This document shows positions 1 through 64,000 of a DNA stretch of 64,000 nt, in pieces. A model generated the notes under the pieces. The model worked only from the letters and a program-made list of their open reading frames with translations. It was not told the DNA's origin and searched no databases. This stretch comes from Marinomonas sp. SBI8L (GTDB taxonomy: Bacteria; Pseudomonadota; Gammaproteobacteria; Pseudomonadales; Marinomonadaceae): assembly GCF_001624705.1 (NCBI RefSeq), contig NZ_JSEO01000004.1:124001-188000 (forward strand). Reading direction: 5' to 3'. Each line of letters opens with the position of its first letter. Within the stretch, counting starts at the first letter, position 1. Both the position numbers and the translations under genes were made by a program.

Positions 1-1086
1 TAATGAAGTCTTACCAACACCTGGAGGCCCCACTAGACAAAGCACAGGACCTTTTACCTTTTTAACCCTTTGTTGAACTGCCAAGAACTCTAAAATACGC
101 TCTTTCACGTCCTCAAGGCCATAATGGTCTTGATTCAAAACTTTCTCAGCATAAGCAAGATCATTTCTTACCTTACTTCTCTGTTTCCAAGGTAAAGATA
201 GAAGCCAATCAATATAACCACGAACAACAGTTGCTTCAGCTGACATAGGCGACATCATTCGTAGCTTTTTAAGCTCTGCATCGGCCTTTTCCACAGCCTC
301 TTTACTCATGCCTGATTCTTGAATTTTATCTTGCAGTATATCTAGCTCATTACTACCTTCATCCATGTCACCAAGTTCTTTTTGAATCGCCTTCATCTGC
401 TCATTCAAATAGTACTCACGCTGACTTTTTTCCATCTGTTTTTTCACGCGGCTACGAATACTCTTTTCAAGATGGGCAATATCAAGTTCACCATCCATTA
501 AAGCGATTAGGTATTCACCACGTTCGATTAAAGAGGCAGCCTCAAGTAATTGCTGCTTATCTTCAAGCTTAAGGCTCATATGGCCTGCAATACTGTCAAT
601 CAAAGAGCCCAGCTCTTCAATTGCTTTAACAGAGGTAACAACTTCACTTGGTATCTTCTTGCTACCAGAGACATACTCATCAAGCTGCTTTAATAAAGCC
701 GCACGCATAGGACCATAATCAGTGCCAGCCTCCTCAACAGCTTCCTCCATTGGAATGACTTTCGCATTAACAAACTCACCTTCATCTTCAAGGCTGGATA
801 GCTTTGCTCTTACACCACCTTCCACTAATACTTTTACTGTGCCATCAGGAAGACGTAAAAGCTGCATCACCTTCGCTGTGGTGCCTATCTCATACAAATC
901 TTCTTTCTCAGGGTTATCTTTAGAAGCATCTTGCTGAGCAACAAGAAAGACATGCTTGTCATTTTCCATTGCTTTTTCTAAAGCTGCGATAGATTTAGCC
1001 CGCCCGACAAACAAAGGCAATACCATGTGTGGATAAACAACCACATCACGTAAAGGCAACATTGGTAAAGTTAACATTTCAGACAT
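1..1086 (-). CDS. lon: ATP-dependent protease Lon (partial, C-terminal part lies outside the window)
   Basis: Reading the minus strand from an ATG at 1086 gives an open frame of 362 codons that runs off the left edge. It begins MSEMLTLPMLPLRDVVVYPH, the typical start of the Lon substrate-binding domain. It reaches the AAA+ Walker A motif GPPGVGKTSL at the very edge. Lon is a cytoplasmic AAA+ serine protease that degrades damaged and regulatory proteins. The proteolytic domain with the Ser-Lys dyad is not in the window. It follows clpX on the same strand, the classical tig-clpP-clpX-lon order, but a terminator separates it from clpX, so it needs its own promoter in 1087-1277. I did not find a convincing heat-shock promoter there. 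Confidence 0.97.
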   Translation of the reverse strand, partial: MSEMLTLPMLPLRDVVVYPHMVLPLFVGRAKSIAALEKAMENDKHVFLVAQQDASKDNPEKEDLYEIGTTAKVMQLLRLPDGTVKVLVEGGVRAKLSSLEDEGEFVNAKVIPMEEAVEEAGTDYGPMRAALLKQLDEYVSGSKKIPSEVVTSVKAIEELGSLIDSIAGHMSLKLEDKQQLLEAASLIERGEYLIALMDGELDIAHLEKSIRSRVKKQMEKSQREYYLNEQMKAIQKELGDMDEGSNELDILQDKIQESGMSKEAVEKADAELKKLRMMSPMSAEATVVRGYIDWLLSLPWKQRSKVRNDLAYAEKVLNQDHYGLEDVKERILEFLAVQQRVKKVKGPVLCLVGPPGVGKTSL

Positions 1087-1277
1087 AATAGGTTCCAATT
1101 AGTGCGCATAAATATAAAGGCGCTTATATCAAGTTATCCAGAAGACATAAGGGCAGGATGTAAAAAAACAAGCTCTTAAGGATGACAAATGTAAAATGCA
1201 TTAATTTAATATAGTAAAGAATACTAGATTGACTGACATAGCGCTTATTGTAAAGTGCATAACCTCACTCCATAAAC

Positions 1278-1312
1278 AAAAAAAAGGCCATACAATAAAG
1301 TATGACCTTTTC
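1278..1312 (-). terminator. Rho-independent terminator after clpX
   Basis: On the minus strand an 11-bp stem with one mismatch (arms at 1300-1311 and 1283-1293) closes a 6-nt loop and runs into a T tract at 1278-1285. It lies about 46 nt beyond the clpX stop and ends the clpX transcript ahead of lon. Confidence 0.85.
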
Positions 1313-1357
1313 TTAAAACTCGAACAAAAACAGTATAATAAAAGCTAAATTAGCTCA

Positions 1358-2635
1358 TTAGTTATTAACCGCTTCGTCTCCTTTCTCTAATACCATAAGC
1401 GGCGCAGCTTCTCCTTTCATAGAGTTTGCATCCATAACTACTTTTGCTACGTCACCACGTGACGGCAAGTCATACATACAATCTAATAAAGCAGACTCTA
1501 GGATACTTCTCAATCCACGTGCACCCGTTTTACGCTCAAGCGCTAACTCAGCGGCTGCTTGCAAAGATTCAGCTGTAAACTCAAGCTCAACACCCTCTAA
1601 TTCAAACAAGTGTTGATACTGCTTAGTTAAAGCATTTTTTGGCTCACTCAGAATAGTGATAAGCGCAGCTTCATCCAATTCAGCTAGAGTAGCCACCACA
1701 GGCAAACGGCCAACGAATTCAGGAATCAAACCAAACTTAACTAAATCTTCAGTTTCAACATTATGAACAGTTTCAGAGAAGACTTTATCTTCTTCTTTAC
1801 TCTTCACAACGGCCGAGAAACCAATACTACCTTTTTCTGTTCTATCACTAATAACACGATCAAGACCGGCAAAAGCACCACCACAAATAAACAAGATATT
1901 TGAAGTATCTACTTGCAAGAACTCCTGCTGAGGATGTTTACGTCCACCTTGAGGAGGTACAGATGCAACCGTACCTTCAATCAGCTTAAGCAATGCTTGC
2001 TGCACACCTTCACCTGACACATCACGCGTTATTGAAGGGTTATCTGATTTACGTGAAATTTTATCTATCTCATCAATGTAAACAATACCACGCTGGGCTT
2101 TCTCAACATCGTAATCGCATTTTTGTAATAGCTTCTGAATGATGTTTTCAACATCTTCACCCACATAACCCGCTTCAGTCAGAGTGGTTGCATCAGCAAT
2201 AGTGAATGGAACATCCAATACGCGAGCTAAAGTTTGTGCCAATAGCGTTTTACCACTACCAGTTGGACCTATAAGCAAAATATTACTCTTACCTAACTCC
2301 ACTCCATCAGTCTTACCTTGATGCTTTAAGCGCTTATAGTGATTATAAACCGCTACCGCTAAAACACGCTTAGCCTTCTCTTGACCAATTACATATTCAT
2401 CAAGGGCAAACTTAAGTTTAGCCGGTGCTGGCAACTCATCACTTTCTTCACTCGTCTCTTCACCTTGCAGTAGCTCTTGTGTGATGATGTTATTACATAA
2501 ATCAACACACTCATTGCAAATATACACTGAAGGACCAGCGATTAACTTTTTAACTTCATCCTGGCTTTTACCACAGAAAGAACAATACAAAAGTCGATCG
2601 GAATGCTCTCCTCGACTGAACTTATCGTCTGACAT
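1358..2635 (-). CDS. clpX: ATP-dependent Clp protease, ATP-binding subunit ClpX
   Basis: This protein of 425 aa is normal ClpX length. ClpX is the AAA+ unfoldase that recognises ssrA-tagged and other substrates and threads them into ClpP. The N-terminal C4 zinc finger is visible (CSFCGK, then CNECVDLC). It is followed by Walker A GPTGSGKT, Walker [11 protein letters not shown], a GYVG pore loop, and an IGF-loop-type segment (KGSIGFSA) that docks on ClpP. The gene starts with ATG, 13 nt after the clpP stop, so the two are probably co-transcribed. A terminator follows it. Confidence 0.98.
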
Positions 2636-2648
2636 TAAAATTCACCAA

Positions 2649-3281
2649 TTAAACTTCGCGTTTTAACAATATATCGTCAATCAAACCATATTCTTTTGCT
2701 GCAGCCGGATCCATAAAGTTATCACGATCTGTATCTTCAGCAACTTCTTCAATAGGTTTACCTGTATGGAATGAAATAATTTCATTCAACCTATGTTTAA
2801 TACTTAGGATTTCACGAGTATGAATCTCTATATCAGAAGCTTGCCCCTGATAACCACCTAAAGGCTGGTGAATCATAACGCGTGAATTAGGTAAGCAATA
2901 ACGCTTACCAGCAGCTCCTGCTGTTAACAACAAGGCCCCCATACTTGCAGCTTGACCAATACACATAGTACTGACATCTGGCTTAATAAACTGCATTGTA
3001 TCGTAAATAGACATTCCTGCTGTCACAGAGCCACCAGGAGAGTTTATGTATAAATGAATGTCCTTATCTGGGTTCTCAGACTCTAAAAATAATAGCTGAG
3101 CCACAACTAAATTAGCCATGTGGTCTTCTACTTGACCAACCAGAAATATAACGCGTTCTTTCAGTAAGCGCGAATAAATATCAAAAGAGCGCTCACCACG
3201 AGCAGTTTGCTCTATCACCATAGGCACTAGGCCTGAACTTGTAATTGCAACAGGACCAGTAGTTGGGTTCGTCAAATTCAT
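2649..3281 (-). CDS. clpP: ATP-dependent Clp protease proteolytic subunit ClpP
   Basis: ClpP is the tetradecameric serine protease that partners ClpX. The catalytic Ser is in the [10 protein letters not shown]-type context ([10 protein letters not shown] then [11 protein letters not shown]), and the [10 protein letters not shown] oxyanion region and the Asp-containing C-terminal part are present. I place the start at the ATG at 3281 (210 aa, [11 protein letters not shown]), preceded by an AAGGAA ribosome site. A longer frame opening at 3317 would begin inside the terminator hairpin that precedes the gene and is unlikely. The gene is 13 nt from clpX on the same strand. Confidence 0.97.
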
Positions 3282-3296
3282 ATTCCATTCCTTAAA

Positions 3297-3332
3297 ACAA
3301 AAAAGCCGACATAGCATGAGCTATGTCGGCCT
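3297..3332 (-). terminator. Intergenic terminator between tig and clpP
   Basis: A perfect 11-bp GC-rich stem (3305-3315 and 3320-3330) with a 4-nt loop is followed on the minus strand by six T residues. It sits 23 nt after the tig stop and only about 15 nt before the clpP start codon. That leaves no room for a separate clpP promoter downstream of it. Confidence 0.88.
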
Positions 3333-3355
3333 TAATTAGAAAGATAAGAGTTATC

Positions 3356-4690
3356 TTATGCTTCTTCGCCTTCCTCTACTTCAGCAGTAGCAGGAGCGTT
3401 TGGCTTAATAGCGTCTTCATAACCCAAAGTAATTTCAGTAACTTGAGCAGATTCTAGCAGTTTATCAACAACTTGCTCTTCAAGTACAGCAGATTGAACT
3501 TGAGATAGTTGCTCTTTGTTCTTCAAGTAGAAATCGATAACTTGCTGTGGCTCTTGGTAAGCTTGCGCCATATCTTCCAAGAAAGCACGAACACGGTCGT
3601 CTTCAACTTTAATGTCGTTAACTTTAACAACTTCTGAAATTAGTAGACCAAGTTTAGCGCGTTTGCTAGCTTCTTCTTGGAATAACTCACCTGGAAGTTG
3701 AGAAGCATCAAAGCCTTCACCACCGAACTGTTGAGCAGCTTGCTTACGCAATACATCGATCTCTTGATCAACAACAGTTTGAGGCACTTCAATTGGGTTT
3801 AGTTCAACCAATGAATCAAATAAGCCAGTTTTTAGCTTACCTTTGATCGCTTGGTTCAGTTCGCGTTCCATATTCTTACGTACTTCAGCACGTAGCGCGT
3901 CAAGAGTGCCTTCAGCTAAGCCAAATTTCTCAACAAAAGCATCGTCTAGCTCAGGAAGAACTTGCTCTGCAACTTCAGTCACAGTAATTTTGAAGCTAGC
4001 TTCCTGACCTTTTAAGTTTTCAGCTTGATAATCTTCTGGGAAGGTAACAGAGATTGTTTTCTCTTCACCCGCTTTAGCACCTAGAATGCCATCTTCAAAT
4101 CCTGGAATCATAGTACCAGAACCTAGAACTAGTTTATGGCCTTCAGCAGCACCGCCTTCAAATGCCTCATCACCTAGGTAACCAACAAAGTCAATTACAA
4201 CTTGGTCACCGTCAGCAGCTTCACGCTCAACAGGGTTCCATTCAGAATTCTGCTTACGCAATGTTTCTAGCATAGTATCTAGATCAGCATCAGTCACTTC
4301 TGAAAGAACGCGCTCTGCAGATACTTTTGTTAGGTCATTTAATTCGATTGTAGGATAAACTTCTACTTTCGCAACGAATTCAAGGTCAGCACCTTCTTCC
4401 ATCTTCTTAGGCTCGATTGAAGGCATACCTGCTGGTTGTAATTCTTCTTTTTGAACTGCTTCAACATATGCATCACGCATAATTTGCTCAACAGCTTCTA
4501 GACGAATACCTTGACCGTAACGTTTTTTAACAACGCTTACTGGCACTTTACCTTTACGGAAGCCATCGATACGAACAGTTTTCGCAGTTTTAGCAACTTC
4601 TGCGCTTACTTTTTCTTCGATACGAGCAGCAGGAACACTAATAGTAAGTACGCGTTCAATTGTCGATGTTGTCTCTACGGAAACTTGCAT
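3356..4690 (-). CDS. tig: Trigger factor, ribosome-associated chaperone and peptidyl-prolyl isomerase
   Basis: The protein is 444 aa from the ATG at 4690, which has an AAGGGGAG ribosome site. It begins MQVSVETTSTIERVL, the usual trigger-factor N terminus, so the in-frame start 42 nt upstream is not needed. The ribosome-binding signature GFRKGKVP lies near residue 45. An FKBP-type domain (VVIDFVGYLGDEAFEGG) lies near residue 160, and a long helical C-terminal chaperone domain follows. Trigger factor binds ribosomal protein L23 and shields nascent chains. It is the first gene of the tig-clpP-clpX set. The C-terminal tail is acidic (EVEEGEEA). Confidence 0.98.
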   Translation of the reverse strand: MQVSVETTSTIERVLTISVPAARIEEKVSAEVAKTAKTVRIDGFRKGKVPVSVVKKRYGQGIRLEAVEQIMRDAYVEAVQKEELQPAGMPSIEPKKMEEGADLEFVAKVEVYPTIELNDLTKVSAERVLSEVTDADLDTMLETLRKQNSEWNPVEREAADGDQVVIDFVGYLGDEAFEGGAAEGHKLVLGSGTMIPGFEDGILGAKAGEEKTISVTFPEDYQAENLKGQEASFKITVTEVAEQVLPELDDAFVEKFGLAEGTLDALRAEVRKNMERELNQAIKGKLKTGLFDSLVELNPIEVPQTVVDQEIDVLRKQAAQQFGGEGFDASQLPGELFQEEASKRAKLGLLISEVVKVNDIKVEDDRVRAFLEDMAQAYQEPQQVIDFYLKNKEQLSQVQSAVLEEQVVDKLLESAQVTEITLGYEDAIKPNAPATAEVEEGEEA

Positions 4691-4808
4691 ATAACTCCCC
4701 TTGGGAACCTTGCTATCCTTGTCGAATATCAATTAAAGATATCGATATACAAGCAACTTTTGACAGCAAAGCTTAAAAAATTAAGTTGATTATTAACAAT
4801 GAGATGAA

Positions 4809-4885
4809 TGGCGCGCCTGAAGGGATTCGAACCCCTGGCCCTCCGCTTAGAAGGCGGATGCTCTATCCAACTGAGCTACAGGCGC
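4809..4885 (-). tRNA. tRNA-Arg, anticodon TCT
   Basis: A complete 77-nt cloverleaf on the minus strand. The acceptor arm GCGCCTG pairs with CAGGCGC, followed by discriminator G and an encoded CCA end. The D arm contains AGCTCAGTTGGATAGAGC, the anticodon loop CTTCTAA carries TCT, and the T arm contains GGTTCGAATCC. It reads AGA (and AGG) arginine codons. It is a single-gene unit with its own promoter. Confidence 0.98.
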
Positions 4886-4913
4886 ATTACTCATTGCTTT
4901 TTCGTGGTGGGCT

Positions 4914-4941
4914 ATTATAGGGAAGCTAACGCCTGCGTCAA
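4914..4941 (-). promoter_or_regulatory. Sigma-70 promoter of tRNA-Arg
   Basis: On the minus strand TTGACG (4936-4941) and a perfect TATAAT (4914-4919) are separated by 16 nt. Initiation would fall roughly 20 nt before the tRNA. A GC-rich discriminator (AGCCCACC) follows the -10 box, as is typical of stringently controlled stable-RNA promoters. Confidence 0.85.
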
Positions 4942-5228
4942 CAGGGTCTCTATAAAAAGCTAGACATTTTAAGCCAAAAACACGGATAAGTCCGCTAGGC
5001 ATGGTTGTTTTTTGTTCAAAACGTGTTTTTGAGTTAAAAACAACCGTAAAAATACCGCTAAAAAGAATGCGAAGGATAATACAAGAAGCTTATACTTGGC
5101 GCAACGTTTGCCACCTTAAATACAAATAAAAAAGCAAATAAAATCATAAATATGCAGTTTATTTTTCTGTTTTATATAAGATCAAAGAAAGACTGTTTAA
5201 AAGTTAATCACTAGGACGATTTAAATTT
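4942..5228. other. Intergenic region between the tRNA-Arg promoter and yihY-like gene
   Basis: No gene is supported here. The visible structure is a spaced inverted repeat (GGTTGTTTTT near 5002 and AAAAACAACC near 5037). The final 60 bp are very AT-rich and presumably hold the promoter of the downstream gene. A ribosome site (AGGACGAT) precedes the ATG at 5229. Confidence 0.5.
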
Positions 5229-6065
5229 ATGCTGCACTTTTTACAGAGCACAGTTTTTCCTCAACTAAAACTAAGCTTGCAACTCTATCGACAAGCCAAT
5301 GCCTCACTAAGGGTATACCAACTAACGCTAGCAAGTTTATTAGCTGCAGTTCCTATTATCACCATAATCCTAGGTATTCTAGGCTTCACACCAACACTTA
5401 AAACGATGCAAGCTAACATCATAATTTTTTTACAGTCTCATTTAGCTCCAGGAAGTAGCGATATTTTACTACCTTATCTAATTAGCTTTTCAGAACAGGC
5501 AAAAAACCTTCCTATTCTAGGGTTAATTATTCTTATTCTTACCGCGCTTTTTTTATTGAATAGCTGTGAACAAGCAATTCAATCCATATGGCAAATCAAA
5601 TCAAACAGAAACCTCAAAGAGAGGCTCTTGACCTATTGGGCCATGCTTACATTAGGTCCAATTCTATTAGGATTAGGACTCAGCATTTATGCCGCCCTAC
5701 TCACATTAAAGTGGCAAGGTGTTCAGATTGCTGACTTCCTTACCCATTTGGCAAGCTTGAGTTCTTTCATTTTATATTTTTTATTACTCTTCACTTTCAA
5801 CTACCTAACCCCAAACATTAATACTCAAATTAAACCAACTTTAATCGCTACCTTAATAGGAACAGGCTTTCTCTCCTTAAATAACTATATCTTTAGCTCT
5901 TTCGCTCAACTCTTTGCTAACTACCAAATTATTTACGGCGCATTTGCAGCCTTACCAACACTCATTATTTGGTTGCAAGTTAGCTGGACCATAATCCTAG
6001 TTTCAGCAAGTTTAAATGCGGCGCTACACCAACAAAGCCTTAGCAAAGACTCTCGCATACTGTAA
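5229..6065 (+). CDS. yihY: YihY/BrkB-type inner membrane protein
   Basis: The protein is 278 aa with about six hydrophobic segments (near residues 35-55, 95-115, 138-160, 175-195, 207-228 and 240-262) and few charged residues. This is the usual shape of the YihY/UPF0761 (BrkB-related) family. The family was once named RNase BN, but that assignment has been corrected and the molecular function is unknown. It has been discussed as a transporter-like protein. The gene stands 31 nt upstream of a phosphoribosyltransferase gene on the same strand, so the two may share a transcript. Family assignment rests on topology and general resemblance rather than a catalytic motif. Confidence 0.75.
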   Translation: MLHFLQSTVFPQLKLSLQLYRQANASLRVYQLTLASLLAAVPIITIILGILGFTPTLKTMQANIIIFLQSHLAPGSSDILLPYLISFSEQAKNLPILGLIILILTALFLLNSCEQAIQSIWQIKSNRNLKERLLTYWAMLTLGPILLGLGLSIYAALLTLKWQGVQIADFLTHLASLSSFILYFLLLFTFNYLTPNINTQIKPTLIATLIGTGFLSLNNYIFSSFAQLFANYQIIYGAFAALPTLIIWLQVSWTIILVSASLNAALHQQSLSKDSRIL

Positions 6066-6096
6066 ACTTTGCTTAAACCAACAGAGTCAGTTTTAA

Positions 6097-6648
6097 ATGA
6101 AGACAAAAATCGAACAATTAAATAAAGTTTTAGATGAAGCAGATTGCCTTGTTTCAGAAGATCAACTTAATGGCATTTTGGATAAAATGGCTGCAAACAT
6201 AACCAAGGACCTAAACGACAAACTGCCACTTGTTGTTTGCGTCATGAATGGTGCCTTAGTACCAGGCTCAGCACTTTTACAAAGACTACATTTTCCATTA
6301 GAAATAGATTTCATTCATGCCACTCGTTACGGTATGGAGACACAAGGCGATGCCCTCAAATGGCTTTGTTATCCTCAGTCAGAACTAGAAGAAAGGGAAA
6401 TCTTAGTCATTGATGATATTTTTGATCAAGGCCACACCTTAAAATCAATCATCGATTGGTTTAAAAACCATGGAGCAGCAAAAGTATATAGCGCGACTAT
6501 CATTAACAAATTACATGATAGAAAAGTTGAAATGAGACCTGACTATGTCGGCATTGATGTAGACGATAGATTCTTATTTGGCTATGGCATGGACTACAAA
6601 GGCTTCTTCCGTAACCTTCCAGGTATTTATGCGGTAAAAGGCAGCTAA
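6097..6648 (+). CDS. hpt: Hypoxanthine-guanine phosphoribosyltransferase
   Basis: The protein is 183 aa with the PRPP-binding signature ILVIDDIFDQGHTL near residue 105. It also has the upstream VVCVMNGALVPGSALL segment that contributes the pyrophosphate-binding loop, and a C-terminal VGIDVDDRFLFGYGMDY purine-binding stretch. Type I purine phosphoribosyltransferases of this kind attach ribose-5-phosphate from PRPP to hypoxanthine or guanine, giving IMP or GMP in purine salvage. The exact base preference cannot be read from the sequence. A bidirectional terminator follows the stop. Confidence 0.88.
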   Translation: MKTKIEQLNKVLDEADCLVSEDQLNGILDKMAANITKDLNDKLPLVVCVMNGALVPGSALLQRLHFPLEIDFIHATRYGMETQGDALKWLCYPQSELEEREILVIDDIFDQGHTLKSIIDWFKNHGAAKVYSATIINKLHDRKVEMRPDYVGIDVDDRFLFGYGMDYKGFFRNLPGIYAVKGS

Positions 6649-6680
6649 GAGATATTATATTGCCCGCTAAAGGCAGTAAT

Positions 6681-6710
6681 AAAAAAAGCGCCAATAGGCG
6701 CTTTTTTTAT
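6681..6710. terminator. Bidirectional terminator between hpt and sthA
   Basis: The stem AGCGCC/GGCGCT (within 6681-6692 and 6697-6708) has a 4-nt loop and is flanked by seven A residues on one side and seven T residues on the other. It can therefore end transcription from both convergent genes. Confidence 0.92.
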
Positions 6711-6736
6711 TACTTAACTAAATTTAACTAAGCTTC

Positions 6737-8128
6737 TTAAAAAACTCGGTTAAACCCATTCAGTGCAGCAACACGATATGCCTCTGCCATAGTTGGGTAG
6801 TTAAATGTCGTATTCAAGAAGTATTTAAGAGAGTTAGCCTCCCCTTTTTGCTTCATAATAGCTTGGCCGATATGCACGATTTCAGATGCTTGGTCACCAA
6901 AGCAGTGAATACCCAATAGTTCAAGCGTTTCACGATGGAATAAAATCTTCAACATACCAACACCTTCGTTGGTAATTTGTGCTCGCGCAGTATGCTTAAA
7001 GAAAGCCCTACCTACTTCATAAGGTACTTTTTCAGCCGTCAATTCGGCTTCATTTTTACCAATAGAACTAATCTCAGGAATCGTATAAATCCCCGTCGGA
7101 ACCTCACTAATAAAGTGACCGCCTTCTAAACCATACATATTAGCAGCAACTGAGCGCCCCTGATCATAAGCAGCACTAGCGAGACTTGGCCAACCAATTA
7201 CATCACCTGCAGCATAAATATGCTCAACAGAAGTCTGATAACTATCTTTTACTGCTAGCTGTCCACGACTGTTAGCTTCAATACCAACATCTTCAAGACC
7301 CATTCCATCGGTATTACCTGAGCGACCATTACAGAACAAGAAGGCATCAGCACGCATTTTCTTACCTGAGTTTAGGTGCATAACCACACCGCGCTCAGTA
7401 CTTTCAATTCTTTCGTAAGACTCATTATGACGAATCAATACACCATTATCACGCAGGTGATAACTTAGCGCATCTGTAATTTCATCATCAAGGAAGCTAA
7501 GAAGTTTAGGACCAGGGTTAATTAACTCTACCCTTACACCCAAACCACAAAAGATAGAAGCATATTCACAACCAATTACCCCAGCACCATAAATAATAAT
7601 GGTTCGCGGAGTATGATTTAGGCTCAAAATTGTATCTGAGCAATAAATTCTTGGGTGGTCAAAATCAATATCAGCAGGACGATAAGGCCTTGAGCCAGTT
7701 GCAATAACTATCTTTTCTGCACCTAGAAGCTCAGGCCCTTGCTCAGTTGCAACCTCAATCGTATTTGGTCCCTTAAACTTACCACGACCAAAGTAAATAT
7801 CGATTCTATTTCGGGCATAATATTCTGTACGGCTTTTTACTTGCTTACCGATTACATTGTTAGCTCGCTTAAGTACTTTTGGAAATGAGAACCAACGAGG
7901 CTCACCAATATCACGGAACATGGGGTTAGTATTAAATACAATAATCTCTTTAACCGCATGCCTAAGTGCTTTTGAAGGAATTGTACCTAAATGAGTACAA
8001 CTACCTCCCACTTGATCGCTTGCTTCAACAACGGCAACTCGCTTACCTGCCTTTGCTGCGTTCATCGCAGCAGCTTCCCCTGCAGGACCAGTACCTAAAA
8101 CCACGACATCATAATGCCTAGTTGTCAT
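6737..8128 (-). CDS. sthA: Soluble pyridine nucleotide transhydrogenase (Si-specific)
   Basis: This 463-aa flavoprotein belongs to the pyridine nucleotide-disulfide oxidoreductase fold. It has an FAD-binding [15 protein letters not shown] motif at the N terminus, a second dinucleotide fold ([18 protein letters not shown], near residue 180) and a C-terminal dimerisation domain. The active-site segment [17 protein letters not shown] has only one Cys where disulfide reductases have CxxxxC. This is the hallmark of SthA, which moves hydride between NADPH and NAD+. It lies next to the nqr genes, so NADH balance and Na+-pumping respiration are encoded together. Confidence 0.95.
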
Positions 8129-8147
8129 AGTATCCCCTTATCTTTAT

Positions 8148-8381
8148 TTACTTAGACGCATCGTAAAACTGATCATCAGACTGAACAGTTGCAGCTACAC
8201 TCTTATTTTCTTCGTCACACTTTCCTTTGTCGCCACCGCAAATATCACAGGCAACTTCCATACCCAATGCGCTCATGCCTCCGCATGAACCTGAAATAGG
8301 CTTACGCCCCATCAGTACACCAACTGCCATTGCAGTAACAAGTAGCAACATAACGACAAATGCCAACACGATAGTAAGCAT
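8148..8381 (-). CDS. nqrM: NqrM, maturation factor for Na+-NQR
   Basis: A 77-aa protein with one N-terminal membrane helix (residues 2-25) and the conserved cysteine pattern CGG...C..CGG after it (Cys at about 33, 45 and 48, with another at about 55). The family, also called DUF539, is required for assembly of the Na+-translocating NADH:quinone reductase. It is thought to deliver iron to the NqrD/NqrE centre. The gene is 32 nt downstream of apbE and is followed by sthA on the same strand. A GGTGA ribosome site precedes the ATG. Confidence 0.93.
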   Translation of the reverse strand: MLTIVLAFVVMLLLVTAMAVGVLMGRKPISGSCGGMSALGMEVACDICGGDKGKCDEENKSVAATVQSDDQFYDASK

Positions 8382-8413
8382 AGAATCACCTCACATTTCT
8401 TAAATTAATAAAC

Positions 8414-9433
8414 TTATTGGACGCCTAAATAAGGTTCAAACGCCTTTGAATACTGCTCTATAAAACCTAAATCTTCTTTTACCAACATATAAACAGCAAG
8501 TCCGTTATCTTCTGCAAACGCCAAGCCTTTCTCAGGCCCTAATACAGTTATCGCTGTTGCAAAACCATCTGCTAATGTGGCATTTTTTTCTATTACTGTA
8601 ACAGATACCAACCTATGAGTTATTGGTTTACCTGTTTTAGGGTTAATAGTATGCGAATAACGCACACCATTTCTTTCAAAATAATTACGATAATCACCAG
8701 AAGTTGCTATTGCAACATCAGCCAGCTCAACGACTTTTTGCGCAACACTATGGCCACCATTAGGACTCTCTACTGCCACACGCCAAGGTTCGCCATCAGG
8801 CTTAGCCCCCTTAGCAACAATTTCACCGCCAACTTCAACTAAGTAGGATTCAATTCCAAGCTGTTCAAGTTTTTGTGCAACTGCATCAACACCATACCCT
8901 TTAGCAATTGATGATAAATCAATATAAATATCTTTTTCTTTTACTAATGTCTGATCAGACAAGTTAATTGCTGCAAAGTCCACTTGCTGTTTAGCTAGAA
9001 CAATATCTCTTGCGCTAGGAACTGTATCTGTTTTCTTACCTGGGCCAAACCCCCACAAATTAACTAAAGGCCCTACAGTGACATCATATTCACCCTTAGA
9101 CATTTTACTAATCATAAGCGCCTGATCGATAACATAAGCCAAATCAGTTGAAACTTTCACTTCTGTATTTACAGCTGTTTGATTTAATCGTGAAAGCTCT
9201 GATTGTGAGTCATAAGTAGACATGAGTTCATTAATACGAACTAAAACTGCATCTACATCATCTTTGTATTGCCATGCGGAGTCCAAATTCTCATTGGTAT
9301 AGAATTTTACCGTATAAGTGGTTCCCATAGTAGGACCAGAAAAACTGACCAATTCAGGCGTAAAGGAAAACAGTCTGATCAAGAAAGCTAAAACTAAGAC
9401 AGCACCAGCAATTAAGATAATTTTTTTAGGCAT
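8414..9433 (-). CDS. apbE: FAD:protein FMN transferase ApbE
   Basis: ApbE attaches FMN covalently to threonine in NqrB and NqrC. The 339-aa protein starts with a signal anchor (IILIAGAVLVLAFLIRLF). It carries the usual segments MGTTYTVK, IDLSSIAKGYGVDAVA, VEVGGEIVAKG and the C-terminal HTINPKTGKP with the later DGFATAITVLG. No lipobox Cys is present, so it is probably membrane anchored at its N terminus. I use the ATG at 9433. A TTG 30 nt upstream lies inside the terminator that follows nqrF. Neither start has a good ribosome site. Confidence 0.94.
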   Translation of the reverse strand: MPKKIILIAGAVLVLAFLIRLFSFTPELVSFSGPTMGTTYTVKFYTNENLDSAWQYKDDVDAVLVRINELMSTYDSQSELSRLNQTAVNTEVKVSTDLAYVIDQALMISKMSKGEYDVTVGPLVNLWGFGPGKKTDTVPSARDIVLAKQQVDFAAINLSDQTLVKEKDIYIDLSSIAKGYGVDAVAQKLEQLGIESYLVEVGGEIVAKGAKPDGEPWRVAVESPNGGHSVAQKVVELADVAIATSGDYRNYFERNGVRYSHTINPKTGKPITHRLVSVTVIEKNATLADGFATAITVLGPEKGLAFAEDNGLAVYMLVKEDLGFIEQYSKAFEPYLGVQ

Positions 9434-9460
9434 AAATTTTATTTTGATATTCGAGTACAA

Positions 9461-9492
9461 CAAAAATAAAGACCCACCAATAGGTGGGTCTT
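9461..9492 (-). terminator. Terminator between nqrF and apbE
   Basis: An 8-bp stem GACCCACC/GGTGGGTC (9471-9478, 9483-9490) with a 4-nt loop is followed on the minus strand by TTTATTTTTG. It lies about 18 nt after the nqrF stop and within 30 nt of the apbE start, so apbE and nqrM are expressed by read-through or from a promoter inside nqrF. Confidence 0.85.
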
Positions 9493-9507
9493 TATCAACT
9501 AGGTAGA

Positions 9508-10734
9508 TTAACCACCAAAGTCATCTAGCAAGATATTTTCATTCTCGACACCTAAGTCAAGCAACATCTGCACTACCGCCGAGTTCATCATTGGCGGCCC
9601 ACACATGTAAAACTCACAATCTTCAGGTGCTGGGTGATCTTTCAAGTAGTTTTCATAAAGTACATTATGAATAAAGCCTTGATAACCTTCCCAGTTATCT
9701 TCTGGTTGAGGATCAGAAAGGGCAAGATGCCACTTAAAGTTCTCATTTTCGTCTTGAAGCATATCGTACTCGTCACCATAGAATGCTTCACGCAAACTAC
9801 GAGCACCGTACCAGAATGACATTTTACGTGTTGATTTTAGGCGTTTAAGCTGGTCGAAGATATGAGAGCGCATTGGCGCCATACCCGCACCACCACCGAT
9901 AAATACCATTTCAGCATCAGTATCTTTAGCGAAGAACTCACCAAAAGGACCGTATACTTTAATTGTATCACCTGGCTTAAGGCTAAATACGTAAGAAGAC
10001 ATTTGCCCTGGTGGCAATTCATCTTTACCAGGAGGCGGTGAAGCAATACGAATATTAAACTTAACCAAACCTTTCTCTTCTGGGTAGTTAGCCATAGAGT
10101 AAGCACGGATTACTGGCTCAGTTACTGTAGAAGTAAACTTCCACAAGTTAAACTTATCCCAATCACCACGATATTCTTCTTCAATATCAAAGTCTTTATA
10201 GTGCACAGTATGAGCAGGTGCTTCTAATTGCACATAACCACCGGCACGGAAGTCAACGTTCTCACCTTCAGGAAGCTTCAACGTCAACTCTTTGATGAAG
10301 GTTGCTAGGTTAGGGTTAGACTCAACAGTACAATCCCAAGCCTTAACACCAAAGACTTCTTCAGGTACTTCTACTTCCATGTCCTGCTTAACAGCAACCT
10401 GACAAGATAAGCGAAGACCCTCTTTTTCTTCACGACGAGTAAAGTGAGATGCTTCAGTCGCTAGCATTGAGCCGCCACCATCAAGAACCTTACATTTACA
10501 CTGGGCACAAGTACCACCGCCACCACAAGCTGATGACAAGAATACGCCACTCTCAGCTAGTGTTTGCAGCAACTTACCACCTGCCGCTACTTTAATTTCT
10601 TTTTCGCCATTTAGTCGTATCGTGATGTCACCAGAACTCACTAATCGTGCGCGAGCTACCAAAATGATAGCTACTAACGCTAAAACGATTGCTGTGAACA
10701 TCACCACACCTAGAATGATTTCTAAGTTCAGCAT
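9508..10734 (-). CDS. nqrF: Na+-translocating NADH:quinone reductase subunit F
   Basis: NqrF is the NADH-oxidising entry subunit. The 408-aa protein has one N-terminal helix (residues 4-26). A 2Fe-2S ferredoxin domain follows with [14 protein letters not shown] and a later SCQV cysteine. Next come an FAD-binding domain with RAYSMANYP and a C-terminal NAD-binding domain ([15 protein letters not shown]). The end, DDFGG, is typical of the family. It is the last gene of nqrABCDEF and is followed by a terminator. Confidence 0.98.
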
Positions 10735-10773
10735 CTATTTAAACCTTATTCTTGGTTATTCTTGGCCAGCCGA

Positions 10774-11382
10774 TTAAAGCTGAACACCCGAGAATGACAT
10801 GAAGCCCAAACTCATTAGCCCTACAGTGATAAAAGTAATACCTAAACCACGAAGACCAACAGGTACGTCAGAGTATTTAAGCTTCTCACGAATCCCAGCT
10901 AACGCTGCAATTGCAAGAGCCCAACCAACACCAGCACCTACGCCATAGACAACACTTTCACCAAAGTTGTAGTCACGCTCTACCATGAACAATGATGCAC
11001 CCATGATGGCACAGTTCACTGTAATCAAAGGTAGGAATACACCCAAGGCGTTATATAACGCAGGCATGTATTTATCGAGCAACATCTCGAGAATCTGTAC
11101 CGCTGCAGCGATAACCCCGATATAACTCAATAGACCAAGGAAACTTAGATCAACACCAGGAAGACCAGCCCACTCAAGTGCCCCATCTGCTAACAAGTTA
11201 GTATAGATAAGGTTGTTAAGAGGAACAGTGATTGCCAATACAACAACTACTGCGATACCAAGGCCGATGGCAGTTTCAACTTTTTTGGACAGCGCCAAGA
11301 AAGTACACATACCCAAGAAGAAGGCTAGTGCCATATTCTCAACAAAAACAGCCTTAATAAATAAGCTAATATAATGTTCCAT
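10774..11382 (-). CDS. nqrE: Na+-translocating NADH:quinone reductase subunit E
   Basis: A 202-aa integral membrane protein with six hydrophobic segments. It shares ancestry with NqrD and with the RnfA/RnfE pair. The [12 protein letters not shown] segment near residue 120 carries a conserved Cys that helps hold the intramembrane iron centre shared with NqrD. Its ATG overlaps the nqrD stop by one base, indicating translational coupling. Confidence 0.97.
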
Positions 11383-12044
11383 TATAGAGCCTCCTGCGCT
11401 TTAGAATTGGCAACAATTTTGAAATCAGCCTCTTCAACTTGATCAGATTTCCAAGCGCGTAGCGCCCAAATAACCAAACCAATCACAAAGAAAGCACTAG
11501 GTGGTAGTAACATCAAGCCGTTTGGCTGATACCAACCGCCATTCTGTACTGTGGTAAAGATTTCTACACCAAATAGCTTACCTGCACCAAGTAGCTCACG
11601 GAAGAAAGCAACAATGATAAGCATGATACTGTAGCCAAGACCATTACCGATACCATCGATAAAGCTCATAACTGGGCCATTTTTCATAGCGTAAGCTTCA
11701 GCACGACCCATTACGATACAGTTTGTGATAATCAAACCAACAAATACAGAAAGTTGCTTAGAAATTTCATAAGCAAAAGCTTTCAATACCTGATCAACCA
11801 CAATAACCAAAGATGCAATAATAATCATTTGTACAATGATACGAATGCTACTTGGAATATTGCTTCGAATAATCGAGATAAACAGGTTGGAAAACGCTGT
11901 TACCATAGTTAAAGCAATCGCCATTACAAAGCTGACACTTAAACTACTTGTTACAGCCAAAGCAGAACAAATACCCAGAATCTGAAGTGCGATTGGGTTG
12001 TTGTTAAAAATTGGCGTAAATAAGACCTTTTTAACTTCAGACAT
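11382..12044 (-). CDS. nqrD: Na+-translocating NADH:quinone reductase subunit D
   Basis: A 220-aa membrane protein with about six helices. The [14 protein letters not shown] segment near residue 110 contains the conserved Cys of the membrane iron-sulfur site. Pairing with NqrE in inverted topology is established for the Vibrio enzyme. The gene is 2 nt from nqrC and overlaps nqrE by one base. Confidence 0.97.
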
Positions 12045-12046
12045 AA

Positions 12047-12844
12047 TTAAGCTCCTTCACCACGCAAGTTTGCTAAGAAAGGACCAAAGCCTTCGTTACC
12101 TAACCAGTAGTGAACTAGATTAGTTACACCACGACTTGTTAAGGTCGCACCAGATAAACCATCAACTTTGTACTTTGCATTAGGATCTGCTTTATCAACT
12201 GAACCTTTTGCCAAGCTCAACACAGCTTCACCTTGGTCATTGTAAACAGTTTTACCTTTCCAAAGCGCCTTCCAGTTAGGGTTATCAACTTCACCACCTA
12301 GCCCAGGAGTTTCAGCTTGGTCATAAAAACCAAAACCAACAACTGTTGAGAAGTCGTTCTCAAGCGCCATGAAACCATACATAGTTGACCATAGGCCGTA
12401 ACCATGAACAGGCAAGATAACCTTATCAATAGCATCGCCTTGCTTAACTAAGTATACAGTTGCAAATTTTGCACGACGCTTGATGCTCGCAATATCCTGT
12501 TCTCCATTCAAAGAAACAGATAATGCAGGATCTTTCGCCGCCGCTTTCTGATCGTAACTTGCAACATCGATTCCAGCCGTTGCTAATTCACTTTCAGATG
12601 CGAATGCACCAGTATCAAAGTTAATAATACGAGTTTCGATTTGCTCAAAAGACGCATCAATAGACATAGCTGGATCAAGTAGCTCTGCCGCTGCAAGAAT
12701 ATTTTTCTTACGGTCCTGGTCTTTGTTATTTTGCTGAGTTGACTTCAGGCCAACTGCCGCAGCTGCAACAAATACTGAGCACACTAGGCACAAAGATAGC
12801 GCAACCAGAACTGTTTTTTTAGTACTGTCGTTACCACTAGACAT
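12047..12844 (-). CDS. nqrC: Na+-translocating NADH:quinone reductase subunit C
   Basis: The 265-aa protein has one N-terminal helix ([21 protein letters not shown]) and a periplasmic FMN-binding domain. The flavinylation motif SGATLTS (D-G-L-S-G-A-T) lies near residue 227, where ApbE attaches FMN to Thr. I choose the ATG at 12844, giving [10 protein letters not shown] and an 8-bp overlap with nqrB. The longer frame to 12916 would lie inside nqrB. Confidence 0.97.
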
Positions 12845-14042
12845 TGCGTGCTTTCCTCCTGCTGATGTTAGCTTGGACGATGAAATGGTCGATAAATGGT
12901 GCAAACAAGTTTGCAAACAAGATCGCCAACATCATACCTTCTGGGTAGGCAGGGTTTACTACACGAATCAGTACAACCATTAGACCGATAAGCGCACCGT
13001 AGAACCATTTGCCTTTTTGAGTCATAGACGCAGACACAGGATCTGTTGCCATAAACATCATACCAAAAGCAAAACCACCTATTACTAAGTGCCAATACCA
13101 AGGAGTAGCAAACATTGGGTTTGAATCAGAACCGATTAGATTTAGCAAACTTGATGTTGCTATCATACCGACTAAGACACCCGCGACAATTTGCCAAGAT
13201 GCTATGCGCATAATCAAGAGTGCACTACCACCAATCAAAATAGCAAGTGTCGATGTTTCACCCATAGAGCCTTGTACAAAGCCAAAGAAGGCATCAGACC
13301 ATGCAATACCGTGTGCAGCTAGATTCTGGAAACCATCAGCAGCAACAACACTCAATGCAGTCGCACCAGAGAAACCGTCAACAGCAGTCCAAACAGCATC
13401 ACCAGACATAGAAGCAGGATATGCGAAGAACAAGAATGCACGACCAGCAAGCGCAGGGTTCAGGAAGTTTTTACCTGTACCACCGAATACTTCTTTCGCT
13501 AACACAACACCAAACGTAATACCTAACGCCACTTGCCATAGCGGCACAGTTGCAGGTAGTGATAACGCAAAAAGAATAGATGTTACGAAGAAACCTTCGT
13601 TCACTTCGTGCTTACGAACAGCTGCAAACAAAACTTCCCAGAATCCACCAACCGCAAAGGCAACGAGGTAAATTGGTAAGAAGTGCATCGCACCATATAT
13701 CATATTGTCCCAAAGGCTGCTGGCATCATAACCAGTCAAAGCGCCAATGATAGCATGCTGCCAACCATCACCACCTGTTACGCCCATAGCGTCCATTGCA
13801 GTGTTTGCCTGGAAGCCAATGTTGTACATACCAAAGAACATAGCAGGGAAGGTACACATCCACACCAAGATCATAATACGCTTCATATCAACCGCATCAC
13901 GAACGTGTGAACCACCTTTCGTTACTGAGCCTGGACGATAGAAGATAGTATCCACTGCTTCATACAGGGCATACCATTTTTCGTATTTTCCACCTGAATG
14001 AAATTCAGGTTCCATTTTATCAAGTACTTTTCTAAGCCCCAT
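12837..14042 (-). CDS. nqrB: Na+-translocating NADH:quinone reductase subunit B
   Basis: The 401-aa polytopic subunit carries the Na+ pathway, a covalent FMN and riboflavin. The flavinylation site is in [10 protein letters not shown] near residue 225. The opening [14 protein letters not shown] and the [15 protein letters not shown] segment are typical. Multiple hydrophobic helices follow. It lies 3 nt downstream of nqrA and overlaps nqrC by 8 bp. Confidence 0.98.
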
Positions 14043-14045
14043 GAA

Positions 14046-15383
14046 TTAACCCTCTTTTTCGATCAAAGTCAGGCAATCCCTAAGGATCGGGCCATATTCA
14101 AATTTACCAGAACAACTATAAGTACAAAGCGACAAATCTTCTTCGTCTAGCTCTAAAGCACCTAGTAGTTGAGCCTGCTCCGTATCTTTTACCACTATGG
14201 ATCTTAGCAACTGTGTTGGCAAAATATCCATTGGCATCAAACGCTCAAAGTGGCCAAGTGGCAACATTGTACGATCACTACCGTTAGTAGTACTGCTCAT
14301 TGCAAAGCTCTCTTTGCCAGTCAATTTCGACCAGAAAACATTCAATACTGAGTGTTTTTCAACGCCGGCACGTAAGTAGTGCATCATTTGACGTTCACGG
14401 CCTTCAGAAATGACAACAACCTGATTGTGGTAGCGACCTAAGAAAGCATAAGGACCAAACGCTTTACGACCAGATAATACAGAGCCGGAAATGATACGAT
14501 TATCACCTTCAAGCAATTCACCAGAAGTTAAAGCATCAAGATTTGCACCTAATTGAGTGCGAAGCAAACGAGGCTTAGAAACTTGAGGACCTGCTAAAGA
14601 AATAACACGTTCAGCATCAAGTTCGCCTGTTACAAATAACTTACCGATTGCAACAACATCCTGATAGTTAACTGACCATACTGTTTTCTTATCACTTACT
14701 GGATCAAGAAAATGGATATGAGTACCAGCAAGACCCGCTGGGTGAACACCAGCAAACTCTTGAACACTAACATCAGTAGTAGAAGGGATTTTAGTATCAG
14801 GTGCTTTACATACAAACACCTTACCTTGAGTAAGACGAGATAATACTGTCAATCCATCAGCAAAAGCTTCTGCTTTTTCAGCCAATACAACTTCTGCAGA
14901 TGCTGACAATGGGTTGGTATCCATTGCAGTTACAAAAATTGAGCTTGGAGCTGCATTAACTTCAGGTACTTTAGAGAATGGACGCGTTCTAAATGCTGTC
15001 CAAAGACCTGAGTTAACAAGGTTATCAACGACTACTTGACGATCAAGAGATTTAAGTTCTGAACCAGAAAAAGAGGCAAACACTTCTTTCTCATCGCCTT
15101 CAACATTAATCACTACGGATTGAAGCACACGCTTATCACCACGATTAATCGCCGCAACGGTACCTGCTGCAGGTGAAGTATACTTTACACCTTCAGTCTT
15201 TTTATCTGTAAAGAGCAATTGCCCTTTTTTTACCTTATCTCCGACCGCAACTGCCATAGTAGGTTTCATACCATGGAAGTCAGGACCGATCACAGCAACG
15301 GAACTCGCTGCTGCAGCATTCTCAATCACTTGATTGGGAGCGCCACTAATCGGGAGATCTAGGCCCTTAGTAATTTTAAACAT
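14046..15383 (-). CDS. nqrA: Na+-translocating NADH:quinone reductase subunit A
   Basis: The 445-aa cytoplasmic subunit contributes to quinone binding. It begins [16 protein letters not shown], matching the family start, so I use the ATG at 15383 and not the GTG at 15410. The C-terminal [19 protein letters not shown] segment is the usual end. It is the first gene of the operon, with an AT-rich leader and a candidate promoter upstream. Confidence 0.98.
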
Positions 15384-16001
15384 ATGTTCTGCCCAACAAA
15401 AATTGAACACAAAAGCGCATTACGTGATATCTGTGACCCCCTCCGGGAAAACATTCACAATCCATCGACTGTTACTAAACCAGCCTTTTAACGTAAACTC
15501 ACTTCACCAAAAAACCGACGCATTATAAAGATCATTATGCTAATTGACTACTGCTAGCTAGCGAGATCGGCCAATTGTTTAACGATTAAAGACATTCTTA
15601 TAGTGAAAAACGACTCAAAATAGGCGCTTTCATCCTATCTCTAACTAAAATGACTATTTTCGTAACTCAGCATATATTTTTTTGTCATAAGTCATATTCA
15701 CCTGAAAAAATTACAATTTTCATAGATAACCTTAGCTAGATGGCGTTATCAAACTCTAGAATATATTTTCGTAAACTAAAGATTTTTGTCTTAATTTTTC
15801 ATTCAAACCACCCACTCTTTATGTGTTTTATTTAAATTGAGCCATTTATCCCCTTCCACCAGTCAAAAATAACTTTCTGGAGCGAGTTATTCAGCACCAA
15901 TCTCATTGCTCCCTTTTAATTAACTACGTACACTTGAACACCCTAGATCACTTCCAATTGACTCAAGCATTTCATAAGTAACAAGGAAATTTGTTTTAAA
16001 G
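15384..16001. other. Divergent intergenic region between nqrA and mfd (about 620 bp)
   Basis: No protein-coding frame here looks real. The nqrA side has a candidate promoter and about 130 nt of leader with a run of G/C (CCGGAGGGGG on the minus strand near 15445). The middle (15650-15850) is very AT-rich with no clear repeat. I see no recognised riboswitch fold. The mfd side ends with a weak ribosome site, ACAAGGAAAT, about 15-20 nt before its ATG. Confidence 0.6.
15522..15550 (-). promoter_or_regulatory. Candidate sigma-70 promoter of the nqr operon
   Basis: On the minus strand a perfect TATAAT (15522-15527) lies 17 nt after TAGTCA (15545-15550), which matches four of the six -35 consensus bases. 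Initiation here would give a leader of roughly 130 nt before nqrA. Confidence 0.5.
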
Positions 16002-19000
16002 ATGTCGCTACTACCTTCGCTCGAGCTTACGTTACGTCCAGGCTATGAAAATTCACTTCATGCCGAGAATGGATCCACATTGGCGTTACAACTTTTAGAA
16101 ATTTGTCAACAAATGTCCGGGCCTCTGGTCTTACTGCTTGATTCCGTTGCCAAGGTAAACCAGTTAGAAAGTGAACTAGCTTTCTTAAATAGTAAAAGAG
16201 TACCTGTATTAAGGTTTGCTGATTGGGAAACTCTGCCCTACGACGCATTCTCACCTCATCAAGATATTATTTCCTCACGACTTGAAACGCTTTCCCAGCT
16301 TGCAGACTTACGCCAAGCGATCGTATTGACAACACTTGCCTCTGCCAATTCGCGCTTATGTCCTAAATCTCATATAGATGCGCAACGTTTTGTCGTGAGT
16401 GAAGGACAAAACTTATCGTTAGAAAAGCTTGCCTCACAATTAACAAGCGGCGGCTATTTAAATGTAGAGAGTGTGAGGGAGCATGGTGAATTTGCCATAC
16501 GAGGTGCACTTATGGATGTTTTCCCTATGGGGGCAAACAATCCTATTCGTATTGACTGGTTTGACGACGAAATAGATTCCTTACGCTGGTTTGATGCAGA
16601 AACCCAAAGAAGTACAGAAAAACTATCCGCTCTTAAAATGCTACCTGCTCGTGAAATCCCAGCAAGCCAAGAAGGCTGCCAGACTTTTAGACAAAAGTGG
16701 CGTGAGCGCTTTAGCTCTAGTCCTTTGCAGCCCCCGATATACCAAGACATATCCAATGGCATTATCCCAGCAGGCATTGAGTACTACCTACCTCTTTTCT
16801 TTAGCCAAACTAATAGTTTCTTCGACTATCTGCCAGCTAATAGCGCCATCATTCTTGATGACAAAATCTCAATTCAACTAGACTTTTTAGAAAGTGAGTT
16901 CAAGGCAAGGCATGAATCTTTAGGTTATAACATTGAGCGTCCAATCCTTGAGCCCCATGAGATCAATCTAAGAAAAGAAGAGTTTTTTCACCACCTAAAG
17001 CAGTTTGCTCAAATTAAAGTGAGCCAAGGTAAGCAGGAAGAGTTTGATTTATTACCAGATTTAATTCTTGAATCTAAAGCTAAGAACCCTATTCAGAAAC
17101 TGGCTAACTTTCTTAGCACTCAAGGGCAGCGTACACTTATTGTGGCTGAAACAGCAGGCAGGAGGGAAGCGCTACTCGAATTGCTTAATGAATATAAAAT
17201 AAAACCTGCTCCTTGTGATAACTGGCAATCATTTTTAGCCGCGAAAGACAGCCTACAAATTACGATAGGTACATTAGAAACAGGCTTTATTATTAATCAA
17301 AGTATTGCTGTTATTGCGGAACAACAAATTCTAGGCGAAAGAGTCTCTCAACATAGACGACAAAACAGCAGCGACGTAAACCAAGATGCCATTATTAGAA
17401 ACCTAACCGAGCTGAGACTAAATGCTCCGGTTGTTCATATTGACCATGGTGTTGGCCGCTACCTTGGATTAACTAATCTAGAAATAGATGGACAAGAAAC
17501 TGAACTATTAACTCTAGGTTACGCCAATGAGGCAAAACTCTACGTACCCGTTTCTTCTTTGCAATTAATATCACGCTACACAGGCGCTGATGAAGACCAC
17601 GCACCACTACACAAGCTAGGCACAGAAAAATGGAGCATAGCAAAACAAAAGGCGGCAGAAAAAGCCCGTGACACAGCGGCTGAACTACTTGAAATTTATG
17701 CTAAACGAGAGTCTCGCGAAGGGCACGCATTCAACAAACCAGATCAAGATTACGCCCTCTTCTCTCAAGGCTTTCCATTTGAAGAAACCCCAGACCAGCA
17801 ACTAGCGATTAGTGCAGTTGTACAAGACATGGTCAGTAAAAAACCTATGGACAGACTTGTATGTGGCGATGTTGGTTTTGGTAAAACCGAAGTCGCTATG
17901 CGAGCCGCTTTCATGGCTGTACAGGGCGGAAAACAAGTTGCAGTACTTGTTCCCACTACGCTACTAGCTCAACAGCACTATGAAAATTTTTGCGATAGGT
18001 TCGCAGATTGGCCAATTGAAGTCGAACTCCTCTCCCGCTTTAGAAGTGGCAAACAATCAAGCGCAGCCATTGATAGATTAGAGCAAGGAAAAGCAGATAT
18101 TGTGGTCGGCACCCACAAACTCATTCAAGGCGACATAAAGTATGCCAATCTAGGTTTGGTTATCATAGATGAGGAGCATAGATTTGGCGTTAAACAGAAA
18201 GATCAATTTAAAGCATTACGCTCTGAAGTTGATATTCTAACCTTAACAGCAACACCGATTCCAAGAACATTAAACATGTCTCTTTCTGGCATTCGAGATC
18301 TATCCATAATTGCCACACCTCCTGCTAAGCGTCTATCTGTAAACACTTTCGTTAAGCAAAAAGACAATCACACGGTGAAAGAGGCTATTTTACGTGAACT
18401 TCATCGTGGTGGTCAGGTCTATTTCCTACATAATGACGTGCAAACAATTGCCAAAGCTGCTGAGGAGCTAGCCGAACTCATCCCTGAAGGGCGCATTCTA
18501 ATTGGCCATGGGCAAATGCGTGAAAGAGAACTTGAGCAAGTCATGTCTGACTTTTATCACAAAAGGGCAAACATACTTGTCTGCTCAACCATAATAGAAA
18601 CAGGCATAGATATCCCTAACGCGAACACCATCATTATTAATAGAGCTGACAAGTTCGGCTTAGCACAATTACACCAATTAAGAGGACGCGTTGGCCGTTC
18701 TCATCATCAGGCTTATGCATATTTGCTAACCCCTGAAGATAGAAACATTACCAAAGATGCTGAGAAGCGATTAGAAGCCATACAACTAGCAGACACTCTT
18801 GGGGCAGGATTTACACTTGCCACCCATGATTTAGAAATACGCGGAACAGGCGAACTACTTGGCGAAGGGCAAAGTGGACATATTGAACACGTTGGTTTTT
18901 CACTCTTCATGGAAATGCTTGATCGCGCTGTAAAATCACTTCAGCAAGGTGAAGCACCAGATGTCGACATCAGCACACCATCACAAACCGACATTAACTT

Positions 19001-19415
19001 GAGAGTGCCAGCCCTCATCCCTGATGACTATTTGGGAGATGTTCATAGCCGCCTCATTTTATACAAACGCATTGCAAGCGCATCAAGCGAAAAAGAGCTG
19101 AAAGACCTTCAAGTTGAGATGATAGATCGTTTTGGTTTACTTCCAAACCCGACCAAAAATTTATTTCAGCAAACTCAAATCAAGCTAAAAGCTGAGAAGC
19201 TAGGTATCACCAAAATTGAAGCAGGGCCACAAGAAGCCAAAATATCCTTCAAAGAAAAGACACCGATTGACCCAATGAAGTTAATCACCTTAATTCAAAC
19301 CAAACCAGACACATATAAATTAGCTGGACCAACTGCACTCAAGGTCCAAGCAAAAATGCTCACTGCCGAGCAAAGGTTTGAAAACATCCACAAACTATTG
19401 GAATTATTGCATTAA
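16002..19415 (+). CDS. mfd: Transcription-repair coupling factor Mfd
   Basis: Mfd displaces RNA polymerase stalled at DNA lesions and recruits UvrA. The 1137-aa protein has the expected order. A UvrB-like N-terminal module comes first, then an RNA-polymerase-interacting domain around residues 475-545 (VVHIDHGVGRYLGL). The SF2 translocase follows with Walker A VCGDVGFGKTEVAMRAAF near residue 622 and DEEH (IIDEEHRFG) near 722. The motif LRGRVGRSHHQAYAYLL is near 890, and a C-terminal TRCF domain ends the protein. The next gene, csiV, starts within the mfd stop (TAATG), so they are coupled. Confidence 0.98.
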   Translation: MSLLPSLELTLRPGYENSLHAENGSTLALQLLEICQQMSGPLVLLLDSVAKVNQLESELAFLNSKRVPVLRFADWETLPYDAFSPHQDIISSRLETLSQLADLRQAIVLTTLASANSRLCPKSHIDAQRFVVSEGQNLSLEKLASQLTSGGYLNVESVREHGEFAIRGALMDVFPMGANNPIRIDWFDDEIDSLRWFDAETQRSTEKLSALKMLPAREIPASQEGCQTFRQKWRERFSSSPLQPPIYQDISNGIIPAGIEYYLPLFFSQTNSFFDYLPANSAIILDDKISIQLDFLESEFKARHESLGYNIERPILEPHEINLRKEEFFHHLKQFAQIKVSQGKQEEFDLLPDLILESKAKNPIQKLANFLSTQGQRTLIVAETAGRREALLELLNEYKIKPAPCDNWQSFLAAKDSLQITIGTLETGFIINQSIAVIAEQQILGERVSQHRRQNSSDVNQDAIIRNLTELRLNAPVVHIDHGVGRYLGLTNLEIDGQETELLTLGYANEAKLYVPVSSLQLISRYTGADEDHAPLHKLGTEKWSIAKQKAAEKARDTAAELLEIYAKRESREGHAFNKPDQDYALFSQGFPFEETPDQQLAISAVVQDMVSKKPMDRLVCGDVGFGKTEVAMRAAFMAVQGGKQVAVLVPTTLLAQQHYENFCDRFADWPIEVELLSRFRSGKQSSAAIDRLEQGKADIVVGTHKLIQGDIKYANLGLVIIDEEHRFGVKQKDQFKALRSEVDILTLTATPIPRTLNMSLSGIRDLSIIATPPAKRLSVNTFVKQKDNHTVKEAILRELHRGGQVYFLHNDVQTIAKAAEELAELIPEGRILIGHGQMRERELEQVMSDFYHKRANILVCSTIIETGIDIPNANTIIINRADKFGLAQLHQLRGRVGRSHHQAYAYLLTPEDRNITKDAEKRLEAIQLADTLGAGFTLATHDLEIRGTGELLGEGQSGHIEHVGFSLFMEMLDRAVKSLQQGEAPDVDISTPSQTDINLRVPALIPDDYLGDVHSRLILYKRIASASSEKELKDLQVEMIDRFGLLPNPTKNLFQQTQIKLKAEKLGITKIEAGPQEAKISFKEKTPIDPMKLITLIQTKPDTYKLAGPTALKVQAKMLTAEQRFENIHKLLELLH

Positions 19416-20314
19416 TGTTTATTAAGTCCTTATCTCTCTCAATACTAGGCTTATGCTTGGCTCAAATCGCCCTTGCTGCCGACGATGCAAGCGTTGACGA
19501 GCCAGAGAAATCAAACGCTAGAGCCTATAGAGCCCATCTATTAAGCTTTATTTGGTCTGACAAGATGAGCAGCGAGCAGGTTAATTATCAAAACATTTAT
19601 CAGTTAGATAATATTCAGCGTTTCACCAATGAAGAAGACGCTATCCAAAGCGCAAGCATCATTGATTCAGTAGAACAGGAATTAGATGAAACTAGTGAAC
19701 CAAATCCATTTTTACAATATCAAGCTAAGATGGGTAAAAGGGTCACCATTTTATCCAATCAAACTTGGCCCATGATTTTTGAAGAACAAGGCAGCGTAGT
19801 CTTCGAAGATTTTCATAGCAAGCAGCTTTTTGATGGATACCCTGAACTTGTGGGGAAAGTGCAAGTTAAGCTAGGTCGCTATTTAGAAACAAACGTTCAA
19901 TATCAACACTTTCTATTTGATAGCTTTACAGCGCCTGTGGCACAAACAAATCAGACCCAAAGCATAATTTTTGATGAACTTGACCCACTTGAGCAAGTTG
20001 AGCCTTTTAATCCAATACAGCCAGAAGAAAAGATTATTAAGCTATACGAGCCAGCACTAGTGCTCTCATTCAACCTTGAAAGAAAAACTGCCAGTAAGAA
20101 ATTGAATTACCTTGACCACCCAATCATTGGCAGCTTACTGTATTTCGAACCTATTTCAGTTGATGATGCAGAACATGAACTCATGCTCCAAGCATTAACA
20201 GAAGAGGAAATGGTGAGAGATGCAGAAGCAAGCATCAACCTTGAACCGCTAGAAAGTTTAGACAATCTACTAAACCAGTCAGAGCTCAATAATCCCCTAG
20301 AAAAAAACCAATAG
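19415..20314 (+). CDS. csiV: CsiV family envelope protein
   Basis: A 299-aa protein with a clear signal peptide (FIKSLSLSILGLCLAQIALA, cleavage near residue 22). The body is rich in acidic residues, Gln and Asn. Two regions resemble the CsiV family: the start of the mature protein (RAYRAHLLSFIWSD) and the region near 140 (GKVQVKLGRYLETNVQYQHFLF). In Vibrio, CsiV binds peptidoglycan and affects response to non-canonical D-amino acids. The gene follows mfd in many gammaproteobacteria, and here the two overlap by one base. Confidence 0.8.
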   Translation: MFIKSLSLSILGLCLAQIALAADDASVDEPEKSNARAYRAHLLSFIWSDKMSSEQVNYQNIYQLDNIQRFTNEEDAIQSASIIDSVEQELDETSEPNPFLQYQAKMGKRVTILSNQTWPMIFEEQGSVVFEDFHSKQLFDGYPELVGKVQVKLGRYLETNVQYQHFLFDSFTAPVAQTNQTQSIIFDELDPLEQVEPFNPIQPEEKIIKLYEPALVLSFNLERKTASKKLNYLDHPIIGSLLYFEPISVDDAEHELMLQALTEEEMVRDAEASINLEPLESLDNLLNQSELNNPLEKNQ

Positions 20315-20414
20315 ATATTTCATTGGCTAGGACTTAAAACTCATCTAAACTCAAAATGAGTATTAACTATATTTAAAACAAACAAATAGACACTCATAAA
20401 GACAGGACGAAATT

Positions 20415-21236
20415 ATGGCGAATATTGTTAAGTTGTTAGCAACACTTTGTGTTTTAGGTGTGTTTAGTTCAGTTCAAGCCCAAACATTAACCTTGGGCAT
20501 AGTGCCTCAGCAGTCGGCAAAAAAACTGGCTAGGCTCTGGACCCCCATATGTACGTATTTGAGTGAAAAAGTTGGCCACGAAATACGCTTCAGCACAGCA
20601 AATGACATACCTACTTTTGAAAAACGCGTTCTTGAAGGCCAATACGATATTGCCTATATGAACCCATACCACTATACGGTATTTCATGAACGACCTGGGT
20701 ATAACGCCATAGCCAAACAAAAAGATAAAAAAATCAAAGGCATTCTTGTTGTCCCTAAAGATAGCAATTTAACCAAGCTTGAAGAGCTTGATGGCCGCAC
20801 ACTGGCTTTTCCAGCGCCAGCGGCCTTTGCTGCTAGCGTTTTACCGAGAGCCAAAATGGCCCAAGATGGTATCAAGATTACCCCCAAATATGTCTCCTCT
20901 CACGACTCAGTTTACCTAACCGTTTCAAGAAGCATTTTTCCTGCAGGCGGTGGTGTTCAAAGAACTTTGAACAACACAGCCTCAGATGTTAGCGATAAAC
21001 TAAAAGTGCTATGGACAACACCGGGTTACACACCTCATGCTATTGCAACTCACCCAGAATTAAGTGATAACATCAAAAACAAGCTCCAAAAAGCTCTAAT
21101 TGAAATGAATACAGACCCTGAAGGCCAAGCATTACTGAAAAGCATTAATTTCAAAGGAATGGAGCTTGCCAAAGACAAAGATTGGGACGATGTTAGGGAT
21201 TTAAATATCACCCTTTTAGAACACTTACTAAAATAA
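20415..21236 (+). CDS. PhnD-type periplasmic substrate-binding protein
   Basis: A 273-aa protein with a signal peptide of about 22 residues ending in VQA-QTLTLG. It is followed by the type 2 periplasmic-binding fold of the phosphate/phosphite/phosphonate-binding family (LGIVPQQSAKKLARLW, then YDIAYMNPYHYTVF, then GRTLAFPAPAAFAAS). There are no ABC permease or ATPase genes next to it. A sensor kinase gene starts 27 nt downstream instead. I therefore infer that this protein presents a ligand to that kinase, or detects phosphonate-like molecules, and is not a transporter part. The ligand is unknown. Confidence 0.85.
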   Translation: MANIVKLLATLCVLGVFSSVQAQTLTLGIVPQQSAKKLARLWTPICTYLSEKVGHEIRFSTANDIPTFEKRVLEGQYDIAYMNPYHYTVFHERPGYNAIAKQKDKKIKGILVVPKDSNLTKLEELDGRTLAFPAPAAFAASVLPRAKMAQDGIKITPKYVSSHDSVYLTVSRSIFPAGGGVQRTLNNTASDVSDKLKVLWTTPGYTPHAIATHPELSDNIKNKLQKALIEMNTDPEGQALLKSINFKGMELAKDKDWDDVRDLNITLLEHLLK

Positions 21237-21263
21237 GAAGCTGGCCTTAAGTAGGAGACAAGC

Positions 21264-22901
21264 GTGTCATTAAGAGTTAAAACTATTTTTGGCGTTGCTC
21301 TAATTGAGGCCTTATTACTCATTTTACTCGTCAGCATGACGCTTAATTACCTGAAAACAACCAACTATTCCAGCTTAGCAAAACGTGCCACAACCACTGC
21401 AGAACTCTTTTCAACTACAACCAAAGATGCCATCTTATCTTATGATCTCGCATCACTTGAATCCTTTGTAAGTGAAGTTTTAAAAAATCCAGATCTAAGC
21501 TATGCCAGAGTGTTAGGGCCAAACGGCGAAATTTTTGCAAGTGGTGGAGACCCTAAAGGGCTTAATAAAACCTTTAAGGACGACAAGAATGTTGAAATGA
21601 TAGATGACGGTATTTTCGACACACACTCTGTCATAGAAGAAGGTGGCGTTGTTTATGGCCAAGTAGAAATTGGTATAGATATTACTGGCATCCTAAATAC
21701 AATTGAAGAAGCCGAACAGCGAAGTATTTTTATCGCTGGCATAGAAATGTTACTCGTAGCTCTCTTCTCATTTGCACTTGGCACTTATCTCACTAAGCAA
21801 TTAAAAGTGCTTATGAAAGCCACAAAAAGCATTGCCGACGGCACGCTAGATATTAATATTCCAGTTTCAGGCAAAGATGAACTAGCAGCAGTTTCCAGCG
21901 CCTTCAACTTAATGGCTAAAAACCTACACGAAGCAAGTGAAAAGCGAGATCTAATCGAAGCTGAATTAAAAGACTTCAACCAGAAATTAGAAGAAATTGT
22001 ACAAAAGCGAACCAAGATTATTATCGATAAAAACCAACAACTTGAAACGGCTAATAAAAACATAAAAGATACTCAAACCAAGTTAATGCAATCCGAGAAA
22101 ATGGCATCTGTAGGTTTACTCGCAGCTGGTGTGGCACATGAAATAAACAACCCAATGAGCTTTATCATTAGTAATGTCGATATTCTGGAAGAGTACTCTG
22201 AGCAGTTTCTATCACTCATAATGCTATACAAACAAATTTCACTTGATTCAACTAATAAGGAAGCACTGTTAAAACAAATTGAGGCGTTTGAAAATGAGAT
22301 TGATCTAGACTTCATTGAGCAGGATTTACCCAGCCTTATTAAAGACACAAAAGAAGGCACAAGCAGAGTAAAAGAAATTGTTCAGGGTTTAAAAGATTTC
22401 TCCCATGCAGATCAAGAGAGCAGTCATAGCTATTCTGACCTTAATGATTGCATCAATAGCACATTAAAAGTGGCTAACAACGAGCTAAAATACCATTGTG
22501 ATATACAAACAAACCTAGAAGAACTACCTAAAACTTACTGCGCTCCAGGCCAGATTAAACAAGTAATTTTGAATCTACTGATAAATGCAGGCCATGCCAT
22601 TAAAGAAAAAGGCACAATTGAAATTAATAGCCAATTTTCAAATGGCCAAATCACAGTCAGTATAAAAGATGATGGCTGCGGCATTCCAGAAGACAAAATA
22701 GATAAGCTATTTGACCCATTTTATACAACTAAACCTCTTGGTAAAGGGACTGGCCTAGGCTTAGCCATCTCTTATGGGATAATCCAAGATCATAAAGGAA
22801 AAATTGACATAGAAAGCAAACAAGGAGTCGGCAGCACATTTACTATCTCTCTCCCTGTTATCAAAGAAAAAAGTCAGGTGTCAGCTAACTCAGAAGCTTA
22901 G
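21264..22901 (+). CDS. Membrane sensor histidine kinase (HAMP, HisKA, HATPase)
   Basis: A 545-aa kinase that starts with GTG behind TAGGAGA. It has a helix at residues 8-28, a periplasmic sensor loop (about 30-150), a second helix (153-174), then HAMP (175-228) and a coiled coil (230-275). The HisKA H-box is GLLAAGVAHEINNPMSF with His at about 292. The ATPase domain has an N-box (ILNLLINAGHAI), a G1 box (DDGCGIP) and a G2 box (GKGTGLGLAIS). No response regulator is adjacent. The partner binding protein is encoded just upstream, so I infer that it binds the periplasmic loop. Confidence 0.92.
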   Translation: MSLRVKTIFGVALIEALLLILLVSMTLNYLKTTNYSSLAKRATTTAELFSTTTKDAILSYDLASLESFVSEVLKNPDLSYARVLGPNGEIFASGGDPKGLNKTFKDDKNVEMIDDGIFDTHSVIEEGGVVYGQVEIGIDITGILNTIEEAEQRSIFIAGIEMLLVALFSFALGTYLTKQLKVLMKATKSIADGTLDINIPVSGKDELAAVSSAFNLMAKNLHEASEKRDLIEAELKDFNQKLEEIVQKRTKIIIDKNQQLETANKNIKDTQTKLMQSEKMASVGLLAAGVAHEINNPMSFIISNVDILEEYSEQFLSLIMLYKQISLDSTNKEALLKQIEAFENEIDLDFIEQDLPSLIKDTKEGTSRVKEIVQGLKDFSHADQESSHSYSDLNDCINSTLKVANNELKYHCDIQTNLEELPKTYCAPGQIKQVILNLLINAGHAIKEKGTIEINSQFSNGQITVSIKDDGCGIPEDKIDKLFDPFYTTKPLGKGTGLGLAISYGIIQDHKGKIDIESKQGVGSTFTISLPVIKEKSQVSANSEA

Positions 22902-23039
22902 CAGACACTGATTAATTCAAACAGCAAACTCAAGGAAAGCTGCGATTAAGTCACCTTTTCTCAGTCTACTCTTTTAAGGCACATAGGGAAAAGTATCACA
23001 CAAGGCGTTATATTGAATTAATGGAGACACCTTTCGAGA

Positions 23040-23066
23040 AGTAACAAGACAGGGTGTTACTTTTTC
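23040..23066 (+). terminator. Weak terminator after the histidine kinase
   Basis: AGTAAC (23040-23045) and GTTACT (23056-23061) form a 6-bp stem with a 10-nt loop and are followed by TTTTTC. The stem is AT-rich, so termination may be partial. Confidence 0.4.
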
Positions 23067-23194
23067 TGAAATGCCATTTAGGAATTCTTTAAAGATCCGA
23101 AGGACGTGATCTAAAAGCCCTATCTTTATGTTGAGGGCCTAATCAATAGAATAACTATTAAGTTTAGCCCTCACCATAAATTTTAAGACTTTAA

Positions 23195-23216
23195 TCCACC
23201 CGCTGAGGCGGGAGGA
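23195..23216 (-). terminator. Hairpin after sohB
   Basis: Arms TCC-A-CCCGC and GCGGG-A-GGA (23195-23203, 23208-23216) enclose a 4-nt loop about 20 nt beyond the sohB stop. On the minus strand the following bases are only moderately T-rich, so this may be a stabilising 3' hairpin rather than a strong terminator. Confidence 0.5.
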
Positions 23217-23237
23217 CTTATGCGTAAGCCCTCTAGT

Positions 23238-24284
23238 TTAATAACCTTTGTATTGACTAATTTTGCTAAACCACTTAACTGCCTTGGCCTCAAAAGCACC
23301 TAGAACAGATAAGCCTAGTTTTTCAGCCAGCTTTTTAGGCTCTTGATATTTAATAGACACCACATCACTAGACTCAAGCTGAGAAACCAAATAAGCATCA
23401 CTAGTACTAACTTGATCGATTAGATTATTTTGCAGAGCTTGCGAACCATACCAAACATCACCTGTAGCAATTGCTTCAATATCAATCACAGGTCGTGCAC
23501 TGGAAACAAACTCTTTAAATAGAACATGCGTATCTTCAAGGTCTTGCTTGAACTTAGCACGGCCTTCGTCTGTGTTTTCACCCAACATAGTTAAAGTACG
23601 CTTGTATTTACCCGCAGTATGAAGCTCAACATCAACGAGGCTTTTATCAAGTAAACGGTGGATATTAGGCACTTGAGCCACAACGCCAATTGAGCCCAAA
23701 ATAGCAAAAGGAGCAGCGACAATTTTGTCAGCTACACAAGCCATCATGTAACCACCACTCGCAGCGACCTTATCAACACAAATAGTCAAAGAAAGATTAG
23801 CATCTTTAATACGTTGTAATTGAGAAGCAGCTAAACCATAACCATGAACAACACCACCACCGCTTTCTAAACGAACCACCACCTCATCTTTAGGTGTCGC
23901 AATTGATAAGATTGCCGTAATTTCACGTCGTAAAGCTTGCGTCGCACTTGCCTGAATATCACCATCAAAATCAATTACGAATAACCGCTTTTTAGCATCC
24001 TCTGCTTTTACATCCTGCTTTTTAGATTTCTTATCCGCTTTGGCAGCTAACTTATCCTGCTTCTTCTTTTCTTTTTGCTGCTGTTTAAGCAACTTTTTAT
24101 CAAGCAACTCATTTTCTAACTGAGACTTGGCTGCATCATAGCTGTCATTCAATTTCGTTACTTTCAGACCACCTGGCTTTTCTTTACTTTTACTTGCAAA
24201 GATACCAGCGAAAGTAAGCACTATGATCAATGCAACAGTCACCAGTTTTAGCAGGAAGCCTGCATATTCAATTAAAAATTCCAA
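23238..24284 (-). CDS. sohB: Probable inner-membrane protease SohB (peptidase S49)
   Basis: SohB is a SppA-related serine protease. The 348-aa protein begins EFLIEYAGFLLKLV with a hydrophobic anchor, then a lysine-rich coiled region (about residues 50-95), then the S49 domain. The catalytic Ser is in DKVAASGGYMMACVADKI and the Lys lies downstream in the ELHTAGKYKRTLT region. The start is not an ATG. A TTG at 24284 behind AGGCGAGA aligns with the E. coli SohB start (MELLSEY). A further in-frame TTG at 24305 has no such ribosome site. Confidence 0.92.
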   Translation of the reverse strand: MEFLIEYAGFLLKLVTVALIIVLTFAGIFASKSKEKPGGLKVTKLNDSYDAAKSQLENELLDKKLLKQQQKEKKKQDKLAAKADKKSKKQDVKAEDAKKRLFVIDFDGDIQASATQALRREITAILSIATPKDEVVVRLESGGGVVHGYGLAASQLQRIKDANLSLTICVDKVAASGGYMMACVADKIVAAPFAILGSIGVVAQVPNIHRLLDKSLVDVELHTAGKYKRTLTMLGENTDEGRAKFKQDLEDTHVLFKEFVSSARPVIDIEAIATGDVWYGSQALQNNLIDQVSTSDAYLVSQLESSDVVSIKYQEPKKLAEKLGLSVLGAFEAKAVKWFSKISQYKGY

Positions 24285-24465
24285 TTTTCTCGCCTTTTTT
24301 GCCAATTTTCAAACAGATTTTAAGTAAAACTCTCTACCTAGGTATATAAGGTAAAATTTGTTAAAAACAATGTCTTATATTAAAAACTCCAGACTTCCTC
24401 TCACTAACAATATCTCTTATCATTCACGTAATTAATATTTATCATTCCAAACTAGGAGCAAATCC

Positions 24466-25968
24466 ATGACTGCGACCCTATTTCAGGCTCTCAGCAAGAA
24501 CTTTTTAGGAAGTTCTCCTTTATGGTTTAAACAAACCATTATTGCATTTCTCATACTAAATCCAATTATTTTAATGACAGCAGGGCCCTTTGTTGCAGGC
24601 TGGTTATTAATTGTTGAATTCATTTTCACTCTTGCTATGGCATTAAAATGCTACCCATTACAACCAGGCGGATTACTTGCTATCGAAGCTGTTGCCATTG
24701 GTCTAACTGATACTCATGGGGTTTATAAAGAAGTAGTAAATAACTTTCCTGTTATCTTACTTCTAATGTTTATGGTAGCCGGCATTTACTTTATGAAAGA
24801 CATGCTGCTATTCATCTTCAACAAACTATTAATTCGCGTTCGCTCGAAAGTCGCTATATCTCTACTTTTCAGCCTTTCAGCAGCGATTTTATCTGCCTTC
24901 CTTGATGCTTTGACAGTAACCGCGGTGCTTATTAGTGTCGGCGTTGGCTTCTTCTCTGTATATCATAAAGTCGCTTCTGGTAAAAAACCTCATCACGATC
25001 ACGACCATGGCTCAGATGATCATGTTTTAGAAACCAACCGTGATGATCTTGAAAAGTTTCGTGCTTTTCTTCGTAGCTTATTAATGCATGGTGCCGTTGG
25101 TACCGCACTTGGTGGTGTTGCAACCTTGGTTGGTGAGCCTCAAAACCTTCTGATTGCTGAAGTTGCTGGTTGGGATTTTGCGGAGTTCTTCACTTATGTT
25201 GCTCCGGTTTCTATGCCTGTTTTGGTTGCTGGCTTAATCACAGTAGTACTTTTAGAGAAAACAAAAAACTTTGGTTATGGCGCTCATCTACCTGACAACA
25301 TCCGTCAGATTCTTAAGAATTATGATGAAGAAGAAGACAAACGCAGCACACCAGCTCATAAAGCTAAGCTTTTAGTTCAAGCTGTCGTCGCCGTTATTCT
25401 TGTTTTATCCTTAGCTTTTCACGTTGCTGAAGTTGGCCTTGTTGGTCTAATGATTATCGTACTTTTGACTGCTTTTAATGGCATTACAGAAGAACATAGA
25501 ATCGGACATGCATTCGAAGAAGCACTGCCTTTCACAGCACTTTTAGTCGTCTTCTTTACCATTGTTTCTGTTATTCACCACCAACACCTATTCCAGCCAG
25601 TTATCACCTATGTACTTTCACTACCATTACAACAGCAACCTATTATGTTCTTTGCTGCTAACGGTATCCTGTCTGCTATTAGTGATAACGTCTTTGTTGC
25701 AACGGTTTACATTAATGAAATTAAAGCCGCTCTAGATGCTGGTACAATTTCACGCGAACACTTTGACAAGCTAGCCATTGCCGTTAACACGGGTACAAAT
25801 TTACCTAGTGTTGCAACACCAAATGGTCAAGCGGCCTTCCTATTCCTACTAACATCTGCAATTGCGCCATTGTTACGCCTATCTTATGGTCGCATGGTGT
25901 GGATGGCCCTTCCTTATACAATCGTATTAAGTGCTGTAGGCGGTATGTGTGTCAGCATATTTTTATAA
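24466..25968 (+). CDS. nhaB: Na+/H+ antiporter NhaB
   Basis: The protein is 500 aa, close to the usual 510 or so, with about ten to twelve membrane segments. It begins [20 protein letters not shown], the typical NhaB N terminus. It contains the conserved [19 protein letters not shown] and [28 protein letters not shown] segments. A His/Asp-rich cytosolic loop ([11 protein letters not shown] near 175) is a local feature. NhaB exchanges Na+ for H+ and would use the ion gradients set up by NQR. A strong terminator follows, and the gene is probably monocistronic. Confidence 0.97.
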
Positions 25969-25990
25969 TTAGCTGAAACAAGCGAAAATA

Positions 25991-26020
25991 AAAAACCCAG
26001 CTTATGCTGGGTTTTTTATT
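25991..26020. terminator. Bidirectional terminator between nhaB and tyrS
   Basis: AAAAACCCAGC (25991-26001) pairs with GCTGGGTTTTTT (26006-26017) around a TTAT loop. A residues on one side and T residues on the other serve both convergent genes. Confidence 0.92.
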
Positions 26021-26077
26021 AGCGAAAAGAAACTTGAAAGACCAAGCAGATAAAGTCAGCCAAGCCTCTACTATCAC

Positions 26078-27385
26078 TCACTTCAATACAAACAAGTGAT
26101 GTTTCTTTTTACCTAGTTTAACGAGGAAGTACTTATTGTAATAACCTTTATCAGCTGCAAATATTTTGCTTGCTAACATGTTATCTTGCATCCCTTTCGC
26201 TTCCCCATTTACAAAAACAGAGTTGCGCTGCAACGCATCTTTAACTTGCTTACCATTTGATGCAAGACCAGATTCAGTAAAGAAACTTGTTAAAGGCGTA
26301 TCAGCTAGTTCAGATAACTCAAACTCAGTTGATGGCAGACCATCTAATTGTATCTGAGCCAAATCTTGTTCACTTAAATCAGCTGCTTCGCCACTAAATA
26401 AAGCTTGAGTAATACGTTCAGCTGCTGCAAGCCCTTCATCACCGTGAACAAGGCGTGTTACTTCTTTTGCTAAAATACCTTGAGCTCGAGGCTTACCTTC
26501 TGCTTCTTGATCAGCTTTTTCAATACCATCTATTTCTTCGACAGATAAGAAAGTGAAGTACTTCAAGAATTTATAAACATCAGCATCAGCTGTGTTTAAC
26601 CAGAATTGGAAGAAAGCATATTGGCTTGTCTTTTTAGCATCTAACCAAATTGTGCCGGACTCAGTCTTACCAAACTTAGTACCGTCAGATTTGGTAACAA
26701 GCGGCATGGTCAAACCAAATACCTGATTACCATTTTGGCGACGAGTTAACTCTGTACCGCCTGTGATATTACCCCATTGGTCACTACCACCAATCTGAAG
26801 GCTACAACCATTCAAACGATTAAGTTCTGCAAAATCAAATGATTGCAAAATCATATAAGTAAATTCAGTGAATGAAATACCTTCACCTTCACGATTAATA
26901 CGCTGTTTTACTGACTCTTTTTGTATCATGGCATTAATAGAAAAATGTTTACCCACATCACGTAAGAAATCGAGAATATTTAGATCTTTCGTCCAGTCAT
27001 AGTTATTAACTACTTCAGCACTGTTTGCTTTATCGTTAAATTCAATAAATTGGCTCACTTGCGTCTTAAGCTTACCAACCCATTCATTCACTACTTCAGG
27101 GCCGTTTAACTTACGTTCAGCAGCTTTAAAACTAGGATCACCGATCAAGCCTGTCGCACCGCCAACAAGTGCTAAAGGTTTATGACCAGCTTGTTGAAAA
27201 CGCTTAAGCATAAGTAATGGCACCAAACTACCTATGTGCAAACTATCTGCTGTCGGGTCAAAGCCACAATAAAGAGTACGACTTGTCTCATTCAAGTGAT
27301 TAGCCAGCTCTTCTTCAGCTGTTGTTTGAGCAATTAGCCCACGATTTTGTAGGTCTTTTAAAAGGTCGTTACTACCTATTGTCAT
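26078..27385 (-). CDS. tyrS: Tyrosyl-tRNA synthetase
   Basis: TyrS charges tRNA-Tyr with tyrosine. The class I signature appears as HIGSLVPLLML (HIGH-like), and KFGKTESG is the KMSKS-like loop near residue 235. The tyrosine pocket region is YCGFDPTADSLHIGS, and a C-terminal S4-like RNA-binding domain ends the protein. I use the ATG at 27385 (435 aa, MTIGSNDLLKDLQNRGLIAQ). A TTG 18 nt upstream is also in frame, and the start is not settled because both have weak ribosome sites. The gene is divergent from an M23 peptidase gene. Confidence 0.97.
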   Translation of the reverse strand: MTIGSNDLLKDLQNRGLIAQTTAEEELANHLNETSRTLYCGFDPTADSLHIGSLVPLLMLKRFQQAGHKPLALVGGATGLIGDPSFKAAERKLNGPEVVNEWVGKLKTQVSQFIEFNDKANSAEVVNNYDWTKDLNILDFLRDVGKHFSINAMIQKESVKQRINREGEGISFTEFTYMILQSFDFAELNRLNGCSLQIGGSDQWGNITGGTELTRRQNGNQVFGLTMPLVTKSDGTKFGKTESGTIWLDAKKTSQYAFFQFWLNTADADVYKFLKYFTFLSVEEIDGIEKADQEAEGKPRAQGILAKEVTRLVHGDEGLAAAERITQALFSGEAADLSEQDLAQIQLDGLPSTEFELSELADTPLTSFFTESGLASNGKQVKDALQRNSVFVNGEAKGMQDNMLASKIFAADKGYYNKYFLVKLGKKKHHLFVLK

Positions 27386-27518
27386 AGCGAAATCATTTCC
27401 CAATTCTAAAATTCGTATAAGTTAGTTAATTAAAAATCTTGTTTCAGTAAAAGCATTCAATTATAAAGGCATTATTGGTAACATTATAAGGCTTTATTTC
27501 AGATTTTTAGGTATTCTC

Positions 27519-28883
27519 TTGGCTAGAACAAATCTCTCAAAACATCTTTTTTTACTTGCAGCTACCACTTCCATCGTGGCATTACTTGTTGGCTTTGCAC
27601 CTTCCGAAGTTGAAGAAACAACAATCAAGCTTGAAGTTCCATTGCAAATTATCTCTATTGACGAAGAAATCGTTAAAACTAAGATAACAGACACAGAAGC
27701 CCCAGCTGTCATTAACAACCCAGCTGAGCTACCAACACCTTCTGGTTTGGTAAAACACGATCCTAGCTATATTACACAGCAAGCTTCGGTTAAATCTGGC
27801 GACTCACTTTCTAAGATTCTATCTTCCCATGGCATTTCTAATCAGGATATATACCGTGTCTCTAGTGCGGATAAAAAGCCTAAAGAACTAACAAGAATGA
27901 GGCCAGGACAGGAACTAGAGTTTGTCAAAGACAAAAACACCAATGAGCTAATTAGCCTAAAACTCATAAAATCCCAACTTGAAACCATTGCATTTGAAAA
28001 GAAAGAAGGGATATTTGTTAGTAATAAGCTAGTAAGAGAGCCCGAGATTGTTAACGTCTACAAGGAAGCGACGATAAGTAACTCTCTTTTTCTTGACGGC
28101 TTAAAAGCAGGCATAAGCCAATCCATGCTAATTGAAATGGCAAATATTTTTGGCTGGGATATCGACTTTGCATTAGACCTAAGAGATGGCGATACCTTTA
28201 GTCTTCTATTTGAAGAAAAATATTTAGACGGCCAATCAATTGGGTTTGGCAACATACTCGCGGCACAGTTTGTAAATAATGGCCGTGTTTACCAAGCGAT
28301 TCGTTACGAGACTGACAAAGGTGCTCATTACTACACACCAGATGGTCTCTCTATGCGTAAGACCTTTCTGCGTACACCAGTTGATTTCACCCGTATCTCA
28401 TCAAAATTCAACCCAAATCGCTTACACCCGATTTTCAAAACAACTCGCCCACACCGTGGCGTAGATTACGCAGCATCTAAGGGCACGCCAGTTAAAGCTT
28501 CAGGTGATGGTAAAGTCATTTTTAAAGGTAAGCAAAATGGTTATGGTAATGTTGTGATTCTTGATCACGGTCGTGGCTATACAACCCTTTATGCTCATTT
28601 GAATGGCTTCTCTCGTAAGATCAAACGTGGTGGTAGAGTGAAACAAGGCCAAACAATTGCTTTTGTTGGTCAAACTGGTTACGCAACTGGCCCTCACCTG
28701 CATTATGAGTTCCGTATCAATGGTACTCATAAGAACCCTGTAACAGTGAAGCTACCTAATGACGAGCCTATGGCAAAGAAAGAGCTCAAGAGTTACTTAC
28801 CTTATGCACAAACAATGGCAAGTGCATTAGAAAGCTACCACTCACCAGACTATATACAGAAACTAGCTAGCATCAAAAAGTAA
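27519..28883 (+). CDS. mepM: LysM/OapA-type M23 metallopeptidase (MepM-like murein endopeptidase)
   Basis: A 454-aa envelope protein with an N-terminal anchor (KHLFLLAATTSIVALLVGF). A LysM/OapA-like region near 85-130 (VKSGDSLSKILSSHGIS) follows, then a second Csd3-like domain. The C-terminal M23 peptidase has Zn ligands in HRGVDYAASKGTPV (His and Asp) and in HLHYEFRINGTHKNP (HxH). It would cut peptidoglycan cross-links. No ATG lies nearby. Translation must start at the TTG at 27519, preceded by TTAGGTA. The position next to tyrS is common in related genomes, and a terminator follows. Confidence 0.92.
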   Translation: MARTNLSKHLFLLAATTSIVALLVGFAPSEVEETTIKLEVPLQIISIDEEIVKTKITDTEAPAVINNPAELPTPSGLVKHDPSYITQQASVKSGDSLSKILSSHGISNQDIYRVSSADKKPKELTRMRPGQELEFVKDKNTNELISLKLIKSQLETIAFEKKEGIFVSNKLVREPEIVNVYKEATISNSLFLDGLKAGISQSMLIEMANIFGWDIDFALDLRDGDTFSLLFEEKYLDGQSIGFGNILAAQFVNNGRVYQAIRYETDKGAHYYTPDGLSMRKTFLRTPVDFTRISSKFNPNRLHPIFKTTRPHRGVDYAASKGTPVKASGDGKVIFKGKQNGYGNVVILDHGRGYTTLYAHLNGFSRKIKRGGRVKQGQTIAFVGQTGYATGPHLHYEFRINGTHKNPVTVKLPNDEPMAKKELKSYLPYAQTMASALESYHSPDYIQKLASIKK

Positions 28884-28906
28884 TGCACTAAACAAAACAT
28901 GAGCAC

Positions 28907-28937
28907 AAAAAAAGCAGCCTATTGGCTGCTTTTTTAT
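28907..28937. terminator. Bidirectional terminator between the M23 peptidase gene and trxA
   Basis: GCAGCC (28914-28919) and GGCTGC (28924-28929) with a TATT loop are flanked by seven A residues and by six to seven T residues. Confidence 0.92.
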
Positions 28938-28957
28938 TACCCAAATCAAAAGATGAT

Positions 28958-29284
28958 TTAGATAGCAGTATCAATAAAGTCAACAAGCTGACTTTTTGAA
29001 ACAGCACCAACTTTAGTTGCTACTACTTCACCACCTTTAACAACCAATAAGGTTGGGATACCGCGAACATTGTACTTAGGCGCTGTATCAGGGTTTTCGT
29101 CAACGTTAATTTTAACAACTTTGATCTTGCCTTCCATTTCACCAGCAACATCTTCAAGTACTGGACCAATCATTTTACAAGGACCACACCAAGGAGCCCA
29201 AAAATCAACTACTACAGGTAGTTCAGAATTCAGCACTTCGTCTTGAAATTGTGCATCGGTAATTTGGATAGTATTGTCACCCAT
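28958..29284 (-). CDS. trxA: Thioredoxin 1
   Basis: A 108-aa thioredoxin with the active-site motif WCGPCK near residues 32-37, preceded by VVDFWAP, and with the cis-proline segment GIPTLLVVKGG. Thioredoxin reduces disulfides in cytoplasmic enzymes such as ribonucleotide reductase. The gene is monocistronic with about 130 bp of upstream sequence. Confidence 0.98.
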   Translation of the reverse strand: MGDNTIQITDAQFQDEVLNSELPVVVDFWAPWCGPCKMIGPVLEDVAGEMEGKIKVVKINVDENPDTAPKYNVRGIPTLLVVKGGEVVATKVGAVSKSQLVDFIDTAI

Positions 29285-29415
29285 TTGAAATTCCTTAAAT
29301 CATATTATCTTTGAATATGTGCTAGTTTAGCACTTTTTTATAGGTGTAAAAATGAGTTCCTACTACTAACTCAATAGTAAAAAACTATTTTCTTATTCCT
29401 TAAGCTTTCGCTGAC

Positions 29416-30135
29416 TTAATTTTGCGCAATCATATCAGCAATTACTTCTGGTAACTCTTCTAAAGCATGCACTTCAGCATCTGGGCGGCTTGGCCATTTA
29501 TCTTGCCAACGCCTTGCACCATGACGATTAAACCAGATACTTCGTCCACCAACCTGATTAATACCGTTCACATCATCATGCACATTGTCACCAACATGGA
29601 TCAGATTACTAACATCAACACCTGCTAGCTCGGCCGTTTTTAGAAAAATATCCGCATTAGGTTTTGCGATCCCTTCTTTGTCTGCCCTTACAGCAAATTC
29701 AAAAGAGTCAGATAAACCAACATCAGGGTGAAATACATCAGCATTGCCATTAGTAATCACAGCTAGGCGATAATGATTAGCTAATTGCCACAGTACTTTT
29801 TTAGTACCCGGATACAAATCAACTTTTTGACGCCACTCATGAAAGTAATCAAAGGCAGATTGAGCAACTAAAGCAGCCTCTTCCTTTGGTAAACCAAAAT
29901 CCTGCAATGCCACTCGATACACTTCCACTCGCAAACGCGAGATATCAGCTCTTAGAGCAGATGAATCTTCCAGTAACTGTTGCTTAAGCTTAAATAAAGC
30001 CGCTTGATCAAATGCCTGATTAAAACCAGGAAACCTGTCTTCAAACCAATGAAACATTGCCTGGTCAGCTCTTACTATCACAGGCTCTACATCCCAAAGG
30101 GTATTATCAAGATCAAAGGTAATTAAACGTGTCAC
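29416..30135 (-). CDS. yigB: HAD-family phosphatase YigB
   Basis: A 239-aa haloacid dehalogenase-like phosphatase. Motif I DLDNTLWD is at residue 8, motif II is LAVITNGNAD, and motifs III/IV are K plus HVGDNVHDDVNGI. In E. coli YigB dephosphorylates 5-amino-6-ribitylamino-uracil phosphate in riboflavin synthesis. The start is a GTG that overlaps the DUF484 stop by 4 bp (GTGA), so translation is coupled. In many relatives xerC sits between these two genes. Here it does not. Confidence 0.9.
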   Translation of the reverse strand: MTRLITFDLDNTLWDVEPVIVRADQAMFHWFEDRFPGFNQAFDQAALFKLKQQLLEDSSALRADISRLRVEVYRVALQDFGLPKEEAALVAQSAFDYFHEWRQKVDLYPGTKKVLWQLANHYRLAVITNGNADVFHPDVGLSDSFEFAVRADKEGIAKPNADIFLKTAELAGVDVSNLIHVGDNVHDDVNGINQVGGRSIWFNRHGARRWQDKWPSRPDAEVHALEELPEVIADMIAQN

Positions 30136-30806
30136 GGTAGCAACCTTATTAAAATAGCACTTAGAATTTCAGACAAATACTCAAGAAACATCACGCCTTT
30201 TTCACGTTTAAATTTCTCTAGCTCCTCACTACCTAAAGCTAACACACCAATATACCTATCCGCGCCTTGATAATGGGACACCAGAGGCAATACAGCAGAA
30301 GACATAACTTGATCAGCTTTATCTTGAAACAGATATTGAGCTTCATCAACCGACAAAGCACCACAATAGCAACCAGTTTTTAGCAGAACCTCTTTAAGCA
30401 CTGGACCTGCCTGATGCATTGGTGTCACTCTAATATTAGTATCTAACTCTTTCTCTGAGAAAAGCACCAAAGAGTGAAGCTGAATATGAAAATCATCACG
30501 CATGACGTCATCAAGCATGATGGCAAACTCATCTAAGTTAGTGCAAACCATGCCAGCTAACACAAGGCGACGGCTCTTGTGCATAATCGACTCATTTTCA
30601 CGGGCAACATCAACTAAGCGCTCAAACTGGCTTTTATAGTCTTCAGCAGATTTACGTAATAAAAACACCTGACGTTCAATCAAAGAAACCGTGTTATTTG
30701 GCTCCAAAGCATGGGGCACATCCAAGGTTTCTAGCAAATCCAAATGATCATGAAAAAACTTTGGATTTGCTTTTAAGAATTCAATTACGCTAGCTTCTTC
30801 GGTCAT
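30132..30806 (-). CDS. DUF484 family protein (GAF-like)
   Basis: A 224-aa cytoplasmic protein that begins EASVIEFLKANPKFFHDH, the signature N-terminal helix region of DUF484. A GAF-like domain follows. The family sits between dapF and xerC/yigB in many gammaproteobacteria and its function is not known. Spacing to dapF is 9 nt and to yigB minus 4 nt, consistent with one operon lptM-lysA-dapF-DUF484-yigB. Confidence 0.9.
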   Translation of the reverse strand: MTEEASVIEFLKANPKFFHDHLDLLETLDVPHALEPNNTVSLIERQVFLLRKSAEDYKSQFERLVDVARENESIMHKSRRLVLAGMVCTNLDEFAIMLDDVMRDDFHIQLHSLVLFSEKELDTNIRVTPMHQAGPVLKEVLLKTGCYCGALSVDEAQYLFQDKADQVMSSAVLPLVSHYQGADRYIGVLALGSEELEKFKREKGVMFLEYLSEILSAILIRLLP

Positions 30807-30815
30807 ACTGCCTCT

Positions 30816-31646
30816 TTATAGATATATCTGGCCTTCAAACACCTTGGCGGTAGGTCCCGTCATTAAAATTGGGTGACCTTCACCTTGCCATTCGATAGTT
30901 AACTCACCACCTAATAAGTTCGCTTTTACTTTACTTGCAAGCCAACCTTGTTTAATACCAGCCACAACTGCAGCACAGGTTCCTGTTCCACATGCTTGGG
31001 TTTCCCCAACGCCTCGCTCATAAACCCTTAAGTTTATTTCAGACTCAGAAACAAGCTGCATAAAACCAACATTAACATTGTTAGGGAATAATTCATGGCT
31101 TTCAATCGCTGCACCGACCTGCTCCACATAATCATCATCTAGCTTATCAACCTTATGAACAGCATGCGGATTACCCACAGACACAGGAGTTATTTGATAA
31201 AGTGAGCCCGCAACGGGAATATCGTAAAAATCCCCATTAGCACTACCTATGAATGGTAAGTCAGCAGGCTCAAAGCTTGGAACCCCCATATCAACCGTAA
31301 CTAAACCACCCGCTAAAACTCGTAACTGAATAGGCCCATTTTTGGTTTCAACATTGATAATGTCTTTATCAATCAGTTCCTTATCTTGAACAAAAGTTGC
31401 GAAGCAACGAGCACCATTTCCACAATGCTCAACTTCACTACCGTCACAGTTAAAGATACGATATCTAAAATCCATATCAGGGTTAGTTGGCGGTTCAACC
31501 AAAAGTAGTTGATCAAAACCAATACCCGTATGACGATCACCCAGGCGAGCTATCATATCTTTATTAAAATAAACTTTACGACTTACCGCATCAACCACTA
31601 CAAAGTCGTTCCCTAGACCATGCATTTTGGTAAATTTAAGCAACAA
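30816..31646 (-). CDS. dapF: Diaminopimelate epimerase
   Basis: DapF converts LL- to meso-diaminopimelate for lysine and peptidoglycan. The two catalytic cysteines are in CDGSEVEHCGNGARC and ETQACGTGTCAA. The ORF lacks a suitable ATG. A TTG at 31646 lies 7 nt behind GGAG and gives MLLKFTKMHGLGNDFV, matching family starts (276 aa). The ATG of the later KMHG Met would truncate the protein. The ribosome site and start fall just after the lysA stop, so the genes are coupled. Confidence 0.96.
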   Translation of the reverse strand: MLLKFTKMHGLGNDFVVVDAVSRKVYFNKDMIARLGDRHTGIGFDQLLLVEPPTNPDMDFRYRIFNCDGSEVEHCGNGARCFATFVQDKELIDKDIINVETKNGPIQLRVLAGGLVTVDMGVPSFEPADLPFIGSANGDFYDIPVAGSLYQITPVSVGNPHAVHKVDKLDDDYVEQVGAAIESHELFPNNVNVGFMQLVSESEINLRVYERGVGETQACGTGTCAAVVAGIKQGWLASKVKANLLGGELTIEWQGEGHPILMTGPTAKVFEGQIYL

Positions 31647-31662
31647 AACTAGGCTCCTTCTT

Positions 31663-32919
31663 TTATTCTGGCAAAATTTGCTCACCAGCTAGCTGATGAT
31701 CAATTGTTTCACGAGAACGAATAAGATGAGCTTTATCACCATCAACCATTACTTCAGCAGCACGATTACGGCTGTTATAGTTAGACGACATGGTAAAACC
31801 ATAGGCTCCTGCAGATCTAACTGCGAGTAGGTCACCCGCCTCTAAATCAAGCTCTCTATCTTTACCTAAGAAGTCTCCTGTTTCACAAACAGGCCCAACT
31901 AGGTCATAAACCTTTTTATTTTCTGTCGCTTTAGCTTTCAACTTCACAGGCACAATATCCATCCAAGCACTGTAAAGTGACGGACGAATAAGATCATTCA
32001 TAGCGCCATCGATAATGGCAAAGTTTTTATGCTCTGAACACTTTAAGAACTCGACCTGAGTAACAAGCACGCCAGCATTTGCCGCAATAGATCTACCTGG
32101 TTCAAACGCAAGAGAGAAGTTTCTATCCGCCACTTTAGGTAAAACAAGTGCGGCATAGTCAGCAGGGACGGGTGGTACTTCATCACGATAACGAACACCT
32201 AAACCACCACCTAAATCAACATGCTTAATTTCGATACCAGATAAGGCTAGCTCATCAATCAACTTCAATAGACGATCAAATGCATCGATAAAAGGTGTTA
32301 ACTCAGTTAACTGAGAACCAATATGACAATCAACCCCCATTACATTCAGATGCGGAAGCTCATGAGCTATCGTGTAGATTCGTACCGCGTCATTAATATC
32401 AATGCCAAATTTATTTTCTTTCAGACCCGTTGAGATATAAGGATGTGTTTTAGCATCAACGTCTGGGTTTACCCTTAATGAAACAGGTGCTTTTTTACCC
32501 AATTTTTCTGCAACTTCATTTAAACGGTACAGCTCATACTCGGACTCAATATTAAAACAATGAATCCCCACTTCGAGAGCTCGCTCCATCTCATGCGCTT
32601 GCTTTCCGAGACCAGAAAACATTACTTTGCTAGCATCACCACCAGCACGTAGAACACGCTCTAGCTCGCCAACAGAAACAATATCAAAACCAGCTCCCAT
32701 TTTTGCTAGCACATTCAAAATAGCGATATTTGAGCAAGCTTTAACGGCATAACAGATTAAAGAGGGGTGAGAAGAAAATGCATCTGCATAGGCCTTGTAA
32801 TGGCGCTCTAGAGTTTCTTTTGAGTAAACATAACAAGGTGTTCCATGCTGCTCCGCAATACTTGCGATAGAAACGTTTTCTGCCATTAACGCTTGATCTT
32901 TATAATTAAAAAAGTCCAC
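31663..32919 (-). CDS. lysA: Diaminopimelate decarboxylase
   Basis: LysA carries out the last step of lysine synthesis. The 418-aa PLP enzyme has the fold-type III barrel. The PLP lysine is in YAVKACSN near residue 60. HIGSQ, GGGLGVRY and EPGRSIAANAG are present, as is the C-terminal CETGDFLG with the catalytic Cys. The start is GTG at 32919, with AAGGAT overlapping the lptM stop 12 nt upstream. Confidence 0.97.
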   Translation of the reverse strand: MDFFNYKDQALMAENVSIASIAEQHGTPCYVYSKETLERHYKAYADAFSSHPSLICYAVKACSNIAILNVLAKMGAGFDIVSVGELERVLRAGGDASKVMFSGLGKQAHEMERALEVGIHCFNIESEYELYRLNEVAEKLGKKAPVSLRVNPDVDAKTHPYISTGLKENKFGIDINDAVRIYTIAHELPHLNVMGVDCHIGSQLTELTPFIDAFDRLLKLIDELALSGIEIKHVDLGGGLGVRYRDEVPPVPADYAALVLPKVADRNFSLAFEPGRSIAANAGVLVTQVEFLKCSEHKNFAIIDGAMNDLIRPSLYSAWMDIVPVKLKAKATENKKVYDLVGPVCETGDFLGKDRELDLEAGDLLAVRSAGAYGFTMSSNYNSRNRAAEVMVDGDKAHLIRSRETIDHQLAGEQILPE

Positions 32920-32931
32920 TAAACTTTATCC

Positions 32932-33054
32932 TTATTGATTGGTCTGGCTAGGTTGAGCTGGCCCATTATCGGCCGTAGGTAAATACAATGCCCCCTTATT
33001 ACCGCATGCAATCAAGAGGGAAGTGACAAATACAAGAGCAATCAACCTAGACAT
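32932..33054 (-). CDS. lptM: LptM-type lipoprotein (40 aa)
   Basis: This gene, read from the minus strand at 33054, encodes MSRLIALVFVTSLLIACGNK and 20 further residues. The lipobox LIAC puts the lipidated Cys at residue 17. The following GNKGALYLPT matches the KGPLYFP-type motif of LptM (YifL). E. coli LptM binds the LptDE translocon and helps its oxidative maturation. Its location directly before lysA is the conserved one. Its stop lies 12 nt before the lysA GTG. Confidence 0.88.
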   Translation of the reverse strand: MSRLIALVFVTSLLIACGNKGALYLPTADNGPAQPSQTNQ

Positions 33055-33280
33055 ATTTTTTTCTCATAATTTATATGCCAACAGTATACGTGTGGAGCGT
33101 TCAAAGCCCAACCCCGAAGCTTAAAAAGCCACTGCTTTCACATCATTTTTTTGCTATAGCCTTATACCCTTTTCAAAATCCCAAAAAGTACTTTTATCAA
33201 GTAGACTCAGAGTGTCAAAAAACATCGATTCTCTGCGCTATAAGAGGTAAAATTTACTTAATTTAATCACATAAGAAATC

Positions 33281-34072
33281 ATGAACAAGCCTCTTCCTAC
33301 ACCCAAAACAAGTAAGCGTACTTTTTTAGTTATTCTACTCATCGCTATCGGCTTGCACCTTATTATTCTTTCACCCTGGATAACCCCGTTTATTGGCTTT
33401 GATCAGCCAAAAGACGCTCCCTCTTTACCACAAGTAAAACCTAAATTAAGTTTAAGCTTGATTGACAGCGCCCCAAAAGAAGCCAATGTAAAAACAGATA
33501 ATCAAGTACAAGCTCCTGTTTCACAAACCTCAACTGAAATAGAGGGCTACATAGACTTAACCTCATCAAGTTCGAGCCAAAGCAACCTATTAGATCCATT
33601 AGAAGGCGCCCCCCCTACTGAGTTTGAGACAGACAATAAATTGATTGACGACACGGCACCATTTCACATTGAAGGGCAAACGCTAGAAGCACCAGTACAA
33701 ACCTTGTCTCAAAGCTTAGAAAGTACCCAAGCAGATCACTTTGATAGCAATTACGAATTAGAAGCGACTGGTGAAGAATTAGAAAATGTCTTTTCGGAGC
33801 AAACTAAAACCCAGTTAATGCTAGCCAAAGAAGCTCAAGCAGAATATGAAAATGCACAAGTAGAAGAGGAAGTATACGCCATAACAGAGGACTCGGATGG
33901 CACACGTTACGTCAATATCAAAGGCGTTTGCTGGCGCATACCTCCTCCAGGAAGTGAAGAGGCATGGACAATTGTTTATGCAGGCTGCTCTGGGCAAACA
34001 AAAACATTCAACCTAGAAATAAACATTGGCATGGATATCCTAGGCCCTGATTCACCGTTCGCAACAGATTAA
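33281..34072 (+). CDS. Uncharacterised acidic envelope protein with one N-terminal membrane anchor
   Basis: A 263-aa protein I do not recognise. A short basic N terminus (TPKTSKR) precedes a single hydrophobic helix (FLVILLIAIGLHLIILS, residues 15-31), as in TonB-like or anchored periplasmic proteins. A long low-complexity acidic and Ser/Gln/Thr-rich stretch follows (residues 45-200). A small C-terminal domain carries two cysteines (GVCWRIPPPG and YAGCSGQT) that could form a disulfide. Its stop codon overlaps the motY stop tail to tail (34069-34072). No function is proposed. Confidence 0.7.
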   Translation: MNKPLPTPKTSKRTFLVILLIAIGLHLIILSPWITPFIGFDQPKDAPSLPQVKPKLSLSLIDSAPKEANVKTDNQVQAPVSQTSTEIEGYIDLTSSSSSQSNLLDPLEGAPPTEFETDNKLIDDTAPFHIEGQTLEAPVQTLSQSLESTQADHFDSNYELEATGEELENVFSEQTKTQLMLAKEAQAEYENAQVEEEVYAITEDSDGTRYVNIKGVCWRIPPPGSEEAWTIVYAGCSGQTKTFNLEINIGMDILGPDSPFATD

Positions 34073-34965
34073 GGATCGAATTTTTCGAGGCGTATAGTCA
34101 CCCTACGGTTTCTCTCACGATTAGATCGTGTTTTGTTATCTATTGTTGGATAACGCTCACCATGGTATCGAGAAATAATTTTTTCTACTGCGACGCCTTG
34201 CTCTAACAAGTAAGCAGTCACCGCTTCCGCCCTCTTTTTAGAAAGCTCACGGTTATCCCTTCGAGAACCTAATGAATCTGTATGGCCATCAATATAGATG
34301 TATTCAACACTCGGGTCATTCGCCACATACAAGGCAACCAGATCCAATCTGTCTTGCATCCTAGTTGAAAGCAATACGCCATTTTCAGGAAATAGCACAG
34401 CCGATCTTGCGATCTGATCGTAATTAACAGGCAGCAAGCTCGCCATACAGCGTCTAAATTCATTATAGGCAGGTGCAAAATTAATATTTGTGAGTGCAAC
34501 TTCTATGGTTTCGCGACCACTTTCCCAAGCACTGCCAGCTAATACAGGATGTAACCCCTTATTCAGGCTGGTAAGCATGCGTTCTGCAACCTTTCCACCA
34601 ACCTCTACCGTCATTCCGTAGCCAGGATAAGCCAAAACCTCTAATGTCTCAGGCTTTAACCCAGGAGACCAATTTGGTGCCTGAGAAATAATATAGACAT
34701 TTCCTGGGCCTAACTTTTCATTACCTGGGTTAAGAATAAACTTCATGGGTTCACCGGCATTTTTAATAAAATGTCCTTCCCCATAATACATAATGGGATG
34801 ACTTAAACTGCAGGAGAAAATATCACCAGAAAGAAGCCATTGAGCTTCAGTCAAGTCAGATTGATAACGAGTTATTGCCTGTGACGAAGCACTAAATCCA
34901 ATACCGAGCGCACAAACCGCTGGTATTAGTATATTTTTCATTTTTTTTAGTACCGCATTTCCCAT
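34069..34965 (-). CDS. motY: Sodium-type flagellar protein MotY
   Basis: The protein is 298 aa from the first ATG, or 290 aa from the ATG at 34941, which gives a cleaner signal peptide (KNILIPAVCALGIGFSASSQA). The mature N terminus TRYQSDLTEAQWLLSGD is the MotY-specific domain. The C-terminal OmpA-like peptidoglycan-binding domain shows IDGHTDSLGSRRDNRELSKKRA and NRERNRRVTI. MotY forms the T ring around the flagellar motor and anchors stator units. It is divergent from rnt, as in Pseudomonas-type genomes, but without pyrC between them. Confidence 0.9.
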   Translation of the reverse strand: MGNAVLKKMKNILIPAVCALGIGFSASSQAITRYQSDLTEAQWLLSGDIFSCSLSHPIMYYGEGHFIKNAGEPMKFILNPGNEKLGPGNVYIISQAPNWSPGLKPETLEVLAYPGYGMTVEVGGKVAERMLTSLNKGLHPVLAGSAWESGRETIEVALTNINFAPAYNEFRRCMASLLPVNYDQIARSAVLFPENGVLLSTRMQDRLDLVALYVANDPSVEYIYIDGHTDSLGSRRDNRELSKKRAEAVTAYLLEQGVAVEKIISRYHGERYPTIDNKTRSNRERNRRVTIRLEKFDP

Positions 34966-35054
34966 TAGATATCTCGTTCAAGCTAACAAATGTGTTATGC
35001 TGCAATCCTATCCAGCAATAACATTACGAGCAAGTGGCACATTAAGGATTAGTC

Positions 35055-35729
35055 TTGTCAAACCACCAAAATTCCACCATGCACGAAATTAAAGACCGCT
35101 TCCGTGGTTTCTTACCTGTTGTTATCGACGTTGAGACCGCAGGCTTTAATAATAAAACTGACGCATTATTAGAAATTGCTGCCAGCATCCTGAGAATGGA
35201 TGAAAATGGCGAGCTTTATATCCATGAAACTATTGAGTTCAATGTTAGACCATTTGAAGGTGCAAACCTTGAAAAGTCTGCCTTAGAGTTCACAGGTATT
35301 GATCCTTTTGACCCTGAACGTAAAGATGTTGTTGAAGCAGAAGTGCTTGGCCAAATTTTTAGTAAGGTAAGAAAAGAGCTTAAGTCGGTTGGATGTAAAC
35401 GCGCCATCCTTGTGGGTCACAATGCAGCATTTGATCATGGCTTCCTAAATGCAGCTATCGAACGTTGTGATATCAAACGTAATCCATTTCACCCTTTCTC
35501 TAGCTTTGACACAGCAAGTCTTGCTGGTCTTGCATTTGGCCAAACAGTATTAGCTAAAGCGTGTGAAGCAGCTGCCATTCCATTTAGTAATGCAGAAGCA
35601 CACTCAGCAAAATATGATACAGAGAAAACCGCTGAGCTTTTCTGTGAGATTGTAAATAGATGGAAACGTCTAGGTGGTTGGAGCTTAGCAGCACCTGAAT
35701 CAATGGATGACATGTCATCTTTTGTTTAA
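35055..35729 (+). CDS. rnt: Ribonuclease T
   Basis: A DEDD-family 3'-5' exoribonuclease of 224 aa that trims tRNA and other stable RNA 3' ends. The ExoI motif [11 protein letters not shown] is near residue 20. ExoII ([13 protein letters not shown]) and ExoIII ([15 protein letters not shown]) are in place. The only sensible start is the TTG at 35055, 6-7 nt behind AAGGA. The next ATG, at codon 9, would remove part of the usual N terminus. Confidence 0.96.
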
Positions 35730-35868
35730 TCAAATTTTTAAGGGGTTGTTAGCAACAAGCAAATAGCTCCTTAAAGCTTCCCCTATACAATTAGTTTGTA
35801 CTCTCTCAATTGATACGATAGGGTTTATTGTAAAAGCACTTGCTTTGCCAATAGGACACTCAATACAC

Positions 35869-36270
35869 ATGGCCAAACCAGCTAAGCATAAACAAAGCCC
35901 TTTTAAACGCTTACTTTATTTAGCAACAGGATGGGTCTCATTAGTCCTTGGCATTATCGGTGTAGTTCTTCCCCTTCTTCCAACTACGCCTTTTATTTTA
36001 TTAAGTGCTTGGTGCTTTTCTCAATCATCTACACGCTTTCATAACTGGCTCACAGCCCACAAATATTTTGGACCTATTATTCAGGATTGGCAGTCTGACA
36101 AAGGCATACCTAAAAAGAGTCGCAATCGAGCCATTATTTTTATGTGGTGTGGTATGGGGCTATCTATATTTCTTGTTGGAAAGTTTTGGGCGACTTTATC
36201 ACTCATCTGCATAGGTATCTGTGTCAGTATCTATTTGCTTCGCCTTCCCCTAAGAGCTGAATCAAGCTAA
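35869..36270 (+). CDS. ybaN: YbaN/DUF454 family inner membrane protein
   Basis: A 133-aa protein with the DUF454 pattern: FKRLLYLATGWVSLVLGIIGVVLPLLPTTPF, then LLSAWCFSQSS and HNWL. Two further hydrophobic stretches follow near the C terminus. The function of the family is unknown. I use the ATG at 35869, with AGGA 12 nt upstream. A TTG at 35845 is possible but adds an atypical extension. Confidence 0.85.
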   Translation: MAKPAKHKQSPFKRLLYLATGWVSLVLGIIGVVLPLLPTTPFILLSAWCFSQSSTRFHNWLTAHKYFGPIIQDWQSDKGIPKKSRNRAIIFMWCGMGLSIFLVGKFWATLSLICIGICVSIYLLRLPLRAESS

Positions 36271-36362
36271 TCACAGACCTGTTTTACCCCTCATTAAATA
36301 AGCATTTCTTCTCACAAAATAAGATATTGAGTTTCGATAAAGTGTCATAAACAAGCGTTAAC

Positions 36363-36376
36363 TTGATACATATCAG
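36363..36376 (+). promoter_or_regulatory. FNR/Anr-like box upstream of the YdcH/DksA-like genes
   Basis: TTGATACATATCAG matches the FNR/Anr consensus TTGAT-N4-ATCAA at nine of ten fixed positions. Its centre at 36369.5 would place a class II start near 36411, about 59 nt before the 36470 start codon, with TAGTCT as a possible -10 box. Confidence 0.6.
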
Positions 36377-36469
36377 GACGAAGAAAAGCTTTTAAATTAG
36401 TCTATTTTTTAATCAAAAAAGTAAACTAAGCTGATAACCATAAAACTAACACTGAGTAAGGAGATTCAG

Positions 36470-36718
36470 ATGGCCAATAACCTTTCATATCTCATGCTTG
36501 AACACCCGCACTATCTTGATGAGATCAGACTATTAAACTTGTATAACGCTGAATTTCAAACCATGGCGATTGAATACCAGCAACTAACAACACAGATCCA
36601 AGCGCTAGACGAGTCACACCCAAGCAACAAGTTACGTCAATATCAAAAACGACACCAAGTGCTAAATCAAACCATTCAATCAATGTTAGTCAAACATGCC
36701 CTAGCCGCAAAACTTTAA
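36470..36718 (+). CDS. YdcH family (DUF465) small helical protein, copy 1
   Basis: An 82-aa, entirely helical protein. The N terminus EHPHYLDEIRLLN and the heptad-like FQTMAIEYQQLTTQIQALDE follow the DUF465 pattern. The family's function is unknown. It begins with ATG behind AAGGAGA and is followed 11 nt later by the DksA-like gene. A second family member lies 490 nt further downstream. Confidence 0.75.
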   Translation: MANNLSYLMLEHPHYLDEIRLLNLYNAEFQTMAIEYQQLTTQIQALDESHPSNKLRQYQKRHQVLNQTIQSMLVKHALAAKL

Positions 36719-36729
36719 AGGAGCATCTT

Positions 36730-37071
36730 ATGTCTTATTTCCCTGTTAGTCAGAGCCTTACCCGAAATATTAAAATTGCCTCCTTTGACCACTCGATAAG
36801 TCGAGCTGAAGCAAGACTTTTAGATAGTTACAAAGAAAGGCTAGAAAGGATTAAGCAAATCAAACAACAGCAGAATGCTTCACCCATGATTAATGAAGTG
36901 CTAGATGAGTGTCAAAAATCTGAACGTTTGGCTTTAGAAGCATTACAAGCTTCAATACAAAAAACACAAGAACATAATTATGGTCTTTGCCAATCCTGTC
37001 ACAAACCCATTGATGAAAATCGATTAACAATACTGCCAGACATTAAGCATTGCTTTGATTGCAGTCATTGA
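36730..37071 (+). CDS. DksA/TraR-type C4 zinc-finger protein
   Basis: A 113-aa protein with a coiled-coil N-terminal half (about 20-80). The C-terminal zinc finger is CQSCHKPIDENRL...HCFDCSH (C-x2-C-x17-C-x2-C). This resembles DksA/TraR regulators, which enter the RNA polymerase secondary channel. The acidic coiled-coil tip residues of DksA (DxxDxA) are not obvious here, so an RNA polymerase role is only an inference. It has an AAAGGAG ribosome site and is in one operon with the preceding YdcH-like gene. Confidence 0.75.
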   Translation: MSYFPVSQSLTRNIKIASFDHSISRAEARLLDSYKERLERIKQIKQQQNASPMINEVLDECQKSERLALEALQASIQKTQEHNYGLCQSCHKPIDENRLTILPDIKHCFDCSH

Positions 37072-37120
37072 CCTTATGACATGAGTATTCTTCAGCAAAG
37101 CTTGTGGGTTTACGCTTTTC

Positions 37121-37134
37121 TTAACCTAGATCAA
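37121..37134 (+). promoter_or_regulatory. FNR/Anr-like box upstream of the second YdcH-like gene
   Basis: TTAACCTAGATCAA is close to typical Anr boxes (TTGAT-N4-ATCAA), with an intact right half-site. A TATGCT -10 box at 37156-37161 lies at the distance expected of a class II activated promoter. Confidence 0.5.
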
Positions 37135-37208
37135 GATAATTTTCTGATACCGCCTTATGCTCTAAACAGGATCAAATAATTATCAACATAAAAATTAAGG
37201 AAGACACT

Positions 37209-37463
37209 ATGCCTGTAGAACACCACACTCTTGCTAATGATTTACCTGAGTTTAAGCATGAAATTCACCAGCTTAAAATGGAGAATGCTCACTTTAAAAA
37301 ATTGTTTGATGAATACCATGAGCTAACTCGTAGTATTGAAAATATGGAAAACGAGGTGACATTAGCAACCACTGCAGAAGAAGAGAAAGCTAAACACCGC
37401 CGCGTTTATTTAAAAGATGAACTTGTTAGCATGCTAAGAAAAGCACAAACAACAACGGCATAA
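37209..37463 (+). CDS. YdcH family (DUF465) small helical protein, copy 2
   Basis: An 84-aa protein: NDLPEFKHEIHQLKMENAHFKKLFDEYHELTRSIENME is the DUF465 helical hairpin pattern. It has its own upstream box and promoter and ends in a shared terminator. It is diverged from the copy at 36470-36718, so this is not a recent duplication. Function unknown. Confidence 0.8.
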   Translation: MPVEHHTLANDLPEFKHEIHQLKMENAHFKKLFDEYHELTRSIENMENEVTLATTAEEEKAKHRRVYLKDELVSMLRKAQTTTA

Positions 37464-37476
37464 AACCTATTTTACT

Positions 37477-37511
37477 AAAGCCCTTATCAAGTGTTTGATT
37501 AGGGCTTTTAT
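37477..37511. terminator. Terminator between the YdcH-like gene and the TetR gene
   Basis: A 14-bp stem with one mismatch (AAAGCCC... at 37477-37490 and ...GGGCTTT ending at 37508) closes a short loop. TTTTATTT follows on the plus strand, and the A/T flanks suit both converging genes. Confidence 0.88.
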
Positions 37512-38123
37512 TTAAAGTTCGATCGCTAAAATGGCTGACGCTGTTTCTAACCCCATCTGAGCCAACTCACCGTTTTCAAACTTATAACCAGCCATGCTTC
37601 CTTCCAACCATAAACCATCAATAACGGCATTAATCTTAACCGCTGATCGAGCAGACTCTTGATCTGTAATTAATTGCTCATGATCTTCCAACGTGGCTTT
37701 TATCAATGGCTGTAAAATATTAGTTGTTTCCACATAACCATCACTTCTAATAGCAGCCATTTGCTCGTCAATATAAGTAAGAGGCAAAAAGTTAGCCCAT
37801 AGCAAGACTGTTCTTGGCGACACAATAGGGAAAGATAAGGTCGCTTCTATAAAACGGCGCAAGCGCTCTTTCGCTGGTAATTGAGAGTCCTCAATATTTA
37901 CCCTAGCACTTGCATAAATTTTCTCCAAAAGGGCAGCATAAGCCGCCCTTATCAACTCATCTTTACTAGAGAAGTAAAATCGAATCAAACCATTGGTTAC
38001 TCCAGCATAGTCAGCCACTTTTCTGACTGTTGCTCCTTGCAAGCCTTCATTTTCAATACAGTCTAAAGCGGCTTCAATCAGCTCCTGACGTCGATTATTT
38101 CCTTCTCTTCTTTTAGTAGACAT
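37512..38123 (-). CDS. TetR-family regulator (BetI-like)
   Basis: A 203-aa protein with an N-terminal helix-turn-helix (RRQELIEAALDCIENEGLQG, ATVRKVADYAGVTNGLIRFYF) and a BetI-type C-terminal ligand domain (SPRTVLLWANF). It follows the hydrolase gene by 12 nt on the same strand, so the two are co-transcribed. I infer that it controls the divergent promoter at 39067-39112, where two tandem 16-bp near-palindromes occur. The ligand could be the guanidino substrate or a product. Confidence 0.88.
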   Translation of the reverse strand: MSTKRREGNNRRQELIEAALDCIENEGLQGATVRKVADYAGVTNGLIRFYFSSKDELIRAAYAALLEKIYASARVNIEDSQLPAKERLRRFIEATLSFPIVSPRTVLLWANFLPLTYIDEQMAAIRSDGYVETTNILQPLIKATLEDHEQLITDQESARSAVKINAVIDGLWLEGSMAGYKFENGELAQMGLETASAILAIEL

Positions 38124-38135
38124 ACTGGGTATGCT

Positions 38136-39008
38136 TTAGCCTCGTAATATTGGGTTAGTTAAACAGGTTGGCCCTCCTTCGCATGCAATGCAAAGAGCAT
38201 CTCCTTCAAACACATGAACCTTGCATCCCGCATCTTGCATCATAGCTTTAGTCAAAGGGAATCCATCTATCATAATGCATTCTTTAGGCTTAACTGGCAG
38301 AACATTTAAGTTCAAGCCACCGCTTGCAAGATACTCTTCCGCTGGCGCATCTATCAATGTGTAGCCCTCCTCCAACAGTAAATTATAAAAAGCCGTTGGC
38401 ATGAGAGGCGAATATATTAACGCTAACTTTTCATCAAGAGGAGAAATCATTGACATTAAATGTAAACAAGCTTCAGCCCCATGCCATACCGGCAAATCAA
38501 AACCTATCACATTAATATTACACGGATTTAAAATTTCATTAAGCTGATCAATGCCTTCACGGTTTGAACGGAAGCCACAACCTACCACTATAGTATTTTC
38601 ATTCAACCAAATGAAGTCACCGCCCTCTATCATTGCACTACCTGTTAACTCCCCCAAGATAGGAACACCAGCAGCTTGATAAGCCTGTCTATGAAGGTTA
38701 GGTTCAGGCACTCTTAACACCTTCCCCATGTTTAGTAAAACAGCACCATGATCAGTGACTAAAGAAGCATCTTGAGTAAACATTGCATCACAAAGTCCAT
38801 CATTATCATCTTCTATCCAGCTAATTTCTGCTCCAGACTGCGCAACAAGATCAGCGAAAGCGGCATATTGCTCAATCGCCTTTGGGGCATCAAACATAGT
38901 GCCGTAATGCCACTTTTTTGCATCTGCAGCAAGTAAGCTTGCTCCTGGGCGCCTCATAAGAACACGCTGAATCGGCGCAACCATTGACTGACTACCAAAT
39001 AGTTTCAT
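38136..39008 (-). CDS. Amidinotransferase-superfamily hydrolase (dimethylarginine dimethylaminohydrolase-like)
   Basis: A 290-aa enzyme of the guanidine-modifying fold. The expected catalytic residues are visible: Asp in FTQDASL (about 80), the GGD motif in EGGDFIWL (about 128-131), His in CLHLMS (about 183) and nucleophilic Cys in GGPTCLTNP (about 282). Enzymes of this type hydrolyse a guanidino or methylguanidino group, giving citrulline plus an amine or ammonia. The neighbouring importer is of the polar amino-acid type, so arginine, methylated arginines or related guanidino acids are likely substrates. The precise substrate is not readable. A TetR gene follows. Confidence 0.85.
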   Translation of the reverse strand: MKLFGSQSMVAPIQRVLMRRPGASLLAADAKKWHYGTMFDAPKAIEQYAAFADLVAQSGAEISWIEDDNDGLCDAMFTQDASLVTDHGAVLLNMGKVLRVPEPNLHRQAYQAAGVPILGELTGSAMIEGGDFIWLNENTIVVGCGFRSNREGIDQLNEILNPCNINVIGFDLPVWHGAEACLHLMSMISPLDEKLALIYSPLMPTAFYNLLLEEGYTLIDAPAEEYLASGGLNLNVLPVKPKECIMIDGFPLTKAMMQDAGCKVHVFEGDALCIACEGGPTCLTNPILRG

Positions 39009-39066
39009 TTTTTCATTCTCCTAAATTGCACTTTTATTTGTTCACTTATTGCTCAAAGTGATTCTG

Positions 39067-39095
39067 TTGACATCATTATTATGCAAGTGTATAAA
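39067..39095 (+). promoter_or_regulatory. Sigma-70 promoter of the amino-acid ABC operon
   Basis: A perfect TTGACA (39067-39072), a 17-nt spacer and TATAAA (39090-39095). Initiation is expected near 39102, inside the second operator repeat. Confidence 0.85.
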
Positions 39096-39112
39096 TTTAT
39101 GCAAGCGCATAA
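39079..39112. repeat. Tandem operator repeats, probable TetR binding sites
   Basis: Two 16-bp elements in tandem with an 18-bp period: TTATGCAAGTGTATAA (39079-39094) and TTATGCAAGCGCATAA (39097-39112). Each is an inverted repeat with TTATGC arms (the second perfect, the first with one mismatch). They cover the -10 box and start site of the perfect promoter, which suits repression by the adjacent TetR-family protein. Confidence 0.75.
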
Positions 39113-39148
39113 TTTAATTATTTTCGAAATCATTTAGAGACTCCTAAC

Positions 39149-39937
39149 ATGGCCATAAATGAGATAGATACAAACAACACCATTCTTGAAATTACCAATC
39201 TAAGGAAAAGCTTTGGCGAATTGGAGGTTCTAAAAGGAATAGATCTAAGTGCAAACAAAGGAGATGTCATTGCGCTTATTGGTGGCAGTGGATCAGGTAA
39301 GTCCACCACGCTTCGCTGCATAAATATGCTTGAAACACCCAGTGCTGGTGACATTCATATTTTCGGTAAAAAGATTGAACTCATTCGCAATAAACAAGGT
39401 GACATGGTTGCAAAAGACCAAAAGCAGCTTCGCCTTATCCGTCAGAAACTTGGCATGGTTTTTCAAGGCTTTCATCTTTGGCAGCATATGAATATAGAGC
39501 AAAACATTATCGAAGTGCCGACTCAGGTATTTGGCATTTCCAAAGATGAAGCCTTAATCAATGCCCACCAGCTACTAAAACGCGTTGGGCTTTACGATAA
39601 GAAGCACCAATACCCTTGCAACCTATCCGGCGGCCAACAGCAAAGAGCAGCCATAGCCAGAGCTCTCGCAATCAACCCTGAGCTAATGCTTTTTGATGAG
39701 CCAACCTCGGCCTTAGACCCAGAACTTGTCAGTGAAGTTTTAGCTGTTATGCATGATTTAGCAACTGAAGGCAGAAGCATGATCATAGTGACGCATGAAA
39801 TGAAGTTTGCGGCGGATGTCGCCAATAAAGTCATGTTCTTGAATGCAGGCAAAGTTGAAGAGTTTGGCTCTGCAGCAGAGATATTCAATGCGCCAAAATC
39901 AGAAAGGCTAAAACAATTCATCCAGTCAGTTTGCTAA
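39149..39937 (+). CDS. Polar amino-acid ABC transporter, ATP-binding protein
   Basis: A 262-aa HisP/GltL-type ATPase. It has Walker A GGSGSGKST near residue 50, the Q-loop in MVFQGFHLW, signature LSGGQQQRAAIARAL, Walker B LMLFDEPTSALDPE and the switch His in IIVTHEM. The RQKLGMVFQ and FGKKIEL segments are typical of the polar amino-acid importer class. First gene of a four-gene operon behind the operator-controlled promoter. Confidence 0.95.
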   Translation: MAINEIDTNNTILEITNLRKSFGELEVLKGIDLSANKGDVIALIGGSGSGKSTTLRCINMLETPSAGDIHIFGKKIELIRNKQGDMVAKDQKQLRLIRQKLGMVFQGFHLWQHMNIEQNIIEVPTQVFGISKDEALINAHQLLKRVGLYDKKHQYPCNLSGGQQQRAAIARALAINPELMLFDEPTSALDPELVSEVLAVMHDLATEGRSMIIVTHEMKFAADVANKVMFLNAGKVEEFGSAAEIFNAPKSERLKQFIQSVC

Positions 39938-39993
39938 CAAAAAGAAAAATAGAAATACCAAACATAAAACAATCTATTTAGAGGAAGTAAATC

Positions 39994-40770
39994 ATGAAAC
40001 TAAAAGCATCTATTGCGTTAATTAGCGCCTCTGTTATTGGCTTTTTCTCAACAACACTAGCAGCCCAAACGATTAAAGTAGGTATTGCCACCGAACCTTA
40101 CCCACCCTTTTCTGTGCCAGATGCATCTGGTAATTATTCAGGTTGGGAAATAGACATAGCTAAGGCAATTTGCGCACAAGCCAAACTAGATTGTGAAATT
40201 GTGGCTACCGCTTGGGATGGCATTATTCCAGCATTACTCGCCAAAAAAGTAGATGTGGTTGCAGCCTCACTCTCTATAACATCTGACCGTAAGCGTGTAA
40301 TCGATTTCTCAGATAAATATTATCAATCAGGCGCCTCCGTCATAGGTTCAAAAAAAGCAAGTTTCGGCAGTACACCAGCTGAACTCGATAATAAAATAAT
40401 CGGCTTGCAAGCCGCCAGCATTCACGTGAAGTTTGCAAAAAAGTATTACCCTAATGCCACGATTAAAGAGTATCAGAGCCAAGACGAAGCTAACCAAGAC
40501 CTTTACTCTGGCCGCATAGATGCAACCCAAGCAGATGCTCTCACCCTTGAAAGTTTCCTTAATTCAGAGCAAGGAAAGAATTGTTGCGATCTAAAGGGGA
40601 TGGCGGTTAATGATGAATCCTTATTAGGAGAAGGTATTGGTTTTGGCCTACGTAAAGGTAACCCAGAACTAAAAGAGCAGCTTAACAATGCCATTGACGC
40701 CATTCGAAAAAATGGCACTTACGAGCAAATATCCCAAGCTTACTTCTCCTTCAATATTTACGGCGAATAA
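39994..40770 (+). CDS. Polar amino-acid ABC transporter, substrate-binding protein
   Basis: A 258-aa periplasmic protein with a signal peptide (LKASIALISASVIGFFSTTLAAQT, cleaved near residue 23-24). The amino-acid-binding fold follows: KVGIATEPYPPFS, GWEIDIAKAICAQA, VAASLSITSDRKRVIDFSDKYY. The last is the lysine/arginine/ornithine-type signature that contacts the ligand. The ligand is probably arginine-like, given the neighbouring hydrolase. A hairpin follows before the permease genes. Confidence 0.93.
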   Translation: MKLKASIALISASVIGFFSTTLAAQTIKVGIATEPYPPFSVPDASGNYSGWEIDIAKAICAQAKLDCEIVATAWDGIIPALLAKKVDVVAASLSITSDRKRVIDFSDKYYQSGASVIGSKKASFGSTPAELDNKIIGLQAASIHVKFAKKYYPNATIKEYQSQDEANQDLYSGRIDATQADALTLESFLNSEQGKNCCDLKGMAVNDESLLGEGIGFGLRKGNPELKEQLNNAIDAIRKNGTYEQISQAYFSFNIYGE

Positions 40771-40777
40771 GATAAAC

Positions 40778-40809
40778 AAAAACTAAGCAAGTTAACTTGC
40801 TTAGTTTTT
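40778..40809 (+). terminator. Intercistronic hairpin/attenuator between the binding protein and permeases
   Basis: A perfect 14-bp stem AAAAACTAAGCAAG/CTTGCTTAGTTTTT (40778-40791, 40796-40809) with a 4-nt loop and a T tract. It would give partial termination, leaving more binding protein than permease, as is common in ABC operons. Confidence 0.8.
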
Positions 40810-40832
40810 GCTTGTTAACGTTAGGGTGACTT

Positions 40833-41561
40833 ATGTTTATTGATTATCAATCTATGTCTGTTTGGCAGTTATTAGCTTTTGAAGCGCCAGGATGGGGTGG
40901 CACCTTATTATCTGGGCTTCTTCTCTCATTAGAGATAGCTATTCTAGGCTTCTTATTTGGACTTGTTATTGGCTTTTTGGGCGCGCTTGGCAAACTAGGT
41001 AACAGTATTGTCTGTCGTGATTTATGGGCGTGCTACACAACGGCGGTACGAGCCATCCCAGAACTCGTTCTAATCTTATTAATTTATTTTGCTTTACCAA
41101 ACTTGCTAAATAGTCTGCTCAGCCTATTAGGGATAAGCAACATTGAAATTAATGGATTTATCGCAGGTGTACTGGTCATATCGTTTGTTCAAGGCGCTTA
41201 TGCAACTGAAGTGATACGCTCAGCGATGCTTGCGATACCAGCAGGTCAAATAGAAGCAGCCCACGCATTTGCTATGCCTAAATACAAAATTCTATACCGT
41301 ATCAGCTTGCCAGCTATGCTCCCTCACGCTTTACCTGGTCTCTCCAATCTCTGGCTAATTGCAACTAAAGATACCGCACTACTCGCTGTCGTGGGCTTTA
41401 CTGAATTAACATTAGCGGCAAGACAAGCGGCAGGGGCAACAAAAGAGCAGCTATTATTTCTGACCGTGGCAGGAGGGCTTTACTTATGTATCTCATTAGT
41501 TTCGGATGCTTTATTTAAGTACTTCATTCGTCGCTCAAATAAAGGACAAATGCATGGATAA
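40833..41561 (+). CDS. Polar amino-acid ABC transporter, permease 1
   Basis: A 242-aa HisQ-type inner-membrane permease with about five helices. The conserved permease loop is near residue 140 (EAAHAFAMPKYKILYRISLPAMLPHALPG fits the EAA motif). It ends with an 8-bp overlap with the second permease gene, so the pair is translationally coupled and forms a heterodimeric channel. Confidence 0.93.
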   Translation: MFIDYQSMSVWQLLAFEAPGWGGTLLSGLLLSLEIAILGFLFGLVIGFLGALGKLGNSIVCRDLWACYTTAVRAIPELVLILLIYFALPNLLNSLLSLLGISNIEINGFIAGVLVISFVQGAYATEVIRSAMLAIPAGQIEAAHAFAMPKYKILYRISLPAMLPHALPGLSNLWLIATKDTALLAVVGFTELTLAARQAAGATKEQLLFLTVAGGLYLCISLVSDALFKYFIRRSNKGQMHG

Positions 41562-42393
41562 TCAGCCTTTAATTCAACCTAACTTATCTCAAGAAAAAAA
41601 AGCGGCATCCATACTTGATCTATCGGCAATAAAAGCTTGGTTTATGCCTCATAGAATACTACTGATTGTTATTACATTAGGCTCGATAGCTGGGCTAGTT
41701 AACAACCTTAGCTGGTACTGGATTCCGGAATATCAAGACGCTATTTTAGAAGGCCTTTGGCGAACCCTCATTTTGTTAGTAACAAGCTTTATCACGGGCT
41801 TCTTACTCGCGATTCCAATTGGTCTAGTTCAAGTAACAGGCCCTAGTTTTCTAGCAAAATTAGCCCAGAGCTTTTGTACTCTTATAAGAGGAACACCTCT
41901 ATTACTACAAATATGGCTCCTTTATTATGGTGTTGGTTCTATCTTTCCAGAAATAGACTGGTTGCGGGAATCATTTCTTTGGCCTTATTTAACCGATGCT
42001 TGGCCTTATGCCTTTATTGCTTTAACACTATCTGTTGCCGCTTATGAAGGAGAAATCATGCGTGGGGCTTTTGCTGGTGTTCCTAATGGAGAATTAGAAG
42101 CGGCCAAGGCATTTGGTATGCCACCATTTAAAATCTTATCGCGTATTTGGCTACCCAGAGCCATACAGCGCACATTGCCAGTCATCGGAGGAGAGGTCAT
42201 TTTACAACTCAAGGCAACACCTTTAGTGGCAACTATTACTCTCATTGACACCTATGCAGTATTTTCAAAAATACGACAGGAGACTTATATCGTCTATGAA
42301 CCATTACTCTTAATGACAGGGATATACTTGTTTTTAGCAGGTATTATTGCCCTGTTATTTCACTATTTAGAAAAGAGAAATGGGGCTAGATAG
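41554..42393 (+). CDS. Polar amino-acid ABC transporter, permease 2
   Basis: A 279-aa HisM-type permease. The start is the ATG at 41554 behind AAAGGA. The frame open from 41506 would overlap the preceding gene unnecessarily. An N-terminal cytosolic extension precedes five or six helices. The EAA loop reads EAAKAFGMPPFKILSRIWLPRAIQ. It ends the ABC operon. Confidence 0.93.
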   Translation: MDNQPLIQPNLSQEKKAASILDLSAIKAWFMPHRILLIVITLGSIAGLVNNLSWYWIPEYQDAILEGLWRTLILLVTSFITGFLLAIPIGLVQVTGPSFLAKLAQSFCTLIRGTPLLLQIWLLYYGVGSIFPEIDWLRESFLWPYLTDAWPYAFIALTLSVAAYEGEIMRGAFAGVPNGELEAAKAFGMPPFKILSRIWLPRAIQRTLPVIGGEVILQLKATPLVATITLIDTYAVFSKIRQETYIVYEPLLLMTGIYLFLAGIIALLFHYLEKRNGAR

Positions 42394-42429
42394 CCCTATT
42401 TCAAAACTGTCTATATAGGCTAATCAGAC

Positions 42430-42843
42430 CTAGTCCCAGTTCTTTTTACGCAACGCCTTAATCTGGCCCTTTTGCTTTTTATGATCAACGCGTTTACGTT
42501 GCGAAGATTTAGTTGGTTTGGTTGCCCGTCTCACCTTCTCTACCTTAATTGCATCTAGAATCAAGGCTTTCAGTCTAGCGAGCGCATCCTCTCTATTTAA
42601 CTCTTGAGTTCTATGCTGCTGTGCTTTAATAATCACAACACCCTCTTTGGTAATACGTGAGTCCTTAAGCGCTAACAATCGACTTTTATAAAACTCAGGT
42701 AGCGAAGATGCTTTAATATCAAACCTTAAATGAATTGCAGAAGAAACCTTATTAACGTTTTGCCCACCCGCACCTTGAGAGCGAATTGCAGTCAACTCCA
42801 TTTCATGATCCGCAATAGAAACTGCAATTGATATTTTTAACAT
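42430..42843 (-). CDS. arfB: Alternative ribosome-rescue factor ArfB
   Basis: A 137-aa peptidyl-tRNA hydrolase of the release-factor family. The GGQ catalytic motif is in SQGAGGQNVNKVSSAIHLRFD near residue 26. The basic C-terminal tail (KPTKSSQRKRVDHKKQKGQIKALRKK) is the one that enters the empty mRNA channel of stalled ribosomes. I choose the ATG at 42843. It ends convergent with the ABC operon. Confidence 0.95.
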   Translation of the reverse strand: MLKISIAVSIADHEMELTAIRSQGAGGQNVNKVSSAIHLRFDIKASSLPEFYKSRLLALKDSRITKEGVVIIKAQQHRTQELNREDALARLKALILDAIKVEKVRRATKPTKSSQRKRVDHKKQKGQIKALRKKNWD

Positions 42844-43047
42844 GGACATTTTCCGTACAAAATAGACAGGCATTAGACTAAAGTTGTGTGATTTACCTAG
42901 TCTAGATTTGATAAAAGCGGCATATTGTAACAGTTATCCTAAACATAAAGACATTTAGAGGAAGCAGAGGTTTGAATAAGGTACAATCAGGCCATATTTA
43001 TTCAGCTTATTTTATGCATTTTTTTGACATTGTTTGGAGCAATTAGA

Positions 43048-43806
43048 TTGACTAAATTTCGACCCTGTATCGACCTTCATCAAGGTAAAGTGAAGCAAAT
43101 CGTTGGCGGCAGTTTGAATGATCATGGCGCTAAAGAGAACTTTATCAGTGAACATGATGCAGCTTATTATGCGGCTCTCTACAAGGAACATGAGTTAACT
43201 GGTGGTCATGTCATCGCCTTAGGGCCAGGTAATATAGAAGAAGCCATTAAAGCATTAAAAGCCTATCCAAATGGCTTGCAGTTCGGTGGTGGTGTCAATC
43301 ATAAAAATGCAAGCGAGTTCTTAAAAGCCGGCGCATCTCACCTTATCGTTACCTCTTACATATTTGAAAATGGCGAATTTTCCTGGGACAGATTAGATAG
43401 AATTAAACGCGAAACAGGAACAGAAAAACTTATTTTAGACCTGAGCTGCCGTCGTACAGAAACCGGTTGGAATATCGCAACAGACCGCTGGCAAACAGTC
43501 ACTTCTACTCAGATCAATTTAGAAAACCTTCAAGAGCTAGCCGATCATTGTGATGAGTTTTTAATTCACGCTGCTGATGTTGAAGGCTTACAGGCAGGCA
43601 TAGATAAAGAATTAGTTGAGTTGCTTGGTAAGCATTCCTCGATACCAACGACCTATGCCGGTGGCGCCAGAACACTTGAAGACCTCGCCTTAGTTCAAAC
43701 ACTTTCAAAAGGAAAAGTCGATCTAACCATTGGTAGTGCCTTAGATATTTTTGGTGGTGAAGGCGTTACATTAGAAGAATGTATTGAGTGGAATAATAAA
43801 GTCTAG
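43048..43806 (+). CDS. hisA: Eukaryotic-type phosphoribosylformimino-AICAR-phosphate isomerase (HisA/HIS6-like)
   Basis: A 252-aa histidine-biosynthesis isomerase, a TIM barrel that converts ProFAR to PRFAR. The sequence follows fungal/plant HIS6 rather than bacterial HisA: FRPCIDLHQGKVKQIVGG, AAYYAALYKEHELTGGHVIALGP, LILDLSCRR, FLIHAADVEGL, YAGGARTLEDL and KVDLTIGSALDIFGG. The start is the TTG at 43048, 8 nt behind GGAG, giving MTKFRPCIDLH, which aligns with the yeast N terminus. No other his genes are next to it. A canonical hisA may exist elsewhere in the genome. Confidence 0.88.
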   Translation: MTKFRPCIDLHQGKVKQIVGGSLNDHGAKENFISEHDAAYYAALYKEHELTGGHVIALGPGNIEEAIKALKAYPNGLQFGGGVNHKNASEFLKAGASHLIVTSYIFENGEFSWDRLDRIKRETGTEKLILDLSCRRTETGWNIATDRWQTVTSTQINLENLQELADHCDEFLIHAADVEGLQAGIDKELVELLGKHSSIPTTYAGGARTLEDLALVQTLSKGKVDLTIGSALDIFGGEGVTLEECIEWNNKV

Positions 43807-43880
43807 AATATTGTGCTATCACCTAGTCAAAGACTTACTTTGCTCAATATTAGGTTTAAATAAAAACCAAGAAATTCAAA

Positions 43881-43929
43881 CAACACTCAGATAAGGTTTA
43901 ATCCTCCTTATCTGAGTGTTGTTTTATTA
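43881..43929 (+). terminator. Terminator of hisA overlapping the convergent gene's 3' end
   Basis: A 15- to 16-bp nearly perfect stem (CAACACTCAGATAAGG at 43881-43896 and its complement at 43906-43921) is followed by TTTTATT on the plus strand. The last eight or so codons of the convergent zinc-ribbon gene (43898-44224) lie within it. Confidence 0.85.
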
Positions 43930-44224
43930 AATCTAGGTGGTTAGTTTTTTCTTCAACAAGGTCAAACCTAAACATAACCAGAATAAAAAGCTGCAATACA
44001 ATGGCAGCATAGATAATCAATGGCCAAGCTGAGTGCATTAATAAGGCTGCCAATAAAGTACACATACCTGAGAAATAACACAAAGCCTGAACAGCCCATC
44101 TGACTTTCGTTGTCACACTAAAGTCGTTACCGCAAAGATGACAGGTCGCTTTACCAAAAGATCCCATAAAGATATTAAATACATGCCTTAAATCGTGTCC
44201 TTGGCAATGGGGACAAGTTAACAT
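43898..44224 (-). CDS. Uncharacterised zinc-ribbon membrane protein
   Basis: A 108-aa protein with two CxxC pairs at the N terminus (CPHCQGH near residue 4 and CHLCGND near residue 28), which should bind one zinc. Two adjacent membrane helices follow (about 43-63 and 67-87), with a charged tail. I do not recognise the family. The gene stands alone between hisA and psp genes. Its final codons form part of the opposing terminator. Confidence 0.65.
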   Translation of the reverse strand: MLTCPHCQGHDLRHVFNIFMGSFGKATCHLCGNDFSVTTKVRWAVQALCYFSGMCTLLAALLMHSAWPLIIYAAIVLQLFILVMFRFDLVEEKTNHLDLIKQHSDKED

Positions 44225-44349
44225 CCTAGCCTCCTTTACGTCAGTTAAAACCCGATAGCAGATTTCTTAACTATCACTGTTATTTATCCTTTTAGAAATA
44301 ACAGCCTATTACTGAAACAGAGAACAAGCTTAAAGATACTTGTTACTTG

Positions 44350-44805
44350 TTACTTGTCCTTCATTGAAGAAAACTCACGGTCTAAATCATACTTTTTAGA
44401 AGTGACATATTTTTCCATTTCTTCAATACGACGACTCGCTTGATTCATTCTATCTCTTGCTCGCTTTAATCGAATTGAAGACGAGTCCGAATACTTAAAC
44501 ATCTTTTTTGGACCATACTGGTGGCGCCTTTCATCATACTCATACTTTAGCTCTCCACCCCCTGGCTTTAAAATATGCCAAAGCACAATGTAAGCAAACA
44601 AAGTAAAGCCGCCAAGAAAGAGAAAGCCTGCAAAAAAGCTAATACGCACAACCCAAGGTTCAATATCAAAGTGGTCTGCAAGACCTGCACAAACACCACC
44701 GATATAGCCTTTATCAGGGTTACGATAAAGATTCATATTCCAGCCCTTTTGTTTATTCTCATTGAACATTTTCTGACATAAGTTCTTTAGTTTATGCTTA
44801 TTCAT
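44350..44805 (-). CDS. pspC: Phage-shock protein C
   Basis: A 151-aa protein with the PspC domain: NLYRNPDKGYIGGVCAGLADHFDIEPWVVRI, then a membrane helix (FFAGFLFLGGFTLFAYIVLW). The C-terminal half is a charged coiled coil, longer than in E. coli PspC. With PspB it senses envelope stress and recruits PspA. The start is the ATG at 44805 behind GGGGAGA. It is last of the pspABC operon. Confidence 0.92.
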   Translation of the reverse strand: MNKHKLKNLCQKMFNENKQKGWNMNLYRNPDKGYIGGVCAGLADHFDIEPWVVRISFFAGFLFLGGFTLFAYIVLWHILKPGGGELKYEYDERRHQYGPKKMFKYSDSSSIRLKRARDRMNQASRRIEEMEKYVTSKKYDLDREFSSMKDK

Positions 44806-44806
44806 A

Positions 44807-45100
44807 CTATTCTCTCCCCGAAGAAGACTCTCTCTGTTCACCTTCTTGATTGCGATATGCCCCTTGAGCTTCTTTGTCTCGCCAGTTAGGGCTATCTACA
44901 TCTAAAATCCTTTCCAGTATTTCGATTCGATCCGTCAATTGATCTGCGGTTTTTAAAAGATCATCTAATTCCACCCTATCTTCCTCCGCTAACCCTTTTG
45001 CTGAACGCCTTTTGCTAAAGTAGTGCAAGATAAGCCAAAGCGGGGCAACAAGCCCCATAAAAATGATGACTGGCACAAAGAAGAAAACAGCCATATTCAT
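44807..45100 (-). CDS. pspB: Phage-shock protein B
   Basis: A 97-aa protein with an N-terminal helix (MAVFFFVPVIIFMGLVAPLWLILHY) and a leucine-zipper-like coiled coil (LLKTADQLTDRIEILERILD). This is the PspB layout, with a hydrophilic tail about 20 residues longer than in E. coli. It starts at the ATG behind AAGGATG and its stop is 1 nt from the pspC start, so the two are translationally coupled. Confidence 0.92.
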   Translation of the reverse strand: MNMAVFFFVPVIIFMGLVAPLWLILHYFSKRRSAKGLAEEDRVELDDLLKTADQLTDRIEILERILDVDSPNWRDKEAQGAYRNQEGEQRESSSGRE

Positions 45101-45151
45101 AGGTACATCCTTAATAATTTAATCGTTAAAAAGCGTGAATTAATTAGCTTA

Positions 45152-45820
45152 TTACTTACTTGCCATCTTGGCTTTAAGTTGTGCTAACTCATCATTAATT
45201 TCATCATTTTCTTTTAAAGCATCAATCTCAGATTTAAGATTCGTTTTTGCATTCGCTCCAATATCCATAGACTCTAGCTCACCTTCTAAGGTATCCATAC
45301 GACGCTCAAAACGTTCGAATTTATCAAAAGCATCATCTAGATTAGAACGCTGATTCTGTCTTCTCACTTTCAAGCGATTCTCAACACTGGTTTGGCGCAT
45401 TAGCATGGCTTTTTGTTTCGCTTTGGCATCATCTAGTTTAGTTTGAAGTTGGGAAATTTCGTCGTTCAAACTGGCTAAGTGTTCATCTAATTCACTTAAC
45501 TCTTGCTCAATTACATCCACTTCTTTTGCTGTGGCCTGTTTTTCAGATAAAGCAGCACGTGCCAAATCTTCACGACCCTTATCAATTGCCAACATAGCTT
45601 TATCTGTCCATTCAGCAATTTCTTCTTTAATTCTAGCAAGGCGGCGAGCTGCCGTTTTACGATCAGCAATGACTCTAGCTGAACTCGATCTCACTTCAAC
45701 TAGGGTTTCTTCCATTTCTTGAATGATCATACGAATCATTTTTTGTGGATCTTCAGCCTTATCCAGCAAAGAGGTGATATTGCTGTTAATAATGTCTGTC
45801 ATTCTTGAAAATATGCCCAT
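45152..45820 (-). CDS. pspA: Phage-shock protein A
   Basis: A 222-aa ESCRT-III-like coiled-coil protein: GIFSRMTDIINSNITSLLDKAEDPQKMIRMIIQEMEE is the amphipathic N terminus and first helix. PspA stabilises damaged inner membrane and inhibits PspF when idle. The start is the ATG at 45820. It is the first gene of pspABC, with a sigma-54-like promoter upstream. Confidence 0.96.
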   Translation of the reverse strand: MGIFSRMTDIINSNITSLLDKAEDPQKMIRMIIQEMEETLVEVRSSSARVIADRKTAARRLARIKEEIAEWTDKAMLAIDKGREDLARAALSEKQATAKEVDVIEQELSELDEHLASLNDEISQLQTKLDDAKAKQKAMLMRQTSVENRLKVRRQNQRSNLDDAFDKFERFERRMDTLEGELESMDIGANAKTNLKSEIDALKENDEINDELAQLKAKMASK

Positions 45821-45882
45821 TGTATTACTCCTTTTAAAATTAACTTTTAACATTAAGTTTTTTTGAATTTGTTACAGCTATA

Positions 45883-45897
45883 TCAGGATACGTGCCA
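45883..45897 (-). promoter_or_regulatory. Candidate sigma-54 promoter of pspABC
   Basis: On the minus strand TGGCACG (the -24 element, exact) is followed after 4 nt by CTGA at the -12 position. The consensus is TTGC, so this half is weak. It lies about 65 nt upstream of the pspA ATG and opposite a sigma-54 activator gene. Confidence 0.55.
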
Positions 45898-45924
45898 AGT
45901 TTTAAAAAACATTAAAAATCAATA

Positions 45925-45995
45925 AGATAAGATTTATCTGATATTTTTCTGTGAAAAAACAAAATTAAAACGGTCAATAAAACCACTTAAAGTGG
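45925..45995. promoter_or_regulatory. Palindromes between pspA and pspF, possible PspF sites
   Basis: Two inverted repeats lie upstream of the sigma-54-like promoter: AGATAA-N3-TTATCT (45925-45939) and CCACTT-A-AAGTGG (45983-45995). Their positions, about 30 and 90 bp upstream of the -24 element, suit enhancer sites. No strong match to a known PspF consensus is claimed. Confidence 0.35.
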
Positions 45996-46061
45996 CTTTA
46001 AAAACCTCCACAAAAGGCTATATTAACCACTCAATCACATTAATTTTATGAAAAGCTAAAT

Positions 46062-47087
46062 ATGACCTCGAACCCACAAAGAGCAATAGGCAGCTCAGCC
46101 GCACTTGCCCAAGCATTAGAGCAAGCATCTGCCCTTGCCAACATTAATCGCCCTGTACTTGTCCTAGGTGAAAGAGGGACAGGTAAAGAGCTAATCGCTG
46201 AGAGGCTGCACTATCTATCGCCCCGTTGGGATCAGGCATTTGTATCCCTTAACTGCGCTACTATTAGTGAAGACTTGATGGAGAGCGAATTATTCGGCCA
46301 TGAACCTGGGGCCTTTACTGGCGCCCAAAAAATACATCATGGCCGCTTTGAACGCGCCGATGGGGGCTCTCTCTTTTTAGATGAACTAGGCGCCATGTCT
46401 ACTAGACTGCAAGAGAAGCTATTAAGAGTCATAGAGTACGGAGAATTTGAACGACTTGGTGGCCACAAAACCTTAAAGGTAGATGTACGTTTGATTGCCG
46501 CAACCAATGCTGATTTAAAAAACATGGCTGCAAAAGGGGAATTTAGAGCGGATTTACTTGATAGGCTTGCCTTTGATGTTATCCCTACCCCACCTCTTAG
46601 AGAGCGCAAAGAGGACATAGCAGAACTGGCTGATTACTTTGCTATGCGAATGAGCATAGAGCTAGGTTGGGAGAGCTTTGCAGGCTTTAGTGATAAAGCC
46701 ATGGAGGCATTAAAACAACATAATTGGCCTGGCAATATTCGTGAGCTAAAAAACTGTATTGAGCGCTCTGTTTTTAGACAAGGGGAAACTAACGAGCCGC
46801 TTGAGAACATCATCATAGACCCTTTTCCTCAGCATTTTAATAGCACTAATACCGAAGAAAAAGTCGCAGAAGAAACAGACAAGCAATCAGCCTTAGACAC
46901 TCAACATACCGAGCTAGTTAAAACATCAAACCAGCAAATTGATTTTAAACAAAGACTAAATCAATTAGAAAAAGCGCTACTTATTCAAGCATTAGAACAA
47001 AACCAACAAAGCCAGAAACAAGCCGCGAAAGCTCTAAACCTAAGTTATGACCAAATCCGCGGCTTGATAAAGAAACATTTGAGGTAA
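46062..47087 (+). CDS. pspF: Sigma-54-dependent transcriptional activator PspF
   Basis: A 341-aa enhancer-binding protein without an N-terminal receiver domain, as in PspF. The AAA+ domain carries Walker A (GERGTGKEL), the GAFTGA loop (PGAFTGAQ), which contacts sigma-54, Walker B (GSLFLDELG) and the R-finger region. The C-terminal Fis-type helix-turn-helix is [24 protein letters not shown] Glu-rich linker near 270-290 is long. It is divergent from pspABC. Confidence 0.94.
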
Positions 47088-47099
47088 TCAAACTCAACT

Positions 47100-47612
47100 C
47101 TAACTTGGACTAGAGCATTTATTTATCTCAGCTAATGCTTGCTCTAATATATGCTCGACACCTTGATCAACCTCTATGAAAATTGCTTCATCAGGAGAGG
47201 GCTCCACTAAGGTATCAAATTGGTTTCTCAACATTTTTTCACCATTAAAAAAATGTCCTTGCCGCTTCTTATGTCGGCTTAAAATAATGTCGAAGGAGCC
47301 TTTGAGGTAAACAATTATTAGATCTTGATTATTTTCCCTGAGCATATTCCGATATTCAGGTTTTAAAGCAGAACAAGCAAGAATAAGATTAGAGTGGCGT
47401 ACAAATTCATTGTTAAGTGTTTTTAACCACCCCTCTCTATCATTATCATCTAGAGGAATACCACTGTTCATTTTATTTAAATTATTTTCCGTGTGAAAAT
47501 CATCGCCATCAATAAACAGGACCCCTAAAGCATCAGCGATAAGACGACCAATAAGACTTTTACCTGTTCCAGACACCCCCATAAGAAGTATTTTCTTATC
47601 TTCCCTATTCAT
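47100..47612 (-). CDS. gntK: Gluconokinase
   Basis: A 170-aa P-loop kinase that makes 6-phosphogluconate. Walker A is MGVSGTGKSLIGRLIA near residue 12. FIDGDDFHTENNLNKMNSGIPLDDNDREGWL is the substrate/lid signature of GntK-type gluconokinases. It lies 23 nt downstream of the sugar ABC ATPase on the same strand, so it belongs to the sugar transport operon. That placement makes gluconate a likely intracellular product of the imported sugar. Confidence 0.93.
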   Translation of the reverse strand: MNREDKKILLMGVSGTGKSLIGRLIADALGVLFIDGDDFHTENNLNKMNSGIPLDDNDREGWLKTLNNEFVRHSNLILACSALKPEYRNMLRENNQDLIIVYLKGSFDIILSRHKKRQGHFFNGEKMLRNQFDTLVEPSPDEAIFIEVDQGVEHILEQALAEINKCSSPS

Positions 47613-47635
47613 TACCTTCTACTCGCTATTTCAAA

Positions 47636-48727
47636 TTAAATACGGAAGCCTGTTTCAGTATCAAAAACAGAACATTTTGTTACCTCTATCTGAACTTGAA
47701 CAGAATCACCTTTTGTAAAAATTTGATCCGAGTTAACACAATGAGACAAAGTCTGATTAGCACTAAATTTAGACCATATCAGAGTTTCTGACCCCATAGG
47801 CTCAACTAATTCAATCATTCCACTAAAAACATTTTTAGCCTGCTCACAACCACCCCGAACAACAATATTCTCTGGGCGAACACCCAAAGTAACTTTCTGC
47901 CCTTCCATAGGTGAATTGATAAATTGATAGTCACTTACATCTATCAAAATATCTGAAGAGATAAAGGTTATCCCTCCTCCTTTTTTACTCAACCTCCCCT
48001 CAAGACAGTTCATCCCAGGCGACCCTAAAAATGTCGCAACAAACAAGTTTGCAGGTTTATTGTATACATTGTAAGGCGTATCTAACTGCTGAATAATGCC
48101 ATCTTTCATAACTGCGATACGGTCAGCAAGAGTCAAGGCTTCAATTTGATCATGAGTTACATAAATCATTGTCGATTTAAGTTTCTGATGTAACTTTTTA
48201 ATTTCTAACCTCAGCTCAGCTCTTAATTTTGCATCTAGATTTGATAAAGGCTCATCAAAAAGATAGATACTTGCGTCCCTGACTAAGGCGCGGCCAATAG
48301 CAACCCTTTGACGCTGCCCTCCCGAAAGAGCAGAAGGTTTTCGTTTAAGTAAAGGCTCCAACTGTAATAGCTTTGCCGCCCAATTCACTTTTTCTTGGAT
48401 AATCTTTTTTTCAACTCCAGCAATTCTTAATCCAAATGACATATTCTTCTCAACTGTCATGGTTGGATAAAGAGCATAAGATTGAAACACCATACCAATA
48501 CCGCGGTCTTTAGGGTCTGTCCAAGTTACATCTTTACCATCAAAATGAATGGACCCTCCACTCGTATCAATAAGACCACCAATAGCATTTAACAAAGTAG
48601 ATTTGCCACACCCTGAGGGTCCAAGCAATACAATAAATTCACCGTCCTCTATTGATAAATCCAGTTGATTAAGAATAAATGTTGTGTCATAGCTAATGTC
48701 TAGCTTATTAATATTTACGTTTCCCAT
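47636..48727 (-). CDS. Sugar ABC transporter, ATP-binding protein (MalK/UgpC type)
   Basis: A 363-aa ATPase with Walker A (GPSGCGKSTLLN), signature LSGGQRQRVAIGRAL, Walker B (IYLFDEPLSNLDAKLR), and a C-terminal TOBE/regulatory domain (LGVRPENIVV). This layout is typical of CUT1 carbohydrate importers. The ATG at 48727 follows AAAGGAT. The frame open further upstream lies within the permease gene. Confidence 0.95.
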   Translation of the reverse strand: MGNVNINKLDISYDTTFILNQLDLSIEDGEFIVLLGPSGCGKSTLLNAIGGLIDTSGGSIHFDGKDVTWTDPKDRGIGMVFQSYALYPTMTVEKNMSFGLRIAGVEKKIIQEKVNWAAKLLQLEPLLKRKPSALSGGQRQRVAIGRALVRDASIYLFDEPLSNLDAKLRAELRLEIKKLHQKLKSTMIYVTHDQIEALTLADRIAVMKDGIIQQLDTPYNVYNKPANLFVATFLGSPGMNCLEGRLSKKGGGITFISSDILIDVSDYQFINSPMEGQKVTLGVRPENIVVRGGCEQAKNVFSGMIELVEPMGSETLIWSKFSANQTLSHCVNSDQIFTKGDSVQVQIEVTKCSVFDTETGFRI

Positions 48728-48731
48728 GAGA

Positions 48732-49637
48732 CTATCCTTTAACTGATCCAGAGGCGATACCGCGAACAAACCAACGTCCTGAAGCGACGTAGATAATTAG
48801 AGGTACAAGTGAAGTGAGAATTGTGGCAGCCATATTTACGTTATAGGCTCGCTCACCAGTGGTGGTATTAACTATATTATTCAGTTGTACAGTCATAGGG
48901 AGATTATCATTGCCAGCAAAGACCAAGCCGATCAAAAAGTCATTCCAAATGTTTGTCACCTGCATAATGACAGCCACAATGATGATAGGAGTCGACATAG
49001 GTAGCATGATAATAAAAAATACCTTGAAGAATCCTGCACCATCAATTCTTGCTGCATTAAAGAGCTCTATTGGCAAGGTACTGTAATAATTACGGAATAA
49101 GAGAGTCATGATGGGCATACCAAAAATAACATGCGAAACAACAACCCCTGTTAAAGTCCCATAAATCCCAATTTCCGCGTACACCCTTATAAGTGGATAA
49201 ATAAAGACCTGATAAGGAATGAAAGCTCCTAGCAATAGGCAAGCAAACAAAATATTTGCACCCTTTATCTTCCAAAACGATAAAGCATAGCCATTAATAG
49301 CTCCAAACATCACTGAAATAATCACACTTGGAATAAGAATTTGAACTGAATTCCAGAATCCTACCTGTAAACCATTACACTCTAGCCCAGTACAAGCACT
49401 ACTCCATGCCACTTTCCAATAGTCCCAACTAACATCTTGAGGCAAAGCAAAAATGGATGACAAACGAATTTCATCAAGCTCTTTAAAAGAAGTAACTAAC
49501 ATGACATACAGGGGAAGCAGAAAGAACAGCGCAGTAACGAGCAAAAAGCCATAAATACCTATTCGTCCCCATTGCATCTGAATGGAGGAAGCCCGCTTTG
49601 AGGCAAACTTCAAATTTGTAGGTGAAATTGATAACAT
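48732..49637 (-). CDS. Sugar ABC transporter, permease (MalG type)
   Basis: A 301-aa permease with six helices. The EAA loop is ELFNAARIDGAGFFKVFFIIMLPMSTP. The gene overlaps neither neighbour but is within 4 nt of both, showing tight coupling with the other permease and the ATPase. Confidence 0.93.
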   Translation of the reverse strand: MLSISPTNLKFASKRASSIQMQWGRIGIYGFLLVTALFFLLPLYVMLVTSFKELDEIRLSSIFALPQDVSWDYWKVAWSSACTGLECNGLQVGFWNSVQILIPSVIISVMFGAINGYALSFWKIKGANILFACLLLGAFIPYQVFIYPLIRVYAEIGIYGTLTGVVVSHVIFGMPIMTLLFRNYYSTLPIELFNAARIDGAGFFKVFFIIMLPMSTPIIIVAVIMQVTNIWNDFLIGLVFAGNDNLPMTVQLNNIVNTTTGERAYNVNMAATILTSLVPLIIYVASGRWFVRGIASGSVKG

Positions 49638-49640
49638 AAA

Positions 49641-50534
49641 TTACCTACCTTGTTTCTTGATGTAATTTGAATATATAAAAGGAGCAATCAAACATAGAAT
49701 GGTAGTTAACATGACAGTAGACGCGGCAGTAGCAATACCAATATTGGCACGCTCAAACAAGTTATCCATAATGAACTTTGCAGGCACTTCACTTGCAACT
49801 CCTGGTCCGCCTCCTGTCATAGCAACCACAACATCATACATTTTGATAATGCTGATAGATAACAGAACCACTGTAGTAATAATCATAGGACGCAGCATTG
49901 GAAGAATAATACTGATATACACTCGCCACGCAGGAATACCATCGATTTTTGTCGCCTTCCACAAATCTTCATCGATACCGCGAAGTCCAGCTAATAGCAG
50001 CGCCATGACTAAACCAGCTCCCTGCCAAACAGCTGCAATGACAACTGTATAAAGCACCATGTCAGGGTTAACTATCCAGTCAAATTGGAAAGAGTCCCAC
50101 CCTAATGCTTGAACCGTTTTTTGAACACCTAACTGAGGATTAAAAATCCATTGCCACACTAAACCAGTCACAATAAACGACATAGCATAAGGAAATAAAA
50201 AAACAGTACGAAAGAAGCTTTCTGCTTTAATTTTTTGATCGATAAAAATAGATAAAAGAAATCCCAGAACAAAACAAATTACTAAAAACAAGAAGGCAAT
50301 AAGTAATAAATTCTCTAATGATGATATCCAGCGGGAAGTGTTAAAAAGTCGCTCATACTGAACAAAACCAACAAAATCATTTTTTGGTAGCATACGTGAG
50401 CTACTAAATGATAAACGAACAGACCAGAACATGGTTCCCATGTAAGCAACAAACACAGTTAATGCCATAGGCAATGCCGCTATATAAGCCAATAAGTTAC
50501 GCTTAAAATGCATTTGAATAGCGATTACATTCAT
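49641..50534 (-). CDS. Sugar ABC transporter, permease (MalF type)
   Basis: A 297-aa permease with six membrane segments. The EAA loop is EDLWKATKIDGIPAWRVYISIILPMLRP. It forms the importer channel with the next gene, and an 84-nt gap with a stable hairpin separates it from the binding-protein gene. Confidence 0.93.
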   Translation of the reverse strand: MNVIAIQMHFKRNLLAYIAALPMALTVFVAYMGTMFWSVRLSFSSSRMLPKNDFVGFVQYERLFNTSRWISSLENLLLIAFLFLVICFVLGFLLSIFIDQKIKAESFFRTVFLFPYAMSFIVTGLVWQWIFNPQLGVQKTVQALGWDSFQFDWIVNPDMVLYTVVIAAVWQGAGLVMALLLAGLRGIDEDLWKATKIDGIPAWRVYISIILPMLRPMIITTVVLLSISIIKMYDVVVAMTGGGPGVASEVPAKFIMDNLFERANIGIATAASTVMLTTILCLIAPFIYSNYIKKQGR

Positions 50535-50581
50535 TTTTCACCCCTTTAAAGTGGCTAGTAAATAAAACAATAGATAAGAAT

Positions 50582-50611
50582 GGAGACACAAACAATGTGT
50601 CTCCCCCCCCC
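50582..50611 (-). terminator. Intercistronic stem-loop with a nine-base C/G run
   Basis: GGAGACACA/TGTGTCTCC (50582-50590, 50596-50604) forms a perfect 9-bp stem just downstream of the binding-protein stop. It is preceded on the minus strand by nine consecutive G residues (plus-strand C at 50603-50611). There is no strong T tract, so the likely role is stabilising the upstream mRNA. Confidence 0.6.
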
Positions 50612-50618
50612 TAAACTA

Positions 50619-51845
50619 CTAGCCTTGTAAAGCCTGTGAAAGAATCTTTACAGCTTTTTTAGAAGACATATCCCTACTATTCCATACTTCTGTAATCGCA
50701 TCTTTCACAGAACCATAACGATAGGACTCCATAAGCATTGAGCCATCAGGAACTTGACGAGATTCATCCCTTAAGATTCTTGAACCTAATTGAGCACATC
50801 GCCCCATACTGGAAACATCAATATCAGTTCGAACAGGAATTGAGCCTTTCAATCGGTTAAACCTAATCTGCGTTAAAGGTTTAAGCATAGTTTCGACCAG
50901 CTTCTCTTGAGCGAGTATTTGCTGCTTATCCTCTGTTTTAGGGAAAACAAAAACATCTCCACCCACTATATATAATGAGTCATCACCTAATCCTGCAAAG
51001 CAGCCATAATCCCTATTTGGTCTTTTCTTAGCTTGGGTAAACTCTCCTTTAGCCCAATCCCCCATCACTTGTATACCTGCTTTATCATTAATCACTAGAC
51101 TGGTTGTATCATTCCAGTTTCTGCCTGGAGAGCCAGAATCCACATAAGGTTTAAGTTTCAAAAAAGTATCTACAACCTTATGAAATTCAGGAGAGTTAAG
51201 CGTTTTAGCATCTCGTTTTTTTAATACATCAAGATAAAGCTGTTTGCCGCCCACATTGCTTAAAACAGCCATAAAGAGCAGATTCTCCTGCCACTTTTGC
51301 CCACCTAAAGCTAACGGAATATAACCAGATGCTTTCAATTTATCTAAAGCTGCAAAGAGCTCATCAATAGTCTGTGGCTCTGTAGCAATCCCAGAATCAT
51401 TAAAGGCTTTTTTTGAATACCAAAACCAAGTAGGCATGTGGATATTGACTGGAGCCGCATAATAATGTCCATTCACTTTGATGGCATCTAAGGTCGGCTT
51501 TGGTAGGATTTCATCCCAGTCATTTGAGATAGCGATGGAATCTAAATTATTCAGCATTCCTTCAGCAATCATTTCATGATATTGCTGTGATGTATTAAAG
51601 AGTGCAGCCGTAGTAGGAGATCCGCCTATCATACGATTTATTGCCGCACTTCGTGCATTTGAACCACCAGCAACAGCACTATCTTTCCAACTTCCGCCTT
51701 CTGCTTCATAGGCGTCTGCCAATACTTTTATTGCGGCAGACTCACCACCGGATGTCCACCAATGCATAACCTCGGCTTCTTCCTTAGCGACTAGAGGGGT
51801 TGCGGCTAAAGAGATAGCTGCAGAAAGCATCATTATCTTAATCAT
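50619..51845 (-). CDS. Sugar ABC transporter, substrate-binding protein
   Basis: A 408-aa CUT1-type binding protein. The start is the ATG at 51845 behind AAAGG, followed by a signal peptide (IKIMMLSAAISLAATPLVA-KEEAEV, cleavage near residue 20). The mature protein opens VMHWWTSGGESAAIKVL, which is characteristic of glucose/oligosaccharide-binding proteins of this class. It is the first gene of the operon ending in gntK. The ligand is inferred, not seen, to be an oligosaccharide or aldonic sugar. Confidence 0.92.
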   Translation of the reverse strand: MIKIMMLSAAISLAATPLVAKEEAEVMHWWTSGGESAAIKVLADAYEAEGGSWKDSAVAGGSNARSAAINRMIGGSPTTAALFNTSQQYHEMIAEGMLNNLDSIAISNDWDEILPKPTLDAIKVNGHYYAAPVNIHMPTWFWYSKKAFNDSGIATEPQTIDELFAALDKLKASGYIPLALGGQKWQENLLFMAVLSNVGGKQLYLDVLKKRDAKTLNSPEFHKVVDTFLKLKPYVDSGSPGRNWNDTTSLVINDKAGIQVMGDWAKGEFTQAKKRPNRDYGCFAGLGDDSLYIVGGDVFVFPKTEDKQQILAQEKLVETMLKPLTQIRFNRLKGSIPVRTDIDVSSMGRCAQLGSRILRDESRQVPDGSMLMESYRYGSVKDAITEVWNSRDMSSKKAVKILSQALQG

Positions 51846-51904
51846 AGCGGTACCTTTATTTCTCATTTTTGTTCTTATGGAGTATTTAAGTTAGCACTCT
51901 TTTT

Positions 51905-51932
51905 TAATTTATGGAACCGGTTCCATAAATTA
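51905..51932. promoter_or_regulatory. Perfect 28-bp palindromic operator, probable LacI-family site
   Basis: The core TGGAACCGGTTCCA is flanked by symmetric AT arms. Every position from 51905 to 51932 pairs with its complement. It lies 60 nt upstream of the binding-protein ATG and about 180 nt upstream of the LacI-type gene. The central CCGG is typical of LacI/GntR-family operators. Confidence 0.85.
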
Positions 51933-52109
51933 TTTTAAACTCTACTTTTTTAAAGATTATTTATGTACTTTATCTTATTGTTTTCTATTAATTTAATGAG
52001 TAATAAATTTTTTATAAAAATTAAAACCTGTAAAAAACACTATAAAACTAGCATTTTAGATCTTATAATGGAGAAAAATTGTAGATTAAAACATCAAAGG
52101 CTTTGAAAT

Positions 52110-53114
52110 ATGGCAACAATTAAAGATGTAGCAAAACTAGCAGGAGTTGGTGTTGGAACTGTTTCCAGATATCTATCAGGAAAAAGCTCAATCTCCAGTA
52201 AATCAGGTGATAAAGTTGCTGCAGCTATGGCTGAACTAAACTACCGACCAAACAGCATGGCAAGATCCTTATCATCAAAAAAATCAAACATCATCGGTTT
52301 ATGGGTCCCTTCTTTCTCTGGGTCTTTTCATCGAAAAATGCTGCAAACTATTGAGCGAGAATTACGTAAGCGAGATAAACACATCATTTTAGCAAATGCA
52401 GAAGATAGCAGCTCAGACAAGGAACGTATTGATTGCCTAAACTACCTAATTGAGCGAGATTGTGACGGCATACTGATGTCTTGTCCGGAATTATCCGTAT
52501 TTGAATTAGCTAAAATTGAAGCTCGCTACCCCAAAGTCGTTTTTATTAATCGCGACATAGAAGATTTGGCCGAAAAAGCATTTAGCACCAACCATTATCA
52601 AGGAGGTCGTTTAGCCGCAAAGCATTTAGTTGAACTCGGCCATAAAAATATAGCCATAGTTACTGGCCGAATGAACGCACAGGACGCCCAAAGCAGACAT
52701 AAGGGTTTCATAGATGAGCTGCTAGCTTCTGACATTGAAGTCGACCCAAACCTAATAGAGTCAGGAGGCTATAGTTTCCAACAAAGTATGGAAGCAACTG
52801 AGCTGCTAATAAGTAAAAAGAAGCCATTCACAGCGTTATTTTGTTCAAATGACAATAGTGGCATGGCTGCTATTTCCAGCCTAACCAAACATGGATTTAA
52901 AGTAGGAAAAGACGTTTCTGTTATTGGCTATGATGACATAGACCTAGCAGAGTTCACATCCCCCCCTATGACAAGTATTAACATTCCACTTGAAGCAATC
53001 TCACGTAATGCTTGCCATCAAATTTTGAATCTATGTTATGGGGAGACTCACGCCATACAAAACAAGTTTGAGCCAACCCTATCCATTCGTGAATCAACTC
53101 ATTCAATTCTGTAA
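52110..53114 (+). CDS. LacI-family transcriptional regulator
   Basis: A 334-aa repressor. The N-terminal helix-turn-helix ATIKDVAKLAGVGVGTVSRYLSG and hinge ELNYRPNSMARSLSSKK precede a periplasmic-binding-like effector domain (IIGLWVPSFSGSF, then SVIGYDDIDLAEFTSPPMTS near the end). It is divergent from the ABC operon and 66 nt upstream of the GH94 gene on the same strand. It should control both through the palindrome at 51905-51932. Confidence 0.93.
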   Translation: MATIKDVAKLAGVGVGTVSRYLSGKSSISSKSGDKVAAAMAELNYRPNSMARSLSSKKSNIIGLWVPSFSGSFHRKMLQTIERELRKRDKHIILANAEDSSSDKERIDCLNYLIERDCDGILMSCPELSVFELAKIEARYPKVVFINRDIEDLAEKAFSTNHYQGGRLAAKHLVELGHKNIAIVTGRMNAQDAQSRHKGFIDELLASDIEVDPNLIESGGYSFQQSMEATELLISKKKPFTALFCSNDNSGMAAISSLTKHGFKVGKDVSVIGYDDIDLAEFTSPPMTSINIPLEAISRNACHQILNLCYGETHAIQNKFEPTLSIRESTHSIL

Positions 53115-53180
53115 TCAAATAGTGCTGACAAAAGAGAGTCATAAAACTTAATTTTACATTTAAACCCAGAGGGTATTTAG

Positions 53181-55538
53181 ATGACAATGTACATTGAAGG
53201 CGGTAAACGTTTTTTATTAAATGATCCCAAATTAGTCCCAAACTCTGCAGGCTACTTATGGAACAAACACATGATGATTCATATGAACTGTCAAGGTTAT
53301 GCCGTTGCGCAGTATATGAACCCAGAACCTAAAAAATACGCCCATGCCCCAAATTTAACTGCCAAAAGCTTTATGCAACCAGAGCAACCTTACTTTGCCA
53401 ACCACCCGGGTAGATTCTTTTATATACGAGATGATGAAACTGGAGACATGTTTTCAGCGCCTTACGCTCCTATGAAAACACCTTTGCAAAGCTTTGAGTT
53501 TCTCCCAGGGCTAAACGATATTTGTTGGAGAGTTAAAAACCAAGACATTTCTCTCGAGATAACACTCACTCTCGGAGAACAATCTCAAGCTGAGCTTTGG
53601 CATGTTAAGGTGATCAATTCAAGTAATTCAAAGCGTAAGTTGTCATTAGTCCCCTATTTTCCTGTAGGTTATATGTCATGGATGAATATGGGAGCACATT
53701 ATGACCACAAGCTTAAAGCTGTTGTTTGCACCTCAATAACTCCCTATCAAAAACTCGAAGACTATGAAAAAAACAAACACCTTAAAGACATAACTTACTT
53801 TGCTAGTGACTGCACACCAAATCACTTTGAAACAAGCGGTGTTCGATTTGAAGGACTAGGAGGTCTCCATAACCCAGATGCTTTAAGTGACCTAGCTACA
53901 CTATCAGATCAAGACTGCCACTATGAGATGCCAGCATGTGCAATGCAATTTCAAGTTAACCTAAAAAAAGATGAATCCAAGGAGTTTAACTTTGTCTTTG
54001 GGCCAGCTTTAGACAAAGAAGAAATTCAATCGGTTATATCTCAAACTCTAGGTGAGCAGAAGCAAGAGCAAATTCTTAACTACACAAACTACATTCAGTC
54101 TGGCCGTGGTGTAATAAAAATAAACACACCAGATGACTCCTTAAATCATTTCATTAACCATTGGCTTCCGAGACAAGTCTTTTATCACGGCGATACCAAC
54201 CGTCTCACCACAGACCCTCAAACACGAAATTACCTCCAAGACGGCATGGGAATGGCATATATTGATAGCTCAATTACTAAGAAAGTTATCCTTACTTCTC
54301 TATCACAACAAAAACACGATGGAGAAATGCCAGACGGAATACTACTAACTCCTGAGGCAAAATTTAATTATATAAACCAAATTCCTCATACAGATCATTC
54401 TGTCTGGTTAGCGCTTATTGTCGAAGCTTATCTTAATGAAACAAACGACTGGGATATACTCAATGAGCAGGTTTCATGGGTAGACTCTCAAACAAGAGAC
54501 ACAGTGTTAGAACATATTAACAGGGCCATGGATACAATGTGTCAAGCGCGTGATAGCAGAGGCTTGCCCTATATAGATCAAGGTGACTGGTGTGATCCCA
54601 TGAATATGGTAGGTCATAAAGGAAAAGGGGTTTCTGGCTGGCTAGCACAAGCGTTAAGTGTTGCACTACAAACATGGATTAGAGTTTCCAAAGAAGGTAA
54701 CAATCCAAACAAGATTCGCCATTACCAATCAATAATTGATCAGCTAGCAAGCATTACAGAAACCTTCTTATGGCAAGGTGACTGGTATGCACGAGGAATT
54801 ACCGATGACGGCATAACTTTTGGCATTCCACAGGACAAAGAAGGCCGTATCTTCCTCAACACACAAAGTTGGGCATTTTTAGCCAACATGCCAAATAACG
54901 AACAAAAAGAGCGCATGCTAAAAGCCATTGACGAACAACTTGATACGCCTTTTGGTGTAATGTTATGCGCTCCAGCTTTTACAGGTATGCGAGAAGATAT
55001 AGGTAGAGTAACTCAAAAATGGCCTGGGTCAGGAGAAAATGGCTCAGTATATAACCATGCCGTTGCTTTCTATGCCGCCAGTTTGTACAAAATTGGAGAG
55101 CCTGATAGAGCGTTTAATACATTACGTAAAATGATTGCAGACCCAAACTGTGAAACCTTTACCCAAAGAGGTCAGTTGCCTATATATGTTCCAAACTACT
55201 ACCGTGGTGCGTACTATCAATATCCAAGTACTGCAGGGCGCTCAAGCAATCTCTTTAATACTGGTACAGGAGCTTGGTTCTATCAAATGATCATTGAAGA
55301 GATGTTTGGCCTCAAGGGCTGTAATGATGGCTTAGAAATCACACCCAAATTGCCAAAAGCTTGGCCAGAAGCAAGCGCTAAACGCCTGTTTCGAGGTGCT
55401 AGCTTAAGCATTCACTATATTAGAGTAAAAGAAAGCTCTGAATGCAGTATTAGGCTTGATGGGAGAGCGCTAGATTCTAATGTGGTTAAAAACATTGAAT
55501 CTGGAAAACAATATTTTGTAGAAGTAAGGTTTAAATAA
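53181..55538 (+). CDS. GH94 family glycoside phosphorylase, probable cellobionic acid phosphorylase
   Basis: A 785-aa GH94-type protein with an N-terminal beta-sandwich and a C-terminal (alpha/alpha)6 barrel. GLPYIDQGDWCDPMNMVGHKGKG near 460-482 holds the general-acid Asp of the GH94 DW(N/C)D motif (residues 469-472). The length matches cellobionic acid phosphorylases rather than the much longer beta-1,2-glucan enzymes. The distinction from cellobiose or chitobiose phosphorylase rests partly on context. The locus includes a gluconokinase, which is needed only if one product is gluconate. The reaction would be cellobionate plus phosphate to glucose-1-phosphate plus gluconate. Confidence 0.75.
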   Translation: MTMYIEGGKRFLLNDPKLVPNSAGYLWNKHMMIHMNCQGYAVAQYMNPEPKKYAHAPNLTAKSFMQPEQPYFANHPGRFFYIRDDETGDMFSAPYAPMKTPLQSFEFLPGLNDICWRVKNQDISLEITLTLGEQSQAELWHVKVINSSNSKRKLSLVPYFPVGYMSWMNMGAHYDHKLKAVVCTSITPYQKLEDYEKNKHLKDITYFASDCTPNHFETSGVRFEGLGGLHNPDALSDLATLSDQDCHYEMPACAMQFQVNLKKDESKEFNFVFGPALDKEEIQSVISQTLGEQKQEQILNYTNYIQSGRGVIKINTPDDSLNHFINHWLPRQVFYHGDTNRLTTDPQTRNYLQDGMGMAYIDSSITKKVILTSLSQQKHDGEMPDGILLTPEAKFNYINQIPHTDHSVWLALIVEAYLNETNDWDILNEQVSWVDSQTRDTVLEHINRAMDTMCQARDSRGLPYIDQGDWCDPMNMVGHKGKGVSGWLAQALSVALQTWIRVSKEGNNPNKIRHYQSIIDQLASITETFLWQGDWYARGITDDGITFGIPQDKEGRIFLNTQSWAFLANMPNNEQKERMLKAIDEQLDTPFGVMLCAPAFTGMREDIGRVTQKWPGSGENGSVYNHAVAFYAASLYKIGEPDRAFNTLRKMIADPNCETFTQRGQLPIYVPNYYRGAYYQYPSTAGRSSNLFNTGTGAWFYQMIIEEMFGLKGCNDGLEITPKLPKAWPEASAKRLFRGASLSIHYIRVKESSECSIRLDGRALDSNVVKNIESGKQYFVEVRFK

Positions 55539-55574
55539 ACTCTTACCTAGAAACACATTTAAACATCTATCTAA

Positions 55575-55610
55575 CTCCCTACCTATAAACATTAATGAAT
55601 AGGTAGGGAG
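55575..55610. terminator. 12-bp hairpin between the GH94 gene and codA-like gene
   Basis: CTCCCTACCTAT (55575-55586) and its exact complement (55599-55610) enclose a 12-nt loop in the 108-nt gap between the convergent genes. There is no strong T tract on either side, so it is probably a weak or factor-assisted terminator. Confidence 0.55.
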
Positions 55611-55646
55611 AAATGAGAAATACAGAAGATTACCTTCCATAAAACA

Positions 55647-56900
55647 CTAAAAATACTTCCCAGTAATTACCCTAGCTGGCTCTCTTTGCATTATGGTTTT
55701 GCCATCTTTCACTGAGAGCAGCACTTCACCTTGTTTGCGAATTACGCTATAGTCATCTTCACCATCCAATAAAATAAAGCTTGCAGGCTTACCTACTTCA
55801 ATGCCGTAAATATCTTCTATGCAGAGGGTTTTAGCACTGTTGTCCGTTATGAGACTCAAGGAGGTGCTGAAGTCTTGATAACCCATCATTTGACAAATAT
55901 GTAAGGCAAAATCCAAGGTGCGAAGCAGCTTGCCATTCCCAAGGGAATACCAAGGATCAAAAATAGAGTCTTCACCAAGGCATACGTTGATACCTGCGGC
56001 ATTAAGCTCTTTAACTCGCGTCACGCCACGGCGTTTAGGGTAGGTATCAAACCGACCTTGCAGGTGAATACTTTCTGTTGGACAAGAAACAAAGTTAATG
56101 CCTGAATTTTTCAATAAACGAAAGAGTTTAGAGCAGTAGGCATTATCATATGAATGCATGGCTGTGGTGTGGCTTGCCGTTACCCTGTGCCCCATCTTAT
56201 TAAACAGGGCTTCACAGGCAAGCAGTTCTAAAAAGCGTGAATTAGCATCGTCGGTTTCATCACAATGCACATCGATTAACCTGTCGTATTTCTGGGCTAA
56301 TTCAATGATTTTTTTGACCGAGGCCTCACCTAATTCACGAGTATATTCAAAGTGTGGAATGCCACCTACCACATCTGCGCCAATTTCTAGCGCTTCTATC
56401 ATGAGGTCTAAACCACCTTCATAAGAGAGCAATCCATCTTGTGGAAAAGCCACCACCTGAATATTGATTTTATCTTTTAATTCATCACGAATTGCACAAA
56501 GTGTTTTCACACCAATCAAGCTTGGATCTGTGGTATCTGCATGGGTTCTGACATGTTGCACGCCATTTTCAACAAGTAGCTCTAGGGTTTGATAAACTCG
56601 GCTGCGAATATCTTCTTCATTGAGCATGGGCTTGCGCTCACCCCAACGCTCTATTCCCTCAAACAAGGTACCTGAGTTATTCCAATTGGGCTCACCAGCA
56701 GTTAATGCTGCATCAAGATGAATATGAGGCTCTACAAAAGGCGCGCAGGCAAGCTTGCCTTTTGCATCAAATACGCCGTCATGCTGGGGCAAGTCAAGGT
56801 AGTCATGTTGAACATCAATTGAGGTAAATTTTCCATTTATTATTTTAATTCTGTGAAGTTCTATTTTACCACGTAAACGGGCGTTAATCAGTTCCTTCAT
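55647..56900 (-). CDS. Cytosine-deaminase-like amidohydrolase (CodA family, altered substrate residue)
   Basis: A 417-aa metal-dependent deaminase that tracks E. coli CodA along its length: PFVEPHIHLD (metal His), LFEGIERWGERK, VVAFPQDG, IPHFEYTRE, VHCDETDD (His and catalytic Glu), TASHTTAMHSY. The E. coli Asp313-Asp314 pair appears as GEDSIFDPWY, so the metal Asp is kept but the neighbouring substrate-contact Asp is Ser. I use the ATG at 56900 behind GAGGGA. It is 36 nt downstream of a BASS-type transporter gene. It may deaminate a pyrimidine-like compound other than cytosine. Confidence 0.82.
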   Translation of the reverse strand: MKELINARLRGKIELHRIKIINGKFTSIDVQHDYLDLPQHDGVFDAKGKLACAPFVEPHIHLDAALTAGEPNWNNSGTLFEGIERWGERKPMLNEEDIRSRVYQTLELLVENGVQHVRTHADTTDPSLIGVKTLCAIRDELKDKINIQVVAFPQDGLLSYEGGLDLMIEALEIGADVVGGIPHFEYTRELGEASVKKIIELAQKYDRLIDVHCDETDDANSRFLELLACEALFNKMGHRVTASHTTAMHSYDNAYCSKLFRLLKNSGINFVSCPTESIHLQGRFDTYPKRRGVTRVKELNAAGINVCLGEDSIFDPWYSLGNGKLLRTLDFALHICQMMGYQDFSTSLSLITDNSAKTLCIEDIYGIEVGKPASFILLDGEDDYSVIRKQGEVLLSVKDGKTIMQREPARVITGKYF

Positions 56901-56936
56901 ATTTTCCCTCATGACTTCTTTGTATTAATTAAATAG

Positions 56937-57845
56937 CTAGTTTGATCGCTTCGCCAGCCATTTAGTAATGATAGGTAGAGCAGATGTAGGTACTTGGATC
57001 GCACCAGCAAGCGGCAAAAACATAGGCCCTAACAATGATCCTGCGATGGTATGAGTTAGCAGCACATTACGGTTTCCCGCTGTCACAGCTGCCATAAATG
57101 CCTGCTCTTTCCCCAGTTTTTTATACAAAAAGAATGCGGCGATAAAAAACAAGGTCACCAAAAAGGTTGAAATACCAATAAGCTGATACGCCAATATAGG
57201 GTCTTGATCCCATTGCAGTCTGAAATTACTAATCAAACCAAATGGAAAGGCAAACACAACCAAAATGGTATAAGGAGAGATTTTTACCAATGCGCGCCCT
57301 AGCTTATCCTCCGGTACATATTTATGTATAACAAAAGAGAGCAACATAGGGCCAAAGATAAAAATAACCAAGCGCATAATATAGGCTTGCATATCCAAGC
57401 TAACTTCACCGGATTGCAGCAAAAACAAAGAAACATAAATAGCAACTGGCAATAAAATGGTAGAGCCAATCGTCATGGCCATGGAGGTCATTACATCAAA
57501 ACCTAAAGCACGGATAATAGCTGGGGTAGCAAACAATGAGCCTGTCGCAGCAACGGCAACAATAGCCAAGGTCAGCGCCTCATCAGCCCCGATCAACTTA
57601 GCAAATACAAAGCTAAGCAACATCAAAAAAAAGGAGTGAAAACAAGCATACCACCAGACATAAAGCTGTTTTAGCTTAATCACTAACTCGTTTTGCTTCA
57701 TACCAATTAAGGTTAGTGTCATTAAAACAAAAAGGCAGTAAGGCAATATAGGAAAAACTTTTAAGGAATATTCAGGTAGCAAAAAGCCAAGAATGGCCGC
57801 CGCAAAAATAAATACCAAAGAATGGCGTATTAAAAAAGAAAACAT
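56937..57845 (-). CDS. BASS-type (bile acid:Na+ symporter superfamily) membrane transporter
   Basis: A 302-aa membrane protein with about nine hydrophobic segments and few charges, resembling the SBF/BASS fold. A conserved-looking segment (AAVTAGNRNVLLTH) is near residue 255. It is probably co-transcribed with the deaminase-like gene 36 nt downstream. I infer that it imports the deaminase substrate or exports a product with sodium. Substrate unknown. Confidence 0.65.
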   Translation of the reverse strand: MFSFLIRHSLVFIFAAAILGFLLPEYSLKVFPILPYCLFVLMTLTLIGMKQNELVIKLKQLYVWWYACFHSFFLMLLSFVFAKLIGADEALTLAIVAVAATGSLFATPAIIRALGFDVMTSMAMTIGSTILLPVAIYVSLFLLQSGEVSLDMQAYIMRLVIFIFGPMLLSFVIHKYVPEDKLGRALVKISPYTILVVFAFPFGLISNFRLQWDQDPILAYQLIGISTFLVTLFFIAAFFLYKKLGKEQAFMAAVTAGNRNVLLTHTIAGSLLGPMFLPLAGAIQVPTSALPIITKWLAKRSN

Positions 57846-57986
57846 ACTATCTGTTGCCGAAGAGGAAAGTTAAATGTTGAAGGTTTATAGCTTTACGGCA
57901 TTTTAGCATCAAGCTTTGCTAAATAATCATAATGAGTGAATCTATTGTTTTTACAATCCAGATTCATCAAGAAATAAAGGTGTTCA

Positions 57987-58229
57987 TTACAAAATAGAGT
58001 GGAGTTTATTTTTCTCTGGCAATTCTGCTTCTTCTTCTGGCCAGTCTAATCTTGCCTTATCAAAAGCTTCACGTAATCGCATCAAGTCTAAATCATTCAT
58101 TTGATCTATTAGGTTAAACGACTCTTCAAGACGCTCATCCCAAGCTTTAGACTCAGACGATTCAAGCTTGTTTTTCTCATCTCTCTGAGCGGTTAATTCT
58201 TTAGGAAAACGTAGCACATTGCTCTTCAT
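57987..58229 (-). CDS. Small uncharacterised charged protein (80 aa)
   Basis: No domain is recognised. The product is highly charged (many Glu, Lys and Asp). A predicted helix (WDERLEESFNLIDQMNDLDLMRLREAFDKAR) covers the middle, with no signal or membrane segment. The ATG at 58229 is followed by a frame of ordinary composition. It is divergent from yaaA, with about 100 bp between the start codons. I cannot assign a role. Confidence 0.6.
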   Translation of the reverse strand: MKSNVLRFPKELTAQRDEKNKLESSESKAWDERLEESFNLIDQMNDLDLMRLREAFDKARLDWPEEEAELPEKNKLHSIL

Positions 58230-58330
58230 AAATTCTCTCTATTGAACTTCACTATAGATATCTATCGTTACTCTATGGATAATCTGTAACAAACGCAATA
58301 TATCTTGCCCTTTATGTTACAGGATTCCCA

Positions 58331-59113
58331 ATGAAGTTTTTAATTTCTCCCGCAAAAACATTAGATTTAGACAGCAAGTTACCAACTAATGAGTCAAGCC
58401 AACCTATTGCTCTAACTCAAGCGCAGGCGCTGATTGACACCATTAAACCTTATACACCAGCTGATGTTGCCTCTTTAATGAAGCTGAGTGATAAACTTGC
58501 AACCCTGAATGTAAACCGTTATCACGAGTGGGATAAAAACCACACCCAAGCAAACAGTCGCCCTGCGCTATTCACTTTTAAAGGTGATGTGTATACCGGT
58601 CTTGACGCTCATTCTCTTAGCCAAGATGACATAGCATATGCACAAGAACACCTTCGCATGCTTAGCGGCCTGTACGGCCTATTAAAACCATTAGACTTGA
58701 TGCAAGCTTACCGCCTTGAAATGGGAACACGCTTAGGTAATAACAAAGGCACTAACCTTTATCAGTTCTGGGGGGATGATATTGCCAATATGATTATTAG
58801 CGAACTCGCTGATGATGAGCTTTTAGTGAACTTAGCCTCTAACGAATACTTTAAAGCGGTAAATACAAAAGTTATTTCACAGCGTATCGTATCGCCTATT
58901 TTCTTGGATGAGAAAAATGGTAAATTTAAGGTGATTAGCTTTTACGCGAAAAAAGCACGTGGTTTGATGGCCCGTTACTTGATTCAAGAGCAATGTGAAA
59001 CATACGAAGACATGCTCAACTTTAATCTGGCAGGCTACCGTTATGATCCTGACCAGTCTAAAGCTGACGAGCCCGTTTTTATTCGCCCTGAGAGCATGCA
59101 ACCTGCTAAGTAA
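58331..59113 (+). CDS. yaaA: Peroxide stress protein YaaA
   Basis: A 260-aa YaaA/DUF328 protein: MKFLISPAKTLDL at the N terminus and RMLSGLYGLLKPLDLMQAYRLEMGT near residue 115 are the family signatures. In E. coli YaaA lowers free iron during peroxide stress and belongs to the OxyR regulon. It appears to be monocistronic, with a terminator after it. Confidence 0.94.
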   Translation: MKFLISPAKTLDLDSKLPTNESSQPIALTQAQALIDTIKPYTPADVASLMKLSDKLATLNVNRYHEWDKNHTQANSRPALFTFKGDVYTGLDAHSLSQDDIAYAQEHLRMLSGLYGLLKPLDLMQAYRLEMGTRLGNNKGTNLYQFWGDDIANMIISELADDELLVNLASNEYFKAVNTKVISQRIVSPIFLDEKNGKFKVISFYAKKARGLMARYLIQEQCETYEDMLNFNLAGYRYDPDQSKADEPVFIRPESMQPAK

Positions 59114-59131
59114 TAAGCAGGTTTATCTTAT

Positions 59132-59166
59132 AAAGCTAGGGATTCGTACCTAGCTTTTACTTTTTA
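59132..59166 (+). terminator. Terminator after yaaA
   Basis: AAAGCTAGG (59132-59140) pairs with CCTAGCTTT (59149-59157) around an 8-nt loop, followed by TTTTACTTTTT. It may also serve the convergent prmC transcript. Confidence 0.8.
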
Positions 59167-59186
59167 GAGAGTAAAAAAATATCCCT

Positions 59187-60044
59187 TTAGCAATCCGAAT
59201 ACTGGCCTAAGGTCACTCTATCGTTACCACCATAATCTTTGCGTGTTTCTATCTTATGATAGCCATTTTTCTCTAGTATCTTTCTCGCACCTTCACCTTG
59301 ATCATAGCCATGCTCAAAAGCTAACCAGCCATTTATAGCTAAATGCGCTTTCGCATCTCGGGCAATAATTTCAATATCTGAATACCCTTTGAGATCCGCA
59401 ATCAAAGCGGTTTTCGGCTCAAACCTAACATCTCCCTCATCAAGATGATGATCTTCAGGATCAATATAGGGAGGATTAGATACAATCAGAGCAAAACCAG
59501 TAGTAGCAACATTATCAAACCAGCTACTTTGCTGAATATCCACATTAAGACTTAGCTTTTGGTTATTCTGCTTAGCAAGTTCAACAGCCTCTGGAATAAG
59601 GTCGACTGCACTCACATTTGCATCAGACCTTTCACTGGCTAACGCTAACGCCACCGCACCTGTGCCTGTACCCAAGTCCAAAATACTCGGAGATTTAACA
59701 TCAGCAATTAGCTCAAGACCAATTTCTACCAAAGATTCAGTGTCTGATCTGGGAATTAAAGTAAATTCTGATACAGCTAACTCAAAGGTCCAAAATGCTT
59801 GATAGCCTAATATATAAGCAATCGGCCTACCTTTAAGGCGCTGCGCTAACAAAGCATCAAACCTTACCCTATCTTCTTCTGATACCTGCTTTTCTGGCCA
59901 AGTATAAAAATAGGACGTATTTACGCCCAACACTTCAGCTAGTAATAACTGAACATCTAACTCAGGTGTCTCAGTAAGCTTATTAGAACTAGAAAGGGCC
60001 GCTAATTGCGCGACCCCTTGCTGGATAACTTGATCAATTCTCAT
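59187..60044 (-). CDS. prmC: Peptide chain release factor glutamine methyltransferase
   Basis: PrmC methylates the Gln of the GGQ motif in release factors, using S-adenosylmethionine. The 285-aa protein has the SAM-binding DLGTGTGAVALAL near residue 118 and the catalytic NPPY motif (IVSNPPYIDPEDHHL) near residue 185. It is 25 nt downstream of prfA, whose product it modifies. Confidence 0.96.
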   Translation of the reverse strand: MRIDQVIQQGVAQLAALSSSNKLTETPELDVQLLLAEVLGVNTSYFYTWPEKQVSEEDRVRFDALLAQRLKGRPIAYILGYQAFWTFELAVSEFTLIPRSDTESLVEIGLELIADVKSPSILDLGTGTGAVALALASERSDANVSAVDLIPEAVELAKQNNQKLSLNVDIQQSSWFDNVATTGFALIVSNPPYIDPEDHHLDEGDVRFEPKTALIADLKGYSDIEIIARDAKAHLAINGWLAFEHGYDQGEGARKILEKNGYHKIETRKDYGGNDRVTLGQYSDC

Positions 60045-60069
60045 GTTATTTCATCATGCCAATTGTCAT

Positions 60070-61161
60070 TTATCGATTCTCTTCACTCAATGCAGCAAGC
60101 TGACCCGCTTGATGCTCATTGATAAGAGGCTGAACCAGATTATCTAGATCACCTGTGATGATCTCGTCTAGTTTATAAAGCGTTAGGTTGATTCTGTGGT
60201 CAGTGACACGACCTTGAGGATAGTTATAAGTACGAATACGCTCAGACCTATCACCACTACCAACCAAAGATTTACGTGTTTCAGATTGCTCAGCGGCATG
60301 CTTTTCTTCTTCAGCTGCCTGCAAGCGAGAAGCAAGTAAGGCCATCGCTTTAGCACGGTTCTTATGCTGAGAACGCTCATCCTGACACTCAACCACGACA
60401 CCTGTAGGAATGTGCGTTAAACGTATTGCAGAGTCAGTTTTGTTGACGTGCTGACCACCGGCACCAGATGCTCTGAAAGTATCAACACGTAAATCTGCTT
60501 TGTTGATTTCAATAGCATCCTGCTCATCCATTTCTGGCATGATAGCCACAGTACAAGCAGAAGTATGAATACGACCCTGAGATTCTGTCGCAGGCACTCG
60601 CTGAACCCTATGAACACCAGATTCAAACTTAAGCAAAGAGTAAGCCCCTTCACCCACAATACGAGCGATTACTTCTTTATAGCCCCCATGCTCACCTTCA
60701 TTACAACTAATCATCTCAACTTTCCAACGTTGAGTTTCAGCATAACGAGAATACATACGGAATAAGTCACCAGCGAAAATAGAAGCTTCGTCACCACCCG
60801 TTCCTGCGCGAACTTCCACAAAAACGTTGCGACCATCATTAGGGTCTTTCGGCAAAAGCAGTTTTTGTAAATCTAGCAACAGCTCTTCTTTCTTAAGCTG
60901 GCATGCTTTCATTTCTTCCACACCCATTTCTTTAATATCCGGGTCGGAATCTGTCATCATCAATTGCGCTTCTTCAAGGTTTTCATCATTCTCTTGAAAC
61001 TCTTCAAAGCATTTTACAACAGGCTCAAGCTCTGCGTATTCTTTTGAATAAGCACGAAACAAGTCTTGGTTCATGATGATTTCAGCATCGCTTAATAAAG
61101 CCGCTAGCTCTTCATAACGATCTGCTAAATTTTCTAATTTTAATTTAATCGATTCTTTCAT
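60070..61161 (-). CDS. prfA: Peptide chain release factor 1
   Basis: RF1 reads UAA and UAG. The 363-aa protein has the PAT recognition tripeptide ([14 protein letters not shown] near residue 189) and the GGQ catalytic loop ([21 protein letters not shown] near 235). Domain order and length are normal. It lies between hemA and prmC in the conserved cluster. Confidence 0.98.
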
Positions 61162-61230
61162 GGTTAAGGTCTTTTTATTAAATTCTTTAAAGTGAGCACT
61201 TACGCTAGATTGTTACACGAAATAAGCTGG

Positions 61231-62505
61231 CTAATTTTTATCGTCTTTCAATTCTGTCATGCCCAACACCTTAAGTGCGACTTCTAGGCTTGCTTGATCA
61301 TCATCAGCACCCGCTTCACGCAAGAACTGAGTAGGTGTATGAATGAGTTTATTCATAAGATTGTGCGCCATTTTCTGTAAAACTTGCTCTGGCTCTTGAC
61401 CAGCACTTAAGTTTTTTAGCGCTCTTTCATACTCAAAAGACTTAATGTCTTCTGCTTTTTTACGGTAAGAGACAATAACATTAGATACCTTACGAGAATC
61501 TAGGTTACGCCTAAACTCAACAACTCCCGCATCAATAATGGCTTCTGCTGCGGTAGCGGCGTCTTGTCTTGATTTAACGTTTTGCTCGATAACTGAATGC
61601 AAGTCATCAACTGTATAGAGGTAAACGTCATTAATATCTTCGACTTCTGGTTCGATATCTCTAGGAACCGCAATATCAACTAATAAAATAGGTTTGTGTC
61701 GACGTTTTGATACTGCTTTCTCAACCATACCTTTACCAATAATAGGTAATTGGCTTGCGGTTGAAGAAATCACTAAATCTGCTTGAGATAGATATTCGCC
61801 TATATCAGCCAACAATATGGCTTCTGCCCCCATTTCAGAGGCAAGAATCTGAGCTCTTTCTAAGGTTCTGTTAGCAACGATTATACGCTTTACACCACTT
61901 TCTTTTAGATGACGAGCAACTAGCTCTATTGTTTGGCCAGCACCAATCAAAAGCGCCGTACTGCGTTTTACATCCGCAAAGATACGCTGTGCTAAACTAA
62001 CAGCGGCAAAAGCAATAGAAACTGGATTTTCACCAATAGCCGTATCTGTGCGTACCTTTTTCGCAATAGAAAAAGTACGCTGAAATAAAGCCTGTAATGA
62101 TTGGCCTATATATTTGCCTTCTTGAGACACAGCATAAGCTGATTTAACTTGTCCTAATATTTGAGGTTCGCCCAAGACAAGAGAGTCCAACCCTGACGCC
62201 ACACGCATAATATGCCTTACACTCTCATCATCTTGATGGGCGTAACAATATTGCTCTAATTCAGCTGCTGGAATTTGATGATATTCACCTAACCATTGAA
62301 TAATTTGCTTGATACTCGCGCCTTCTGGCACGGCACAATAAAGCTCAGTTCTATTGCAGGTAGAAACAATAACGGCCTCGTCAGCTCGATCACGGGTGAT
62401 CAAGGAAGACAAAGCGTCGAACATCTTCTCCGGCGCAAACGCAACTTTTTCTCGTATCGCAACGGGTGCTGTTTTGTGGTTGATACCAACCGTAATTAGC
62501 GGCAT
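61231..62505 (-). CDS. hemA: Glutamyl-tRNA reductase
   Basis: HemA makes glutamate-1-semialdehyde from charged Glu-tRNA in the C5 haem pathway. The 424-aa protein has the catalytic Cys in IVSTCNRTELYC near residue 50, an NADPH domain (ALLIGAGQTIELVARHL near 190) and a C-terminal dimer domain. An unusually basic/hydrophobic N terminus (ITVGINHKTAPVAIREK) fits known feedback-regulated HemA enzymes. Confidence 0.98.
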   Translation of the reverse strand: MPLITVGINHKTAPVAIREKVAFAPEKMFDALSSLITRDRADEAVIVSTCNRTELYCAVPEGASIKQIIQWLGEYHQIPAAELEQYCYAHQDDESVRHIMRVASGLDSLVLGEPQILGQVKSAYAVSQEGKYIGQSLQALFQRTFSIAKKVRTDTAIGENPVSIAFAAVSLAQRIFADVKRSTALLIGAGQTIELVARHLKESGVKRIIVANRTLERAQILASEMGAEAILLADIGEYLSQADLVISSTASQLPIIGKGMVEKAVSKRRHKPILLVDIAVPRDIEPEVEDINDVYLYTVDDLHSVIEQNVKSRQDAATAAEAIIDAGVVEFRRNLDSRKVSNVIVSYRKKAEDIKSFEYERALKNLSAGQEPEQVLQKMAHNLMNKLIHTPTQFLREAGADDDQASLEVALKVLGMTELKDDKN

Positions 62506-62804
62506 TAAGGGAACTCTTCACAGGTAATGAGATCTTAGCATCTAAGCTAAATAAGGCTTTTTAAACCAGGCCTCAAAAATTAAGGCCTAGCATTATACGT
62601 GTAAACATCACATTTTCGCACCCCATGTGATCAATAAAAACAAGAAAGCTTGTCGTAATGTGATGGATACACTACTGACATTACTATTACTAAGGGATAG
62701 TATAAGGAAATAACTTGAACAATTGTTTTAATCTATTTCTGTTAAACCTTAGGTTTTTAGCGCCTTTTAAGATCAAATCAATATTAAACAGGGTTTTATA
62801 ACTC
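62506..62804. other. Divergent region between hemA and the TPR lipoprotein gene
   Basis: About 300 bp without a supported gene. The plus strand has AAGGA at 62704-62708 followed by a TTG at 62715 that opens a 28-codon frame ending at a TAA (62799-62801), three bases before the lipoprotein ATG. This could be a leader peptide or just chance. No terminator is seen. Confidence 0.45.
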
Positions 62805-64000
62805 ATGACATCGCCTATTTTTAAAAAAGGATTTGCTGTCTTAACAGGATTAAGCCCTAGCTTTAACAAGTTAAGACAAAAGCCTTTCTTAGCATGCATA
62901 AAACCCAAACAAGCTTTATTAGCTGCCGCTTCATTTGGCCTAATTGCCTGCTCTTCTGCTTCAATACCACTCAATACAGCAAGTTCTAGCAAACAATTAA
63001 ACATTATTGATGAAGCGCCTATCGCAACAACAAAAATCGAAAGCAAACAAAACCCTATGCTTAAACAAATGCTCGTCGCTGAGTTTAGTTTACATAGGGG
63101 AAACTTGAATGCCGCTTACAAAACTTATTTAGCATTAGCACAAGAAGAGCAAAACTTAACAGCCATTAGTCGTGCGACTGATATTGCTGTCGCTATGAAC
63201 AATTTATTTCTCATTGAGCAGGCAAGTACACTCTGGCTAACTTTAGAAAATAATAAAGCGAGACCTTATAAGCTGAATTACGCGATTCAAATTAATTATC
63301 TAAAAAGTGAAACCGGGCGAGATGTTTTACAAAAAGCACTAGAGAATCAAGTTGATATAAGCTTTATTCACGAAGAAATTAATAAGAATGCAAGAAAGCC
63401 TGAGCAAATTGATAGCATCAAAGAGAGCCTAAAACAATTGAAGCTTGACCATCCAGCGAATGTTGAGCTGGATGTCGCGATTGCTAGGATTGATTTTTTA
63501 CAAGGGGATTTTGATTCTGCTTTAGCCAATAGCAAACGTTTAAAAAAGGCATTAGGTGATGATAAGTTTGGCATTGAAAGCTATCTCATTTTAGCCTTTA
63601 GCCAAAACCAAAATGACCAACTTAAAGATGCGATTGAAAGCTTAGAGCAAGCCTCTCTATACCATAAAGACAAGCTAAGAATTCTGACGCCTTTACTAAA
63701 CTTCTTACTTCAAGATGATCAAATAGAGCTATCCAAGCAATACTATCGAGAGCATTCATTGGCAGAGCAAGAATCTATTCAACTATCACTAAACTATATT
63801 GGCCAACTTCTTGAATACCAACATAGTGAGCTGGCTCTCTCACTATTAAAAGAACTTGATTACCCATCAACAGGCCTAGCTGATCAATTCTATTATCTAG
63901 AGGCAAATGCACTTTCTCAATTAGATAAAAAAGAAGATGGTATCGCACTTTTATTAAAAACCACTGGTCCACTTAAATTAAACGCAACTGAACAAGCCGC
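62805..64000 (+). CDS. Tetratricopeptide-repeat lipoprotein (partial, 3' end outside the window)
   Basis: The open frame runs from the ATG at 62805 to the window edge (398 codons plus two bases). A lipobox GLIAC puts the lipidated Cys near residue 49, after an unusually long basic N region. Helical repeats typical of TPR proteins follow (MLVAEFSLHRGNLNAAYKTYLALAQEE and later pairs). In related genomes a TPR protein sits here, divergent from hemA and upstream of lolB and ispE. It would be an outer-membrane-associated periplasmic adaptor. The function is not known. Confidence 0.82.
   Translation, partial: MTSPIFKKGFAVLTGLSPSFNKLRQKPFLACIKPKQALLAAASFGLIACSSASIPLNTASSSKQLNIIDEAPIATTKIESKQNPMLKQMLVAEFSLHRGNLNAAYKTYLALAQEEQNLTAISRATDIAVAMNNLFLIEQASTLWLTLENNKARPYKLNYAIQINYLKSETGRDVLQKALENQVDISFIHEEINKNARKPEQIDSIKESLKQLKLDHPANVELDVAIARIDFLQGDFDSALANSKRLKKALGDDKFGIESYLILAFSQNQNDQLKDAIESLEQASLYHKDKLRILTPLLNFLLQDDQIELSKQYYREHSLAEQESIQLSLNYIGQLLEYQHSELALSLLKELDYPSTGLADQFYYLEANALSQLDKKEDGIALLLKTTGPLKLNATEQA

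Follow-up and report, generated by a model that had tools for sequence, protein, structure and literature searches.

A gene cassette predicted to take up and phosphorolyse cellobionic acid in Marinomonas sp. SBI8L

Results

Overall organization of the locus

Analysis of a 64,000-nucleotide stretch of Marinomonas sp. SBI8L DNA (the window) revealed seven genes at positions 47100-55538, encoding a gluconokinase, a complete CUT1 ABC importer, a LacI-family regulator and a GH94 enzyme (Table 1). The genes form two arms that start from a common 243-bp gap. The leftward arm runs from sbp, encoding the solute-binding protein (SBP), through two permease genes and the ATPase gene to gntK, and the rightward arm consists of lacI followed by gh94. 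The last gene of the importer operon, gntK, lies 23 bp after the ATPase gene. All genes, families and positions of this divergent locus agree with a preliminary description, except that the ATPase probably starts at ATG 48727 rather than at TTG 48769, from which the reading frame is open. The base composition of the interval is unremarkable (GC 0.387 versus 0.399 for the window), and no TonB receptor was found among the seven genes. The hairpin following sbp may be a point of mRNA processing or attenuation. The terminator-like scan lends this no weight, as it returned 9 sites for the region where shuffled sequences averaged 8.4.

Table 1. Coordinates of the cassette genes and associated elements in the window.
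Feature	Position	Strand	Basis
GntK-type gluconokinase	47100..47612	-	TIGR01313, 162.5 bits; solved gluconate kinase 1knq, E 1.4e-39
ABC ATPase, MalK/UgpC type	47636..48727	-	PF00005, PF17912, PF08402 (ABC_tran + OB_MalK + TOBE_2)
CUT1 permease 2	48732..49637	-	PF00528 (BPD_transp_1); GlcU model 159 bits, below cut-off 340
CUT1 permease 1	49641..50534	-	PF00528 (BPD_transp_1); GlcT model 107 bits, below cut-off 360
9-bp hairpin between sbp and first permease gene	50582..50604	-	terminator-like scan
Solute-binding protein, GltB/GtsA family, CBAP-linked clade	50619..51866	-	SBP_bac_1; 5xpj 283.1 bits, 5dvf 280.6 bits
Perfect 28-bp palindrome TAATTTATGGAACCGGTTCCATAAATTA, predicted LacI operator	51905..51932	.	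between divergent genes
LacI-family regulator	52110..53114	+	PF00356, PF13377 (LacI + Peripla_BP_3)
GH94, by sequence cellobionic acid phosphorylase (CBAP)	53181..55538	+	4zle 949.5 bits; GH94 supersandwich + catalytic domain

The GH94 enzyme

Comparison of the GH94 protein with solved structures yielded 949.5 bits against the Saccharophagus degradans CBAP (SdCBAP, Sde_0906; PDB 4zle/4zlf/4zlg/4zli), whereas the other 19 solved matches, including cellobiose, chitobiose, cellodextrin and laminaribiose phosphorylases, did not exceed 194.4 bits. The best cellobiose phosphorylase reached 178.6 bits and the chitobiose phosphorylases, compared by score only, 170.4 and 135.6 bits. The identity is 51% to SdCBAP over 776 aligned positions versus 25.5% to a cellobiose phosphorylase. 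In the GH94 tree, from which a fragment (L119) was omitted, the window protein falls on the SdCBAP side of a split with support of 100; the outsiders comprise three rows of the cyclic-glucan-synthase type and a single cellobiose phosphorylase, whose branch is very long.

The residues D472, R609 and K613 (SdCBAP numbering) are all present in the window protein, as in SdCBAP. We take D472 to be the catalytic Asp and R609/K613 to be the residues holding the gluconate carboxylate. The R/K pair is kept in 82/82 rows of the clade (80 named loci, SdCBAP and the window), and at its positions the cellobiose phosphorylase has E/Y and the three cyclic-glucan-synthase types have Y/Y. Over the whole alignment, D is found at 472 in all 86 rows with a residue there and the pair in 82 of 86; the four rows that lack it are the cellobiose phosphorylase, one cyclic glucan synthase and two rows resembling the latter, L083 and L084. 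The window GH94 is, by sequence, a cellobionic acid phosphorylase (presumably EC 2.4.1.321), a further member of a known enzyme class. The earlier reading, that the locus points to cellobionic acid (or another aldonic disaccharide) and not to cellobiose, is supported, and the placement in the family tree that had been suggested as a check agrees with it, with the chitobiose phosphorylases compared by score alone. The enzyme is absent from 35/35 same-genus genomes sampled.

The solute-binding protein and the importer

The cassette SBP scores 259.5 to 283.1 bits against solved proteins of the GltB/GtsA glucose-binding family (280.6 bits for 5dvf), to which it is related and with which it has the WW..GGE motif in common. 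PDB 5dvf and 8hqq are, we assume, Pseudomonas glucose-binding proteins. Checked against the 12 glucose-contact residues taken from PMC7927077, seven are retained (W35, W36, E41, W250, W270, D303 and K339), while Q90, K92, N301 and H379 are replaced and the glucose pocket is no longer intact. A change of G68 to S was dropped from the pocket changes, as two alignments conflict there. A second SBP of the same family in the genome falls in the glucose-binding clade and retains 11/12 contacts, the twelfth, G68, being the alignment-dependent column.

The cassette SBP belongs to a clade of 23 members, with Vibrio and Alphaproteobacteria, that has a support of 100/100 and in which every member is CBAP-linked. 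Position 90 is L in 22/23 members; of the 34 rows outside the clade, 32 have Q there, one has M and one, the distant L133, has L. Clade-specific positions, defined as tolerating at most 2/32 outside rows, are Q90 to L and 18 others, including H97 and R370; L133 (with L90) and L135 (with Q90) were left out of this count as too distant. Among 274 genomes from the class to which the window belongs, the window itself gave the only match above 500 bits. In 297 genomes of the Pleomorphomonas order, 6/6 matches above 550 bits adjoin a CBAP, five of them already in the CBAP search set.

Of the 22 loci in a sister tier (351 to 434 bits), 19 were examined together with one member of the clade; some of the stretches stop at contig ends. 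The 19 importers without GH94 in the fetched stretch have N92 in 19/19 and G301 in 18/19, and H379 is lost in 19/19. The changes K92N and N301G and the loss of H379 are weakened as signs of a cellobionate importer, being common to this tier without an adjoining GH94; they indicate a departure from the glucose type and do not mark cellobionate as such. The ATPase is 63-76% identical among the cassette loci showing it. The importer seems to form a distinct branch, so far uncharacterised, within a glucose-importer family, and we infer that its substrate is cellobionic acid.

The regulator and its predicted operator

Relatives of the regulator (47-80% identity) occur in 24/80 CBAP loci. The predicted operator TGGAAYCGRTTCCA lies ahead of lacI, at no more than one mismatch, in all 24 and in 0/56 of the remaining loci, a count for which the pattern was derived from some of the same loci. 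In the window the site is a perfect 28-bp palindrome, whose core is the element conserved in the 24 loci. A genome-wide search gave 35 forward matches, a single one of them exact, another with one mismatch and the remaining 33 with two, whereas the reversed control pattern gave 133; therefore no wider regulon can be claimed. A second operator-like site at 52154-52167, with 2 mismatches, falls within lacI, in the codons for VGTVSR, and may simply be coding sequence.

Recurrence of the cassette and exchange of carriers

The SBP clade recurs beside the divergent lacI-gh94 pair in 21/80 named CBAP loci; therefore the cassette is not a chance arrangement. At L014 and L017 the contig stops before all four importer genes are visible. 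Near the 80 CBAP genes we found ABC carriers at 21 loci, MFS_2 at 24 and TRAP at 3, and ABC and MFS_2 never together. The tree neighbours of SdCBAP mostly adjoin an MFS_2-type transporter gene, in contrast to the ABC importer of the window. A GntK gene lies within 6 kb of 31/80 CBAP genes, with ABC, MFS_2 and TRAP carriers alike. However, 8/21 importer-type loci have no GntK-type gene within 6 kb, among them L028, which stops 416 bases after the GH94 frame. The Bacillota loci (25/80, mostly Paenibacillus) showed none of the searched carriers or kinases at the thresholds used, although in four of the 25 sugar-ABC permease genes of weak similarity lie close by. Neighbours were scored within 6 kb at thresholds (bits) of 400 for sbp, 250 for lacI, 55 or 60 for gntK, 150 for MFS2, 200 for Edd, 80 for DctM and 150 for GntP, and early contig ends (e.g. 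L028, L032 and L077) can conceal them; 47/80 loci were taken into one step of the locus analysis.

The gluconokinase and the gluconate route

The gntK product exceeds the TIGR01313 cut-off of 113.75 bits with 162.5 bits and does not reach two stricter gluconokinase equivalog models. It is the only TIGR01313 match in the 5.19 Mb genome, in which Edd was found (997.5 bits against a cut-off of 708) and GntP, AA10 and GH5 gave no match. A gluconokinase serving external gluconate is unlikely because the genome has no GntP match, the search having covered GntP among gluconate carriers and TIGR01313 among gluconokinases. These results strengthen the argument that gluconokinase points to gluconate as a GH94 product, although the original wording, that the kinase makes sense only in that case, was too strong because of the eight importer-type loci without GntK. 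With a sole TIGR01313 match and no GntP, AA10 or GH5 match, it is therefore plausible that the host is a scavenger of oxidised cellulose made by others. The proposed use of C1-oxidised fragments from other microbes fits the absence of AA10 and GH5 matches and stays circumstantial.

Discussion

C1-oxidising lytic polysaccharide monooxygenases generate aldonic ends, and cellobionate is one of the soluble products (cf. PMC4537572). We consider it highly probable that the cassette serves the uptake and phosphorolysis of cellobionic acid, and propose the following pathway. Cellobionic acid would pass the outer membrane, probably via a porin. Upon entry, the SBP with its changed pocket would capture it, and the permeases and ATPase would import it, as sequence and linkage suggest. 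By homology to the crystallised CBAP, the GH94 enzyme would then convert cellobionic acid and phosphate to glucose 1-phosphate and gluconate. The gluconokinase would phosphorylate the latter to 6-phosphogluconate, which might flow into the Entner-Doudoroff route via the genome's Edd. LacI bound at the one palindrome, its predicted operator, would keep both arms repressed as long as neither the sugar acid nor a product is present.

Several observations weigh against a cellobionate cassette. The solved relatives nearest to the SBP are glucose-binding, seven of the 12 glucose contacts are retained, pocket changes are common to the sister tier, eight importer-type loci have no GntK within 6 kb and the Bacillota loci showed none of the searched carriers or kinases at the thresholds used. 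The first two of these would also fit a CBAP accompanied by an importer of glucose or another monosaccharide that is merely co-regulated, with cellobionate entering otherwise. We consider this improbable, since the genome has another SBP of the family with a nearly complete set of contacts in the glucose-binding clade, the cassette SBP has lost Q90, K92, N301 and H379, with L90 almost invariant in its clade, and that clade was not seen apart from CBAP in either genome set. It is likewise unlikely that the substrate is another glucosyl-aldonate or -uronate, such as laminaribionate, gentiobionate or glucosyl-glucuronate from marine polysaccharide. Vibrio and some other cassette-carrying genera are known from the sea, where beta-1,3-glucans are common, and 51% identity to SdCBAP allows a change of linkage; however, the window GH94 shares the clade and the R/K pair of SdCBAP, and the linked gluconokinase argues for a gluconate product and not a uronate. 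A conventional cellobiose or chitobiose phosphorylase, with gluconokinase as a chance neighbour, is hardly credible as an explanation. Those are the better known GH94 members, but their scores of 178.6 and 170.4 bits stand against 949.5 bits for CBAP, E/Y replaces R609/K613 in cellobiose phosphorylase, and GntK recurs near 31 of the 80 clade members; we reject this identity.

A cellobionic acid cassette can be compared with known systems. Neurospora crassa uses cellobionate by means of the CBT-1 transporter, the CAP phosphorylase and gluconokinase (PMC4537572). This route is similar in its import, phosphorolysis and gluconate phosphorylation, but it is fungal and has an MFS importer, and the accessible part of that paper mentions no gene cassette. 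Escherichia coli grows on cellobionic acid via AscB, by a hypothesised uptake with phosphorylation followed by a phospho-beta-glucosidase, in contrast to the proposed phosphorolysis here; the entry route into E. coli is stated as unknown (PMC4403981). The glucose importer GltB/GtsABCD of Pseudomonas (PMC7927077) belongs to the same family as the cassette importer, whose SBP differs from GltB/GtsA in the four replaced residues and forms its own clade. No bacterial cellobionate ABC importer was found in the open-licence PMC literature, judged mostly by titles and the beginnings of abstracts.

The enzyme is of a class already known; less is known of the importer. Bacterial handling of cellobionate is understood in part where enzymes are concerned but not at the uptake step, whose route in E. 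coli is given as unknown (PMC4403981). We regard it as fairly probable that the cassette encodes an ABC importer dedicated to an aldonic disaccharide. On this view its SBP clade would have split off from the glucose-importer family, become tied to CBAP and to a common operator, and passed as a cassette between Vibrio-like bacteria and Alphaproteobacteria, mostly into hosts without detected AA10 that would live on the oxidised cellulose of others. ABC, MFS_2 and TRAP carriers exchange around one enzyme. The cassette supplies a testable SBP, a regulator and a predicted operator, and may provide a marker for organisms that scavenge oxidised cellulose.

Organization of the locus

The cassette comprises seven genes in two arms, and the gene names given in the preliminary description were confirmed by Pfam and NCBIfam. 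On the left it is flanked by genes that we take to be pspF, pspA and pspC. The junction between a binding-protein gene and a permease gene is a frequent point at which the level of binding-protein mRNA is set; in the cassette, a 9-bp hairpin lies at this junction.

Features of the cassette and its right flank (window coordinates)
Feature	Coordinates	Position	Remark
Seven-gene cassette	47100-55538		
Leftward arm		from the 243-bp gap	solute-binding protein, two permeases, ATPase, gluconokinase
ATPase start	48727	leftward arm	ATG, probable
9-bp hairpin	50582-50604	between binding-protein gene and first permease gene	
28-bp perfect palindrome	51905-51932	between the two arms	predicted operator
Rightward arm		from the 243-bp gap	LacI regulator, then GH94 protein (785 aa)
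Second operator-like site	52154-52167	within lacI	2 mismatches
Cytosine deaminase-like gene	55647-56912	right flank	NF006685, 588 bits (cut-off 483)

The GH94 enzyme

SdCBAP, the cellobionic acid phosphorylase (CBAP) of S. degradans, reportedly holds the gluconate carboxylate with Arg609 and Lys613. In an 87-row alignment the window GH94 protein has the catalytic Asp (472) as well as this R609/K613 pair, which is found in 82/82 clade rows (80 named loci, SdCBAP and the window), one fragment row of the alignment having a gap instead. In place of this pair, the cellobiose phosphorylase row has E/Y, and one cyclic glucan synthase has Y/Y, as do two further loci (L083 and L084). The window protein is 51% identical to SdCBAP over 776 positions; with a cellobiose phosphorylase the figure drops to 25.5%, and with the domain of a cyclic glucan synthase it is 25.6%. 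Among the 20 solved sequences matched, the best is 4zle of S. degradans with 949.5 bits versus 194.4 bits for the runner-up; 4ZLE appears as cellobionic acid phosphorylase Sde_0906 in a table of the review PMC8950772. A tree built by a quick method, in which the cellobiose phosphorylase row forms a very long branch, pairs the window with Vibrio galatheae (support 96) and places it on the SdCBAP side of a split with support 100. Both the match scores and this split support the preliminary assignment of the GH94 protein as a CBAP, and by its sequence the enzyme is a well-placed member of an already known type.

The binding protein of the importer

The closest solved relatives of the cassette binding protein are 5xpj (283.1 bits) and 5dvf (280.6 bits), sugar-binding proteins known as the P. 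putida glucose-binding protein, followed by 8hqq. Among the twelve glucose contacts listed in PMC7927077, the cassette protein keeps Trp35, Trp36, Glu41, Trp250, Trp270, Asp303 and Lys339 and replaces Gln90, Lys92, Asn301 and His379, the state of Gly68 varying with the alignment. A second close family member in the same genome, at C69, keeps 11 of the 12, Gly68 being the exception, and falls in the glucose-binding clade. The cassette protein belongs to a separate clade of 23 members (support 100/100), every one of which adjoins a CBAP. Above 500 bits, only the window's own protein was found in 274 genomes of its class. Six proteins exceeded 550 bits in 297 genomes of the Pleomorphomonas order, five already known through the CBAP search; the sixth (L183) is adjoined by GH94, GntK and Edd.

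The importers next closest to the cassette (sister tier, 351-434 bits) lacked GH94 in all 19 stretches fetched out of 22 loci. These loci (L184-L202) mostly have a LacI-like gene adjoining, and their pocket differs from the glucose type. Gfo/Idh/MocA and AP_endonuc_2 proteins are tied to 3-keto-glucoside routes; in five sister-tier stretches scanned, the former follows the importer in 5/5 and the latter occurs in 4/5, which suggests such routes there. The changes Lys92 to Asn, Asn301 to Gly and loss of His379 were rejected as marks specific to the cassette protein, because the sister tier has them too (Asn301 to Gly in 18/19). Nearer to specific, as judged from the alignment, would be the replacement of Gln90 by Leu, seen in 22/23 clade members (outside the clade, 32/34 have Gln, one Met and one Leu), together with the invariant Ser69, Ser93, Tyr96, Met144, Pro145 and Arg370. 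Arg370 and His97, the latter present in 22/23, are candidates for holding the acid group. Open-licence literature, mostly judged from titles and the beginnings of abstracts, yielded no bacterial cellobionate ABC importer.

The predicted operator

The palindrome core TGGAAYCGRTTCCA lies upstream of lacI in all 24 loci with this regulator; 9 of these copies are exact, and 15 differ at one position. Of the 56 other loci, none has it at up to one mismatch. The pattern was defined after some of the counted loci had been inspected. The exact core occurs once in the window genome. The predicted operator lies between the arms, is kept with the regulator and has a single exact genomic copy, and therefore suggests that one switch would control both importer with kinase and regulator with enzyme. 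The second operator-like site covers the codons of the DNA-reading helix, and relatives have similar sites.

Carriers and gluconate handling

Near the CBAP gene, the ABC importer of the cassette type was found in 21/80 loci, an MFS_2 carrier in 24/80 and a TRAP system in 3/80; ABC and MFS_2 never occur together (0/80). The three carrier labels require 3 changes on the GH94 tree versus 18.4 in shuffles, and one branch (support 81) contains all 22 ABC rows plus 7 others. TRAP systems or GntP adjoin CBAP in L012, L013, L062 and L027, which fits an acid substrate. Around the phosphorylase gene of the 25 Bacillota loci, among them L031, L033, L038 and others from Paenibacillus, none of the three carriers and, up to 6 kb away, no GntK-type gene was found at the thresholds used.

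The cassette kinase is the sole TIGR01313 match in the 5.19 Mb genome, and an Edd is present at C23 (997.5 bits, cut-off 708). No GntP permease was found in this genome by a search positive in 7/14 control genomes. Of the 80 named loci, 31 have a GntK-type gene no more than 6 kb from GH94. The ABC importer accompanies it in 13 of these, MFS_2 in 11 and TRAP in 3; the remaining 4 lack all three carriers, and L027, which is among them, has the adjoining GntP. Edd-like genes are near GH94 in 11/80. In the Vibrio loci L008 (8377-12857) and L009, phosphorylase and gluconokinase genes lie downstream of another gene, an aldehyde dehydrogenase in L008, with no importer of the kinds searched for nearby.

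History and ecology

The CBAP enzyme was found in 0/35 same-genus genomes sampled; one (G008) has a relative of cyclic-glucan-synthase type with 28% identity. A pspF match near 60% occurs in five same-genus genomes, and two of these (G023 and G017) share the window's right flank. In G023, 33 bp separate pspF from the next right-flank gene; the corresponding interval of the window spans 9.85 kb and contains both the cassette and the deaminase gene. In G017 another short frame sits in between, and the other three genomes have different genes at the right-flank position. The simplest reading is gain of the cassette in this lineage, the alternative being loss in other lineages. With gain, the cytosine deaminase-like gene may have arrived together with the cassette or separately.

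Neither AA10 nor GH5 was found in the window genome, and AA10 was present in 9/47 CBAP genomes scanned (2/21 with the ABC cassette, 6/17 with MFS_2 and 1/9 others). From these searches, which among cellulases and oxidising enzymes covered AA10 and GH5, we regard a scavenging lifestyle as plausible. The new part of the locus is the importer clade together with its operator, the ligand of the importer being a prediction.
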